Source of the DNA: Pseudomonadota bacterium
GTDB taxonomy: Bacteria > Pseudomonadota > Gammaproteobacteria > Acidithiobacillales > Acidithiobacillaceae
DNA: 64,000 bases
Assembly (NCBI GenBank): GCA_021821885.1
Contig: JAKARO010000001.1
Coordinates: 1 to 64,000, forward strand
Reading direction: 5' to 3'
The notes under the pieces are model-generated. The model made no database searches. It was given only the letters and a program-made list of their open reading frames with translations, and was not told where the DNA came from. Positions within the stretch are counted from its first letter, which is position 1; every line of letters begins with the position of its first letter. The translations under genes and the position numbers were made by a program. Shown here piece after piece: positions 1-64,000 of the stretch.

Positions 1-2102
1 ACCCCACGATCCTCATGCTCACCGACCGCACGAACCTGGACACCCAGCTGTTCGATACCTTTGCGGCGGGCAGCCAGCTTTTACGGCAAGACCCGCAGCA
101 GGCCGACAGCGTCAGTGATTTGCGGGAACTGCTGCAAAGGGCTTCCGGCGGTGTCCTCTTCAGCACCATCCAGAAATTCCAGAAAGACCGCAACGATGCC
201 TTGACGCCCCATCCCGTGCTGTCCGACCGGAAGAACATCGTCGTCATGGTGGACGAGGCCCAGCGCAGCCAGTACGAGATTCTGGATGGTTACGCCGCCA
301 ATCTGCGGGCGGCCTTGCCCAACGCCACCTTCGTGGCCTTCACCGGCACCCCGCTGGAACTGGATGACCGGGATACGCGGGTGGTATTCGGCGATTACAT
401 CGACATCTACGACATCCAGCGGGCCGTGGAAGATGGGGCCACCGTCCCGATCTATTACGAAAGCCGCCTGGTGCGCCTGAACCTGCCGGAAGACCAGCGC
501 CCCCTCATCGACAGCACCTTTGAGGAAATTACCGAAGACGACGAGCAGGAAAACAAGGAACGCCTGAAAACCCGCTGGGCGCAACTGGAAGCCCTGGTCG
601 GCGCCCCCAGGCGGGTGGAACAGATTGCCGCCGATCTGCTGGACCATTGGGAAAAGCGCAAGAGCATCCTGTCCGGCAAGGCCATGATCGTCGCCATGAG
701 CCGCCGCATCGCCGTGGAACTCTATGATGCCATCACCCGTATCCATCCCGGCTGGCACAGCGATGACGACACCCAGGGCCGCATCAAGGTGGTCATGACG
801 GGTTCGGCCAGCGACCCCATCGAATGGAAGCCGCACATCCGCGGCAAGGCGGGCAATGAGGCCATTGCCGGCCGTCTCAAAGACCCCGAAGACCCGCTGG
901 AGATCGTGATTGTGCGGGATATGTGGCTGACCGGCTTCGACGCCCCGGCCCTCAACACCCTCTATGTGGACAAGCCCATGCGGGGGCACAGCCTCATGCA
1001 GGCCATCGCCCGCGTCAACCGGGTCTTCACCAACAAGTCCGGCGGACTGGTGGTGGACTACATTGGCATCGCCCAGGACCTGAAAAACGCCATCGCCACC
1101 TACACCCGTTCCGGCGGCAAGGGGAATCCGGCCGAAACCGTCGAGGCCGCCATCAAGGTGCTGCTGGAAAAGCTGGACATTTGCCGCAGTATTTTCCACG
1201 GTTTTGATTATCAGGACTACCTGACCGGCGACGGGTCGGAAAAGGTGGCCACCCTGCGCAAGGCCACCGAATTCATTCTGTCCCAGGAACTCACGGAAGA
1301 CGGCCTCAAACGCCGTTTCCGAAACGCCACGTCGGGGCTCAGGAAGGCCGCTACGCTGGCGGCGGGCGACGACATCGTGGAACGCTGCCGGACCGAGATC
1401 GTTTTCTTCCTGAGTGTCCGCGCTACCCTGGACAAGACCAGTGACGCGGAATCCCTGGTGGAAGAACAGGAATACGCCATCCGCCAGTTGATCGACCAGT
1501 CCATCGCCCCGGAAGGCGTAGTGGACCTGTATGCCGTGGCGGGGCTGCCCAAGTCGGAAATATCCCTGCTGTCCGATGAATTCGTCCACCAGATCGAGGC
1601 CATGCCCGAAAAGAATCTGGCGCTGGAAATGCTGCGCCGCCTGTTGCAGGACAAGGTGCGCAAGGAAGGCAAAGGCAACCTGATCCAGAGCAAAGCCTTT
1701 TCGGAAAAGCTGGATGAAGCCCTGCGCAAGTACCACAACCGCTCGGTGGATACCGTCGAGGTCATGCAGGAACTTATCGAACTGGCCAAAGCCTTGCAGG
1801 CGCTGGATCAACGTCATGCGGAACTGGGCTTGAGCAAGGACGAGGCGGCCTTTTACGACGCCCTGGCGACTAACGATTCCGCCGTACAGGCCATGGGCGA
1901 CGAGGCCCTGAAAATGATTGCAAAAGAAGTGGCCGATACCGTGCGCCAGAACACCCGCATCGACTGGTCCATCCGGGAACAGGCGCGGGCGCATCTGCGG
2001 CGCATGGTGAAACGGGTGTTGCGGAAACACGGCTACCCGCCCGACATGCAGGAAGGGGCGGTGAATATGGTTATTGAACAGGCTGAGGGGTTGGTGGGGT
2101 AA
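1..2102 (+). CDS. hsdR: Type I restriction endonuclease subunit R, C-terminal portion (5' truncated by window edge)
   Basis: Frame is open to the window start. SF2 helicase-type motifs are visible: [50 protein letters not shown], followed by a C-terminal HsdR-like helical region. Confidence 0.9.
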
Positions 2103-2459
2103 TTGGCAAAAGGCGAACTGCCCCCCGCGATACCGCGCATCGCGCCATTTTAATGCTGGATTATCTACAGAAACACGGTTAAGTCAGCCTGGAATATTTG
2201 GCAATAGCAGACAGTCCCGTTTCAAGCGGCCAATCGTGTGCCCGTGCCTCTTCTGGCGTTGTCGGACAGGCATAAATGATGTAGTGTTTTTTACGTTCGT
2301 GCGCATTCCGAAAGCACTAATGACGAGTGAAGACTGGGAACGGTCATTCAATGGCGGCAAGCAAATGACAGCATCCGACCCATAGTGGCCTGTTGTCTTC
2401 CCTGAGTGTCAATCGCTGGAAAGTGTCTAAAGAACTGGTGGCGATTCACTCTTCTACAG

Positions 2460-3263
2460 CTATTCCTGCTTGTGTTTTTCGTCGTAGCGTTCGCGAAGGA
2501 CCTTGGTGAGCGCCAGCAATAACTCAAAATCAGAAAATATAACCTCACGTAATTGATCTAGTTTCTGAGAATATCCATCTATGATCGGAACGATTTTCCC
2601 ATTTGCGCGAGCCAGCCAAGACTGAAGCCCGAAATATCTCTGTTCTAGAAAGCCGCCATGAACATATGCCGACAGATTGTCATAGGTCCTTTCTATTTCA
2701 GTAATGTCATCGCTTAGCGATTGAACAAAAGACATCACATTGAAACCATTCTCTTTGAAGATATTGTTGATTTCCATCCCTTTAGGCACGTAAGACCCTA
2801 GAAGGCGTGATGCACCTTCATAAAACTGATCGATCTGAGACCGATCTTTATCAAACACCCGCCAAAGCCGGGCACCCTTGTGTACACGACCACCCACTTC
2901 TATATAAGCGCGGGCAGCCAGTGCAAAGGCATACTCATTGTTCATGCCTTTAGCAAGATTAAGGGTTTGCTCGATTCTGATTAGCGGACTCACACCTGCG
3001 TAGTAGGCACTAAGCGTTATATAGACAATGCCTTGAGATAACCTATCTTCGATGTTGTGCTCGTTAGCATATTGTCGAACTTTATTGAGTTCGTTTCCAA
3101 TTTCCACTAGGCGAGCTGAGTGAGGGCACCCGAGAACGCTCCGCCAGAACTCTTTTTCTTGTTGCTCGGCTAATTTTTGAGCTCCTTCTTCAGCTTTATC
3201 ATTGGAGCGTAGCGAAGCGGAGCGGAAGGGTAAGCCGTCGGACTCGATGTGGTTGTTAGCCAT
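2460..3263 (-). CDS. Hypothetical protein, 267 aa, upper partner unknown family
   Basis: Long ORF; its start overlaps the stop of the upstream ORF (3256..3870) by 8 nt, suggesting translational coupling. Base composition is visibly more AT-rich than the core genome. Confidence 0.75.
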   Translation of the reverse strand: MANNHIESDGLPFRSASLRSNDKAEEGAQKLAEQQEKEFWRSVLGCPHSARLVEIGNELNKVRQYANEHNIEDRLSQGIVYITLSAYYAGVSPLIRIEQTLNLAKGMNNEYAFALAARAYIEVGGRVHKGARLWRVFDKDRSQIDQFYEGASRLLGSYVPKGMEINNIFKENGFNVMSFVQSLSDDITEIERTYDNLSAYVHGGFLEQRYFGLQSWLARANGKIVPIIDGYSQKLDQLREVIFSDFELLLALTKVLRERYDEKHKQE

Positions 3264-3870
3264 TGTTTGGCAAGCCTCCAGCGCGGAGTTGGGTCCGCAG
3301 TTTGTCTAGCATCGATTCGGTAAGGCGCCTAATTAGGTCTCTACTTTCTCGATTGCTTTCGATAATCTCTTGGATTTGCTCGTCCGTAAGGTCTGCTGTG
3401 CGTCTGCATGTAACCAATCGGTCTTTCCCGATTTGGTAGTCTTCGAAGGCCTTAAGTGCCTCTATGATCTCTACATAGTGTTCTGGCTCGATCAAAAGAG
3501 CACTATTTTGGATCTGACGTCTGGCGCCCTTGAGCGCTCGGATGAATTCTCTTAGGTTGCGGGGAGAAGCCTCCTCCCACAACTGATCTACCCAGTGCTG
3601 AAGTTCGACGAGCGCCACCCATAAATCGTTATAGATCTTGAATTGCCCCTCGAAATACAGCGAGAACACAAGTTGGTTCTTGTCACGAACAGCCGTCAGT
3701 TCGTTCTTAAGTTGTTCGAGTACCGATGTGTATCTGAGTTTGTCCTGTTCAAGGATGCGGTTGGCAAAGACTTTCCCTAGAAATGTGCTAAGGCCCACGA
3801 TAATTAGGGCAGCGCCTCCGGCGGAGTTCAGGATTTTCCCCGCAACTGCAAATACATCAGATATGGTCAT
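3256..3870 (-). CDS. Hypothetical protein, 204 aa, N-terminal transmembrane segment plus coiled-coil-like region
   Basis: ORF with hydrophobic N-terminus (SAGGAALIIVGLSTFLGKVFA), then a charged helical region. Overlaps the downstream ORF. Confidence 0.75.
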   Translation of the reverse strand: MTISDVFAVAGKILNSAGGAALIIVGLSTFLGKVFANRILEQDKLRYTSVLEQLKNELTAVRDKNQLVFSLYFEGQFKIYNDLWVALVELQHWVDQLWEEASPRNLREFIRALKGARRQIQNSALLIEPEHYVEIIEALKAFEDYQIGKDRLVTCRRTADLTDEQIQEIIESNRESRDLIRRLTESMLDKLRTQLRAGGLPNNG

Positions 3871-4078
3871 ATTTTGTCGGTGTCTTGGCTAACGTAAATT
3901 CGACGGCACTGTCGGTGCCGTGTAACAAATGGGCATGCCGTATAACGCGGGATGGTCTTCCTGCTGGTTTGCGAGACCTTTGGTATCATTCTGTCTCGTG
4001 GGCGTTTGGTTGGTGTAGACGGATGGGCTGGGTTTATGGCCTGCCGGTGCAGGGCCATTTTTCGGCATTACGATGAGG

Positions 4079-4375
4079 CTACTCATTTTTGGTTGAAATC
4101 GGGAACTCACGGCGAGCATGCACCACGTTCACGATCTCAATACAGGTGGCCGTAACACGATAGAGCACCATGTAGTTTGGATGCGCGACGATCTCACGCA
4201 AGCCCGGCACGCGATCGCTGATGCGGTACAGGTAGGGATGCTCTGACAGTGGCAACACACAGACGCGCAGGCGTTCCCACAGGCGTTCGGCTGCACTCAC
4301 ATCGTACTGACCGATGTAGTCTATGATAGTGGCCAGATCGGCGTCGGCCGACTCAAGCCAGAAGATGGGTAGCAT
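4079..4375 (-). CDS. RelE/ParE-family toxin
   Basis: Translation has the ParE-like pattern (IFWLESADADLATIIDYI...YLYRISDRVPGLREIVAHPNYMVLYRV...IEIVNVVHARREFP). Starts on the antitoxin stop (ATGA overlap). Confidence 0.85.
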   Translation of the reverse strand: MLPIFWLESADADLATIIDYIGQYDVSAAERLWERLRVCVLPLSEHPYLYRISDRVPGLREIVAHPNYMVLYRVTATCIEIVNVVHARREFPISTKNE

Positions 4376-4563
4376 CAGGGCGCTTTGCGCTGTTTGAGCC
4401 GTGCCAGTCGCTCGGCCATGCGTCGCTCAATCTCATCATGTGGGATGCTCGGGCGCGGGTCGGCCATGCTGGCGGCAGTCTTGGCCTGCAGCCAGGTCGT
4501 GTAGCTGGCCTCCTGCTCGGCGGTCTCAAACTCGGAGATGATAGATGGTAAAACGGCATTCAT
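4375..4563 (-). CDS. Antitoxin of ParE-family TA pair
   Basis: Small ORF directly upstream of and overlapping the toxin. Start taken at MNAVLPSIISEFE behind a GAGGAG RBS. Confidence 0.75.
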   Translation of the reverse strand: MNAVLPSIISEFETAEQEASYTTWLQAKTAASMADPRPSIPHDEIERRMAERLARLKQRKAP

Positions 4564-5267
4564 TCTGGGCGCTCCTCTAGTATCTATCATCAGTGAGGGT
4601 TTAAACTCCCATGCGGTCCCTAAGGTCTATATTAGGCGGTTTTCGCTCTTGCAGGAACCATCCACAAATTCTGTGCGCCACCCTGTGGATGGAACCAGCA
4701 ACCTAGCGGAGAACATCGGGAAAATCCCCGGCCACCAAAAGCATCCAGATCCTCTGGAAGATCAGGCCGAGCCAGCTTCAACGCCATACCAACCGGCAAG
4801 GTCTAATCTGTGGTTGTCACTGTGACAATATCTCCCAAACGACCGTTTGTGAGAGTCTTCAGGTGCTGACGATTGTTGCAAAGTAAATCAATAAGTTGCA
4901 ATTCTCAAAAATCATTCTTACAAGACTGCTGCGGTTTCCAGCCATGGCGACGGGTTTTGGGAACATGATATACATACCGCCGAATGGCAGCTATCGCTGC
5001 GATGCTGTCGCTCGCGGCCACAGGGCGAAGGGCAGCAATGGGTCGGATGATGCCATTTTATCGCCGCCAATGAACGTCCGCAATCTGTACCTACCCTTCA
5101 ACAAGCAGCCTCGACCGACAGCTCTTGGCCGATACTACTCGTTCCTGTTCCCAGTGGAAATTCTGTTTACGCTGGCAACACCCATGCAGTTATTTCTGGT
5201 CGACGTAGCCAGACTTTGTATTAGTGAGATAATGAAAAAAGTTCTATAGACATCGGGAAGTAGCCGG

Positions 5268-5621
5268 TTACTGAAGTTCCACCACAACCGCCGTCCCATA
5301 AGCCGTAACCTCATTCATCGCCTGCCCCTGCCCGGCATCAAACTCACCGGAATCAAAGCGCATCCCCAGGACGGCATTGGCCCCAAGAGACCGGGCATGC
5401 TCGGCCAGTTGTTCCAGGGCATCATCGCGGGTCTGGGCAATCATGTTGAGATAACCAGCCTGCTTGCAGCCAAAGAGGGCGCGGACGCCACCCAGGAAAT
5501 TGCCGACGATATTGCGGGATCGGACACCCGTGCCATAGACCGGCCCGATGACACGGACCACACGCATGCCGGGGCAGTCGTTCAGGGTAAGGATGAGAAC
5601 ATTCGTCTGATTTTCCATCAT
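5268..5621 (-). CDS. YbjQ/UPF0145 family protein
   Basis: Translation matches the family pattern: GTGVRSRNIVGNFLGGVRALFGC...AQTRDDALEQLAEHARSLGANAVLGMRFDSGE...EVTAYGTAVVV. Confidence 0.85.
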   Translation of the reverse strand: MMENQTNVLILTLNDCPGMRVVRVIGPVYGTGVRSRNIVGNFLGGVRALFGCKQAGYLNMIAQTRDDALEQLAEHARSLGANAVLGMRFDSGEFDAGQGQAMNEVTAYGTAVVVELQ

Positions 5622-5639
5622 GCTGTCCTTTTGTATCCG

Positions 5640-5953
5640 CTATGGCTGTTTCCGTTGTCTTACGATAGGTCCTCGCGGATTACAGCGTTGCCGAAGCTGA
5701 TTGCTGGCCCTGAATGTCACCACCCGCCTTGCCTTGATCTGGAAGGGCTCGTTGGACCTGGGATTGCGACCCGGCCTTTCCCGCTTATCCCGCAGGTCAA
5801 AACGGCCGAAGCCGGGCAACAGCAGAGGTGCCCCAGAGGCCAGCACTTCGCGCATGCGGTCAAAAAAATATCGGCCAGCCCCTTGCAGGTTTTGTGGTCA
5901 AGGCCAGGCATGTCTACCAGGAAAGCGGCGATGTCCTGTCTAGTTACAGTCAT
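5640..5953 (-). pseudogene. IHF-alpha/HU-like DNA-binding protein gene with a 1-nt frameshift in a T7 tract
   Basis: N-terminal frame MTVTRQDIAAFLVDMPGLDHKTCKGLADIF and C-terminal frame (D)RMREVLASGAPLLLPGFGRFDLRDKRERPGRNPRSNEPFQIKARRVVTFRASNQLRQR join at GATATTTTTTTGACCGC. One extra T would restore ...DIFFDRMREVL..., the canonical IHF-alpha pattern. Confidence 0.8.
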
Positions 5954-6009
5954 GTGTCCTTTCCAGTGCAGTTCTTTATTCTTTGGGCGGGTGGATTGCC
6001 CCGCACCGC

Positions 6010-6596
6010 GGCGACCAGGACCTTACCAGAAATATAAGTGTACCGCTTCAACCCCATGTCCATCCAGCCGATATCAGCCTGTCTCGCACAGCCATTCCTG
6101 CATATAGGTGGTGGCGTTCTCGCCATCCCCCATCTTCTCGAAACCCATCAAGCGTATCGACTGCGGGCTGATGGGCACCAGCCTGGGGTCGTACAGCGGG
6201 GGGCAACGGGCATGCATCGCGGGGCAAGGCAGGTTCCAGCGCGGCCACGGGCTTCTATGAATGGCAAACTCTGGAATCCGGCAAGAAACAGTCCTGGTAC
6301 TTCGACAGCGCCGATGGGCAGGCGTTAGCCCTGGCAGGACACTGTGGGACCACTGGCATGACGGCAGCACGATCCCGGACAGTTGCACCATTCTGGTGGG
6401 TCCGCCCGATCCTGCCGTCACCGGCATTCATGACCGAAGTCCGGTCCTGCTGGGCGATGCGGCCATGTCGTTGTGGATCAGTCCGGCACTGAAGCCAGAA
6501 GATGTTTCCCGTGTGCTGGCCTTGCCGAACGACACGCTGACGGCGCAACCAGTGTCCCGTGTGGCGGATGATGGACTGTACTTGCTGACAGCCTGA
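6010..6596 (+). pseudogene. SRAP (YedK/HMCES-like) domain pseudogene
   Basis: Frame-disrupted pieces: AATGFYEWQTLESGKKQSWYFDSADGQALALAG, then in another frame LWDHWHDGSTIPDSCTILVGPPDPAVTGIHDRSPVLLGDAAMSLWISP. These are diagnostic of SRAP proteins. The 5' boundary is uncertain. Confidence 0.7.
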
Positions 6597-6742
6597 CGAA
6601 TTCTGCTTCCCGGATAGCAAGGCCAAATCGGTACAAAAAAGCTATAGCAGGACACGAGTCACTTTATCTGGCGTTCCTTTGGAACGTTTAAGTTCATAGT
6701 GACCATATATTTAGTGATGACAACCATCTTGATTTAGGCTGC

Positions 6743-6765
6743 TGTCACCAATTCGTTTGGTGACA
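6743..6765. repeat. Perfect inverted repeat TGTCACCAA-ttcgt-TTGGTGACA
   Basis: Read directly; 9-bp arms, 5-nt spacer, about 80 bp upstream of the 6843 ORF. Confidence 0.9.
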
Positions 6766-6842
6766 AGTGACTTAATAGCTATACCTCTACGTCACGGCTA
6801 TACCAGTCTGTAATTGGTTATCCGCAACCTATGAGGTGAATT

Positions 6843-7286
6843 ATGCAAAAGTCTATGACGGAACTATTGTCAGGGTTGGTTTTGCCAGAGTGGCCGCAAC
6901 CCAAACCCGCAGCAGAAACCACGGCAGGCACACCCCAGGCACGGTTGGAACCACAGCCCTTGGCGACCCCGGCGCGATCGTCATGGGCAGAACCAGCACC
7001 AGTGGCGGAACCGGCAACCCCGGCCAAGCGAAAAGCCGGACGGCCCCGTATCCACGCCGAGCGCCCACTGTCTGGCCGTGAGAAGGCGGCGCGTTACCGG
7101 CAGAAGCGCAAGACGCTGGCGGCAGAAGCCATGACGGGCAACGTGGATGCCGCGGGCCTGCCCAGCAGGGATCTGTGCCTTGCCGTGGCGCGGATGCTGA
7201 ACCGTCCCAAAGACCTTGAGCTGCGCCAGATCGGGCTGCCCCTGGTGAAGGAACTGAGGCGCAGGCTGAAAACCCTGATTGGCTGA
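6843..7286 (+). CDS. Hypothetical element-encoded protein with AT-hook-like motif (KAGRPRI)
   Basis: ORF with start ATG behind GAGGTG; Pro/Ala-rich N-terminus and basic C-terminal half. First gene of a same-strand cluster leading to the primase-helicase. Confidence 0.7.
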   Translation: MQKSMTELLSGLVLPEWPQPKPAAETTAGTPQARLEPQPLATPARSSWAEPAPVAEPATPAKRKAGRPRIHAERPLSGREKAARYRQKRKTLAAEAMTGNVDAAGLPSRDLCLAVARMLNRPKDLELRQIGLPLVKELRRRLKTLIG

Positions 7287-7348
7287 GACAGAGCTATCCC
7301 GTTTCCCCTCACGCTATACCCCAGCGTGGAAATAAAAATCCACACGGC

Positions 7349-7473
7349 GGATGCCTCAGATGTGCTCTGGTCCGCCCCGGCTGGTCCCCGGATATATGCG
7401 CCCTGTGCGCCATACCCCACGGCCCAGATCATGGATGGGTTCACCCGAAAGGGTGGGCACATCTGAGGCATCC
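7349..7473. repeat. 17-bp perfect inverted repeat (GGATGCCTCAGATGTGC ... GCACATCTGAGGCATCC) enclosing a CACCC-GAAA-GGGTG hairpin; candidate structured RNA leader
   Basis: Arms at 7349-7365 and 7457-7473 read directly; GNRA-type hairpin at 7442-7455. Located in the 5' region of the 7504 ORF. Confidence 0.85.
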
Positions 7474-7503
7474 TGTACTTGACCTTGTTTAATGGGGTAT
7501 GAA

Positions 7504-8229
7504 ATGAAACATAGCAAAACGCCCAGCGCATGGGCCAAACTGCGCGCGCACGCTTACCGCCTCAGCGGTATTGCCATTATCCCGGTTATATTGCTTGCCC
7601 AGTTCGGCATATTGCCCCTCGTGCTGGCGGACCTCCTGCTCTCTGTTCTGGTTCTGGCGGCACTGGCGGCAAACGCCACCCATGTATTTGCCATTCTTAC
7701 GGGGGACCAGCAGAAACAGCAAACCGAAGGACAGGCATGGAAAGGCACGGCCGTAACGGTCCAGAACGGCTTTCGGTGGGCACGCCAGTTCTGGACGCCG
7801 GATCGCAATCATCCCCTGCGCGAAGTCGGCGCTATCGGCCTGAACCTGGCCCGTTTCCCCGCCCGGATTGCTGGCCGTCAGCCCGGCGGCAGCAAGACGG
7901 GTGCTGGTGGGCATAAAAAGCCCGCGTCCAGCGGTTCCGATGACGAAGGCGAAGGTGAACCGCCTGCACATCTGCCCCTCATCTGGACCACTCATGATCT
8001 GGCGGCCACCCTTGCGGTAAGTGCCAAGACGCTACAGAACCAGCCGCCGCATCATCTACCCCCCGCTATCCGCATCCCCGGCTGCCGTGGCCCACGTTAT
8101 CGTCTTCAGGATGTGATGGCATGGCTGGATGGCTTTTCTGCTGAACAACGCCCGGCCAGGCCTTTGCCCCGCAAAGTCAGGGGTCGCCCCAGAATTGCCC
8201 TGTCTTTGGGCAACGGGGGTGTGGCATGA
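7504..8229 (+). CDS. Membrane-anchored protein with C-terminal AlpA/MerR-like helix-turn-helix and GRPRI motif
   Basis: Two N-terminal hydrophobic segments (LSGIAIIPVILLAQFGILPLVLADLLLSVLVLAALAANATHVFAIL). C-terminal TTHDLAATLAVSAKTLQ...PPAIRIPGCRGPRYRLQDVMAWLDGF resembles excisionase/AlpA-type HTH. Overlaps the next CDS start. An alternative start exists at 7492. Confidence 0.75.
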   Translation: MKHSKTPSAWAKLRAHAYRLSGIAIIPVILLAQFGILPLVLADLLLSVLVLAALAANATHVFAILTGDQQKQQTEGQAWKGTAVTVQNGFRWARQFWTPDRNHPLREVGAIGLNLARFPARIAGRQPGGSKTGAGGHKKPASSGSDDEGEGEPPAHLPLIWTTHDLAATLAVSAKTLQNQPPHHLPPAIRIPGCRGPRYRLQDVMAWLDGFSAEQRPARPLPRKVRGRPRIALSLGNGGVA

Positions 8230-10916
8230 AGACCGTTGCGGAACTTGTAGCAGAAGACCTGGCCCGTTCCGGGCTAACGCTGGACGACATGCAGGGCAAG
8301 GTGCTGACACATTTTGACGTGCAGCATGTGCTTGGAACGGATAATACCCCCGGTGCGTCGGGGGGATACAGTATCCCGTACCGCCGTTTCACGGGCGAGG
8401 GTGTCGTGGAAAACGGGCAGCCCTTTCTGCGGGTGCGGCTGGTCGGACCCCATTCCCCAGAAACGCCCCGCTATCTTTCCCGTCCCGACACCACGGCGCA
8501 CCTGTACGTCCCGCCGCAGCTTCTGGAGGCGCTTCGGGACAGCAAGGTTGGGAAGACCCTCATTATTACCGAAGGGGAAAAGAAGGCCGTGTCCGCGTGC
8601 AAGGCAGGCTTCCCCGCGGTGGCGCTGGCGGGCATCCAGATGTTCCGGGACTTCCGGGATAAGAACCATCTGGCCCCGGAAATACGCGACATCATACGCC
8701 AGCTTCGCGAAGAAGGCGCCATCGATACCGTGGTTGTCGTGTATGACAGCAACGGGAGGCCCATGACCAAGGCCACTATGCCCAAAAATGCGGCTGAATT
8801 TGGCAAGGGCCGGGAAACGCATGCGGTCGGGGGTGGACAACACGTACTGAATCCCGATGTGTACAAAGCGGGCCGCAAGCTGGCCCAGCTTATCCGCGAA
8901 ACCTTTAACGGGTTGCCCGTCGCGGTTACATGGGTACATCCTGCGCTTGAGGCGGTCAAGGGGCCGCGCGGCGGACACAGCCTGGTGTTAACAGACAAAA
9001 GCCGGGGCATCGACGACGCGCTTATCGGGGGGGGCGGCGAGGAAATAGCGGCGCTGATAAAGGACGCCGCTCACGACGCTGAAGCCCTCAGGCCGGATGC
9101 GGAAAACGAGGGTTATATTCCCCTTGGAACCCTCAACAGGGGTCTGGACATTGCCCTCTGGTCAAAACGGTCAGAAAATTTGATCACATTACCTGGGAAA
9201 GAATTGGTCAACATCAGCACGCTAACCCTCATAGCGGGCAGCTCTTTCCTGGAAACGCATTTCATCAAAATGGACAAGCAAGGCAACGTCAGCATCGATA
9301 ACCAGCGGGCGGCGCGGGCCATTGCGGACGATTGCAGCCTGAATGGCCGGTTCAATGAAGCGGATCGCGTGTTCGGGACCGGCACGTGGCAGGGCGACGA
9401 CGGGGGCTTGATCATCAATTCAGACGATGGCGCGTACAGGCAGGATGGGACCACCGTGCCCCGCATCGCCGTTGGCCGGAAAGCCATCTACACCCGCGAG
9501 GGCACTTATCCTCCACCCGCGTTCCGCGAGGTATCCGACGCGAACTACAAGGCAGTTATACAGAAGATCAGTTCCTCGCTCAGGCAGTGGCGGTATGCCT
9601 CAGAGGTGGGTGATGATCTGGTGATGGGCTGGATGGTGATGTCGGTGTTCCTGGGGGCCATGACATCGCGCCCCTCGCTGTGGCTGGTGGCCCCTCGCGG
9701 GTCCGGCAAGACGCAGTTGGCCCGATTCATCAAATCCTGCCTGGGCGGGTACGCATGGCATACGGACATGGCGAAGGAATCCACCGGGGCCGGTATCCGG
9801 CAGATGCTGCAGCGGTCGTCCAGTCCTTGCATCATGGATGAAATGGAAAAGGACAACACGGACGGCATGTACGTCAACGGCGAGCGGGCCACGGCGGCGA
9901 TTCTCAGCCTGCTGCGTAGTGGATACTCGGCGGATTCCGATGTGCGCAAAGGCACGGCGGACCAGACGGGCAAGAGCTTCCGGGTCATGACCAGCTTTTG
10001 CTGTGTATCCATTGCCGATCCGGCTTTGGAACCCGCCGATCTGACCCGCATTGCGAAGATTTATCTGAAGCCCATCGACCACAGCGGAAAAATTGGCAAG
10101 CCGCCTGCCCTGTTGAGTAAAGAGGACGCCGCGGCATTCTTCTGGGGTACGATCCAGCGGTGGGAACAGTATCAGGCCATCTTCGCCGAAGTGCGGGACC
10201 AGTGGCTGGCCGTTGCCGGAAACGGCGATGCCCGCGAAGTGGATACCTTCGGCGTACTGCTGGCGGCGGCGCTGGCAGCGCGGAACTGCCCCGTGGATCG
10301 TGTGCGCGGCATGCTGGATATGGCCCTGCCAACTCTCATGGACCAGATTCAGGAAGCCCGCGAGGCATCGCAGGAGGCCAACCTGATCCTGGAGACGTTA
10401 TTGTCCCTGCACATCGAGATCCAGCGGCACGAAACCGACGACCGGGGGAACGGGCGCATCCAGCGGGAAAAAATGTCCGTTGGGCGAGCCCTGCAGGCGG
10501 CGATTGCGGTGCGAAACGGCGACGAGGCGCAGGCGCTCGCAGGCGTAGGCATCAGGCTCACCACAGTGGGCGACCAGCAGTATCTCGCCGTTGCCGGGCG
10601 GCATGCCACCCTCGCCAGCCTGTTCCAGGGCACCCGGTGGCGTAAGGACGGTGCATGGTCGGCTGGCTTGCGTGAGGTTGAAGGGGTGATCCGAAATCAT
10701 CCCGTCAAGCTCGATGGAACGCCCAAAAGATGCACTTTGGTGCCGCTGTCCGCGCTGAACATCGAGGCCGACACGCCCATCAGTGCCGAGGGATCGGTGG
10801 TTGCGTTCCCCGGCCCGAAGAACGGCTTTGGGGCCGCCAGCATGAACCGGGCCGGTCCGCCGTCCGCTTCTGACCATCCCGGCAGCGACCTATGCGAAAC
10901 GGACGTTCCGTTCTAG
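8226..10916 (+). CDS. Large replication-type protein: N-terminal DUF3854/TOPRIM-like region plus P-loop ATPase (primase-helicase-like)
   Basis: N-terminal TLIITEGEKKAVSACKAGFPAVALAGIQMFRD...IDTVVVVYDSNGRP is TOPRIM-like. Walker A LWLVAPRGSGKTQLARF and Walker B-like PCIMDEMEKD occur mid-protein. Confidence 0.85.
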   Translation: MKTVAELVAEDLARSGLTLDDMQGKVLTHFDVQHVLGTDNTPGASGGYSIPYRRFTGEGVVENGQPFLRVRLVGPHSPETPRYLSRPDTTAHLYVPPQLLEALRDSKVGKTLIITEGEKKAVSACKAGFPAVALAGIQMFRDFRDKNHLAPEIRDIIRQLREEGAIDTVVVVYDSNGRPMTKATMPKNAAEFGKGRETHAVGGGQHVLNPDVYKAGRKLAQLIRETFNGLPVAVTWVHPALEAVKGPRGGHSLVLTDKSRGIDDALIGGGGEEIAALIKDAAHDAEALRPDAENEGYIPLGTLNRGLDIALWSKRSENLITLPGKELVNISTLTLIAGSSFLETHFIKMDKQGNVSIDNQRAARAIADDCSLNGRFNEADRVFGTGTWQGDDGGLIINSDDGAYRQDGTTVPRIAVGRKAIYTREGTYPPPAFREVSDANYKAVIQKISSSLRQWRYASEVGDDLVMGWMVMSVFLGAMTSRPSLWLVAPRGSGKTQLARFIKSCLGGYAWHTDMAKESTGAGIRQMLQRSSSPCIMDEMEKDNTDGMYVNGERATAAILSLLRSGYSADSDVRKGTADQTGKSFRVMTSFCCVSIADPALEPADLTRIAKIYLKPIDHSGKIGKPPALLSKEDAAAFFWGTIQRWEQYQAIFAEVRDQWLAVAGNGDAREVDTFGVLLAAALAARNCPVDRVRGMLDMALPTLMDQIQEAREASQEANLILETLLSLHIEIQRHETDDRGNGRIQREKMSVGRALQAAIAVRNGDEAQALAGVGIRLTTVGDQQYLAVAGRHATLASLFQGTRWRKDGAWSAGLREVEGVIRNHPVKLDGTPKRCTLVPLSALNIEADTPISAEGSVVAFPGPKNGFGAASMNRAGPPSASDHPGSDLCETDVPF

Positions 10917-10941
10917 ATTTACCGTAGTTCACCTGGTATTG

Positions 10942-10967
10942 ACCCGCCCTCACCGGCGGGTTTTTTT
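10942..10967 (+). terminator. Rho-independent terminator after the primase-helicase gene
   Basis: ACCCGCC-ctcacc-GGCGGGT followed by a run of T. Confidence 0.85.
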
Positions 10968-11186
10968 GTGTCTGAGGCTGGAGGTGGCAGCCGCAGGTGC
11001 AGGCGGCGAGGCGGCAGGTGGGTGTCACTGGGACGGGGGTTGCAGGTAACCTGCCGCGAAAAAGGTAACTGGGCGCGAAAAGGTAACCGGGAAGTAACCA
11101 GTTATTTTTAATTCTTTCATATAGTTAGCACAGCCGGTTACCTGGTTACTTCAGTTACCTGTGAAAATGATACATATGGTGGAAAA

Positions 11187-11223
11187 TTTTTATAGATAAG
11201 ACTGTGGTGGTTATCTATAAAAA
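11187..11223. repeat. AT-rich inverted repeat TTTTTATAGATAA / TTATCTATAAAAA, 11-nt spacer
   Basis: 13-bp perfect arms read directly, inside the iteron region. Confidence 0.9.
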
Positions 11224-11311
11224 ATTCCCGCGTATAGGGGAAAACAGGAAGTAACCGAAGTAACCGATGCGTATATGTATCTGTTTTTATTTGTTTTTTA
11301 CTGTTACTTTT

Positions 11312-11353
11312 TGGTTACTTTTTGGTTGCCTCCCGGCAACCAAAAAGTAACCA
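11312..11353. repeat. 19-bp perfect inverted repeat TGGTTACTTTTTGGTTGCC-tccc-GGCAACCAAAAAGTAACCA
   Basis: Arms read directly; 4-nt loop. Arms contain iteron cores. Confidence 0.9.
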
Positions 11354-11965
11354 GCGGGTTACCGGTGGCAGGCGACGACAGCAGAACAGGCTCAGGCCGC
11401 ACGATTCCGAGGAAGCGGTAGGGTAAAGCACCCCTTTGGGTCAGCACACGGCGGGACGGCCACGGGGAAAAGCCTTTAAGCGGTTTATAAGCTATATCTC
11501 TATTTTATCGACCCCCGGCTGACCGGGAGCGCAGGCGAGCCTTCGGCAAAAGTGGGGGGTCCGTGCTCAGAACCGAAGCCCCCTTGCCGCATGGAAGCCC
11601 AGCAACGGCAGGCAGGGTGGCGACCTCCATTCGGGCGTGATGGCTCTCAGGCAGGATAAAGTTATATCTCTATTTTTTATGTTTAGCCTTAAGAGGGAAC
11701 GCCAGATAAAGTGCTTTTCGTCAGGGTATGGCTTTTCCCGGTGACATCGATGTTGGCCCCCTCATTTCCCCGGAAGCGTTATCGGGACTGGCTCTGCTTC
11801 GGACCGGGGAAGGCCGGGTATCAGACGGCCCTCCCCGTACTCCCGTTGGTGGCAGGGGCGGTTCGATACCGCTTCCGCCTGCACCTGGCAGTCCCCCTTC
11901 TTCCTGACGGTTTACCCCTGACATGCGCCTTGCCAGCCACAAGCTGCGGTCAAACCCCGCCAGCG

Positions 11966-12951
11966 TCACCCGATAAGCTTCACCAGATCTTCCGGTTTCA
12001 GGTGGGTGTACCGCTTCAGCATTTGCATGTTCTTGTGTCCGGTGATGGCGGCGACCTGCATCGGATTCAGGCCCTTTTCAAACAGGCGGCTGGTAGCTTC
12101 GTGCCTCAAGTCATGAAAAGTCAGGCCTTCGATGCCGGCCTTTTTCACGGCCTTGTTATAACTGGCCCGCATTCCTTCTGGCGTATAGGTCCAGACGCGG
12201 CCATCCAGATTTCGTGGCATGTCACGTAGCGTTTGCAGGGCCCTGGTGGTCAGAGGCACGACCCGCCTCTCGCCATTTTTCGTGTCATCCAGTGTTGTGG
12301 TGCGCTGTGCCAGATTCACCTTGTCCCAGGTCAGTCCCATGATCTCACCTTGCCGCATGGCCGTCTCAATGGCGAGAGTGACAATGGCAGCGAGTTCCGG
12401 ATTCAGGGCACGGCAGGCGTTAAGCAGCCGTTCATCTTCGTCACCCACCAGGCGACGGTCACGGCCTCTGGGCAGTTTGGGTTTACGCACAAGCTCTGCA
12501 GGGTTGCTGAGGGCTTCCATGCCCCACTCGGTACGCGCCACGTTGAACAGGTGGGACAATAGGGCCAGGTGTTGGCGGATTTGCCCTCGGCTTCCATGTC
12601 GCGCATGACGGAAGCAATGTCCCGGCCACGAATGGTGGCCAGAAACATTTGGGCTATTGGGCGTGATTGCCAGAGGTGCAGGACGCTAATTTCCTGGCGG
12701 CGCCCCTTTTTTGCGGGGACGACTTCCTCGGCATAACGGGCAAGAGCTTCCCCCAGCGTCGTGCTTTCGCTTTCCCCGCGATCACGCCACACCCCGCGTT
12801 CCATTTCTGACTCGATGATGGTTGCCCATGCCTGGGCATCCGCCCTGGTTCGGAAGGTTTTCGTCTGGGGCGGATATCCCTTGCGCTGAATCTGCACCTG
12901 ATAGCCAATGACGATGCCGTCACGGTCTTTTCTGGGTCGGATGGATGCCAT
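11966..12951 (-). pseudogene. int: Tyrosine recombinase/integrase gene with a 1-nt frameshift
   Basis: N-terminal frame MASIRPRKDRDGIVIGYQVQIQRKGYPPQTKTF...DMEAEGKSANT, then the +/-1 frame LALLSHLFNVARTEWGMEALSNP...ETAMRQGEIMGL...TFHDLRHEATSRLFEKG...ITGHKNMQMLKRYTHL. Catalytic R, HxxR, H and Y are all present. Confidence 0.85.
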
Positions 12952-13063
12952 TTTTGCCCTCATTTTGGATGCCCTGCCTGGGCACAGTTGGGCACAATTT
13001 GGGCAAAAAATCAATTTGGCGCAAAAAAAGCACCTAGACATTTGCCTAAGTGCTTGATTTACT

Positions 13064-13140
13064 TGGTGGCGCTTCAGGGACTCGAACCCCGGACACGCGG
13101 ATTATGATTCCGCTGCTCTAACCAACTGAGCTAAAGCGCC
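13064..13140 (-). tRNA. tRNA-Met (CAT anticodon), CCA encoded
   Basis: Reverse complement GGCGCTTTAGCTCAGTTGGTTAGAGCAGCGGAATCATAATCCGCGTGTCCGGGGTTCGAGTCCCTGAAGCGCCACCA folds as a cloverleaf. Acceptor GGCGCTT/AAGCGCC, anticodon loop ATCATAA. Confidence 0.95.
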
Positions 13141-13221
13141 ATCGGTAGGCGATTAAATCCCGAACCCCCATTTCCTGTCAAGGGAAAGGAATACTTCCTG
13201 AAAAAGGATTTCCCAGGCTGG

Positions 13222-14001
13222 TTACACCAGGAGTCGCCGCCGGAAAAGCCGGAGGGAAAGGGTATAGCCGGCGAGGGCAAATCCTCCCAGTACCAGGAGA
13301 TGGATCCAGGCATCCTGGGGGAGCCGGCCCGTCAGCAGTGGACGCAGAAGCAAGACGGCATGGGTCAGAGGAAGAGCCAGAGCAATCTCGCGAACTGGCA
13401 GGGGCAGGGTATGAATCGGATAAAAAACCCCACAGAACAGGAACATCGGTGTTACGCCAAGAGTAAAGTAGTACATGAAAAAATCATAGCTTCGCGCAAT
13501 GGCGGTAAAGCAGAGGGCAATCGCGGAAAAGGAGAGGCCCACCAGGAATATTACGGGAATGGCAAGAAACAGCCACCGCCAGCTGATAGCCCCGAAACCG
13601 CTCGACACAATGATAATTGCCATCGCGCTGATCAGACCTTTCACGGCACACCAGAGGAGCTCTCCGCCCAGAATGTCGGCAATCTCCATTGGAGTGGCCA
13701 AAATGGCAGCATAAGTCTGCTGGATGCTCAGGCGGGTATAGGCCGAGTACAGCCCCTCGAAAGTGGCCGTATTCATGACGCTGCTGGCCGTGATACCCGA
13801 GGCGATAAAGGTCATGTAGGGGAGATTTTCCATTTTCCCTACAAAATGGCCCAGACCATAGCCCAGAGCCAGCAGATAGAGAAGGGGATCGCCAAAATTG
13901 CCCAGCAGGCTTGGTATCAGCAGTTTGCGCCAGACCAGAAAATTCCGGCTGAGCAGGGCAAGGGCTCCCCGCCCCGGCCACCAGCGCGTGTGGGCCGTCA
14001 T
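13222..14001 (-). CDS. ABC-2 type transporter permease (NodJ-like)
   Basis: Multi-TM translation; PMFLFCGVFYPIHTLPLPVREIALALPLTHAV motif of ABC-2 permeases. Overlaps the ATPase gene. Confidence 0.85.
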   Translation of the reverse strand: MTAHTRWWPGRGALALLSRNFLVWRKLLIPSLLGNFGDPLLYLLALGYGLGHFVGKMENLPYMTFIASGITASSVMNTATFEGLYSAYTRLSIQQTYAAILATPMEIADILGGELLWCAVKGLISAMAIIIVSSGFGAISWRWLFLAIPVIFLVGLSFSAIALCFTAIARSYDFFMYYFTLGVTPMFLFCGVFYPIHTLPLPVREIALALPLTHAVLLLRPLLTGRLPQDAWIHLLVLGGFALAGYTLSLRLFRRRLLV

Positions 14002-14930
14002 GGATTTTCCTCCTCTCGCAGTTCCCGTCCTGTCAGGCGCAGGAACACATCTTCCAGCGTTGCCTGGCGGGATAGAAGACGCAAGCTGGAATTCCCGGAA
14101 AAATAGGCCCGCACGGCAGACAGGTCGGGCCCATAGAGCAGCAGGGTATCACCTGCCCGCTCGCTGGCTGCCACCCGCCCCCGGTGCCATCCTTCAGAAT
14201 CGGGAGGCATCCCATCCTGCCGTCGCACTTCCAGCACCTCTCCCGGAATGTGGGTCCGGATCAGGTCTGCGGGAGTGTCTTCTGCAAGCAGACGGCCATG
14301 GTCAATGATCCCGACCCTGTCGGCCAGCCGCTCCGCCTCATCCAGATAGTGGGTCGTCAGCAGGAGCGTTACGCCCTGGCGCCGGAGATCCCGCAGCCGC
14401 TGCCAGACAAGATGTCTGGCCTGTGGATCCAGGCCAGTACTGGGTTCATCCAGCAGCAGGAGCCGGGGCTGGTGTATAAGTGCCCTGGCAATCGTCAGGC
14501 GCCGTTTCATCCCACCCGATAGCGCCTGGATGGGGCGATGTGCCGCTTCCTGGAGAGCGACGAACGTCAGAAGTTCCGCCATCCGCTGCTGTACTACTTT
14601 TGGAGACAGCCCGTAATACCGTCCATACACCCGGAGGTTTTCGGAGACCGTAAAATCAGGGTCAAGATTGTCGCTCTGGGGAACGATACCCATGACCCCC
14701 CGCCCACCCCCGGGCCACTCGCCGACGGGACGGCCATCCAGCAGAATTTCTCCGCCATCCAGCGGTGTCAGTCCCTGGATCGCACGGATCGTCGTACTTT
14801 TCCCTGCCCCGTTGGGTCCCAGAAGGGCATAGCATTCGCCCGGAGCAATCTGAAGGCTGAGTCCAGCAAGAACCGGGTGTCCGGCATAGCATTTGCGCAG
14901 CGCACGCAGTTCAAGCCGCGCCAAATTCAC
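13998..14930 (-). CDS. ABC transporter ATP-binding protein (NodI-like)
   Basis: Walker A GPNGAGKST, signature LSGGMKRRLTIARAL, Walker B LLLLDEPSTGLD. Confidence 0.93.
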   Translation of the reverse strand: MNLARLELRALRKCYAGHPVLAGLSLQIAPGECYALLGPNGAGKSTTIRAIQGLTPLDGGEILLDGRPVGEWPGGGRGVMGIVPQSDNLDPDFTVSENLRVYGRYYGLSPKVVQQRMAELLTFVALQEAAHRPIQALSGGMKRRLTIARALIHQPRLLLLDEPSTGLDPQARHLVWQRLRDLRRQGVTLLLTTHYLDEAERLADRVGIIDHGRLLAEDTPADLIRTHIPGEVLEVRRQDGMPPDSEGWHRGRVAASERAGDTLLLYGPDLSAVRAYFSGNSSLRLLSRQATLEDVFLRLTGRELREEENP

Positions 14931-15636
14931 GGCAGGGAGAAGTTGCAGCTACAGCCTGGGCACCACTAGCCAGATGTTCCAGCAGCACCTTCTGGAGGGC
15001 GTTAAGCTGGCCATGAAAAAAATGGTCTGCCGGAAGATGGATCTGGCCGGGGGAAACAGGCAGGCCGGCCACCCAGGAGGAAACTGTCTCCTCAGGGACC
15101 AGCTCGTCCAGTTCCCCCTGTATCAGGGTCCAGGGGCAGGACGGGACGGGAACGGAAGAAAAATCAAAAAGATTGACGGGAGGAGCCACTGTCACAAGAC
15201 GCCGGATCCGGGAATCACGGCTGGCGGCCTGGTAGGCCACATAGGCACCGAAAGAGAAACCAGCCAGCCATATATCAAACCCCGGCCTGCGGGAAGAAAC
15301 CCAGTCCAGCGCAGCAAGGCAGTCCTCTACCTCCCCCCGGCCATCATCGTATGTCCCGGTGCTTTTCCCCACTCCCCGGAAATTGAAGCGTAAAGAGGGA
15401 ATACCCAGCAGGTTGCACGTTCTGCTCAGATAATGGACTACCTTGTTGCTGAAGGTTCCGCCATATAGTGGATGTGGGTGGAGAATAACGGCCACAGCAC
15501 CACGGGTCTCCTTTTCCGGACAGGCTGTCAGCCCTTCCAGGAGCCCGGCGGGCCCAGGGATTGAGACAGCTTCTCCGATGCATTCAAGAGCCAGTTCCTG
15601 GCCATCGTAGAGATGGCTGCGGTCAATGGGAAGCAT
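14911..15636 (-). CDS. Alpha/beta hydrolase
   Basis: VILHPHPLYGGTFSNKVVHYLSRTCNLLGIPSLRFNFRGVGKSTGTYDDG...DIWLAGFSFGAYVAYQ. Confidence 0.85.
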   Translation of the reverse strand: MLPIDRSHLYDGQELALECIGEAVSIPGPAGLLEGLTACPEKETRGAVAVILHPHPLYGGTFSNKVVHYLSRTCNLLGIPSLRFNFRGVGKSTGTYDDGRGEVEDCLAALDWVSSRRPGFDIWLAGFSFGAYVAYQAASRDSRIRRLVTVAPPVNLFDFSSVPVPSCPWTLIQGELDELVPEETVSSWVAGLPVSPGQIHLPADHFFHGQLNALQKVLLEHLASGAQAVAATSPCREFGAA

Positions 15637-15959
15637 CAGATGCGGAGCCGCTCAACGGGATGCCCATCCCGCAGGTGGGACTCGACAATCTCCCGCACGT
15701 CTTCTGCATCTACGTATGTGTACCAGACAGCATCAGGGTAGACTACCGCCACAGGTCCCAGACTGCAGCGTCCAAGACAGCCAGAACGGTTTACACGGAC
15801 ACAGCCCTCCCCGTGAATCCCCAGGGCCTTCGCATGTTTTTTTGCGGCATGAAACACTTCCTCGGCGAGCCCGCTGCTGTTACATGCCTGCTCGCCGCCC
15901 TCCCTGCGGTTCAGGCAGATAAAAAGATGCCGCTCATAAAATCCGGATGCCATACGCAT
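15636..15959 (-). CDS. Thioredoxin-like [2Fe-2S] ferredoxin
   Basis: HLFICLNRREGGEQAC...CVRVNRSGCLGRCSLGPVAVVYPDAVWY. Confidence 0.88.
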   Translation of the reverse strand: MRMASGFYERHLFICLNRREGGEQACNSSGLAEEVFHAAKKHAKALGIHGEGCVRVNRSGCLGRCSLGPVAVVYPDAVWYTYVDAEDVREIVESHLRDGHPVERLRI

Positions 15960-16024
15960 TGACCCCTGCGGTTGCTGCCTCCATCATAACGTAAAATCCC
16001 TTCCAAGGTCAGGATGGAGGCACA

Positions 16025-16651
16025 ATGCTCAGCGATTCCATTATCAGCGGCATAGACAATGCCCTGCGGACACTGACCGGAAACAGCCGGGGAAGCGGCC
16101 GTCCTAATCCTTCCACCGGACAGAAGGATTCCCTGCTTCGCCCACTGGACCGCCAGCAGGCCGGGCGGATGATGCGTGTCAACCATGCTGGCGAGGTGAT
16201 GGCCCAGGCACTCTATACCGGCCAGGCTGCTGGCACGGACGACCCCGCCCTTCGCGAGACTCTGCTGACCGCACGCAGGGAAGAGGAGGACCATCTCCGC
16301 TGGTGTGAAGACCGGCTGCGGGAACTGGGCAGCCACCCCAGCCTGCTGGGCCCCATCTGGTACGCCACGGCCTGGGCCATGGGCTACGCTGCCGCACGGC
16401 ATGGCAGGGGCAGCAACCTGGGTCTCGTGGTGGCGGTAGAGAATCTTGTGGAGGAACACCTGAAAGAGCACCTGGACGGCCTCCCTGCTGAAGACCGCCG
16501 CAGCAGGTCTATTCTGGAGCAGATGCAGGCAGACGAAACCTGTCACGCCCGTAATGCGGAACATCTGGGAGCCGCCTCCATGCCGGTCCCGGTGCGCATC
16601 GCCCTCCGGGGTTTTTCTCGCGTCATGACCCGGGGAGCACTCTGGATTTGA
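16025..16651 (+). CDS. coq7: COQ7-type demethoxyubiquinone hydroxylase
   Basis: MRVNHAGEVMAQALYTGQA...EEEDHLRWCEDRLRELGS...ENLVEEHLKEHLDGLP; diiron EXXH motifs. Confidence 0.92.
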   Translation: MLSDSIISGIDNALRTLTGNSRGSGRPNPSTGQKDSLLRPLDRQQAGRMMRVNHAGEVMAQALYTGQAAGTDDPALRETLLTARREEEDHLRWCEDRLRELGSHPSLLGPIWYATAWAMGYAAARHGRGSNLGLVVAVENLVEEHLKEHLDGLPAEDRRSRSILEQMQADETCHARNAEHLGAASMPVPVRIALRGFSRVMTRGALWI

Positions 16652-16689
16652 CGTCCCGGGCAATCCCGCCGCCAGACAGGCTGTGAGGC

Positions 16690-17172
16690 TTAACGGCTGG
16701 CAGGCTCCCGGACCGGCCTCAGGCGCAGCTCTGGCCCACCGGGAAGATAGATGCGGTACTGCCCTCCCCGAACAGCCTCCGCCATCGTGCCTATTGTCTG
16801 TCTGCTGAGGAGATCAATCACCTGGGCCTTGATGGGCTTCCATGCGTAGTGGACCGGGCAGGCCGTTTCGTCCGCACAGGCCTTCAGTCCCAGCACGCAT
16901 TCCTGGCCAAAGGGATGCCCCTCGACCACTTCCACCACCTCAAGAATGTTCATCTGCTCTGCCCCGGAACGCAGGACAAATCCACCTCCGCGCCCCTTGT
17001 AGGACTCCAGGACGCCACGCTTGGCAAGCTCCTGGAGTATCTTCGCCAGATATTGCCCCGGTACCCGGAGATATTCGGAAATCTCGCGGCTCAGTACGGG
17101 CTCTCCCGGGGGCTGTGCGGCCAGGTATATCAGGGCCTGCAGGGCATATTCACTGGTTTTGCTCAGAAGCAT
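16690..17172 (-). CDS. Rrf2-family transcriptional regulator with three Cys (IscR/NsrR-like)
   Basis: MLLSKTSEYALQALIYLA...ISEYLRVPGQYLAKILQELAKRGVLESYKGRGGGF...ECVLGLKACADETACPVH. Confidence 0.9.
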   Translation of the reverse strand: MLLSKTSEYALQALIYLAAQPPGEPVLSREISEYLRVPGQYLAKILQELAKRGVLESYKGRGGGFVLRSGAEQMNILEVVEVVEGHPFGQECVLGLKACADETACPVHYAWKPIKAQVIDLLSRQTIGTMAEAVRGGQYRIYLPGGPELRLRPVREPASR

Positions 17173-17196
17173 GGATATTCCTTTCCTCGGGCCTTT

Positions 17197-17622
17197 CTAG
17201 TCCGGAGGGCGGATTTCGAAGTCGTGGGTAATGGTAGCCGTTTTTCCCAGCATGATGCTGGCCGAGCAGTATTTTTCTGCAGAAAGCCGGATGGCATGAT
17301 CGACCCGTTTCGGGTCAAGATCCCGGCCAGTTACCGTAAAATGCAGGTGGATCGAGGTAAATACTTTCGGATCGATTTCTGCCCTTTCAGCACGGATTTC
17401 CACTGCACAGCCCTGCACATCCTGGCGGGATTTCTGGAGGATGAGGACCACGTCAATGCTGGAACACCCGCCAAGCCCCATGAGGAACATCTCCATGGGC
17501 CGGGGGCCCAGGTTCTGCCCCCCGATTTCGGCAGCACCATCCATGACCAGTGCATGCCCACTGTCGGCGCTCGCCACAAAGGACATCTGTCCGGGCCCCA
17601 TCCATTGCACTTTTGCCTGCAC
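17197..17622 (-). CDS. OsmC family protein
   Basis: GPRPMEMFLMGLGGCSSIDVVLILQKSRQDV...LHFTVTGRDLDPKRVDHAIRLSAEKYCSASIML. Confidence 0.9.
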   Translation of the reverse strand: MQAKVQWMGPGQMSFVASADSGHALVMDGAAEIGGQNLGPRPMEMFLMGLGGCSSIDVVLILQKSRQDVQGCAVEIRAERAEIDPKVFTSIHLHFTVTGRDLDPKRVDHAIRLSAEKYCSASIMLGKTATITHDFEIRPPD

Positions 17623-17656
17623 CTTCGGATTTCCTCCCTTTCAGCCCGGAATCACC

Positions 17657-18460
17657 TTAGCACAGTAATCCACCGGCAAACAGTTGCTGCATCGCCACCC
17701 CGGGCGCTGGCGCACGCATGAAGGCCTCACCCACAAGAAAGGCATGGATACCCGCCGCCCGGAGAACCGATACATCCTCTGGGGACCGGATCCCGCTTTC
17801 ACTAATGGCAATACGGCCCTCCGGTACGCCAGAGAACAGCTCCAGACTTACTGAAATATCGGTAACAAACGTTCGCAGACTCCGGTTGTTGATTCCAATC
17901 AGGGGGGTCTGCAGCCGCAGGGCCCTCTCCATCTCCCCAGCATCATGGACCTCGACCAGCACCGCCATCCCCAGTTCGGCAGAGGCTGCCTCCAGCTCGG
18001 CCATCTGGCCGTCTCCGAGGGCTGCCACAATCAGCAGGACCGCATCGGCACCAATCGCGCGGGCCTCCCAGACCTGGTACGGGTCCACGCAGAAATCCTT
18101 GCGCAAAACCGGAAGACTGCAGGCAGACCGGGCTGCTGTCAGGTAGGCATCCGCGCCCTGGAAAAAGGCCTCATCTGTCAGAACGGAAAGACAGGCCGCT
18201 CCATGGGCAGCATAGTCCCTGGCAATGCTGACGGGATTGAAGTCGGAACGGATGACTCCCGCCGAGGGCGACGCCTTTTTGACTTCTGCGATAACCGCAG
18301 GTCGGCCGGACGCAATCTTCTGCCGGAGTGCCCCGGAAAAATCCCGGGGCGGGGCCGCCAGTTTGGCCGCCGACTGGATCTCCCCCCAGGACAGGCGTGC
18401 CCGTCTCACTCCGAGTTCTTCCTGCTTGTGGGCCAGAATGGTCTTGAGGGTATCTTCCAT
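17657..18460 (-). CDS. trpC: Indole-3-glycerol phosphate synthase
   Basis: [23 protein letters not shown]...[29 protein letters not shown]...[12 protein letters not shown]...SESGI. Confidence 0.96.
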
Positions 18461-18463
18461 TTC

Positions 18464-19480
18464 TCACAGACTCCAGGAAAAATCGACCAGGGCCTGCCAG
18501 CGTTCCCATACCGAACCATTTTCCATGGCCGACCGGGCGAGCCCGATACCGGAGGCCAGGCTGGGAGCCACATCCGCCGCGTAAAGGGCTGCACCGGCGT
18601 TCAGCAGTACCACATCCCGGCGTGGTCCGGGCCGGTTCTGAAGGACGTCGGCAAACACTTCCGCTGCGCTGGCAACATCCCCAATCTGCAGGGCGGAGAG
18701 GGGTGCGGTGTCCAGCCCGAACTGTTCCGGATGGATGCGGTAGCGGACAACCTGCCCTTCGCGCAGTTCGGCCACCTCTGACGGCCCGGAAAGACTGATT
18801 TCATCCAGCCCGTCGTGGCCATGGACCACCAGGACATGCTGCCCTCCCAGCTCCCGTGCTGCCTCGGCCATAGGCACAAGCCAGGCCTGGGAATACACGC
18901 CCAATACCTGATGGGGAGCACCGGCCGGATTGCTCAATGGCCCCATCAGGTTGAACAGGGACCGGATGCCCAGTTCCCGCCGCGGACCTGCAGCATGGCG
19001 CATGGCACCATGAAGGGCCGGCGCAAAAAGAAATCCGATGCCTACCTTCTCGATGGAGGCCGCCACCTGTTCCGGTTCAAGACCAAGATTCAGACCTGCC
19101 GCTTCCAGAACATCAGCACTGCCACTACGCCCGGACACAGCGCGGTTTCCGTGCTTTGCCACCCGTGCGCCGGCTGCGGCCGCCACTACTGCAGCCGCAG
19201 TAGAGATATTGAAGGTATGGCAGGCATCACCGCCCGTACCACAGGTATCCACCAGATTCCGGGTCCCAACATGGACGCGGGTCATGCATGCCCGCAGTGC
19301 CCGGGTGGCACCCACCAGTTCTTCTACGCGCTGACCTTTCATGCGCAGCCCCATCAGCAGCGCGCCCAGCTGGGCCGGGGTCCAATCCCCGGCCATCACT
19401 TCCGTAAAAACCGCTTCCGCTTCCCGCCCGGACAGATCTTCGCCCAGGATGATCCGTTCCAGTATTTCCCGGGCATTCAT
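18464..19480 (-). CDS. trpD: Anthranilate phosphoribosyltransferase
   Basis: [52 protein letters not shown]. Confidence 0.96.
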
Positions 19481-20052
19481 GGGAGGGCCTGCTGGTGCAG
19501 AAAATTGGCCAGCAGGTCCCTGCCGTGCTCACTAAGGATCGATTCCGGATGGAACTGTACGCCTTCCACTGGCAGGGAGCGGTGGCGCAGCCCCATAATC
19601 TCTCCTTCTTCAGTCCACGCCGTGATTTCCAGGCACTCCGGCAGTTTCTCCCGGGCAACCACCAGCGAGTGGTAACGGGTGGCTGTGAATGGGTCCGGCA
19701 GGCCTGCAAACACGCCCACACCTGCATGAAAAACGGACGAGGTCTTGCCATGCATCACCCGCTGGGCACGGATTACCTGACCGCCAAAGGCCTGACCGAT
19801 CGCCTGGTGCCCCAGGCAGACCCCAAGAATGGGCACACGGCCGGCAAAATGCCGGATTGCTGCGAGGGAAATTCCAGCCTCCATCGGCGTGCATGGCCCT
19901 GGTGATATGCAGATGCGTTCCGGGGAAAGTGTCTCAATGCCCGCGATGTCCACAGCGTCATTCCGACGCACTTCCACCCGCGCCCCCAGCTCCCCGAAAT
20001 ACTGCACGAGGTTGTAGGTAAAGCTGTCATAATTGTCAATCATCAGCAGCAT
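19477..20052 (-). CDS. trpG: Anthranilate synthase component II (glutamine amidotransferase)
   Basis: [24 protein letters not shown]...[13 protein letters not shown]...[15 protein letters not shown]...GVQFHPESI. Confidence 0.95.
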
Positions 20053-21556
20053 GATCCGCACTCCCTTCGGGATCGAGGCCATTTTCCGCAATGTCTACGG
20101 CGCGAAACATGGCACGGCGCTTGTTCATGGTCTCGTCCCACTCTGCCCCAGGCCGCGAGTCGGCCACAATCCCCCCTCCGGCCTGAATGTGCAGGATACC
20201 GCGCTGTATTACCGCCGTGCGGATGGCAATGCAGGTATCCATGTTACCGTTCCAGCCCCAGTAGCCGACCGCACCTGCGTAGACACCCCTGGACACCGGT
20301 TCCAGTTCCCGGATGATCTCCATGGCACGGATTTTGGGCGCTCCCGATACCGTACCGGCCGGAAAAGTCGCACACAGCGCATCCATGGCATCCAGCCCCG
20401 GTTCCAGCTCCCCGGTTACCTGTGAAACAATGTGCATGACGTGGGAATAGCGCTCGACCGAAAAAGACGCCGTCAGCCGCACCGAACCTGTCCTGGAGAT
20501 GCGTCCTACATCATTGCGGGCAAGGTCGATCAGCATGAGGTGCTCGGCGCGCTCCTTGGGATCCGCCAGAAGGTCCCTTTCGAGGGCCTCGTCCTCACCC
20601 TGGTTTTTTCCGCGCGGACGGGTTCCTGCAATCGGGCGTACCGTCACCAGTCCATCCTCTACCCGGACAAGAATCTCGGGCGAGGAGCCCACCAGATGGG
20701 TATCGCCCAGATCCACAAAAAACATGTATGGGGATGGATTGACACGGCGCAGGGCCCGATAGAGATCCAGAGGATCGGCCTGCAGGGGAATGGAAAGCCG
20801 CTGTGAGGGAACAACCTGCATCACGTCACCGGCCAGGATGTATTCACGGATCCGGTCCACGGCTGACATGTACCCCTCCCGCGTAAAACTGGCCTGGAAG
20901 TCTTCTTCTCCTACCCGGCAGCCTCTCGTCGGGCGGTCGCCACCCCCAGAAAGAGGGTTCCGCAGGCGCCGCTCCAGAACCTCCAGTCGTCCGCACGCCC
21001 TGTCATACGCATCTGGCTGTCGTGGGTCCGCCTGCACGATGAGCCGGAGCGTTCCCGCCAGGTTGTCGAACAGAAGCAGCTCATCCGTCACCAGCAGATG
21101 AATTTCTGGCAGGTCCAGGGGATCAGGAAGTTTCTCCATCCGGGCAAGACGTGGTTCAAGGTAGCGAACGGTGTCATAGCCATAGTAACCCACCAGTCCC
21201 CCGGCAAACCGCTCAGGAATTCCTGGCAGGGCAGCCGCCCGAAAGCCGGCGTGGAACTTCCGTATCCAGTCGAACGGATGCTTCCCATGGAATTCCCCGG
21301 CAAGCATGCCATCCTGGTAGTGGCGGATGTTTCCCTGCCGCACCTCAATGCGTTCGTGGGCTGGCAGCCCAATAATGGAATAGCGTCCCCACTGTTCTCC
21401 TCCCTGGACCGACTCCAGCAGATAAGCGTAGGGACCATCGACAACTTTCAGGAAGGCCGACAGGGGCGTATCCAGGTCGGCCAGTATTTCTCGGGTCAGG
21501 GGAATGCGGGTGTAGCCCTCGCGGGCCAGGGCATCAAAATGCTTGCCAGAAATCAC
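20036..21556 (-). CDS. trpE: Anthranilate synthase component I
   Basis: [41 protein letters not shown]...IAGTRPRG...[18 protein letters not shown]. Confidence 0.96.
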
Positions 21557-21680
21557 GGATCACCTCAAGAAGCAGTCAGGGCATGTTTCGCAGCGCTTTC
21601 CTAGCGTCTACGCCATCGCCATGCTCCACCAAGTCCGTTCCATCCGTATGGCACTGAACAGTCCTCTGCCCGCCCGCGGG

Positions 21681-22379
21681 TCAGCCTTCTGCCAGAAGGC
21701 CCAGCAGTTCGCCCATACTATCGATTACCGCATCGGCTGCCAAGTTTTCCACCGGCATCTCTCCCCGATAGCCATAGCTTACACAGACCACTGGCATCCC
21801 GGCCGCCCTGGCGGCCTGGGTATCGTTAACGGAGTCTCCCACCAGAAGCCCCTGCGCCACATCAAGGCCAAAATGGCCGGCCGCATGCCGGAGCGGGAGA
21901 GGATCGGGCTTTTTTTTGGGAAGGGTATCGCCAGACAGCACCAGGTCAAAATATCCGCGCAGTCCCAGATTCTCCAGCAGCGGCTCCGTAAACCGGGCGG
22001 CCTTGTTGGTGATGCACACCAGCAGGCGGCCCTGCCGTCCCAGCGATTCCAGGGTTTCCTGGACACCAGGATAGACCCGGCTGTGCTTCTGCAGATGCTT
22101 CCCGTAATAGGCGCTGAAAACAGGCATGGCGGCATCCACTTCCGCTTCCGACGGTTCTCCCTGGATTGCCAGGGCCCGGCGAACGAGTTCCCGTACGCCA
22201 TTGCCAATGAATCCACGGATTACCGGCATGTCCACCGCCGGACGGCCCAGGGTTGCCAGCACATGATTGGCCGCTTCCGCAAGGTCAGGTGCCGTATCGA
22301 CAAGGGTTCCGTCCAGATCCAGCAGAACAAGCCTGGGATTGAGGCGCCTGTACATGGCCGTGGCCATGAAGTCAGCCAT
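21681..22379 (-). CDS. gph: Phosphoglycolate phosphatase (HAD family)
   Basis: VLLDLDGTLVDTAPDLAEAANHVLATLG...GNGVRELVRRAL...GDSVNDTQAARAAGMP. Start chosen overlapping the rpe stop. Confidence 0.93.
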   Translation of the reverse strand: MADFMATAMYRRLNPRLVLLDLDGTLVDTAPDLAEAANHVLATLGRPAVDMPVIRGFIGNGVRELVRRALAIQGEPSEAEVDAAMPVFSAYYGKHLQKHSRVYPGVQETLESLGRQGRLLVCITNKAARFTEPLLENLGLRGYFDLVLSGDTLPKKKPDPLPLRHAAGHFGLDVAQGLLVGDSVNDTQAARAAGMPVVCVSYGYRGEMPVENLAADAVIDSMGELLGLLAEG

Positions 22380-23040
22380 TGCCCGCAAGGGCAGCACGGA
22401 AGGCAGCAATCGTCGCCCGGTAGTCCGGGGTATTGTATATGGCGCTGCCGGCCACAAAAACATTGGCCCCTGCGTCCGCTACCCGGCGGACATTATCGGT
22501 CTTGATACCGCCATCGACTTCCAGCTCAATATCCTTCCCGGTAGCGTCGATCCGTCGGCGGATGGCCTCGATTTTGCGCAGACTATAGTCAATGAAGCTT
22601 TGTCCGCCAAACCCGGGGTTCACACTCATGACAAGAACCAGGTCCACGTTTTCCAGAATATAGTCCAGCACCTCAAGGGGAGTGGCCGGATTGAGCGACA
22701 CACCGGCACGGCATCCGAGGCTATGGATCAGCTGTATGGTGCGGTCAAGGTGAATGGTAGCCTCTGGATGGACCGTGATGATCTGCGCCCCGGCCCTGGC
22801 AAATTCCGGGATAATGGCATCGACGGGACGGATCATCAGATGCACATCCAGGGGCTTCTGCGTGTGCGGACGGATCGCGGATACCACCAGCGGTCCTATA
22901 GTCAGGTTGGGCACAAAATGGTTGTCCATGACATCCACATGGATATAGTCAGCTCCGGCCTCATCCACGGCACGGACCTCTTCCCCCAGCCGCGCAAAAT
23001 CTGCTGAAAGGATGGATGGAGAAATCTTGAACTGGGACAT
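22372..23040 (-). CDS. rpe: Ribulose-phosphate 3-epimerase
   Basis: ISPSILSADFARLGEEVRAVDEAGADYIHVDVMDNHFVPNLTIG...MSVNPGFGGQSFI...EVDGGI. Confidence 0.97.
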   Translation of the reverse strand: MSQFKISPSILSADFARLGEEVRAVDEAGADYIHVDVMDNHFVPNLTIGPLVVSAIRPHTQKPLDVHLMIRPVDAIIPEFARAGAQIITVHPEATIHLDRTIQLIHSLGCRAGVSLNPATPLEVLDYILENVDLVLVMSVNPGFGGQSFIDYSLRKIEAIRRRIDATGKDIELEVDGGIKTDNVRRVADAGANVFVAGSAIYNTPDYRATIAAFRAALAGNG

Positions 23041-23121
23041 CGCAACTCCTTGAAAGACAGCGGGGGCGCCCGAAGGGCGCCCCGAGACACCAGAGGCCGC
23101 TGGCGCCAGCGAAGGTGTTTC

Positions 23122-24192
23122 CTAGGCGCTGGTTACCCGTGGATCCAGCTGGCCTGCCTTGTAGCGCCCGACCATGGTGTCGAGGGGGATGACCTTGATC
23201 CGGCTGGCCTGTCCCGCTGTACCGAAAGCTTCGTAGCGCTGCCGGCAGATATCCCGCATCGCGTCCAGGGAGGCCGTCAGGAACTTGCGGGGGTCAAAGT
23301 TCTTGGGATTCGTGTACAGGCTCTTTCGTACCGCACCAGTCGCGGCCAGACGCAGATCCGTATCAATGTTGACCTTGCGAACACCGTACTTGATCCCTTC
23401 CTGGATCTCTTCCACAGGTACCCCATAGGTTTCACCAATATCTCCACCGTACTCATGGATTACCTTGAGCCAGTCCTGGGGTACTGAACTGGAGCCGTGC
23501 ATGACCAGATGGGTGTCCGGGATGCGGGCATGGATCTCCCGGATCCGGTCAATACGCAGGACCTTGCCCGTCGGGGGCTGGGTAAACTTGTATGCACCGT
23601 GGCTGGTTCCGATGGCAATGGCCAGGGCGTCCAGCTTGGTCGCCTTCACAAACTGGGCCGCCTCTTCAGGATCGGTCAGAAGCTGGTCATGGCTCAGACA
23701 GCCTTCAGCGCCAACCCCGTCTTCCTCTCCGGCCATGCCGGTTTCAAGGGATCCGAGGCAGCCGAGTTCGCCTTCCACAGTCACACCAACCGCATGGGCC
23801 ATTTCCACGACCCTTGCCGTCACGGCCACATTGTAGTCGTAGCTCGCCGGGGTCTTTGCATCCTCCAGCAGGGAGCCATCCATCATCACGCTGGAAAATC
23901 CTGACCGGATGGCCTGGATGCAGACGGCCGGACTTGCGCCATGATCCTGGTGCAGGACGACCGGGATATCCGGATATTCTTCGATCGCAGCCAGAATGAG
24001 ATGCCGCAGGAAAGGCTCTCCCGCGTATTTCCGTGCCCCGGCGGAAGCCTGCAGAATCGCCGGCGCATCCACAGCAGCTGCCGCTTCCATGATCGCGCGG
24101 ACCTGCTCCAGATTGTTGACGTTGAAGGCGGGAATGCCATAACCATGCTCGGCCGCGTGGTCGAGCAGTTGCCGCATGGAAACCAGTGCCAT
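23122..24192 (-). CDS. cbbA: Class II fructose-1,6-bisphosphate aldolase
   Basis: [30 protein letters not shown]...[10 protein letters not shown]...[14 protein letters not shown]...[14 protein letters not shown]. Confidence 0.96.
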
Positions 24193-24299
24193 ATCTCTTA
24201 TACCCCTAACTTAAGTAGAACGAATGAAAAATCTGTCCTGTACATGCTAATCAGCCCCACCGGCCGGCGCAACACCGCCCCTGCGGGAGCTCTTGCGGT

Positions 24300-25739
24300 T
24301 CAGCCCCGTGTTGTTGCCTCACCCACTCGTACCAGCTTCAGGGTGTTTGTCCCGCCGGGTGCACCGATCGGCTCCCCGATGGTAATCAGGATGAGATCAC
24401 CATCCCGGACAACACCCCTGCGCCGGAGCTCGTCTTCTGCTGCCCGCATTACCTGCGTCGGGTCGTCATGACGGCTCTGGGGGAAGTTGACCGGATATAC
24501 CCCGCGGAAAAGGGTAACCCTGCGACGGGTGTGCACCTGCGGCGTAAGGGCATAGATCGGCACCTGGGAGTGGGCTCGCGAAAGCCAGAGCGCCGTAGAG
24601 CCACTTTCCGTAAAGGCTGCGATCGCGGCAATTGGTGCCCGCTGTGTGGCCAGAATGGCCGCGGCCGCGATGGTTTCGTCCACCCGGTCCAGTGACCGCG
24701 CTGGCAGCGTAACCCCCGGACTGCAGGGCATCTCCCGCTCGACTTCCAGACAGGTACGCGCCATTGCGGCAACCGCCTCTACCGGATAATGGCCACTGGC
24801 GGTTTCGGCCGACAGCATCACCGCATCTGTTCCATCCAGAACCGCGTTGGCCACATCCGAAACTTCGGCACGGGTGGGAATGGGCTGGTGAATCATGGAT
24901 TCCATCATCTGGGTAGCGGTTATAGTCAGCCGGTTGTACCGGTGGGCCATCGCGATGATTCGCTTCTGTACCGGTGGCACCGCCGCGTCCCCGATCTCCA
25001 CTCCCAGGTCCCCGCGCGCCACCATCACGGCCTCGGAAACCGCAAGGATGTCCTCAATGGCCTCGACGGCCTCCGCCCTTTCAATCTTGGCCACCAGGGC
25101 GCCGTGCCCACCCGCTTCACGGAACAGGCGGCGGGCCTCCTCCATGTCTGCCGCGCAGCGCGGGAAAGACACGGCAAGATAGTCTGCCTCCAGGCTTGCC
25201 GCGGTAACAATATCGGCACGGTCCTTGTCTGTCAGTGCGGGGGCCGTCAGCCCCCCCCCGGCCCGGTTGATCCCCTTGCTGTTGGAAAGCTCCCCACCCT
25301 GGACCACGCGGGTATGGATTTCCTGTCCCTCTACCTTCTCTACCCACAGAACGATCATTCCATCATTCAGGAGCAGGGTAGCTCCGCGCTCCACATCATT
25401 GACCAGTTCCGGGTATGTAACCCCCACCCGCGTCTGGTCTCCTTCCCTGCAGTGGATGTCCAGGATGAAGGAATCTCCCTCGTTCAGATGGATCTTTCCC
25501 CCGGCAAACCTGCCTATGCGGATTTTGGGCCCCTGCAGGTCGGCCAGTATGCCAATTGCCCTGCCATGAGCCCGTGCCCGCTCCCTGACAAGGTCTGCGA
25601 CGCGGACATGGTTTTCCGCACTGCCGTGGGAAAAATTGAGGCGCACCACATCCACGCCGGCCTCGATGAGGCGGTCAATGACCGATGCATCCGAACTGGC
25701 CGGACCCAGAGTGGCGACTATCTTGGTGCGTCGTATCAA
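24300..25739 (-). CDS. pyk: Pyruvate kinase
   Basis: RRTKIVATLGPASSD...DVVRLNFSHGSAENH...VMVARGDLGVEI...TATQMMESMIHQPIPTRAEVSDVANAVLDGTDAVMLSAETA. Confidence 0.97.
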   Translation of the reverse strand: MIRRTKIVATLGPASSDASVIDRLIEAGVDVVRLNFSHGSAENHVRVADLVRERARAHGRAIGILADLQGPKIRIGRFAGGKIHLNEGDSFILDIHCREGDQTRVGVTYPELVNDVERGATLLLNDGMIVLWVEKVEGQEIHTRVVQGGELSNSKGINRAGGGLTAPALTDKDRADIVTAASLEADYLAVSFPRCAADMEEARRLFREAGGHGALVAKIERAEAVEAIEDILAVSEAVMVARGDLGVEIGDAAVPPVQKRIIAMAHRYNRLTITATQMMESMIHQPIPTRAEVSDVANAVLDGTDAVMLSAETASGHYPVEAVAAMARTCLEVEREMPCSPGVTLPARSLDRVDETIAAAAILATQRAPIAAIAAFTESGSTALWLSRAHSQVPIYALTPQVHTRRRVTLFRGVYPVNFPQSRHDDPTQVMRAAEDELRRRGVVRDGDLILITIGEPIGAPGGTNTLKLVRVGEATTRG

Positions 25740-25742
25740 GGA

Positions 25743-26942
25743 TTACCCCTCCCGGGTGCGGGTCTCTAGTATGGCGACGGCCGGCAGGGTTTTCCCTTCC
25801 AGGAACTCCAGGAAGGCACCACCGCCGGTACTGATGTAGGATACCCGGTCTTCGATACCGAATTTGTTGATGGCTGCGATGGTATCTCCACCGCCTGCGA
25901 TGGAAAAGGCACTGCTGTCGGCGACAGCCTTCGCAATCGTACGGGTTCCACCAGCGAAGGCCTCATATTCGAAAACCCCCACCGGGCCATTCCATACGAT
26001 CGTCCCGGCCCCGCGCAGAATCTCCGCAAGCGCAGATGCACTGGCCGGCCCGATGTCCAGAATCATCTCGTCCTCCGCCACCCCGTCCACGCTGCAGATC
26101 CGGGACGCCGCCGTTGCCGAGAATTCCTTTGCCACAACCACATCGGTCGGAAGTGGTACATCCCCTCCCTTTGCCTTTGCACCAGCCATGATGGCTTGGG
26201 CCTCGGGTACAAGGCCAGGCTCACTGAGTGATTTTCCAATACCGTGTCCGTTGGCGAGGAGAAAGGTGTTGGCGATACCGCCCCCCACTACGAGCTGGTC
26301 TACCCTGCCTGCCAGGGACTCCAGAATTGTGAGTTTGGTGGATACCTTGGACCCGGCCACTATTGCGACCAGCGGCCTTCTGGGGTTTTGCAGGGCTTTG
26401 CCTAGCGCTTCCAGCTCACGGAAAAGAAGAGGACCGGCACACGCAATCGGGGCGTATTTGGCAATTCCGTGCGTACTTGCTTCCGCCCGGTGGGCCGTAC
26501 CGAAAGCATCATTGACATAAATGTCGCAAAGTTTGGCGTATTTCCGGGCGAGGGCATCGTCATCTTTCTTTTCGCCCCTGTTGACCCGGCAGTTTTCCAG
26601 CATGACAATTTTGCCCTGCGCCACTTCAAAACCACCATCTACCCAATCCGCCTGCAGCCGCACCGGGAGGTCCAGCAGGGTGGCCAGACGGCTCGCCACC
26701 GGCGCCAGCGAGTCCACAGGGCGGAACTCGCCCTCCGTCGGGCGGCCGAGATGGGAAGTAATCATCACGCCAGCTCCAGCTTCCAGCGCCATTCTCACTG
26801 CGGGAATGGACGCCCGGACACGGGTGTCATCGGTGATTTCGCCCTGGTCATTAAGTGGCACGTTAAGATCGGCGCGGATAAAGACCCGCTTGCCCTGTGC
26901 AAGTCCACGCTTGCAGACATTTTCGAAGGTGAGTATATCCAT
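25743..26942 (-). CDS. pgk: Phosphoglycerate kinase
   Basis: [16 protein letters not shown]...[11 protein letters not shown]...[15 protein letters not shown]...[12 protein letters not shown]...[14 protein letters not shown]. Confidence 0.97.
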
Positions 26943-27018
26943 GGGTTCGTCTCCAGAACTGCAGTAGCGGTGTACGGTGCCAGCCGGTTTCCGGTGGCAC
27001 CGGGTGCGGCAGGCAAGA

Positions 27019-28029
<1,011 letters not shown>

Positions 28030-28057
28030 TTACTCCTCAAAGTTGCAGTTGGAATTC

Positions 28058-30055
28058 TTAGAGACTCTGGAATTTGGCGACGACATGGTCGACGGTAAAG
28101 CCCAGTTTCTCAAACAGAATCGGGGCTGGCGCCGATGCGCCAAAACGGTCGATGCCAATCACCGCACCCTGTAATCCGACATGCCTGTACCAGAGGCCGG
28201 TCGTTCCTGCCTCGATAGCCACGCGGCGGGTTATCCCGGCCGGCAGGACCGCTTCGCGGTAGGCGGCGTCCTGGGCTTCGAAAATTTCCATGCAGGGCAT
28301 TGAAACCACCCGGACCTGAACCCCCTGTTCCGCCAGCCGCTCCTGGGCAGCCAGTGCCAGCTCCACTTCGGAGCCGGTTGCCACCAGAATCCCGCTGGGC
28401 TGGCCATTGGCCGCATCGCGCAGGACATACCCCCCCCGGCGGATCCCTTCGACCGTGCGGTCATCGTGCGGCAGGGCGGGCAGGTTCTGGCGGCTCAGGG
28501 CGAGAAGACTCGGCGTCCGCTCCCGTTTGATCGCCGATTCCCAGGCAACCGCCGTTTCGACTGCATCTGCCGGGCGCCAGACATGGAGATTCGGGATCAG
28601 CCGCAGGCTGCTCACCTGTTCTACCGGCTGATGGGTTGGGCCATCCTCTCCCAGCCCGATGGAATCATGGGTCATGATGTAGATGGTACGCACGCCCATG
28701 AGTGCGGACATACGGATAGCATTCCGCGCATAGTCGGAGAAAATGAGGAATGTGCCGCCAAAAGGCAACAGCCCGCCGTACAGCGCCATGCCATTCATGA
28801 TGGCGGCCATGCCAAATTCCCGCACGCCATAGTGGATGTAGTTCCCCATGAGACGGTGCTTGCCAATATCCAGGGCTTCCTTCCACCGGGTATTGTTGGA
28901 CGGAGTAAGATCCGCGGATCCACCGATAAACTCCGGAACCGCCGCTGCCAGCGCCTGGATGCACTTACCGGAAGCAACACGCGTCGCGATTTTGGGCGTC
29001 TCCTGGCGGAAGCCTGCGATAAGGCTGGAGACCGCACCATCCAGGGCAGCAGAAGGCTGGCCGGACAGGCGGCGTTCAAACTCGGCAGCATCTTCCGGAT
29101 AGAGCGCGCGATACTGGGCAAAGCGCTCTTTCCATTCTGCCTCTGCAGTCTCGCCTTTTGCCCGGGCATCATAGCCCCGGTAAACCGCCTCCGGCACCTC
29201 GAAGGCCTCTCCAGTCCACCCGAGGTTCTGGCGGGTCAGGGCAATCTCCTCAGCACCCAGCGGCGCACCATGGACATCATGGGTTCCTGCCTTGTTGGGA
29301 GCCCCGTGACCGATCACCGTTTTGCAGCAGACAAGTGTCGGCCGGGAAGACTGGCTGCGGGCCTCGAGTATGGCCTGCCGGATAGCCGCCGGGTCGTGGC
29401 CATCCACACCCCGGATGACATGCCAGCCATAGGCCTCGAAGCGCCCAGGGGTGTCATCGGCAAACCAGTCATCCACATGCCCGTCGATGGAAATGTTGTT
29501 GTCGTCGTAGAAACAGATCAGCCGGTTCAGACCCCAGACACCTGCCAGGGAGCAGACCTCATGGGATACCCCTTCCATCAGGCAGCCATCTCCCAGAAAC
29601 ACATAGGTGAAATGGTTAACAATCTCATGGCCCGGATGGTTGAAGCGGCGGCCAAGAATCTGTTCCGCCAGGGCCATGCCTACGGCGTTGGCCAGCCCCT
29701 GGCCCAAGGGTCCGGTCGTGGTCTCCACTCCCGGCGTATCCCGGTACTCGGGATGCCCCGGCGTCTTGCTGTGCCACTGCCGGAAGCTCTTGAGATCCTC
29801 CACGCTGACATCGTAGCCACTGAGGTGTAGCAGGGCATACTGCAGCATGGAACCGTGCCCGTTAGACAGGATGAAGCGGTCACGGTTGGCCCAGTGGGGG
29901 TTGGCCGGGTTGTGAACGAGGAAGTCGTTCCAAAGGACTTCGGCTATGTCCGCCATGCCCATCGGCATGCCCGGGTGTCCGGATTTCGCCTTTTCCACGG
30001 CATCCATGGCAAGAACACGTATGGCATTTGCCAGGTCGGTGCGGGTCACGCTCAT
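28058..30055 (-). CDS. tkt: Transketolase
   Basis: [34 protein letters not shown]...[24 protein letters not shown]...[19 protein letters not shown]. Confidence 0.97.
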
Positions 30056-30122
30056 AAAAACTCCTTGCTGAAAGGCATCCGGGACGGACGTCCGGAAGAT
30101 GCCAGATGGTAGTCAGAAAAAT

Positions 30123-31070
30123 TCAGTCATCGGCCCGCTGGTGGGTGCGCACCCGGCGCAGAATGCCATCATGGCCAGAAATTACGAGGCTTTCGCTCTC
30201 CACGAAATACCGGGAACGGGACACCCCATCCAGGATGTCGCCAGAAGTAAGGCCGGTCGCCACAAACAGGACATCATCGCTGGCCACCAGCTCATCGCGC
30301 TCCAGCCAGTGGCCGGCCCGGAGGCCGGCAGCCTCGACTGCCCCGGCCTCACCCGGATTCTGGGGCGCCAGCGCTCCAAACATGTCGGCCCCCATGGCGC
30401 GGGCTGCACAGGCCGTGATCACGCCTTCCGGGGTGCCGCCGATACCCATCATCGCGTCGACCTTCACGCCCAGCGCCGCCATGATGCCACCACTGACATC
30501 TCCGTCCGTCTGCAGGCGGACCGTCGCTCCCGCTGCCTGAATCTCCCGGATCATCGCTTCGTGGCGGGGTTTCTTGAGCACAAAAATCCGGAGTTCCCGG
30601 ACATCCTTGCCCAGCGCCCTCGCGAGGTCATGAAGACGGTCTTTCATGGGCGCAGCAGGATCAATCTTTCCCCTTGCCGCGGCAGGCACCACCAGTTTGT
30701 CCATATAGAACGCAGGACCCGGGCGGAACATGCTTCCCTTGGGGGCAGCCGCCAGAACACAGATGGAGCCAGGCATCCCGCTTGCCAGGAAGCTGGTCCC
30801 TTCCACGGGATCCACCGCAATGTCCACTTCCGGACCTGTCCCGGAGCCAACGGCCTCACCGTTATACAGCATGGGAGCCTCGTCCTTTTCTCCCTCGCCG
30901 ATCACGACGGTACCCCGCATGGGAACCTGGGCGATGGCGGCCCGCATGGCATCCACCGCCGCGCCATCCCCAAGTTCTTTTTCCCCCCGCCCGATCCACG
31001 CGCTGGCCGCACGGGCCGCCGTTTCGGTCACGGGTAGCAGGGAAAGCGCCAGATTGCGGATGGTGGCCAT
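30123..31070 (-). CDS. glpX: Class II fructose-1,6-bisphosphatase
   Basis: AASAWIGRGEKELGDGAAVDAMRAAIAQVPMRGTVVIGEGEKDEAPMLYNGE...DIAVDPVEGTSF. Start set at MATIRN. Confidence 0.94.
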   Translation of the reverse strand: MATIRNLALSLLPVTETAARAASAWIGRGEKELGDGAAVDAMRAAIAQVPMRGTVVIGEGEKDEAPMLYNGEAVGSGTGPEVDIAVDPVEGTSFLASGMPGSICVLAAAPKGSMFRPGPAFYMDKLVVPAAARGKIDPAAPMKDRLHDLARALGKDVRELRIFVLKKPRHEAMIREIQAAGATVRLQTDGDVSGGIMAALGVKVDAMMGIGGTPEGVITACAARAMGADMFGALAPQNPGEAGAVEAAGLRAGHWLERDELVASDDVLFVATGLTSGDILDGVSRSRYFVESESLVISGHDGILRRVRTHQRADD

Positions 31071-31117
31071 GGTTTGTTTTTCCTCCGGGAAACTGTGAAA
31101 ATGCTGGTGAGAATAAC

Positions 31118-31936
31118 TCATTGTTCCAGTTTTTGGAACTCGGGAACCCCGGTTTCCAGCCATTGCCGCCATTCCCCGTGGAGGGCAGGATCCAGTGTTG
31201 CGAGTACGGAAGTTCTGGCCAGGGCCTGTGGTGGCAGGGCCTGGCCATCCAGGGTACTGCAGATTCCTCCTGCCTCCAGCAGAACCAGCGTCCCGGCCGC
31301 CCGATCCCACAGCTGCTGTGCCCCGTGCAGGTAGAAATGGTAGCGGCCTGCCGCCAGCCAGCACCATTCCAGCACACAGCTCCCAAAATTACGCTGGCTG
31401 TGGAATGGCTTTTCATCCATGATCCGGTGGGCAAGGGATCGGGACAGCCGCTTGTAGTCCACAACCCCTACTGTCGAGCGCAGCGCCGGGGCCTGCCGGT
31501 AATGCAGGGGCTGTCCATTGCAGAAAGCCCCCCTGCCTTTTTGTGCCAGAAACAGTTCCCGGCGGACTGGATCGTAGATCCAGGCCTGGCGGGTTCCGGA
31601 ACTCTCCAGGAGCGCAAGGCTGATCCCGAAAACAGGCACACCGGCAGCAAAATTGCTGGTACCATCCAGCGGATCCAGACACCAGACAGGCCGCCCGTCT
31701 GCCAGAATCGCGGCCTGCTCCTCCGCGGGCATCTCCTCGCCCACAAGGGGGATTTCCGGATAGCGGGCGGCGAGCATCTGCTGCAGAAAATTCTGGCTGT
31801 CTATATCAGCACTGGTCACGATACTGCCATCCGGTTTCGCGCTCGCCGCCACTGTCAGATAACGGGGCAGAATAAAACGCTCAGCGCAGATGCGCAGCAG
31901 GTCGCCCACCCATTGCGGATCGATGGTGTTGGACAT
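31118..31936 (-). CDS. Inositol monophosphatase (SuhB-like) family protein
   Basis: GEEMPAEEQ...VWCLDPLDGTSNFAAGVPVFGISLAL...WDRAAGTLVLLEAGG; RBS AAGGAG ahead of MSNTIDP. Confidence 0.9.
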   Translation of the reverse strand: MSNTIDPQWVGDLLRICAERFILPRYLTVAASAKPDGSIVTSADIDSQNFLQQMLAARYPEIPLVGEEMPAEEQAAILADGRPVWCLDPLDGTSNFAAGVPVFGISLALLESSGTRQAWIYDPVRRELFLAQKGRGAFCNGQPLHYRQAPALRSTVGVVDYKRLSRSLAHRIMDEKPFHSQRNFGSCVLEWCWLAAGRYHFYLHGAQQLWDRAAGTLVLLEAGGICSTLDGQALPPQALARTSVLATLDPALHGEWRQWLETGVPEFQKLEQ

Positions 31937-32078
31937 GACTATGGCTCCTTCTTTCGGGGTGCAGCAGGACATACCCGCGCTTAGGGCGGGATCGAGGACC
32001 GCAAGCCCGCGCGGCCGGTTTCCCCCTTTCCGGGTTCTGTCTTATGCTAGCGCTACCCAAGTGCCCTGTCGTCCGGTC

Positions 32079-32825
32079 ATGCCGCGCATACACCTGTATA
32101 CCCCTGTCGCCCCCCATTCCGGCGATTTTTTCCTGGAAGAAGGTGCCAGTCACCATCTGCTCCATGTCCTGCGCGCCAGGAGAGGCCAGCCCCTGACCCT
32201 ATTCTGCGGGGATGGCCATGACTATCCCGCCATCCTGCAGGGAGCCGAACAGGGGCGTGCCAGACTCCTGGTAGAAGGCGCCCGGAAACGCGATACGGCA
32301 TCTCCCATCGCCATTACCCTCTGTCTGCCCCTCCTGCGGGGAGAACGGTGGGACTGGGCCCTGCAGAAGGTCACAGAGCTGGGGGTAGCACGCATCCAGC
32401 CAGTGCAGACCGATCACAGCGTGGTTGACCTGGGTGGATCCCGGGCGGAAAAACGGCTGTCCCGCTGGCAGGAGATGGTGATTGCCGCCTGCGAGCAGGG
32501 CCAGGCTACCCGCATCCCCACACTCTGCCCCCTGGTCCCCCTGGCCGCTTTCTGGTCTGCGGTCCCGGCCGGGCCTGGCATTCTGTTCGACGCGGAGGCC
32601 ACTGCTCCCCTCCAGCGCTCCCGGCTTCCGGAGAATGGAGAGCTCCGCCCCCAGGCCATCACCCTGCTCACCGGTCCTGAAGGAGGACTCAGTGTGGAGG
32701 AACGTCAGGCGGCCGGACGCATGGGTTTCATCTCCGCACACCTGGGACCCCGCATTCTGCGGGCCGAAACAGCCGCCGTAACCGCCGTCGCCCTCGTACA
32801 GCATTTATGGGGAGACCTGTGTTGA
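32079..32825 (+). CDS. rsmE: 16S rRNA (uracil1498-N3)-methyltransferase
   Basis: [22 protein letters not shown]...[21 protein letters not shown]...[12 protein letters not shown]...[16 protein letters not shown]. Confidence 0.94.
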
Positions 32826-32880
32826 CAGGAAGCCCGGCAAAGACGGACCATGGAAACAGTCCAGACGAGGCCTGACATCC

Positions 32881-33837
32881 ATGGAAATCCTGCTTGCCAA
32901 TCCGCGCGGGTTCTGCGCTGGCGTGAACCGCGCCATCCAGATTGTTGAACGCGCGCTGGAGCTCTTCGACGCACCCATTTATGTCCGCCATGAGGTAGTG
33001 CACAATCGCCATGTCGTGGAAGACCTGCGCGCCCGTGGGGCCATTTTTGTGGAAGAACTGGACGAAATCCCGGATGGTGCAACGGTCATTTTCAGTGCGC
33101 ACGGCGTTCCTGTCTCCGTACGCGAAAAGGCAGCCGAACGCGGTCTTACGGTTTTTGACGCCACCTGCCCGCTGGTGACCAAGGTCCACATGGAAGTCCG
33201 GAAGTACAGCCGGGAAGGCATGGAAATGGTACTCATCGGCCACGCCGGCCACCCTGAAGTGGAAGGCACCATGGGCCAGGTGAAGGCCGGGATGATGTAC
33301 CTGGTCTCCAGCGTCCAGGATGTCGCGGCACTAAATCCGCGGAACCCGGAAAAACTGGCCTATATTACCCAGACCACCCTCAGCATGGACGATACCGCCG
33401 AGGTAATTGCTGCCCTGCGCCAGCGTTTTCCCATTATCCAGGGACCCAAGAAAGACGACATCTGCTACGCCACCCAGAACCGCCAGGATGCCGTCAAAAA
33501 TCTTGTGCCCGATGTCGACATCCTGCTTGTGGTGGGGGCACCCAACAGCTCCAATTCCAGCCGCCTCGCCGAGCTGGGAATCCGCCTGGGGATTCCTGCC
33601 CATCTCATTGAGGACGCCAGCCAGCTTCAGCTCGACTGGTTCCGGAATGTCCGCAAAATCGGGATCAGCGCCGGAGCTTCTGCCCCGGAAACCCTGGTTC
33701 AGGGCATCATTGATGCCCTGCAGGCCTGGGGTGCCACCGCACCGCAGGAGCGGGAAGGGGTGGAGGAAAAGGTAATTTTCAGTCTGCCTCTTGCACTGTC
33801 CCAGGCCCGTCCGGAGATTCCGGAGACCCATTCCTGA
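32881..33837 (+). CDS. ispH: 4-hydroxy-3-methylbut-2-enyl diphosphate reductase
   Basis: [26 protein letters not shown]...[16 protein letters not shown]...[14 protein letters not shown]...[11 protein letters not shown]. Confidence 0.97.
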
Positions 33838-35335
33838 TTTCCTCCTCCGTCGGCACGACAGTCCGCGGAACCAGATCCACCGGGTCCAGAACAGGAAGAA
33901 CCCGGTCACGGCTGGCAGCGCCGAGATCCTGGAAGCGGCGGGCGGAAACCAGCACACGGCTCTCCAGGGACGCCGTTGCCTGATTGTAGGCATGCACGGC
34001 CTGGTGCAGCCCTTTCCCCACTTTCTGCCAGTGTCCTGCAAGCGTTCCCAGCCGCTCATGCAGCTCCTGGCCCAGGGCGCTGATGACCTGGGCATTGGCG
34101 GCTATTGATTCCTGGCGCCATCCATAGGCAGCGGCCCTTAGCAGGGCAATCAGGGTGGTAGGTGTGGCAACGATGACCCGCTGCTCCACGCCATACTCGA
34201 TAAGTGCCGGGTCCGCCTGCAGCGCCGCACTGAAAAAATCTTCTCCGGGCAGAAAAAGCACCACAAACTCCGGGCTGGTGCTGAGCTGTTCCCAGTACGC
34301 CTTTTTGCCCAGCTGGCCCAGATGGGTCCGCAGTTCCGCCGCATGCTTGCGCAGCCATCCCTGGCGCTCCCGCTCATCCTGGGCCTCAACCGCCTCCAGA
34401 TAGGCATTCAGGGGGGCTTTGGCATCCACAACAATCTGTTTTCCACCCGGCAGCCGCACGATGAGATCCGGGCGCTGGATTCCCTCCTGCCGGTCCAGGG
34501 TAGCCTGCTCCACAAAGTCGCAATGCGCGAGCATACCCGCCATTTCCACCACCCGCCGCAGTTGCATCTCGCCCCAGCGGCCACGGGCCGCTGGCTGTCG
34601 CAAGGCCTTGACGAGGGCTGCAGTTTCCTGGTGAAGCCGTGGCAGATGATCCTGCACCAGCCCCCTAAGCTGCTCGCTCAGGCTGCTGTAGGCAGCGTTG
34701 CGGACAAGTTCCAGGGCATCCAGGCGCTCATTCATTTTCGCCAGGGATTCCTGGATCGGCTGCACCATCTGCCCCAGGCCGCTCTGCCGCAGATCCCAGT
34801 CCTGCCGGGCCTGATCCTGAAAACGCCCAAGGTTCTCCTGGGCCAGCCGCAGGAAATCCTGGTTATTGCGATGCAGGGCATCTGCGGACAGCGCTGCAAA
34901 CAGCTGGGCGGACCGCTCCCGGCTTTCTTCCAGGAAGGACTGCCTTTCCTGGGTTTGCCGTCTTTCCTGTGCCAGCCTCTCCTGCAGTGCGGCCAGCTGG
35001 CGCTGTGCATCCGCATGAAGACCGCGGACTTCAGCAAGGGTAGCCTCAAGAGACTGCCTTTCCTGCAGCAGGACAGGGATACGGCGGTTTTCCACTTCCA
35101 GCTCCGCCCGCTCGACCATCTGGGCCTGAAGGGCAGATTCCAGCCCGGACATCCGGAGACGATCCTGGTCGAGGGACTGCTGAAGGGCCACATTTCTGGC
35201 AGCAGCGTCTTCCTGCTGTTTCTGCAGGCTGTCTAGCCGGGCCAGAAGGGAGGCCCGCCGGACCAGCCCGGCGAGCCAGGAGAGCAGACCACCCGCAAGG
35301 GCTCCGGCCAGAAACCACAGCAGTTCCCGGACCAT
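33779..35335 (-). CDS. rmuC: DNA recombination protein RmuC
   Basis: Coiled-coil N-terminus; [23 protein letters not shown]...[26 protein letters not shown]...[12 protein letters not shown]...[17 protein letters not shown]. Confidence 0.94.
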
Positions 35336-35422
35336 CAGGCCGCACCCCCCCTGGTCCTGTACTGTTGTCTGGCCTCGCCCCGGGGAAGAATGCGGCAGAC
35401 AGGGAGAACCGCGGCAATGGCC

Positions 35423-35896
35423 TTAATCGTGGCCTTCCAGCTGCGAGGTACAGTGTGGACAGCGGGTGGCTGCCATCGGGATTGCCGTCGCACAGAATGG
35501 GCAATTTTTGGTCGTTACCGGTGCTGTGGGCTTGGGATAGAGGCGGTTAATGCCCCGGACCAGGGAAAAAATGACCAGGGCAACGATCACAAAACTGATA
35601 ATGGACATGACAAACAGTCCATAGTTGAGGGTTACCGCTCCAGCCTTCTGGGCTGCTGCCAGGGTCACGTAGGGTCCAGGAATTTTTCCTGCATGGAGAA
35701 CCAGGAACAGGTTGCTGAAATCCACATTTTTCAGGATCAGGCCAATCGGAGGCATGATCATGTTGTTGACAAGGGAAGTTACAATGGCTGAAAAGGCCGT
35801 ACCGATCACAAACGCGACTGCAAGGTCTATGACATTTCCGCGTTTCAGAAACTCCTTGAAATCCCCAATGAATTTCCTCATTTCTGGCTCCTCCAT
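35423..35896 (-). CDS. mscL: Large-conductance mechanosensitive channel
   Basis: FKEFLKRGNVIDLAVAFVIGTAFSAIVTSLVNNMIMPPIGLIL...YGLFVMSIISFVIVALVIF. Has a C-terminal zinc-ribbon-like CPFCATAIPMAATRCPHC extension. Confidence 0.95.
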   Translation of the reverse strand: MEEPEMRKFIGDFKEFLKRGNVIDLAVAFVIGTAFSAIVTSLVNNMIMPPIGLILKNVDFSNLFLVLHAGKIPGPYVTLAAAQKAGAVTLNYGLFVMSIISFVIVALVIFSLVRGINRLYPKPTAPVTTKNCPFCATAIPMAATRCPHCTSQLEGHD

Positions 35897-35994
35897 ACTG
35901 TTTTTTCTTAACTTCAGTTAGAGTCTAGCAGTGGCAGCCGGAACCGGAAAGCCGCCGGAAAAATTTCTGGCGGCAGGGCAGTGGTTGTCCCTTT

Positions 35995-36537
35995 TCATCC
36001 TTCAGGCGCCACACCAGCACAGAAGGCACTGATGGCTTGCCGCTGCTGGTGCATGCCATTCCGCTGCGGCGCGGCCACACATCCGGGGGAACCGTTTTCG
36101 CAGACCAGTGCCCATTTCCCGGCAAGGGCAAAAAAACGGGCCGCCGAGGAAGATGCTTTTGCATAGGGCGGATTTTCCGCCAGAAGTCCGTGGAGGGCAG
36201 AATAATAGCGGCTTTCTTCCGTCGCCCACCCGGAAACTGCCTGCCAGCAGGTTTGCTGCTCCACCGGACGGGTACGCGCACAGCCTACGGCATCCCGCCT
36301 CGCCAGCAGGAGCGATTTTCTCCAACCGGGGCAGAACCGCCGTTCTGTCGCTTCCCGTCGGACATTAATGGTCTCCAGACGCCTTTCGGCCTCTTCTGCC
36401 TTTTCCGTGGCCATCCTTGCCCGCTCTGCCGCCGTAACGGCCGCGCCTGCCGAGCCAGCGTTTTCTGTTTTTGGTGCCATTTGTGCACAACCCGACAGAA
36501 GGACCATGCCGGCAGCCAGAATGGGCATTTTGCGCAT
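35995..36537 (-). CDS. Hypothetical lipoprotein
   Basis: Signal peptide with lipobox-like LLSGCAQ; no family recognised. Confidence 0.6.
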   Translation of the reverse strand: MRKMPILAAGMVLLSGCAQMAPKTENAGSAGAAVTAAERARMATEKAEEAERRLETINVRREATERRFCPGWRKSLLLARRDAVGCARTRPVEQQTCWQAVSGWATEESRYYSALHGLLAENPPYAKASSSAARFFALAGKWALVCENGSPGCVAAPQRNGMHQQRQAISAFCAGVAPEG

Positions 36538-36623
36538 TTTCAGAATCTCCCTCTTTCCTGGTCCCCCTTTATAGCACAGAATGTCTTGGCTTTGCGGCCA
36601 GATCGGGTTCCCGGAGGCCGGAA

Positions 36624-39600
36624 CTATCCGGACCCGGAACGGGCCCGGAGATTTTCAAAAAACACGTAGAAGGCCGGGGTCACATAGAGGGTGAGCAGCT
36701 GCGAAACCACAATCCCCCCGGCTACGGCAACACCAAGCGGGACCCGTGATTCGGCACCCGCTCCAAAACCGATGGCAATGGGCAGGATTCCCAGAATGGC
36801 GGCCAGATTGGTCATCATGATGGGACGGAACCGGGTCATGCAGGCATCTGCAATGGCTTCAGCGGCGGCGGCTCCCTCGCGTCGTCGGCGGATGGCAAAA
36901 TCGACCATGATGATGCCATTTTTCTTTACCAGTCCCACCAGCATGATAATGCCCACAAAACTGAAAAGATCCAGCTGCTGGTGAAAAATCCACAGGGACA
37001 GAAGCGCCCCAAGGCCTGCAAGGGGCAGGGCCGTCAGGATGGTGAGGGGATGGATAAAATCCTCGTAGAGAATGGCCAGAATGGCGTAGATAAGTGCCAC
37101 AGTCGCAAGAAGCAGCAGCGGGAGCGTGCTGCTTGACTGGCGGAAGGCAGCGGCCGTACCGCCAAAACTGCCGTGGACATTGGCTGGCAGTATCCCTGCA
37201 GCTGCCTTTCCGACCTCCCGCGTCGCCTGGCCCAGGGAAATTCCCGGGGCCACGTTGAAAGAAACCGTAACACTGGGAATTCCATCATAGTGGCTGATGC
37301 TCAGCGGACCCACCCCATAGGAGAAATCCGCCAGCGCTGCCAGTGGCACAAGGCCGGCATTGCCCGGGAGCATGATAGCATTGAGGGCACCGATGCTCTG
37401 CTGGAAACGTCGCGCAAGATCCAGAATCACCTCATACTGGTTTGTGGCCGCATAGATGGTACCCACCTGTGTACCGCCGAAAGCGAAGTCAAGGGCCTGC
37501 TCAACCGCTTTGGTCGTAACGCCCAGGGATTCTGCGCGATGGTGCAGAATCCGGACGTTTATCTGCGGATTGGCCACCTGCAAATCCGTGCTGACGGCCT
37601 GGATGCCAGGAATCTTGCGCAGGGCCCGGACAAGGCGTGGCACGACTGCATCCAGGTTTTCCTGGTTCTCGCTCTGCAGGGTGTACTGGTAGCTGGCCTG
37701 GGAGGCAATGGGTCCCATCTGGATGGCAGGGGGCAGAAGAAAACTGCCCTCTACTCCAGGAAAACGCTGCACAATCCTCCTCAGCCTGGCGATCACTGCA
37801 GATCCACTGGAACGACGGGATAACGGTTTCAGCCGGATGATGAGACGGCCAGTGTTGGCCGAGCCGAATCCTCCCACACCCTGTCCAGCGCTGGACAGGA
37901 CCGATTCCACGGCAGGGTCATGGCCTACGGCAGCGGCCACACGCATCTGGACCTGCTCCAGCCGACTGAAGGAAATTCCCTGGGGATATTGCAGGTTGCC
38001 CATAACCATTCCGCTATCTTCGCTGGGAATAAATCCTTTGGGCAGCACCAGAAACAGGCCGGCCATGGCCAGAAAACTGAGCATGGCTCCAAAGTACGTC
38101 CAGATCCGGTGCCCAAGACTCCAGCGCAGACTACGGCCATACCAGGAGCGAAGACGGTCAAATCCTCTCTCAAATGTACCAGGATTTCCATGCCGGATCC
38201 GGAGGTAACGGGCGCAGAGCATGGGGGTAAGGGTAAGGGACACCAGTCCCGAAAGCAGGATCACGACGGCAATTGTCACCCCAAATTCCCGGAAAAGGCG
38301 CCCGATAATCCCGCCCAGCAGCAGAAACGGCAGAAAAACCACAGCCAGGGAAATGGTCATTGAAAGCACGGTAAACCCAATCTCGTGGCTTCCCCGATAG
38401 GCAGCCTGTTCGGGCAGCTCTCCGGACTCCCCATGCCGGGCGATGTTCTCAAGCATGACCACGGCATCGTCCACCACAAAACCCACGGCGAGAGCAAGGG
38501 CCAAAAGGCTCAGGGTATTCAGGGTATACCCCAGCATAGCCATTACGGCGAAGGTCCCCAGGATGGAGACTGGGATGGCAAGGGCACCAATCAGGGTTGG
38601 ACTGCCACGGCGGAGAAAGAGCCAGAGTACCCCGGCCACGAGCAGGGAGGCGAGAATCAGGGTAAGTTCCACTTCCTGGACTGCGGAGCGGATATAGCCG
38701 GCCTTGTCGTAAACAACCTGGAGCCGGGCCCCGCCCGGGAGGTCGGCGGCGAAAGCCGGAAGTCTCTTCTGGATGGCAGAGGAGATGGCAACGGTATCCG
38801 CATTGGGCTGCCGTACTACTGCCAGAATAAGGGCGCGACGCGATCCTATCCAGCTGGCTATCTGGTCATTGTCAACTCCATTCTCTACCGTAGCCACATC
38901 CGCAAGGCGGACGACTGCACCACCGTTCTGCAGGACCGGCATGCTGCGGAATGCAGCAGCATCGTGCAGCTGCCCATGGACATTGAGGGCATAGTTCCGG
39001 TCGGGGGCCAGCAGCGTGCCTTGGGGAAGATTAACATTGTGGCTGGCAATGGCCTGGTCCAAGGCCTGGAGGGACAGTCCCCTGGCCTGCATGGAGAAGG
39101 GGTTGGCATGAATCCGGACAGCATAGTTCTGCTCACCAAACACTTCGACCTGTGCCACACCCGGTATGCCGGAAATGGCGGGAACCACCCGGTCGAGGGC
39201 ATACTGGTTAAGGCGGTAGATAGGCATGCCGGATGCCGAGAGGGCAATGAACTCGATGGGTGCCGCCGACGGGTTGAGCTGCCGGACGAAGGGAAGGCTG
39301 GGCATGCCGGGAGGCAGGAGGTGCTGCGCCTGGGTGACCGCATTCTGGACGTTCTGCGTCGCCACATTGATATTCTGGCTGAGATCGAACTGCAGGATGA
39401 TCCGCGTCGAACCCTGGCTGCTGGTCGAGCTCATGGCCGAAAGTCCCGGTATGGCCGAGAACTGTTTCTCCAGCGGGGTAGCGACACTGCTGGACATCGT
39501 CTGCGGACTAGCACCCGGCAGACTGGCGGCAACCAGTACCGTGGGAAAGTCCACACTGGGAAGCATGGCTACCGGAAGCCCTAGAAAGGCGAAAAGCCCA

Positions 39601-39671
39601 TATATGACCACTGCCAGACTGACAATGACGGTCATCACCCGCCGGCGGATGAAGAGGGCGGAAAAGTTCAC
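36624..39671 (-). CDS. RND efflux transporter permease
   Basis: 1015 aa; FIRRRVMTVIVSLAVVIYGLFAFLGLPVAMLPSVDFPTVLVAASLPGASPQTM...; multidrug (MdtB/MdtC-like) pattern. Confidence 0.95.
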   Translation of the reverse strand: MNFSALFIRRRVMTVIVSLAVVIYGLFAFLGLPVAMLPSVDFPTVLVAASLPGASPQTMSSSVATPLEKQFSAIPGLSAMSSTSSQGSTRIILQFDLSQNINVATQNVQNAVTQAQHLLPPGMPSLPFVRQLNPSAAPIEFIALSASGMPIYRLNQYALDRVVPAISGIPGVAQVEVFGEQNYAVRIHANPFSMQARGLSLQALDQAIASHNVNLPQGTLLAPDRNYALNVHGQLHDAAAFRSMPVLQNGGAVVRLADVATVENGVDNDQIASWIGSRRALILAVVRQPNADTVAISSAIQKRLPAFAADLPGGARLQVVYDKAGYIRSAVQEVELTLILASLLVAGVLWLFLRRGSPTLIGALAIPVSILGTFAVMAMLGYTLNTLSLLALALAVGFVVDDAVVMLENIARHGESGELPEQAAYRGSHEIGFTVLSMTISLAVVFLPFLLLGGIIGRLFREFGVTIAVVILLSGLVSLTLTPMLCARYLRIRHGNPGTFERGFDRLRSWYGRSLRWSLGHRIWTYFGAMLSFLAMAGLFLVLPKGFIPSEDSGMVMGNLQYPQGISFSRLEQVQMRVAAAVGHDPAVESVLSSAGQGVGGFGSANTGRLIIRLKPLSRRSSGSAVIARLRRIVQRFPGVEGSFLLPPAIQMGPIASQASYQYTLQSENQENLDAVVPRLVRALRKIPGIQAVSTDLQVANPQINVRILHHRAESLGVTTKAVEQALDFAFGGTQVGTIYAATNQYEVILDLARRFQQSIGALNAIMLPGNAGLVPLAALADFSYGVGPLSISHYDGIPSVTVSFNVAPGISLGQATREVGKAAAGILPANVHGSFGGTAAAFRQSSSTLPLLLLATVALIYAILAILYEDFIHPLTILTALPLAGLGALLSLWIFHQQLDLFSFVGIIMLVGLVKKNGIIMVDFAIRRRREGAAAAEAIADACMTRFRPIMMTNLAAILGILPIAIGFGAGAESRVPLGVAVAGGIVVSQLLTLYVTPAFYVFFENLRARSGSG

Positions 39672-40813
39672 GGTTTTCCCGCCCTGTCACCGGCCGGGCC
39701 CGGACTCAGGGACGTCTCCGCCGAAATTTCCGGAGCCACGACCTGGACCCTTGCCCCGGCAAAGATCCGCGCAGGCACGGGATATATGGCCGGGCTACCG
39801 ACGGGAAATCCGTCAACCACGGCGTCTTTTCCATTTTGCCAGAGCACCCGGACCACTTTCGTTTCCACCCGCCCATCCAGGGCCTCATAGACAAAATGTC
39901 CTGCATTCCCCTGCTGTACGGCCGCAACAGGCAAAACGGTGGCCCGGGCCAGATGTTCTACCGGCAGACGCACTTCCACAAACCCCCCTGGCCACAGACG
40001 TGCCCGGAGGTTCGCAGCCTGCGCCTGGACACGGATGGTCGCCGTAGATGTGCTGACGCTGTTGTCCACGATCTCCAGCCGCGCCGTATCAAGTCTTTTA
40101 CCCTGCTTTTCGTCAAAAACCGGGATGGCCCAGCCTTCCATCTTGGCCCTGTGCACCGCTTCCAGTAGCCCCTGGGGGATCTGGAACGTGATTCCCATGG
40201 GACTCACCTGGTTGATAGTGGCCAGCAGGGTCTGGTTTGCGACCACCAGATTCCCGGGCTTGAGCTGCGCGAGCCCGATCCGTCCGCGGATGGGTGCCAC
40301 AATTCGGGTATAGCCCAGGGCAAGCCCGGCCTGGCGGACCGCCGCCTGGTCCGCAGCCACCTGGGCCTGGGCCGCCTGGGACTGGGACACCGCCTGCTCG
40401 TAACTCTGGCGCGTAATAAAATCTTTCTGTACCAGGGGCTGGTCCTGCCGCACCTGTTCCGCATTGTACCGGGCACTGGCCCTGGCCGCTTCCAGATTGG
40501 CCCTGGCCTGCGCCAGGGCTGCCTTTGCCTGGTCAGGATTGATGACAAACAGCAGCTGTCCACGCCGAACCATCCCCCCCTGGCGGAAATGGAAGGATTC
40601 CAGCATTCCGGAAGTCTGGGGTACCAGATTGACGGTCTGGAGTGGGGTTACCGTTCCCAGGAAACTCTCGTAGCGGGTCATGGAGCGTACCTGCGCGTGC
40701 ACGACAGTAACTCGCAGGATCGGCGGACCCTGGTGCCCTGACTTCTGGCAGGCGGCCAGACCACAGGACAGAAAAAGGACAAGGACCATTCGGTTCCAAA
40801 AACGTCGTTTCAC
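39668..40813 (-). CDS. RND efflux periplasmic adaptor subunit
   Basis: Lipoprotein-like N-terminus; TVTPLQTVNLVPQTSGMLESFHFRQGGMVRRGQLLFVI...RIVAPIRGRIGLAQLKPGNLV. Confidence 0.94.
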   Translation of the reverse strand: MKRRFWNRMVLVLFLSCGLAACQKSGHQGPPILRVTVVHAQVRSMTRYESFLGTVTPLQTVNLVPQTSGMLESFHFRQGGMVRRGQLLFVINPDQAKAALAQARANLEAARASARYNAEQVRQDQPLVQKDFITRQSYEQAVSQSQAAQAQVAADQAAVRQAGLALGYTRIVAPIRGRIGLAQLKPGNLVVANQTLLATINQVSPMGITFQIPQGLLEAVHRAKMEGWAIPVFDEKQGKRLDTARLEIVDNSVSTSTATIRVQAQAANLRARLWPGGFVEVRLPVEHLARATVLPVAAVQQGNAGHFVYEALDGRVETKVVRVLWQNGKDAVVDGFPVGSPAIYPVPARIFAGARVQVVAPEISAETSLSPGPAGDRAGKP

Positions 40814-42249
40814 GGATGTGCTGCTCCCACCGGCATACCCACGGCCTGGCCAAGCTGGGCCAGGGCCACATAACTGCTGACCAGATTGGAAATGAGACTG
40901 TAACGGGACTGGGCCAGGGCCGTCTCGGCCTGCAGTACATCCTGGATGGTTGCCTGCCCAACCCGGTACTGGGCAAGGACCACTTCCAGCGCCTTGCCCG
41001 CGTTGGCCAGACTGCTGGAGGCACCGGGATAGGCGGCCAGGTCCCCCTGAAAACTGTGATAGTCCTGCCAGACAGCGGCAAGAGTAGTGTTGCGGGTACT
41101 GTTCATTGTGGCTTCATCCTGCCGGGCCGTGGCTTCGGCCTGACGGACCTGGTAGTGGTTGCTGAAGCCGGTAAAGAGGGGCACGGTCAGTGTAAGCCCC
41201 AATGTCCAGGTGTCTCCTGGCTGGAATCCTCCCTGAAACTGGTAACCATAGGATCCGGAAATTCCAAGGGTGGGCAGTCCTTCTTCCCGGACTGCCCGTA
41301 CGCTGGCACGGGCAACGGCGACCTGGGCCCTTGCCTCCTGGAGGGCCGGATTTTCCTTCTCCGCGGCCCGCATCAGCCGGCGGGCCGCATCCCGCAGGCC
41401 CGCCGGAGGATGACTCCCTGGAGTCAAAGGCACAATATGGATGGCACTTCCCGGTGCAAGTCCCAAGGTGCTCGCCAGGGTGCCCTGGCTCGCAAGCACT
41501 GCCTGCTTCTGGCCCGCATAGGCGGACTCGGCCTGGGCCAGCGCAGCCCGGGCCTGGTAGAGGTCGCCAATCGTTGCCTGGCCTGCCCGGTGAAGAACCT
41601 CCGCCGCCTCCAGGGCCTTCCGGTTTTCAGCCACCGTCCTGGCATCCGCTTCCAGCAGGGCCTGGCTACCCATCAGCTGGTAATATGCCTGGGTTACGGA
41701 GAAAACAACGCTCTGCAGGGTCTGGTTCTGGGTAAATCCGGCTACCCACTCCTGGGCCTCCGCAACGTCATACCGGGCACGGCGCAGGCCAAAGTCCCAC
41801 AGGGTGTAGCTGAGAGTCAGGTCTGGAAAGGCGCTGTTCCGGGCCGGGACCCTGAAACCGGCGGTCGATACCGCCTGCCGGCGCGTAGCCGTACTCCCCA
41901 GGGTAAGGGTGGGCAGCCAGACGCTTTCCGCGACACCCACCGCCGCCGCCCGGGCGAGCAGTCCTTCCCATGCCGCAGCCGTCTGCGGGTTATGGGACAG
42001 GGCAAAAGACGTCAGTGCCGGCAGCGTCCAGATGCGTTCGGCCTGCACGGCAAACCACGGTATCCGGCCAGGCAGCCGGGGAAGCGGGGCCCTTTTTCCC
42101 AGCCATGGTTTTGCAGGTTGGCCAGGGACTCCCCGCCCGGTATCCAGGGGATCTCCAGAAAGAAACCCAAGGCCCGCCTGCGCAGCTGTCCCCCAGAAGA
42201 AGCATCCCAGCAGAAATGCCATTCCTGCTCCGCTGCGGCGAATACCCAT
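40810..42249 (-). CDS. TolC-family outer membrane efflux protein
   Basis: Two internal OEP repeats; LTLSYTLWDFGLRRARYDVAEAQ, LTLTVPLFTGFSNHYQVRQAEA. Confidence 0.92.
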   Translation of the reverse strand: MGIRRSGAGMAFLLGCFFWGTAAQAGLGFLSGDPLDTGRGVPGQPAKPWLGKRAPLPRLPGRIPWFAVQAERIWTLPALTSFALSHNPQTAAAWEGLLARAAAVGVAESVWLPTLTLGSTATRRQAVSTAGFRVPARNSAFPDLTLSYTLWDFGLRRARYDVAEAQEWVAGFTQNQTLQSVVFSVTQAYYQLMGSQALLEADARTVAENRKALEAAEVLHRAGQATIGDLYQARAALAQAESAYAGQKQAVLASQGTLASTLGLAPGSAIHIVPLTPGSHPPAGLRDAARRLMRAAEKENPALQEARAQVAVARASVRAVREEGLPTLGISGSYGYQFQGGFQPGDTWTLGLTLTVPLFTGFSNHYQVRQAEATARQDEATMNSTRNTTLAAVWQDYHSFQGDLAAYPGASSSLANAGKALEVVLAQYRVGQATIQDVLQAETALAQSRYSLISNLVSSYVALAQLGQAVGMPVGAAHP

Positions 42250-42461
42250 GAAGGTGCCTTTTCCTGCCTTCTGATAGAGGCCATTGTCGGAAATTGGCAG
42301 GAAAAATAGAAGTGGCCCCTACAGCTGTTTTGTGTTGCAACCTGTGAATGCAGGGAACAGAATTCGCAACCTTTAAAACTTGGCTGCTGGCAAAACTGCC
42401 GGGAAGGAGACTATCTTTTCAGGGTGGGAACCATTTCCCACCATTTTGCGGGGACAAAATC

Positions 42462-43007
42462 ATGTCAAAACCGTCTGGAATACATAACCTGTTTTTTGCC
42501 GTGATCCTGGCACTCGGACCGGCTGCCGCACTGGCTACCCCAGGTGCGGGCGGAATGGGGCAGGCCCCTGGCATGCCGATGGCCGGCGCTGGCTGTCACC
42601 TCTCGGGTCCCGGATTGCACTGGAGGATGGCAAACGCCCCAGTTCCCATGCTCATGCCCATCGTCTGGCGCCATGCCGTTGCACTGAAACTGACTCCCAC
42701 CCAGGAATCGCGGTTGCGGCAGTGGCGCGGCGAACACATGAAAGTCATGCACAGCCACTGGGAACAGATGCAAAAGGACAGCAAAGCCCTGCGAAAGGCC
42801 CTGCTCGGGGGGGAATCTGGCCGTGCTATCACGCCACTGGAAACCGCGGTCCTGAAAGATCATGCAGGAATGCTGCAGCACGCCATCGGCCAGGTGGAAT
42901 TCCTGCACCATCTGCTGACTCCGGCCCAATGGACTGAAACTACCCGGATCTACACCCACATGAAAAAAGGCGGGAAACCGGGACCTGGAACCTGCCAGGC
43001 CCGATGA
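42462..43007 (+). CDS. Periplasmic Spy/CpxP-like protein
   Basis: Signal peptide, then LKLTPTQESRLRQWRGEHMKVMHSHWEQMQKDSKALRKALL...LLTPAQWTE; LTxxQ-like segments. Confidence 0.7.
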   Translation: MSKPSGIHNLFFAVILALGPAAALATPGAGGMGQAPGMPMAGAGCHLSGPGLHWRMANAPVPMLMPIVWRHAVALKLTPTQESRLRQWRGEHMKVMHSHWEQMQKDSKALRKALLGGESGRAITPLETAVLKDHAGMLQHAIGQVEFLHHLLTPAQWTETTRIYTHMKKGGKPGPGTCQAR

Positions 43008-43732
43008 TCCGTCGGGGCAAAATCCTGCTGGTGGATGACGATGCCAGGCTTCGCGCCATGCTGCAGCGCTACCTGGAAAACCAGGGATTTTCTGTCCACA
43101 CTGCTGCCTCCGCTACCCAGATGGGCCGCCACCTGGAGCGTGAGGCTTACGATCTGCTCCTGCTTGATGTGATGATGCCAGGAGAAGACGGGTTTTCCAT
43201 CTGCCAGCGCCTCCGGGAGCAGCAGTCTTCGCTGCCTATTATCATGCTTACCGCACGCGGGCATCTGGATGACCGTATCCAGGGCCTTGCCGTGGGCGCC
43301 GACGACTACGTACCCAAACCTTTCGAACCGGAGGAACTGGTTGCCCGCATCCGCGCGGTCCTGCGCCGCAGCCAGGACAATTCCACGGCCACTCCGACAT
43401 CCGGCTTCATTGATTTCGGATCTTTCCATCTGGCCCTGGATACGCGCACGCTCTGGCGGGACAGGACCGAAATCCCCCTGACAGAAACGGAATTTTCGCT
43501 GCTCCATGCCCTGGCAGGCCATCCCTGGCAAACCCTGTCCCGGGACCGCCTGCTCACCATGATCCATGGCCAGACAGAAGGTATCCCTGGAGCACGCGGG
43601 ATTGACGTTTTCATTTCCCGGCTGCGTCGGCTGATCGAGGACGATCCGGCGCGTCCGCGCCATATCCAGACCGTCTGGGGAAAAGGGTATGTCTTTGTAC
43701 CTGGCACGCACGGGGGGCCCCCACCAGCTTGA
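43004..43732 (+). CDS. OmpR-family response regulator
   Basis: ILLVDDDARLRAMLQRYLENQGF...DLLLLDVMMPGEDGF...MLTARGHLDDRI...GADDYVPKPFEPEELVARI, winged-helix C-terminus. Confidence 0.95.
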   Translation: MIRRGKILLVDDDARLRAMLQRYLENQGFSVHTAASATQMGRHLEREAYDLLLLDVMMPGEDGFSICQRLREQQSSLPIIMLTARGHLDDRIQGLAVGADDYVPKPFEPEELVARIRAVLRRSQDNSTATPTSGFIDFGSFHLALDTRTLWRDRTEIPLTETEFSLLHALAGHPWQTLSRDRLLTMIHGQTEGIPGARGIDVFISRLRRLIEDDPARPRHIQTVWGKGYVFVPGTHGGPPPA

Positions 43733-45030
43733 AACGGTTATCCTCTCTCTGGCCTGACACCCTTTTTACCCGCATGTTTCTGCTCATTGGCGGCATTCTT
43801 CTGGTCAGCCAGGCCGCCATTTACTGGTATTTCATCCTGAACCCGGACAACCCCCAGGCCCGCCGGCTGGCGCAGAACTGGGCACAGGTCCTGGCCCTTG
43901 GAAGCCAGATCGGCTCCCAGAAGGCGATCCCTCTCCCCAACGCTGCAGCCATTGAGTTCCGCCCTGCCTCCAGGATCCATGGGGTTCCGCCCAGCAGCCC
44001 CCTGTACCGCAATGCCCTTCATTTTCTGCATGGCATGGGCTGGCCAGCTGCGCGCCTGGCGGAAAACCGCCAGCAGAAAATACTCTGGCTTATAGCCTCA
44101 CCCCCCAGGGGGATAGCCATCGGGATCCCCCCGCCAGAACCTTCCAGCCCTCTCCCTCCATGGGTACGGCTCGGCGGGATAGTCATGCTTTCTCTGATCG
44201 GAGCCTTTCTGACGGTACGCCAGCTTACCCTTCCACTGAGCCGGCTCATCTCTGGAGTCATGGCAGCACGAGAAACAGAGCACCCGGTCGTCCTGCCGGT
44301 ATCGGGACCCGCCGACCTCCGGCGGCTGGCAGTTCATCTTAACAACGCTCTCCAGGACCTGGACGAGCTCTGGAAAGAGCGCGAGATGCTGCTGCTTGGC
44401 GTTTCTCATGATCTCCGGACTCCGCTGACCCGCATGCGCATGCTGGCAGAATTCCTGCCCCGGGAGGATGCGGCCATCCGTACGGACATGATCACCAACC
44501 TGAGGGAAATGGACCAGATCATTCACCAGTTTCTGGACTACGCCCGCAGCGGCAGCGGCAGCGGGGAAGACAGTGTTACGCTGGATCTGGGCTCCTGGCT
44601 GAAAGCCTTTGCGGAAAGGCAGGGCCCGGGAACCGTTCTTGACCTTCCCCCCGGCCCCGCCATTCTTCTGAAAACCGGGCCGGTTTCCTTGGGGCGCATC
44701 CTGCAGAACCTCGTCGATAATGCCCGCCGGCACGGTACTCCACCTGTTCTGGTTTCTCTGGACAGGGCAAAGGACGGTGTCCGCATTTCCGTAAGGGATG
44801 CAGGCCCCGGGATTGATCCCGAGATTCTGGTCCGGCTGGGAACCCCCTTTGCTTTTGCGGGCCAGGGAGGAGGAACCGGACTTGGATTGGCGACCGTCCA
44901 GCGCATCCTCCGCAGGCTGGGCGGCAGGATCAGCTTCCGCAATTTTCCAGGGAAGGGCCTGGAAGCCAGGATTTTTCTGCCTTTCCCGGAAGAAGCCGGA
45001 CAGAGGGCTACGCCCCCGGGACAGCTTTAG
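43729..45030 (+). CDS. Sensor histidine kinase (EnvZ/CpxA-like)
   Basis: TM segments, HAMP, LGVSHDLRTPLTRMRMLAEFL, N-box LVDNARRHG, G-boxes DAGPGI and GGGTGLGLATVQRI. Confidence 0.95.
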   Translation: MKRLSSLWPDTLFTRMFLLIGGILLVSQAAIYWYFILNPDNPQARRLAQNWAQVLALGSQIGSQKAIPLPNAAAIEFRPASRIHGVPPSSPLYRNALHFLHGMGWPAARLAENRQQKILWLIASPPRGIAIGIPPPEPSSPLPPWVRLGGIVMLSLIGAFLTVRQLTLPLSRLISGVMAARETEHPVVLPVSGPADLRRLAVHLNNALQDLDELWKEREMLLLGVSHDLRTPLTRMRMLAEFLPREDAAIRTDMITNLREMDQIIHQFLDYARSGSGSGEDSVTLDLGSWLKAFAERQGPGTVLDLPPGPAILLKTGPVSLGRILQNLVDNARRHGTPPVLVSLDRAKDGVRISVRDAGPGIDPEILVRLGTPFAFAGQGGGTGLGLATVQRILRRLGGRISFRNFPGKGLEARIFLPFPEEAGQRATPPGQL

Positions 45031-45341
45031 GACTTCGGATGCCCTGGACAGAGCCGGCGCAGCTCTGCCGCCTGGGTGGAGGTCAGGTTGCGCCAGGCAA
45101 TATTGCCGCAGTGCCCCTGGAGCTTCCCTTCGAGGGTACCAGGCTGGGAAACGGTACGGCCAACCGGAAAAGCGGGTACGGAACGGGTCGCCACGACTCC
45201 CGGCCCGGAAAGGCTGGCTGCCACTACCGGCGCTGCGGATTCTGCCGGTCGCCAGGGTTTCCAGAACCAGAGCACCCCACCCGCTACCAGCAGAAGAATC
45301 ACCCCAGCCCATGCCATTATTCCCATGCCGCGTTTTCGCAT
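45027..45341 (-). CDS. Hypothetical membrane-anchored small protein
   Basis: MRKRGMGIMAWAGVILLLVAGGVLWFWKPW...; C-terminal CGNIAWRNLTSTQAAELRRLCPGH. Confidence 0.55.
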   Translation of the reverse strand: MRKRGMGIMAWAGVILLLVAGGVLWFWKPWRPAESAAPVVAASLSGPGVVATRSVPAFPVGRTVSQPGTLEGKLQGHCGNIAWRNLTSTQAAELRRLCPGHPKS

Positions 45342-45351
45342 CACCACCTCC

Positions 45352-47511
45352 CTATCTGCCCTGGTGTCTGCCGTCAGGGGCCAGGCATTCCAGGGGAACG
45401 ACCCCGAGAGCAAGCCATTTGCTCCCCGAGGGGAACTGGATCCGGATCCGCCCCTGCCGGCCTCCTGGCTCGTAATCAAGAACGGTTCCTTCTCCAAAAA
45501 CAGGATGCCGGATCCGGGATCCTGGCGGATAGGGCCAGTCGCCAACCCCCGCTACCGCAGCGATGGGCGGGACGGGACGGGCAATCCGGACCCGCGGACG
45601 CAGCTCCTGCAGCCTGTGAGCCGGAATTTCCCGGAGAAAGCGTGAAGGAACTGCCATCCGCTCGCTCCCGTTCAGCCGCCGGCTGTCGGCATGGGTTAGG
45701 ACCAGGGTCTCCATGGCACGGGTCATTCCCACATAGCAGAGCCGCCGTTCCTCGGCCAGTCCACTGGAATCTTCCATGGCACGCTGGTGCGGGAAGAGCC
45801 CCTCTTCCATGCCCACCAGAAACACAAGCGGAAATTCCAGTCCCTTGGCGCTGTGCAGGCTCATCAGCTGTACACAGTCCTGCCACTCCTCTCCCGCACC
45901 ATCCCCAGCCTCAAGGGCCGCATGGGTCAGAAATTCCGAGAGCAGATTTCCGGGCTCTGGACTCAGTTCCTGCAGACTGGCTGACGCATCCCCCCTGGCG
46001 AAAGCCCGTGCAGCATTCCCCAGTTCGTCCAGGTTCTCCTGGCGCCCCTCCGCACGGTCCCCGTCCCTGGCATGCCAGGTCCGCAGCTCCGTGAGCTCCA
46101 GAATCTTCTCGACCTGAAGATCCAGCTCCAGGCCACTACAGGCCCCAGAAAGACGGTCCACAAGGGTCAGGAAGGCATTTACCTTCGGCTGCTTCAGATC
46201 AGCGGCCGCCTGCCAGAGGGATATGCCCCGGCCCTGGGCCAGCTGACGGAGCCGTTCGAGGGTGACCGCCCCGATTCCCCGGGCGGGTACATTGACGACC
46301 CGGTCAAAGGCCATATCGTCGTGCCGGTTCAGGACAAGACGCAGATATGCCAGAACATCACGGATCTCGGCACGCTCGAAAAACCGCAGCCCCCCGTAGA
46401 CACGGTAGGGCATTCCCTCCCGGACGAGAAGTTCCTCAAAAGCACGGGACTGGGCATTGGAGCGGTAAAGAATCGCGCAGTCCTGGCGCTTTCCTCCTTC
46501 CTCCAACCACTGCTGGATGCGGGCAACCACAAACCTGGCTTCATCATCTCCACTGTAGGCATTGTACAGCTGGACCGGGCCGCCATCCGTGCGGGCCGTC
46601 CAGAGAGTTTTCCCCATCCGCTCGGGATTTCTGGCAATCACGGCGTTTGCGGCCTCCAGGATCGGCGCCGTGGAACGGTAGTTCTGCTCAAGCCGCACCA
46701 GCCTCGCCTCCGGGAAGTCCTCGCCAAAACGGAGCAGATTCTCTACACGGGCACCACGCCAGGCATATATGGACTGGTCGTCATCGCCTACCGCAAAAAT
46801 CCGCCCATGGCCTGCCAACCGGCGCAGCCACCAGTATTGCACGACGTTGGTATCCTGGAACTCATCCACCAGGACTTCCTGGAAACGTGCCTGGTAATAC
46901 GCCAGAAGGTCAGGCTGTTCCCAAAGCCGGCCCGCAAGCAGGAGGAGATCGCCAAAATCTACCGCATCGCTGCGCTGTTTCAGCAGTTCATAGCGCCGGT
47001 AAATCTCTACAAGGGGGGAAGCGGAGGGGGATTCTTCCTGGGCCACCCGGTCAGGAGACCAGCCGTCATCCTTCCAGCGGCCAATCCTCGCGGCAACCGC
47101 CCTTGGGGTCCACTGCTTCTCGTCAATCTGGAGTTCCCGCAGGGCACGGCGGACCAGCCGCTGGCTGTCTTCGGCATCCAGTACCTGGAAGGTTTGCGGA
47201 AGGCCAGCTATCGCATGATGCTGGCGCAGCAGCCTGTGGGCGATGCCGTGGAAAGTCCCCATCCAGAGACCCGCCAGATCCATTTCCACCATGGCCGAGA
47301 GTCGGTCACGCATGGACCGGGCTGCCCGGTTGGTAAAAGTCACCGCCAGAATTCCGCCCGGCCGCACACCTTCCTCCAGCAGGTGGGCAATACGGCTGGT
47401 GAGAACCCTCGTCTTTCCCGAACCGGCCCCTGCCAGAACCAGGGCTGGACCTGGTGGCAGCAGTACCGCCTCCTGCTGGCGATCATTCAGCTGCATCTGT
47501 ACTCCACTCAT
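45352..47511 (-). CDS. uvrD: UvrD/Rep-family ATP-dependent DNA helicase
   Basis: LNDRQQEAVLLPPGPALVLAGAGSGKTRVLTSRIAHLL...VDEFQDTN...VGDDDQSIYAWRGA...LMSLHSAKGLEFPLVFLVGMEEGLFPH. Confidence 0.95.
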   Translation of the reverse strand: MSGVQMQLNDRQQEAVLLPPGPALVLAGAGSGKTRVLTSRIAHLLEEGVRPGGILAVTFTNRAARSMRDRLSAMVEMDLAGLWMGTFHGIAHRLLRQHHAIAGLPQTFQVLDAEDSQRLVRRALRELQIDEKQWTPRAVAARIGRWKDDGWSPDRVAQEESPSASPLVEIYRRYELLKQRSDAVDFGDLLLLAGRLWEQPDLLAYYQARFQEVLVDEFQDTNVVQYWWLRRLAGHGRIFAVGDDDQSIYAWRGARVENLLRFGEDFPEARLVRLEQNYRSTAPILEAANAVIARNPERMGKTLWTARTDGGPVQLYNAYSGDDEARFVVARIQQWLEEGGKRQDCAILYRSNAQSRAFEELLVREGMPYRVYGGLRFFERAEIRDVLAYLRLVLNRHDDMAFDRVVNVPARGIGAVTLERLRQLAQGRGISLWQAAADLKQPKVNAFLTLVDRLSGACSGLELDLQVEKILELTELRTWHARDGDRAEGRQENLDELGNAARAFARGDASASLQELSPEPGNLLSEFLTHAALEAGDGAGEEWQDCVQLMSLHSAKGLEFPLVFLVGMEEGLFPHQRAMEDSSGLAEERRLCYVGMTRAMETLVLTHADSRRLNGSERMAVPSRFLREIPAHRLQELRPRVRIARPVPPIAAVAGVGDWPYPPGSRIRHPVFGEGTVLDYEPGGRQGRIRIQFPSGSKWLALGVVPLECLAPDGRHQGR

Positions 47512-47612
47512 ATTCCCCGTGAAACTTGAAAAACCCCGGAAATGCCCCCATGGTGTGGGCAGAACGGTTATCCCGTCCGCTGTTCTCAAAAAGGCATAAT
47601 AAGGGGGTTCCC

Positions 47613-48551
47613 TTGGAATACAAAGACTATTATCAGATTCTCGGCGTCGCACGCGGCGCCGACGCCCAGGCCATCAAGGCGGCATACCGGAAAATGGCCC
47701 GCAAATACCATCCGGATGTAAGCAAGGAACCCCATGCCGAGGACCGCTTCAAGGACGTGCAGGAAGCCTACGAGGTACTCCGGGATTCCGAGAAACGCCG
47801 TGCATATGATCAGCTCGGGAGCAACTGGCGGGCTGGACAGGAATTCCGTCCCCCTCCCGGATGGGAACATTTTAATGGCGGTTCTCCCGGAGCGGGAGGT
47901 CCCGATCTTGGCGGATTCAGCGATTTTTTTGAAGAACTGTTTGCCCGCCGGGGTGGCGGAGGACGGGGTCACGCGGGATTCCGCATGCGGGGTGAGGACA
48001 GCGAGGCCACCCTGACCATTTCCCTGGAAGATGCCGCCCAGGGCAGCCAACGGGAAATTTCCCTGGAAATTCCGGGCTCTCCCGGCCCCGATGGCAGAAT
48101 TCAGCGGGAAAGCCGGCGGCTTACCGTAAAAATCCCGGCTGGGGTTACGGAAGGACAGCGCCTGCGCATCGCCGGCCAGGGACAGCCAGGGCATGGAGGC
48201 GGTCCCGGTGGGGATCTTTATCTGCGTATCCAGTTTGCACCACATCCCAGGTTCCGGGTGGAGGGACGGAACCTGTTCCACGACCTTCGCGTGGCCCCCT
48301 GGGAGGCTGTTCTGGGCTCTTCCGTAGAAATCCCCACCCTGGCCGGTCCGGTACGCATGAAAATCCCTGCCGGCAGCAGTAGCGGCCAGAAACTCCGGCT
48401 TGCCGGCAAAGGCCTGCCCGGGACAGGGGGGAAACCACCTGGCGATCTCTACGCTATCCTTCAGATAGTGGTTCCCCGCCATATATCCGGGGAAGAACAG
48501 TCGCTCTGGCAGAAACTGGCGGAGGAAAGCCATTTCCATCCCCGCCACTGA
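47613..48551 (+). CDS. cbpA: CbpA-type DnaJ co-chaperone (likely TTG start)
   Basis: (L)EYKDYYQILGVARGADAQAIKAAYRKMARKYHPDVSKEP...; DnaJ C-terminal domain. TTG at 47613 lies after a GGGGG stretch. Confidence 0.92.
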   Translation: MEYKDYYQILGVARGADAQAIKAAYRKMARKYHPDVSKEPHAEDRFKDVQEAYEVLRDSEKRRAYDQLGSNWRAGQEFRPPPGWEHFNGGSPGAGGPDLGGFSDFFEELFARRGGGGRGHAGFRMRGEDSEATLTISLEDAAQGSQREISLEIPGSPGPDGRIQRESRRLTVKIPAGVTEGQRLRIAGQGQPGHGGGPGGDLYLRIQFAPHPRFRVEGRNLFHDLRVAPWEAVLGSSVEIPTLAGPVRMKIPAGSSSGQKLRLAGKGLPGTGGKPPGDLYAILQIVVPRHISGEEQSLWQKLAEESHFHPRH

Positions 48552-48577
48552 TCTTCCGGACTTGAGGAGAAAAGCCC

Positions 48578-48874
48578 ATGACATCCATCCCGGTCCCGGT
48601 AATTGAGGCAGAACTGGTAGAAGACAGCACCTTCACCCTTGATTTTGCCATGCTCTGCACCCAACTCCACTGTGGTGCCGATGAAGCCCTGGATCTGGTT
48701 CATTATGGCGTTTTACAGCCCCGGGGACAGAGTCCCCAGCACTGGCGCTTCAGCAGCCTTGATATCTACCGGGCGCAGCTCAGCCGCCGTCTGGTCCGCG
48801 ACCTGGAGCTGGATCTTGCCGGTGCAGCCCTGGCGGTCGAACTGCTGGAGCGGCTTTCCCCGGCCTGCCCCTGA
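48578..48874 (+). CDS. cbpM: CbpM-like chaperone modulator
   Basis: Small ORF immediately downstream of cbpA; ELVEDSTFTLDFAMLCTQLHCGADEALDLVHYGVLQP...DIYRAQLSRRLVRDLELDLAGAALAVELLERL. Confidence 0.8.
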   Translation: MTSIPVPVIEAELVEDSTFTLDFAMLCTQLHCGADEALDLVHYGVLQPRGQSPQHWRFSSLDIYRAQLSRRLVRDLELDLAGAALAVELLERLSPACP

Positions 48875-49017
48875 GCAGGCGGCAGAGAGCTGGCTGGACC
48901 GGGTATGGCGGAGAAATGCAGATACTGCCCCAGGGCACCAGGTTCAGGCTGCGGACCGGGATGTTACACGCATGGCGCAGTGCTGCCCGCTCATATATGT
49001 TCCACGATCAACAGCCC

Positions 49018-49308
49018 TTAAAGATGGTAACCATCCGGGTCTTTTTCCCGCAGACGCCGGGAAAGCACCTGGATGCAGAAATGGTTTGGAATGGCGATAA
49101 AGACCCTCCGGTACATTCTCTGGGTGTCCTGCAGTGGACGAACCATATGCCAGGGGTGCTCTGCCTGTGCAAAAAGAAAACTCCGGTTTCCGACCACCTC
49201 CGCCGTCGCGGCCACACGCAGGTCTTCATAGCCTGGGGCAAACTTTCCGGGAAGTCCTGGCCGTGGCCGTCCAGTAGCGGCCCTATCCTCCGGCCAGACG
49301 GCCCGCAT
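49018..49308 (-). CDS. Hypothetical protein, possibly cotranscribed with glmS
   Basis: ORF starts about 10 nt after the glmS stop with GGAG in the stop region. Codon use looks coding-like, but no family recognised. Confidence 0.4.
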   Translation of the reverse strand: MRAVWPEDRAATGRPRPGLPGKFAPGYEDLRVAATAEVVGNRSFLFAQAEHPWHMVRPLQDTQRMYRRVFIAIPNHFCIQVLSRRLREKDPDGYHL

Positions 49309-49315
49309 GGGGGCT

Positions 49316-51151
49316 TCACTCCACGGTTACAGCCTTGGCCAGATTCCGCGGCCGGTCCACGTCTGTCCCCTTCACCAGGGCGGCATGATAGGCAAGGAGC
49401 TGGACCGGAATGGCGTGCAGAACTGGGGAGAGTTCGCCCGCATGCCGTGGCAGGCGGATGACATGGACTCCCTTGCTGGCCTGGAACCGGCTGTCGAGAT
49501 CCGTGAAAACGTAGAGCTCCCCGCCACGGGCGTGGACTTCCTGCATGTTCGACGCCAGCTTCTCAAGCAGGCGGTCATTGGGAGCAATGACCACAACGGG
49601 CATCTGGCTGTCCACCAGGGCCAGGGGCCCATGTTTCAGTTCACCTGCCGGATATGCCTCAGCATGTATGTAAGAAATCTCCTTGAGCTTCAAGGCACCT
49701 TCCAGGGCGATCGGATAGTGCAGTCCGCGTCCCAGGAAAAGGGCATGCTCCCTGTCCGCGAACCTGGCCGCCCAAATCTGTATCTGGGGCTCCAGATTCA
49801 GGGCCTGCTGGACTCCTCCGGGAAGGTACCGCAGTGCCTCAATGTGCTTCTCCAGATCCCCCGGACCCAGTCGCCCGCGGATCCAGGCGAGCGAAAGGGC
49901 CAAAAGATATAGCGCCACCAGCTGGGTAGTAAATGCCTTTGTCGATGCCACTCCGATTTCCGGGCCCGCACGGGTTAGAAAGCTCAGAGCCGAGGCCCGG
50001 GGAATGGCGCTTTCCGCCACATTGCAGATGGATAGCGTGTGCGTATGTCCCAGTTTCTGGGCATGTCGCAGGGCCTCATAGGTGTCGAGCGTTTCTCCTG
50101 ACTGGGAGAGGGTAACCACCAGCTGCGCCGGATCCGGGATGCTTTCACGGTACCGGTATTCGTGTCCCAGTTCAGACTGGGCCGGAATCCCGGCAATACT
50201 TTCCATCCACTGGCGGCCCACCAGGCTCGCATAATGGCTGGTTCCCGATGCGAGAAAAAGCACCCGTTCCACCTGGCCGAAATGGTTCTCGGCCTCTTCT
50301 CCCCAGATGTTCCGGAGGGAAAATGCGCCGCCCAGGACGCCTTCGAGGGTCTCGGCAATAGCCCTTGGCTGCTCGTGAATTTCCTTCTGCATGAAGTGCC
50401 GGTAGGGCCCAAGATCAATGGCGGCCGCGCTCATCTGACTCCAGCGCTCTTCCCTGACCAGATCGTGGCCCTGTCCATCCTGTATCCGGACACCGTCCCG
50501 TCGCACCTCTGCGACATCGCCATCCTCCAGATAGACGATGCGCTTCGTAACCGGTACCAGCGCGGCGACATCGGAGGCAAAGTAGTTCCCGTCCCCGGAA
50601 AGGCCAAGAAGGAGGGGACAGCCCATACGCGCTACCACCAGTTCATCCGGATCCCTGCTGCTCAGAACCGCAAAGGCATATGCTCCGCGCAGCTCCCGTG
50701 CCGCACACTGCACTGCCGCTAGCAAGGTAGGAGTCTGCTGCCGGTAGCGGTGTACCAGATGCGCAATCACCTCCGTATCGGTTTCTGAGGCAAACTTGTA
50801 GCCGCTTTTCTCCAGTTCCTCGCGCAACAACTGGAAATTTTCCACAATCCCGTTGTGGACAACTGCGATTTCATTGTGTGAAACGTGCGGGTGGGCATTC
50901 TGTTCAGCGATCCCCCCATGCGTGGCCCAGCGGGTGTGACCAATGCCGGCCAGCCCCTCTAGCCCTGCACTGGCAACCAGCGCTTCCAGTTCGGCGACAC
51001 GGCCAACGCTACGCAGACGGCGCAGTGTTCCACTGCCATCACGCAGGGCAACACCGGCCGAATCATAGCCACGGTATTCCAGCCGTCGCAGACCCTCAAG
51101 GATCATGGGCAGCACGTTGCTTGCCGCCATACCACCAACTATGCCACACAT
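49316..51151 (-). CDS. glmS: Glutamine-fructose-6-phosphate aminotransferase
   Basis: [35 protein letters not shown]...[13 protein letters not shown]...[16 protein letters not shown]-terminus. Confidence 0.98.
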
Positions 51152-51198
51152 AAGGTCTCCCTGACCGTACCGTCCATGCTGCTCTTCCCCAATTCCGC

Positions 51199-52581
51199 TC
51201 AGCTCCCCGTGTCCGGTTTGCCGGGACGCTTCCATCCCGGGACGGTTTTCTGCGGAACCCGGCTCAGGGTAAGCCCACCTTCCGGAACATCCCGGGTAAT
51301 AGTGCTGCCCGCGCCAACAGTGGCATTCTGGCCTACCTGTACAGGCGCCACCAGCTGGGTGTCGGAGCCAATAAAGGCCCCATCACCAATTACGGTCTGG
51401 TGTTTCGCCGCACCATCATAGTTGCATGTGATGACTCCAGCACCGATGTTTACTCCAGCCCCGACCCGGGCATCCCCGAGGTAACTCAGATGGTTGGCCT
51501 TGCTGCCGGCGCCGAGACACACGTTTTTCATTTCTACAAAATTGCCCACATGCCCTGCCGCCCCAATTTCAGACCCCGGACGGATGCGTGCAAAAGGACC
51601 CACCCGGGCCCCACCTCCGATCCGGGCTCCGTCTATATGGCTGTAGGGCAGAATTTCTGCGCCGTCACCGATCTCGGAGTCTCGCAGAATTGCCCCGGCA
51701 CCGATTCGCACACCGGCTCCGAGTTGCACGCGCCCCTCAATGATGACATTGGGGTCCAGCCAGCAGTCCGGTCCGAAGGCCAGTTCGCCCCGGATGTCTA
51801 TCCGCGCCGGATCGGCTATCCGCAGTCCCTGGTCCAGATACCCCTCTACGGCCCGCCGCTGGAATATCCGTTCAAGGCTCGCCAGCTGGCGGGCGTCGTT
51901 CACGCCCAGGGCTTCGTCCGGATCGGCAATCCCATGGGGCATTACCGTAAATCCCTGCGCAGCGGCCATCGCCACCACATCCGTCAGATAGTATTCTCCC
52001 TGCGCATTATGGGGTTTCAGCTTATTCAGCCAGCCGGGCAGATACTGTGATGGAAACAGGGTAATCCCGAGGTTGACTTCCAGGATGGAGGCCTCCTCTG
52101 CCGTACAATCCCGCTCTTCCCGGATCCCTGTGATTTCCCCGGCCGCATTGCGGAGGATCCTTCCATATCCCTGCGGGTTTGCGATACTGGCCGTACAGAT
52201 TCCGAGAGCATGGGCCGCAGGTACGGCATCCAGAAATGCCCGCAGTGTTTCACACCGGAGAAGTGGTACATCCCCATAGAGTACAAGGATCCGGTCTGCC
52301 CCTTCCAGGCCTGGTAACGCAGCCCTGAGCGCATCCCCTGTCCCCTTCTGCTCAGGCTGGTTCCACCACTGGATGGCTGGATATCCTCCAAGACTGGTTT
52401 TGACCTGTTCCGCGCCAAATCCCAGAACCGCATGTACCTGACGGACCCCAGCAAGGCCGGAAACCGCTTTCAGCACATGCCCAATCAGGGGGCGACCACC
52501 CACGGGCTGAAGCACCTTGGGGATTGCAGACCGCATGCGCGTCCCCTTTCCTGCTGCCAAAATTACCACATCGGTTAGCAT
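51199..52581 (-). CDS. glmU: Bifunctional N-acetylglucosamine-1-phosphate uridyltransferase/acetyltransferase
   Basis: [33 protein letters not shown]...; left-handed beta-helix repeats, NFVEMKN...[14 protein letters not shown]. Confidence 0.97.
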
Positions 52582-52709
52582 GTTGTACGACCCCCCTGCC
52601 CGGAGCGGTTCCCTTCGTGCCAGCAGAATGGCCCCAAAGGCATTTCCATGCCTCCGGGGCCATTCCATTCTGCTTTCCTGGGCGGCGAACCACCCGTATT
52701 GTGGCCCGA

Positions 52710-53135
52710 CTAGCGCAAAATCCCCTGTTCCCGGAGACGCTGCAGTGCCTTCAGACGGGCAACCTGCTCCGCCAGCTCTGCCTGTACGGCGGCATAGTCC
52801 ATGGCATCCAGCTGCCCGGCCAGTTTGGCTTCGGCTGCCTCCTTGGCCACTTTTGCACGGGCTTCGTCAATATCGGTTGCCCGCTCAGCCAAATCGGCCA
52901 GAACGGTAACCATATGTGGCTGTACCTCCAGAACCCCTCCATTTACGAAGAGATATTCTGTCTGCGCTCCGTTGCGGATCCTGAGCTCTCCAGGACGCAG
53001 GCCCGTCAGCAGCGGGGCATGTCTGGGGAGAATTCCCAGTTCACCCATTTCTCCAGGGGCTATCACCATTTCGGCGGTCCCCTCATAAACGCTGCCTTCT
53101 GCACTGACAACCCGGACATCAATCGTCATGGCCAT
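52710..53135 (-). CDS. atpC: ATP synthase epsilon subunit
   Basis: MTIDVRVVSAEGSVYEGTAEMVIAPGEMGELGILPRHAPLLTGLRPGELRI. Confidence 0.96.
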   Translation of the reverse strand: MAMTIDVRVVSAEGSVYEGTAEMVIAPGEMGELGILPRHAPLLTGLRPGELRIRNGAQTEYLFVNGGVLEVQPHMVTVLADLAERATDIDEARAKVAKEAAEAKLAGQLDAMDYAAVQAELAEQVARLKALQRLREQGILR

Positions 53136-53141
53136 GATCCG

Positions 53142-54554
<1,413 letters not shown>

Positions 54555-54578
54555 TTACCCCTCAAATATTCCAAAACT

Positions 54579-55454
54579 CTAGACTGCCGCAGCACCAGCG
54601 CTGATCTCCGCGATTTCCTGGGTAATCGCGGCCTGCCTCGCCTTGTTGTAGGCAAGCTGGAGATCACCTACCAGGCGTTTGGCGTTGTCAGAGGCATTTT
54701 TCATGGCCACCATCCTCGCACTCTGCTCACAGGCAAGGTGTTCTATCACGGCCTGGTAGACCACGGACTCGACGTAGCGCTGCATCAGCCGGTCCAGTAC
54801 GGGCCGCGCTTCCGGCTCATAGATATAGTCCCATACTGCCCCAGTGGCACTGGCCCCGCCGCTCCCTGCGGCTGTTTTTTCAACCGGCAGCAGCTGTTCT
54901 ACCGTTGCCCGCTGCAGCATCGTGTTCACGAACCTGGACGACACCAGATATACGGCATCAAGTTCCCCTTTCGCAAAGGCCTCGGTCATCACGCGAATGG
55001 GGCCGATCATGTCCGCCAGATGGGGGCGGTCCCCAAGTCCGGCCAGCTCGGCGACGACGTGCCCGCCATGGCGGCGCATAAAGCTGATCCCCTTATTCCC
55101 ATAGACAGCGATATGCGATTCCACCCCCTGCCCATCCAGCTCGTGCATTTTCTGGACGGCACTTCGCAGAACGTTCACATTGAGGGCGCCACACAGGCCG
55201 CGGTCCGTAGTCACCAGCAGAAAGCCCACCTTCCGTACCGGCCGCACCTGCATGAACGGGTGCTCGTACTCGGGATGTGCCTGCGCAAGGTGTGCAAGAA
55301 CCTCCCGGATCTTCTCCGCATAGGGTCTGGACGCACGCATTCGCTCCTGTGCCCTGCGCATCTTGCTGGCCGCAACCATTTCCATGGCCTTGGTGATTTT
55401 TCGGGTATTCTTGACGCTCTTGATCTGCGCGTTGATTTCCTTGGCCTTCGCCAT
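54579..55454 (-). CDS. atpG: ATP synthase gamma subunit
   Basis: AKEINAQIKSVKNTRKITKAMEMVAASKMRRAQERM...TDRGLCGALNVNV; C-terminal SDNAKRLVGDLQLAYNKARQAAITQEIAEISAGAAA. Confidence 0.97.
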   Translation of the reverse strand: MAKAKEINAQIKSVKNTRKITKAMEMVAASKMRRAQERMRASRPYAEKIREVLAHLAQAHPEYEHPFMQVRPVRKVGFLLVTTDRGLCGALNVNVLRSAVQKMHELDGQGVESHIAVYGNKGISFMRRHGGHVVAELAGLGDRPHLADMIGPIRVMTEAFAKGELDAVYLVSSRFVNTMLQRATVEQLLPVEKTAAGSGGASATGAVWDYIYEPEARPVLDRLMQRYVESVVYQAVIEHLACEQSARMVAMKNASDNAKRLVGDLQLAYNKARQAAITQEIAEISAGAAAV

Positions 55455-55463
55455 GGCCCGCTC

Positions 55464-57008
55464 CTAGTAGGTTGCTGTCGTCTTGAACTGCTTTACCGCA
55501 GCCTCAATCTGGCTCCGAACCTCGTCGCTCATGTCCTTCCGTTCCTCAAGGGCATCGAGAATTTCCTTGTGTCCGGCATGGAGATACGCCAGCAGTGCCT
55601 TTTCAAAAGAGCGGACTCTGGTGACCTCCACGTCATCAAGGGCGCCACTGGCTGCCGCAAACAGCGCAACTGCCTGCTCTGCAACCGATAGGGGGGCGTA
55701 CTGGTCCTGCTTCAGAAGCTCGGTCACCCGCTTGCCCCGCTCAATCTGCCTCCGGGTGATCTCGTCGAGGTCGGACGCGAACTGTGCAAATGCCGCGAGC
55801 TCGCGATACTGGGCCAAATCCAGACGGATGCCACCACCCAGTTTTTTGATGACCTTGGTCTGGGCTGCGCCGCCCACGCGGGATACCGACAGTCCAGCGT
55901 TGATGGCCGGACGGATGCCCGCATTAAACAGGTCCGATTCCAGATAGATCTGGCCATCCGTGATGGAAATCACGTTTGTGGGGACGAATGCGGACACGTC
56001 GCCTGCCTGGGTTTCGATAATCGGGAGAGCGGTCAGTGATCCGGTCCGGCCTTTTACCTCTCCATTTGTAAACTTTTCGACGAATTCCGCACTGACCCGC
56101 GATGCCCGCTCCAGCAGCCTGGAATGGAGGTAGAATACATCTCCCGGGTACGCCTCACGGCCTGGAGGCCGACGCAGCAGAAGGGAGATCTGGCGGTAGG
56201 CCCAGGCCTGCTTGCTCAGATCGTCATAAATAATCAGCGCATCCATGCCCCGGTCGCGAAAATACTCGCCCATCGTACATCCCGCATAGGGCGCAAGATA
56301 CTGCATTGCAGCCGAATCCGAGGCGTTTGCAGCCACCACGGTGGTGTACTCAAGGGCACCATATTCCTCAAGCTTCCGCACGACCCCGGCGACCGTAGAG
56401 GCCTTCTGGCCGACTGCCACATAAATGCAGTAGATCCCCTTGCCTTTCTGGTTGATGATGGCATCCACCGCAACCGCCGTCTTGCCGGTCTGGCGGTCAC
56501 CGATGATCAGTTCGCGCTGCCCACGGCCAATCGGCACCATCGCGTCAATTGCCTTGACTCCGGTCTGCATTGGCTGGTCCACGCTCTGCCGGTCGATCAC
56601 GCCTGGCGCAATTTTTTCGAGCACGTCGTAGGCCTCAGCCTCTATGGCTCCCTTGCCATCCAGTGGCTGGCCGAGGGCATTTACAACCCGGCCCAGCAGT
56701 GCCTTGCCAATGGGTACCTGCATGACCCGGCCCGTGCACTTGACGACATTGCCTTCCTCCAGCCCCGTGAATTCGCCAAGCACTACGGCTCCGACGTTGT
56801 CCCGCTCCAGATTCATGGCCAGCGCATAGCGGCCGCCAGGCAGCTCCAGCATCTCTCCATACATGACATCTTCCAGGCCATGAATGCGCAGGATGCCGTC
56901 CGTGAGACTGGTAATCGTTCCCTGGGAACGTGTTTCCACACGCCCCTCGAAGCCTGCTATCCGCGCACGGATAAGTTCACTGATTTCCGAAGGATTCAGT
57001 TGTTGCAT
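55464..57008 (-). CDS. atpA: ATP synthase alpha subunit
   Basis: [42 protein letters not shown]...[20 protein letters not shown]...[19 protein letters not shown]. Confidence 0.98.
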
Positions 57009-57024
57009 GCCATTCCCTCAAGTG

Positions 57025-57564
57025 TCAATTGCGAAGATGTTGCGCCAGCTGCATCAGCTGGCCGCGCACGGAAGCATCGACCGTCTGGTCACCTGCCTGT
57101 ATCACGAACCCTGCCACAAGAGCAGGATCCACGGCTTCTCTAAGCACCATGTGGCAGCCCGGATGTCGGCGCTCCAGCGCCGCCTGGATTTCTCCCTTCT
57201 GCTGTCCGCTCAGCGCTATTGCGCTGGTAACCAGCACATCCACAAGCCGCCGGTCTGCCCACATGGCCTCGTCATAGAGCTGGGCAATCTGTGCCGCCAC
57301 TTTCCACCGGCCGTTGCGGATCAGAAGACATACAAGGCGTTCCCACTCCGCACTGTCGACGTCCACCCCAATTCCCGACAGCAGGGCGATCCGGTCCCTC
57401 TCAGGGCGTTCCGGATCATCCAGGAATTCCTGTGCGGCAGCATTGGACACCCAGGCTGCCAGCTGCCCCAGGGCCCGGCTCCATTCCGTTTCCCGTCCCT
57501 CGGCCTTTGCCATCTCGAACAGGGCTTCCGCATATGGGCGGGCAAGGGTACTGAACTCTGTCAT
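57025..57564 (-). CDS. atpH: ATP synthase delta subunit
   Basis: MTEFSTLARPYAEALFEMAKAEG...VDPALVAGFVIQAGDQTVDASVRGQLMQLAQHLR. Confidence 0.95.
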   Translation of the reverse strand: MTEFSTLARPYAEALFEMAKAEGRETEWSRALGQLAAWVSNAAAQEFLDDPERPERDRIALLSGIGVDVDSAEWERLVCLLIRNGRWKVAAQIAQLYDEAMWADRRLVDVLVTSAIALSGQQKGEIQAALERRHPGCHMVLREAVDPALVAGFVIQAGDQTVDASVRGQLMQLAQHLRN

Positions 57565-57575
57565 GAAACGCCCCC

Positions 57576-58055
57576 TCAGAGTTGCGCGACCATTCGGTCA
57601 ACAATGTCCCGGTGGGCCTGCGGATCAATTTCCCGCTGCAGGATCCGTTCCGTGCCATTGATTACCAGCTGTACCACCTGGCCACGGAGCTGTTCCCTTG
57701 CCCGGTTGCTCTCCACCTCAATTTCGGCCCTGGCTCCCGCAATGATACGGTCTGCCTCTTCCCGGGCCCGGTTCTGGGCCTCTTCCCGCATCTCGTTCCC
57801 CCGCTTTTCCGCGGCGGCCACAATTTCTGCTGCCCGGTCCTTGGCCTCCCGAAGAATGTCTGCTGCCCGCTTCTGGGCCAGATCCAGCTCTTCCTTGCCC
57901 CGCTCTGCTGCTGCAAGACCATCCGCGATTCGTGCCTGGCGGGCATCCATCGCCTTCCGGAGCGGACCGTAGAGGTACTTGAAAAGCAGAGCCACAAGAA
58001 TGGCAAATGTGATCAGCTGGATGATCAGTGTTGCATTAATACCTACTGGATTCAT
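57576..58055 (-). CDS. atpF: ATP synthase b subunit
   Basis: [58 protein letters not shown]. Confidence 0.96.
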
Positions 58056-58096
58056 GATTCCCTCACATGCACAGGGGCCGGCTTAGCCGGCCAGCA

Positions 58097-58351
58097 TCAG
58101 CCCACGAACGGGTTGGCGAAGAGGAACCAGAAACCAAAAGCCAAGATGATGAAAGGGAATGATTCCATCAGGCCGGCAAAAATAAAGGTGTTCACCAGCA
58201 GCTGCGGCCGCATTTCCGGCTGGCGTGTAATCCCTTCAATAGTCTTTGACGTGATCAGTCCCCAGCCAATGGCGGAACCAAGCCCTGCGGCGCCAAAAAT
58301 GATCCCTACGGCGATGGCGGTAGCTGCAACGATAATGGTATGCGCGTCCAT
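58097..58351 (-). CDS. atpE: ATP synthase c subunit
   Basis: IGFGAAGLGSAIGWGLI-type glycine-rich TM helix (GIIFGAAGLGSAIGWG), RQPEMRPQL loop, second helix FAGLMESFPFIILAFGFWF with the proton-binding Glu. Confidence 0.96.
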   Translation of the reverse strand: MDAHTIIVAATAIAVGIIFGAAGLGSAIGWGLITSKTIEGITRQPEMRPQLLVNTFIFAGLMESFPFIILAFGFWFLFANPFVG

Positions 58352-58394
58352 AAAAAGCTCCTTACACAGAAAATGGAAACAGAATGGAATTCGT

Positions 58395-59144
58395 TCAGTG
58401 GTCCTGCATATTGGCCATGCCCAGATACACCACCGTCAGCACGGTAAAGATGAAAGCCTGCAGCATGATGATCAGGCTTTCGAAGCCGGACCAGACGACA
58501 CCGAGGACCATCTCCCCCCACCAGGGCAGCATTGCCAGAAGCAGAAAAACCAGTTCCCCGGCAAACATGTTGCCAAACAGTCGCAGCGCAAGGCTCAGGG
58601 GCTTGGTAATCTCCTCGATGGCAGTCATGATGATATTCAGCGGGAACAGAAACTTCCCGAAAGGATGCGTGAGGTAGGTCCGGAAATAGGAAAACCCCTT
58701 GACCCGCAGGCTGGTAAAAATGGTCAGAATGAATATGGCCAGCGCGACCCCAAGGGTTGTATTGAGATTGACTGTCGGAGTAATACGGAAATCGCTGATC
58801 CCGAGCCAGCCAGCGACAAGCCCGGGCAGATAGGCCGGAAGCACATCCAGGCTGTTCATCAGCAGAATCCAGAGAAAGACCGTGAGCGCCACAGGAGCAA
58901 TCAGGGGATCCCGGACCGGAAAACTGTCTGTCACCAGCTTGTCAATGAATTCGACCGCTGCTTCCAGCCAGTTCTGCAGGCCTGCAGGCACCCCGGCCTG
59001 CAGGCGCGCACCAACGGACATGGAGGCCAGCACGAGAATTCCAGCCATTGCCCACCCCATTACGATGGTGTCCAGATCAAAGGTCCAGAATCCCTGGCCC
59101 GCCGTCCAGTTGGTCAGATGGTGGGCGATGTCGCCTGAAGTCAC
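58395..59144 (-). CDS. atpB: ATP synthase a subunit (GTG start)
   Basis: VTSGDIAHHLTNW...; LALRLFGNMFAGELVFLLLAML motif. GGAG RBS 6 nt before GTG. Confidence 0.93.
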   Translation of the reverse strand: MTSGDIAHHLTNWTAGQGFWTFDLDTIVMGWAMAGILVLASMSVGARLQAGVPAGLQNWLEAAVEFIDKLVTDSFPVRDPLIAPVALTVFLWILLMNSLDVLPAYLPGLVAGWLGISDFRITPTVNLNTTLGVALAIFILTIFTSLRVKGFSYFRTYLTHPFGKFLFPLNIIMTAIEEITKPLSLALRLFGNMFAGELVFLLLAMLPWWGEMVLGVVWSGFESLIIMLQAFIFTVLTVVYLGMANMQDH

Positions 59145-59146
59145 AG

Positions 59147-59545
59147 TTAACTCCTTTGCCTGCTGCGTTCCCGCAGCATGAAACCCAGATAAATAAAATG
59201 GGAGAGCACAAGACCGGACACCAGCCCAAGCACGGGAAGATGCAGCCAGCCTATCGCTACCAGCAGGGCCACCACCGTGAAGATCCAGCGCTGCACCGCC
59301 GAACCCCCCAGGCGCCTTGCGGCACGATGGGGTGCATCGGGGAGCGCCATGAGACCGCTTCCCAGCATGATCATGTTGACAACGCTCAAAATGGCGGCAT
59401 AGAGCAGGGCATAGGCCTCCATCCGCCCCCAGCGCCAAGCGGCCAAGGCTGCGAAGAGCAGGGCTGATACCAGCATCCATGCGGCGACTCGCCCCACATA
59501 AGACGAGAAATCGGCCCTGTTCCCCACTTTTTCTTTCTCTTTCAA
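59147..59545 (-). CDS. atpI: ATP synthase subunit I-like protein
   Basis: Four hydrophobic segments, first gene of the atp operon. Confidence 0.8.
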   Translation of the reverse strand: MKEKEKVGNRADFSSYVGRVAAWMLVSALLFAALAAWRWGRMEAYALLYAAILSVVNMIMLGSGLMALPDAPHRAARRLGGSAVQRWIFTVVALLVAIGWLHLPVLGLVSGLVLSHFIYLGFMLRERSRQRS

Positions 59546-59604
59546 GGGGCCGGCCCCAGTTTGGCGAGGAGTCTAATCAGCACGCCCGGGCTCGTCAAGA
59601 CCCT

Positions 59605-60474
59605 TCAGGTCCCATTTTCATCCAGCTGGGGCAGTCCAAGCCGCTCCCATAACGCCGCCCCTTCTCCGGAATTCTTCCAGCGGATGCGCATTTCACCTCC
59701 ACCACCAATTTCCCGCACCCGGACAGCCACGCCCAAATGGCGGGCGAGCACCTCTTCCAGTGCCCGGCTGTCCGGATCCGTCACTGTACCGCGTTTTTCT
59801 CCGGCACCCTGCCTCAGCCGCCCCTGAACCAGACGCTCAGTCTGGCGCACGTTCAGCTGCCCTGACATTACCGCGGCTGCAGCCTCACGCTGTTCGGGTG
59901 GCTCCAGAACCAGCAGGGCACGCGCGTGTCCAGCGCTGAGCGCCCCGGTCTCGACATGGGTCTGCAACCCCGGATCCAGACGCAGCAGGCGAATCTGGTT
60001 GCTGATCGCCGCACGTGACCGGCCCAGCGCATCCGAAAGGGCTTCGTGGCTCAGCGAGAATTCTTCCAGCAGCCTCTGCAGCGCGGCAGCCTCCTCAAGA
60101 GGGTTCAGCGACTGGCGCTGGATGTTCTCGATCAGGCCAATGGCCAGTGCCTGCTGGTCACTGCAGTCGCGCAGCAGTGCCGGAATATCCCGCAGCCCGG
60201 CCAGCTGGGCCGCCCGCCACCGTCTCTCCCCAGCGAGAATCTCATAGCGCCCCCCTTCTGCAGGCCGGACCACAATGGGTTGCAGCACCCCTTCGGCGCG
60301 GATTGATACGGCCAGTTCATCCAGAGATTCCTGACTGAACTGGCGCCGGGGCTGGTATTTTCCCCGCTGCAGCAGGTCCAGCGGGATCCGCCGCAACTCT
60401 CCGTCCCCCTCAGACGCTGAAGGGGAAAAAAGGGCGTCCAGCCCCCGTCCCAGAGCCATAGGGCGGCGGGTCAT
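59605..60474 (-). CDS. parB: Chromosome partitioning protein ParB
   Basis: ALGRGLDALF...YQPRRQFSQESLDELAVSIRAEGVLQPIVVRP...ILAGERRWRAAQLAGL...IENIQRQSLNPLEEAAAL...GHARALL. Confidence 0.97.
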   Translation of the reverse strand: MTRRPMALGRGLDALFSPSASEGDGELRRIPLDLLQRGKYQPRRQFSQESLDELAVSIRAEGVLQPIVVRPAEGGRYEILAGERRWRAAQLAGLRDIPALLRDCSDQQALAIGLIENIQRQSLNPLEEAAALQRLLEEFSLSHEALSDALGRSRAAISNQIRLLRLDPGLQTHVETGALSAGHARALLVLEPPEQREAAAAVMSGQLNVRQTERLVQGRLRQGAGEKRGTVTDPDSRALEEVLARHLGVAVRVREIGGGGEMRIRWKNSGEGAALWERLGLPQLDENGT

Positions 60475-61226
60475 TGGCCCTTCTCGCGCAGCAGAAATTC
60501 CTCCGCAAGCCCGCGGTAGGCTTCTGATCCGGCGCAATGGGGGTCATAATCCAAGGCTGCGCGCCCGAAGCTTGGCGCCTCTGCCAGACGCACATTGCGG
60601 GGAATCACATTCCGGTAGAGCTTGTCCGGGAAATGGCGCTCCAGCTCCGTGCCCACTTCGGCGGCAAGCCGGTTGCGGCTGTCGTACATGGTCCGCAGCA
60701 GACCCTGCACCTCCAGCTCCGGATTGAACTGGCTGCGTACTCTCCGCAAGGTGCTGAGAAGTTGCGCCAGGCCCTCCAGGGCATAATATTCGCACTGCAT
60801 GGGAATCAGCACCCGGTCCGCGGCAACCAGGGCGTTAATGGTCAGCAGCCCGAGCGATGGCGGACAGTCAATGATGGTGTATTCCCTTTCCGTTTCTTCC
60901 TCAAGGGCCAACCTCAGGCGCTGCTCGCGGTTCTGGACCTGCACGAGTTCCAGCTCCGCCCCGGCCAGGTCCGGACTGGCCGGGAGCACGGAAACTCCGC
61001 CCGCCTCCTGGATGGCAGCCGTGCTGCTGGCCTCACCCAGCAGCACCTGGTATACACCAGGTGTCCGCTGCCTGCTGGCACCAATGCCCGTAGTGGCATT
61101 CCCCTGGGGATCCATGTCCACCAGGAGCACTTTTTTGCCGGCCTGGGCCAGCGCTACGGCCAGGTTGACAGCGGTGGTCGTTTTTCCCACACCGCCTTTC
61201 TGGTTGGCTACGGCAATACAGCGCAT
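60471..61226 (-). CDS. parA: Chromosome partitioning ATPase ParA
   Basis: IAVANQKGGVGKTTTAVNLAVALAQAGKKVLLVDMDPQGNATTGIG...IIDCPPSLGLLTINAL. Confidence 0.97.
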   Translation of the reverse strand: MRCIAVANQKGGVGKTTTAVNLAVALAQAGKKVLLVDMDPQGNATTGIGASRQRTPGVYQVLLGEASSTAAIQEAGGVSVLPASPDLAGAELELVQVQNREQRLRLALEEETEREYTIIDCPPSLGLLTINALVAADRVLIPMQCEYYALEGLAQLLSTLRRVRSQFNPELEVQGLLRTMYDSRNRLAAEVGTELERHFPDKLYRNVIPRNVRLAEAPSFGRAALDYDPHCAGSEAYRGLAEEFLLREKGQ

Positions 61227-61279
61227 GGTCGGCTCCGGTACTCCCTGCTGCCGTCAGAATCTCCCGCCAAGGATACCCC

Positions 61280-61969
61280 CTAGCGGCCCAGCCGGCCAGA
61301 CGCTCCCTGCCGCACAGGCCCGGGCGGCACTCGCCAGTCCAGGATGACCCTTCCGGGTATGCCGGGAATTTCCAGATGGTGCACGCCCAGGTCCCCAGTA
61401 ACCTCCGGTGGGCATTGGGCGATTTCCGCCTGCCATCCCGGCCCCTTCGCCAGAAGGAGCCGGGTGCCCGGCCGGAGCAGATGGTCTACCATCCGCAGAA
61501 AACGCGGAACCGGAGCTGTCGCCCGACTGACCAGGACATCGGGGGAAGCCGGCAGATCTGCCGACTCTACACGTGCCGCGCAGACCATCACCGAAGAAAG
61601 CTGCAGCCGTGCGCGAATGTGCTGGAGGAAAGCAGCGCGCTTGACCCCAGGTTCCACCAGAAAAAATTCCTGCTCCGGCCGCGCGGCCGCCAGTGGAATT
61701 CCCGGGAGGCCAGCGCCGCTTCCCACATCCACCACCGCCCCGGCCGGGAGGAACGGAAGAAAGGCCAGACTGTCGAGGAGATGCCGGCGCACCATATCCA
61801 GGGGTTCCACAACACCCGTGAGGTTATGCACTTTTCCCCAGCGCAACATTTCTGCAAGGTATATGAGAAGCGCCTCCCGCGTACCCTTGTCCACCGCCTC
61901 CAGACCCATCCTGGCGAGCCCGTCATCAAGGCACGCACGGGCTGCGGAGTAAGGGAAGGATTCTGGCAA
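61280..61969 (-). CDS. rsmG: 16S rRNA (guanine527-N7)-methyltransferase
   Basis: WGKVHNLTGVVEPLDMVRRHLLDSLAFLPFLP...VDVGSGAGLPGIPLAAARPE. Confidence 0.96.
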   Translation of the reverse strand: MPESFPYSAARACLDDGLARMGLEAVDKGTREALLIYLAEMLRWGKVHNLTGVVEPLDMVRRHLLDSLAFLPFLPAGAVVDVGSGAGLPGIPLAAARPEQEFFLVEPGVKRAAFLQHIRARLQLSSVMVCAARVESADLPASPDVLVSRATAPVPRFLRMVDHLLRPGTRLLLAKGPGWQAEIAQCPPEVTGDLGVHHLEIPGIPGRVILDWRVPPGPVRQGASGRLGR

Positions 61970-61972
61970 GGG

Positions 61973-63844
61973 TCAGCCTGCCGCCTGCCACTGGCGGCGT
62001 TTCACGTGAATCATCAGCAGCGATACCGCTGCCGGAGTGACCCCCGGGATACGGCTGGCCTGCCCTACCGTAAGAGGCCGCTGGTGGTCAAGGCGCTGGC
62101 GGACCTCGGTGGAAAGTCCGGGCAATGCCCCATAATCAACATCGGGGGGAATCGCCACATTTTCCCAGCGCACGCTCCGCTCAACCTCCTCCCGCTGGCG
62201 CTGCACATATCCTTCATATTTGCAGTCGGTTTCGAGCTGTTCACAGATTCCGGGATCGGGGTCAATTTCGCTTTCCAATAGACCCGCCAACTGGCTGGAG
62301 TCGAGTTCCGGGCGGCGCAGCAGCTCCCATGCCGTACAGTCCCGGCGCAGCGGCTGTCCGGAAAGGGCGGCCAGCCGCCGGGCAGCCTCGCTTCCTGGAT
62401 GGATCCGCATTTCCTCCAGCCGCTGCCGTCCTGCGTCAAGGGCGGCAGACTTTTGCTGGAAGTGCTGCCACCGCAGGTCATCCACAAGTCCCAGTTCCCG
62501 TCCACGCGGGGTAAGGCGCCGGTCGGCATTGTCCTCGCGCAGCTGGAGACGGTATTCCGCGCGGCTGGTAAACATGCGGTAGGGCTCATCCAGACCGCGG
62601 GTCACAAGATCGTCTACCATCACGCCCAGATAGGCCTCGTGCCGGCCTGGCCACCAGGACTGGTCGCCACGCACCTGCAGAGCGGCATTGATTCCAGCCA
62701 GCAGGCCCTGTGCGGCGGCCTCCTCATAGCCGGTGGTCCCATTGATTTGCCCGGCGCAAAAAAGTCCCGGAAGAATCTGGCTCTGCAGGGCGGGGGTCAG
62801 TGCCCGCGGATCCAGGTAATCGTATTCAATTGCATATCCGGGGCGGAGCAGTACCGCTTCTTCAAGCCCCCGCATGCTGCGGACCAGCGCCTCCTGAACC
62901 CGGAACGGCAGACTGGTAGAAATGCCGTTGGGATATACCTCACGGGTATGGAGCCCCTCCGGTTCCAGGAAAATCTGGTGTGACTCCCGGTGGGCGAAAC
63001 GGACGATCTTGTCCTCAATGGAGGGGCAGTACCGCGGCCCCCTGGCTTCGATGTGCCCACCATATAGGGCTGACAGATGGAGATTTTCCTTGATGATCCG
63101 GTGGGTCTCCGCACTCGTATGCGTTATATGGCAGACCCTCTGGGGAAGATCTATGTGGCGGGTGAGAAATGAGAACGCCGGTGCCGGAGCGTCTCCGGGC
63201 TGCTCTTCCAGAACCCCGTAATGGATACTTCTCCCGTCGATTCTCGGCGGGGTCCCCGTTTTCAGCCGTGCGACCGGAAATCCCATGGCACGCAGGCGTT
63301 CTGCGAGGGCATTGGCCGGAGCGTCTCCGGCCCGCCCCGCCGGAAAGCTCTGGTTACCGATGTGAATCCGTCCGGCAAGGAAAGTCCCCGTCGTCAGAAC
63401 GACTGCCTGCGCGGCAATCTCCTGTCCCGTTTCCAGCCGCACCCCGGCAACCCGCCCGTCATGGACCAGAAGATCCCCAACGCTGCCCTGAAACAGGGCC
63501 AGATATGGGAGTTCTTCCAGCATCTGCCGGGTTGCCTCGCGGTATAGCATCCGGTCGGCCTGGACACGGGTGGCGCGAACCGCCGGCCCTTTCCGGGCAT
63601 TCAGGATCCGGAACTGGATTCCGGCACGGTCCGCTGCCCGGGCCATGACGCCACCCAGGGCATCAATTTCCTTGACCAGATGGCCCTTGCCAATACCGCC
63701 AATCGCCGGATTACAGGACATCTGGCCAATAGTATCGAGATTCTGTGTCAGCAACAGGCAGCGCATACCAGACCGTGCCACGGCCGCAGCCGCCTCAATT
63801 CCGGCATGCCCACCGCCCACCACAATGATTTCGGCCCGTTCCAT
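61973..63844 (-). CDS. mnmG: tRNA uridine-5-carboxymethylaminomethyl modification enzyme MnmG
   Basis: [60 protein letters not shown]... Start set at MERAEI. Open reading continues upstream to the window edge. Confidence 0.97.
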
Positions 63845-64000
63845 GGGCAAATTATCCGGGAGCGGACGCCACTGCGCAATGCCCTGATTTCCAGGACAGA
63901 ACAGCTGGGCGATGGTTTCCATACAAAACGGGCTGGTGGGCACAGGATGCAGAGCATGCCGGTCGCAATCCAGGGGATAGCCGATCAGATTTTCCAGCCA

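Follow-up and report, generated by a model that had tools for sequence, protein, structure and literature searches.

Among the initiators of mobile DNA replication, self-loading primase-helicases are common in phages, satellites and islands, and few of the origins they use have been mapped. The locus described here raises the question whether a dense array of GTAAC repeats, just 3' of such a gene, is the origin of an integrated replicon, as a first reading of the DNA without database searches (the sequence-only reading) had proposed, and if so which protein binds the repeats and how replication would start. The array lies in a stretch of 64 kb (the window) from an Acidithiobacillus-group bacterium. 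On the sequence evidence, region 11046-11362 is very probably the bidirectional oriV of a tRNA-integrated mobile element.

Anatomy of the iteron array

The 13 GTAAC cores of the sequence-only reading, in both orientations, were all recovered at their coordinates (Table 1), its local periods of 8-9 bp and 11 bp are correct, and the near-tandem repeat CGCGAAAA(A)GGTAAC(T/C)GGG is present at 11055-11091. The array is intergenic, as had been claimed, and starts 130 bp past the stop codon of the primase-helicase gene (Rep), behind the hairpin and T-run of a terminator. The two spacers and the centre are AT-rich, whereas the DNA outside the array is 60-65% GC.

Mirror symmetry was absent from the first reading and emerged in the follow-up. 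The core-to-core distances across the array are 19, 18, 11, 43, 8, 9, 97, 9, 43, 11, 33 and 11 bp, of which the series 11-43-8/9-97-9-43-11 is mirrored. The order is thus outer array, AT-rich spacer, inner array and AT-rich centre, followed by the same parts in reverse. The inverted repeat of the centre can fold into a hairpin (DNA z -5.4), and the outer right array contains a strong hairpin (DNA z -8.95) and a degenerate GGTTGCC copy at 11324-11330.

The window holds 67 GTAAC pentamers where 37 are expected. Its densest 320 bp contain 13 of them, and the maximum in 200 Markov-1 simulations of 64 kb was 4. The origin claim had been made to depend on the motif not reaching a similar density elsewhere in the genome. 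Elsewhere in the assembly (1.74 Mb, 91% complete), a search for three nearby cores returned one isolated GTAAC triple, on contig C6, so the array has no counterpart of similar density there. Comparison of block 10917-11710 with plasmids by blastn gave no match; phages were queried with the Rep protein only.

Table 1. Features of the replication module, the array and its surroundings (window coordinates)
Feature	Position	Strand	Basis
Inverted-repeat motif GGAACGCCAGATAAAGTG, left border of replication module	6660..6677	-	
147-aa protein, no family match	6843..7286	+	
Membrane-segment protein, AlpA/excisionase-like helix-turn-helix at C-terminus, overlaps Rep start	7492..8229	+	PHROG_66 E=2e-4
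Rep, 896-aa primase-helicase	8226..10916	+	Pfam, PHROG primase families, AlphaFold model
Intrinsic terminator after Rep, CCCGCC..GGCGGG then T7	10943..10968	+	read from sequence
Candidate replication origin, 13 GTAAC iterons, mirror-symmetric, four arrays	11046..11362	.	
GTAAC cores, outer left	11046, 11065, 11083, 11094	+	
GTAAC cores, inner left	11137, 11145, 11154	-	
GTAAC cores, inner right	11251, 11260	+	
GTAAC cores, outer right	11303, 11314 (-); 11347 (+); 11358 (-)		
Outer left iteron array, four cores spaced 19, 18 and 11 bp apart	11046..11098	+	
AT-rich spacer 1 (putative site of melting), 38 bp, 68% AT	11099..11136	.	
Inner left iteron array, three cores spaced 8 and 9 bp apart	11137..11158	-	
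Centre, 92 bp, 66% AT, inverted repeat 11181-11199 / 11211-11228	11159..11250	.	
Inner right iteron array, two cores spaced 9 bp apart	11251..11264	+	
AT-rich spacer 2, equal in length to spacer 1 (38 bp), 74% AT	11265..11302	.	
Outer right iteron array, cores 11303 and 11314, then 11347 + and 11358 -	11303..11362	-	
Inverted-repeat motif GGAACGCCAGATAAAGTG, right border of replication module	11696..11713	+	
Tyrosine integrase, one frameshift between about 12560 and 12610	11966..12950	-	three-frame reading
tRNA-Met(CAT), probable attachment site	13064..13140	-	

The candidate initiator and its C-terminal domain

Rep carries an N-terminal DUF3854/TOPRIM region at aa ~111-194 (PF12965, 33.5 bits against a cut-off of 23; E=4e-8), matches PHROG primase families, and has an AAA+ helicase domain with the Walker A sequence APRGSGKT at aa ~489-496. 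Its AlphaFold model resembles MCM, SaPI5 PriRep1 and D5 helicases at low TM-scores, which are explained by the weak whole-protein model (pLDDT 64.8). No significant match was found when the Rep profile was compared with PDB sequences, and Pfam gave no DEXDc helicase match. The comparison with P4-type replicons in the sequence-only reading survives as a functional analogy; homology of Rep to the P4 alpha protein does not, as profile comparison with hhalign found no similarity (probability 1.7%). The same reading left the iteron binder open between the products of 8226-10916 and 6843-7286. The former is the likely binder, and nothing was found in favour of the latter, which matched no family in Pfam or PHROG.

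Within Rep, we infer that the iterons are read by the C-terminal domain (aa ~730-841). The SaPI Rep and the isolated C-terminal domain of Cch2 bind iterons 3' of their own genes (PMC7581432), which makes this a natural reading. The model of this region is confident (aa ~700-850, pLDDT 92.7). A fold search of BFVD matched one phage protein, S-CAM8 (E 6e-6, TM 0.62), and a fold search of the PDB gave no match (best E 0.29). The order of elements, H-H-beta-beta, looks winged-helix-like by eye; since no library match supports it, a winged-helix fold is not asserted. Profile comparison detected no similarity between this domain and the C-termini of the remaining array-linked helicases; the pattern they share is visible by eye only. 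Given this and the missing PDB match, which count against the origin reading, one shared reader is at most a possibility. A search of IMG/VR with an alignment of helicase plus C-terminal domain produced no confirmed hit. Between the window and the related genome G025, where the iteron changes from GTAACC to GGAACC, most wing-like residues of the domain differ, a single pair that proves nothing.

The C-terminal domain also occurs fused to Bro-N or Ant-like N-termini, in genes immediately past the array (L015 and a second copy, L017, in G007; L013 in G004). These fusions suggest that it is a portable DNA-reading module. The fusion proteins are perhaps copy-number regulators or antirepressors that would compete for the same iterons.

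The element, its relatives and a survey by layout

As far as the sequence tells, the array belongs to a mobile element integrated at tRNA-Met and carrying a frameshifted integrase. Integrase and tRNA lie side by side; the left border is missing because the window begins at the start of contig C20, and the far end of the element is thus off the contig. The frameshift could be decay, an assembly error or programmed frameshifting. An intact homologue of 347 aa occupies the corresponding place in G025 (L174 ORF 1661-2704); the integrase is also intact in G018 (A. sulfurivorans) and seemingly split in G023 (3306255-3307274). Given the frameshift and the missing left boundary, the window copy may be defective. 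That the replicon is an integrated one, as first proposed, is supported by a family of such elements in tRNA genes with 53-65-bp direct repeats in two other genomes. Both borders are visible in G023 (53-bp direct repeats, 16.6 kb), where tRNA-Met also carries the element, and in G018 (65-bp repeats, 16.1 kb), where a tRNA-Arg adjoins it. In G025 the element likewise adjoins tRNA-Met. No tRNA was found near the arrays of G007 and G004.

The replication module consists of the small protein, the AlpA-like gene, Rep and the origin. Inverted GGAACGCCAGATAAAG copies flank it in the window, G018 and G023, and the latter two also have a similar small protein and, before Rep, a gene similar to the AlpA-like one. 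With respect to int, the window and G025 have the module in one orientation, and G018 and G023 have it in the other, which, together with the inverted borders, suggests inversion or module exchange via the repeats. Regions 5703-5953 and 6244-6600 of the window resemble, in apparently degraded form, genes that the elements of G018 and G023 possess, IHF-alpha-like and SRAP/HMCES-like (YedK). A type I restriction enzyme R subunit at 15-2102, cut by the contig start, is likely cargo or a neighbour, and a RelE-like toxin with a small partner ORF at 4079-4590 is likely a toxin-antitoxin pair.

An array paired with Rep is found again in relatives, an autonomous plasmid among them, and this recurrence strengthens the claim that the array is a candidate origin of an integrated replicon. 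Homologues of Rep (58, 41, 42 and 29% identical; others near 25%) have an iteron array in the equivalent position; its layout is identical or similar, and the iterons differ, among them GGTAACA, GGAACC, GGTAAGG, GTAAGGG and TGTAACC. The two AT-rich spacers are equal within each of five origins (core-to-core 43/43, 30/30, 44/44, 62/62 and 31/31). Expressed as gap lengths between cores, they are 25/25 in L022 of A. sulfurivorans (Rep 58% identical, GGTAACA), where the array lies one polA gene farther from Rep; 38/38 in L007 of G025 (C-terminal part 63% identical, GGAACC); 57/57 in L005 of G023 (Rep 41%, GTAACC); and 26/26 in L010 and L004 (Rep 42%, GGTAAGG). The layout is less regular in L003 (Rep 41%, GTAAGGG) and L008 (Rep 29%, GGTAACA). 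The centre in the window is 78% identical to that of the G025 locus despite the different iteron there. L005 has a second, TGTGCGG array between Rep and the GTAACC array (4458-4743, repeat TGTGCGGA/TCCGCACA), and the G023 element may thus have two origins of different specificity.

Farther afield, the iteron is TGTAACC beside the more distant homologues of G357 and G363, GGTAACG and AGAACC in two gut phages with distant Rep homologues, GTAACA in Serratia phage MQ-4 and, in a MAG from a proteobacterium, GTCCATG. No array lies near Rep in two Bordetella phages whose C-terminal domain is similar, which counts against the origin reading. The Arsenophonus plasmid paPv15 has 13 GGTAACA iterons in four arrays 3' of its Rep homologue, with unequal spacers of 39 and 54 bp. 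This case matters because paPv15 is an autonomous replicon.

A survey by layout was made in IMG/VR with the inner dyad alone. Its two orientations gave at least 119 and at least 118 loci, and a control motif of the same composition gave 31 in a complete search. Arrays of at least eight cores within 200 bp were present at 219 of the 237 matches listed, against 5 of 31 for the control with its own motif. A primase-helicase-type protein lay within 1 kb of 138 of these 219 arrays among the matches listed (control, 3 of 31) and faced the array with its 3' end in 129; a further 27 of the 219 were too close to a contig end for a neighbour to be called. The search dictated the inner dyad but not the outer spacers. 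Among the matches listed, left and right outer spacers agreed within 1 bp at 30 of the 95 loci with both outer neighbours; shuffled pairs gave 11.1, and at most 22 in 5000. The p-values are overstated, however, because the loci are not phylogenetically independent. The outer distances at these 95 listed loci peak at 21, 31 and 43-44 bp, each approximately a multiple of the helical turn, and those of the window, 43 and 43, fall in the last group. Pfam assigned representative neighbours to D5_N/DUF5906, VapE, DUF927 with Cch HTH, NrS1-HBD, Prim-Pol, TOPRIM with Zn-ribbon and AAA_25. The proteins form one cluster only through chained BLAST links and belong to several Pfam families, and we therefore speak of a class rather than a family. 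Some match AAA_25, which is RecA-type, and not the AAA+/D5 helicase families, and this counts against the origin reading.

Proposed initiation, alternatives and known systems

In the mechanism that we propose, the C-terminal domain of the adjacent primase-helicase would bind the GTAAC iterons as double-stranded DNA. Rep subunits would gather on the outer and the inner array to either side of each AT-rich spacer, on one helical face, after which both mirrored spacers could melt. Two oppositely oriented helicase rings would then be loaded and travel outwards from the dyad as they unwind, sending forks both ways, with the TOPRIM part of Rep as the primase. The mirror could represent two PICI- or P4-like units fused.

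Other roles for the array can be considered. The repeats could mainly be single-stranded start signals for the primase on melted DNA and not double-stranded helicase sites. NrS-1 PrimPol starts at 5'-TTTGGTTA-3' (PMC8718748); this sequence overlaps GGTTAC and is present in the array (TTTTTGGTTAC), NrS1-HBD proteins stand beside such arrays in IMG/VR, and the SCCmec primase also prefers the iteron sequence (PMC7581432). The NrS-1 site is read as single-stranded DNA by an AEP primase, a class different from that of Rep. However, the iteron stays constant while the primase type varies (DUF3854 TOPRIM, Zn-ribbon/TOPRIM, AEP PrimPol, none), and strict helical spacing with mirror symmetry suits cooperative binding to double-stranded DNA better; priming sites are therefore an unlikely explanation. 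Hardly more attractive, and if anything slightly less probable, is a second cis-required site comparable to P4 crr, with the main origin elsewhere in the element. P4 crr likewise lies just 3' of alpha and a terminator, beside attP and int, and the iterons of P4 ori and crr, GGTGAACA, are close to GGTAACA and opposed across a 35-bp AT-rich spacer, much like one unit of the array. Yet P4 needs two loci about 5 kb apart, whereas the mirror layout may already combine two P4-like units in one block of 320 bp. Neither the window nor the assembly has a second GTAAC array, and the small plasmid paPv15 has one detected array.

A centromere or operator, bound by a partition protein or repressor, would also be in keeping with a repeat array, since parS sites and operators typically have this form. 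Bro/Ant proteins with the C-terminal domain of Rep adjoin the array in G004 and G007, which makes some regulation plausible. On the other hand, ORF reading and partial Pfam scans recognised no ParA/ParB-like gene close to the array, whether in the window or in the other genomes read (G018, G023 and G007), and the constant neighbour in the survey is a primase-helicase whose 3' end faces the array. We regard this role as improbable. Integrase arm-type or excision control sites near attP are the least probable reading and can be largely set aside. In the window and G025 the array does lie beside int, and once the elements of G018 and G023 are drawn as circles it is on their attP side. Its distance to att nevertheless varies (about 1.7 kb, 1.3 kb and 0.77 kb), the arrays of G007 and G004 have no detected tRNA nearby, and inversion of the replication module with respect to int leaves the array beside Rep. 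Both arm sites and a partition site are thus disfavoured by position and neighbours.

Among known systems, the closest published layout for the proposed origin appears to be that of PICI/SaPI elements, P4 being merely a functional analogue. PICI origins (SaPIbov1, EcCICFT073) lie immediately 3' of rep and have two element-specific iteron sets around AT-rich DNA, and rep-ori drives autonomous replication (PMC6092414). The proposed origin shares the position 3' of a primase-helicase with an AAA+ class helicase, element-specific iterons and probable chromosomal integration. It differs in having four arrays, with the iteron-flanked AT-rich region present twice, as two mirrored units around a central palindrome, and in the DUF3854 TOPRIM of its initiator; a similar layout also occurs in phages and plasmids. 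The window element, which is incomplete, is not classed as a PICI. ORF reading together with partial Pfam scans recognised no packaging or interference genes (terS and others) in the elements of G018 and G023, both complete. In SCCmec (Cch2/CCPol-MP) the helicase C-terminal domain binds repeats directly downstream, as we propose for Rep, and the primase starts at the bound repeats, but these are only three AAGTG direct repeats and mirror arrays are not reported (PMC7581432). CyRepA shares DUF3854 plus a helicase domain with Rep, and CyRepA2 of cyanobacteria supports plasmid replication (PMC10079941). Its helicase is a C-terminal DEXDc domain, unlike the AAA+/D5-like model of Rep (low TM), and the text of that paper does not mention iterons. 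CyRepA2 is reported to require a region upstream of its gene and is discussed as a rolling-circle replicator, in contrast to a theta origin on the 3' side, which counts against the origin reading.

An origin 3' of rep with iteron sets around AT-rich DNA is already known from PICIs (PMC6092414). Measured against the open-access literature, the four-array mirror and its equal, helically set spacers are new (subscription papers on phage origins could hold parts), as are a DUF3854 initiator in this context, the family of Acidithiobacillus elements, and the occurrence of the layout in phages and plasmids. The published statement that the PICI layout occurs in no other bacterial replicon needs revisiting. 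It is possible, though we lean slightly the other way, that GTAAC-type mirror origins form one widespread class across phages, plasmids and integrated islands with differing primase domains. Such origins would be platforms of fixed geometry (outer array, a spacer measuring whole helical turns, inner array, dyad, then the mirror image) that place two helicase rings symmetrically, their iterons being read by fast-evolving, swappable C-terminal domains that could also be shared with regulators. If true, this would overturn the view of the layout as confined to PICIs. Recurrence of the mirror layout in distantly related phages, plasmids and islands, beside different replication enzymes, makes it a testable general design. 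A signature of layout alone (GTAAC core, fixed helical spacing, mirror symmetry) finds origins, so that origin location, helicase loading geometry and initiator-iteron specificity become testable across hundreds of elements.

Several related elements have a family A DNA polymerase beside Rep (L022:8759-11173 and L178:3200-6400), and G007 has an SSB-like ORF there too. These neighbours are reminiscent of the polymerase-SSB primase pairs of mobile elements (PMC10061031).
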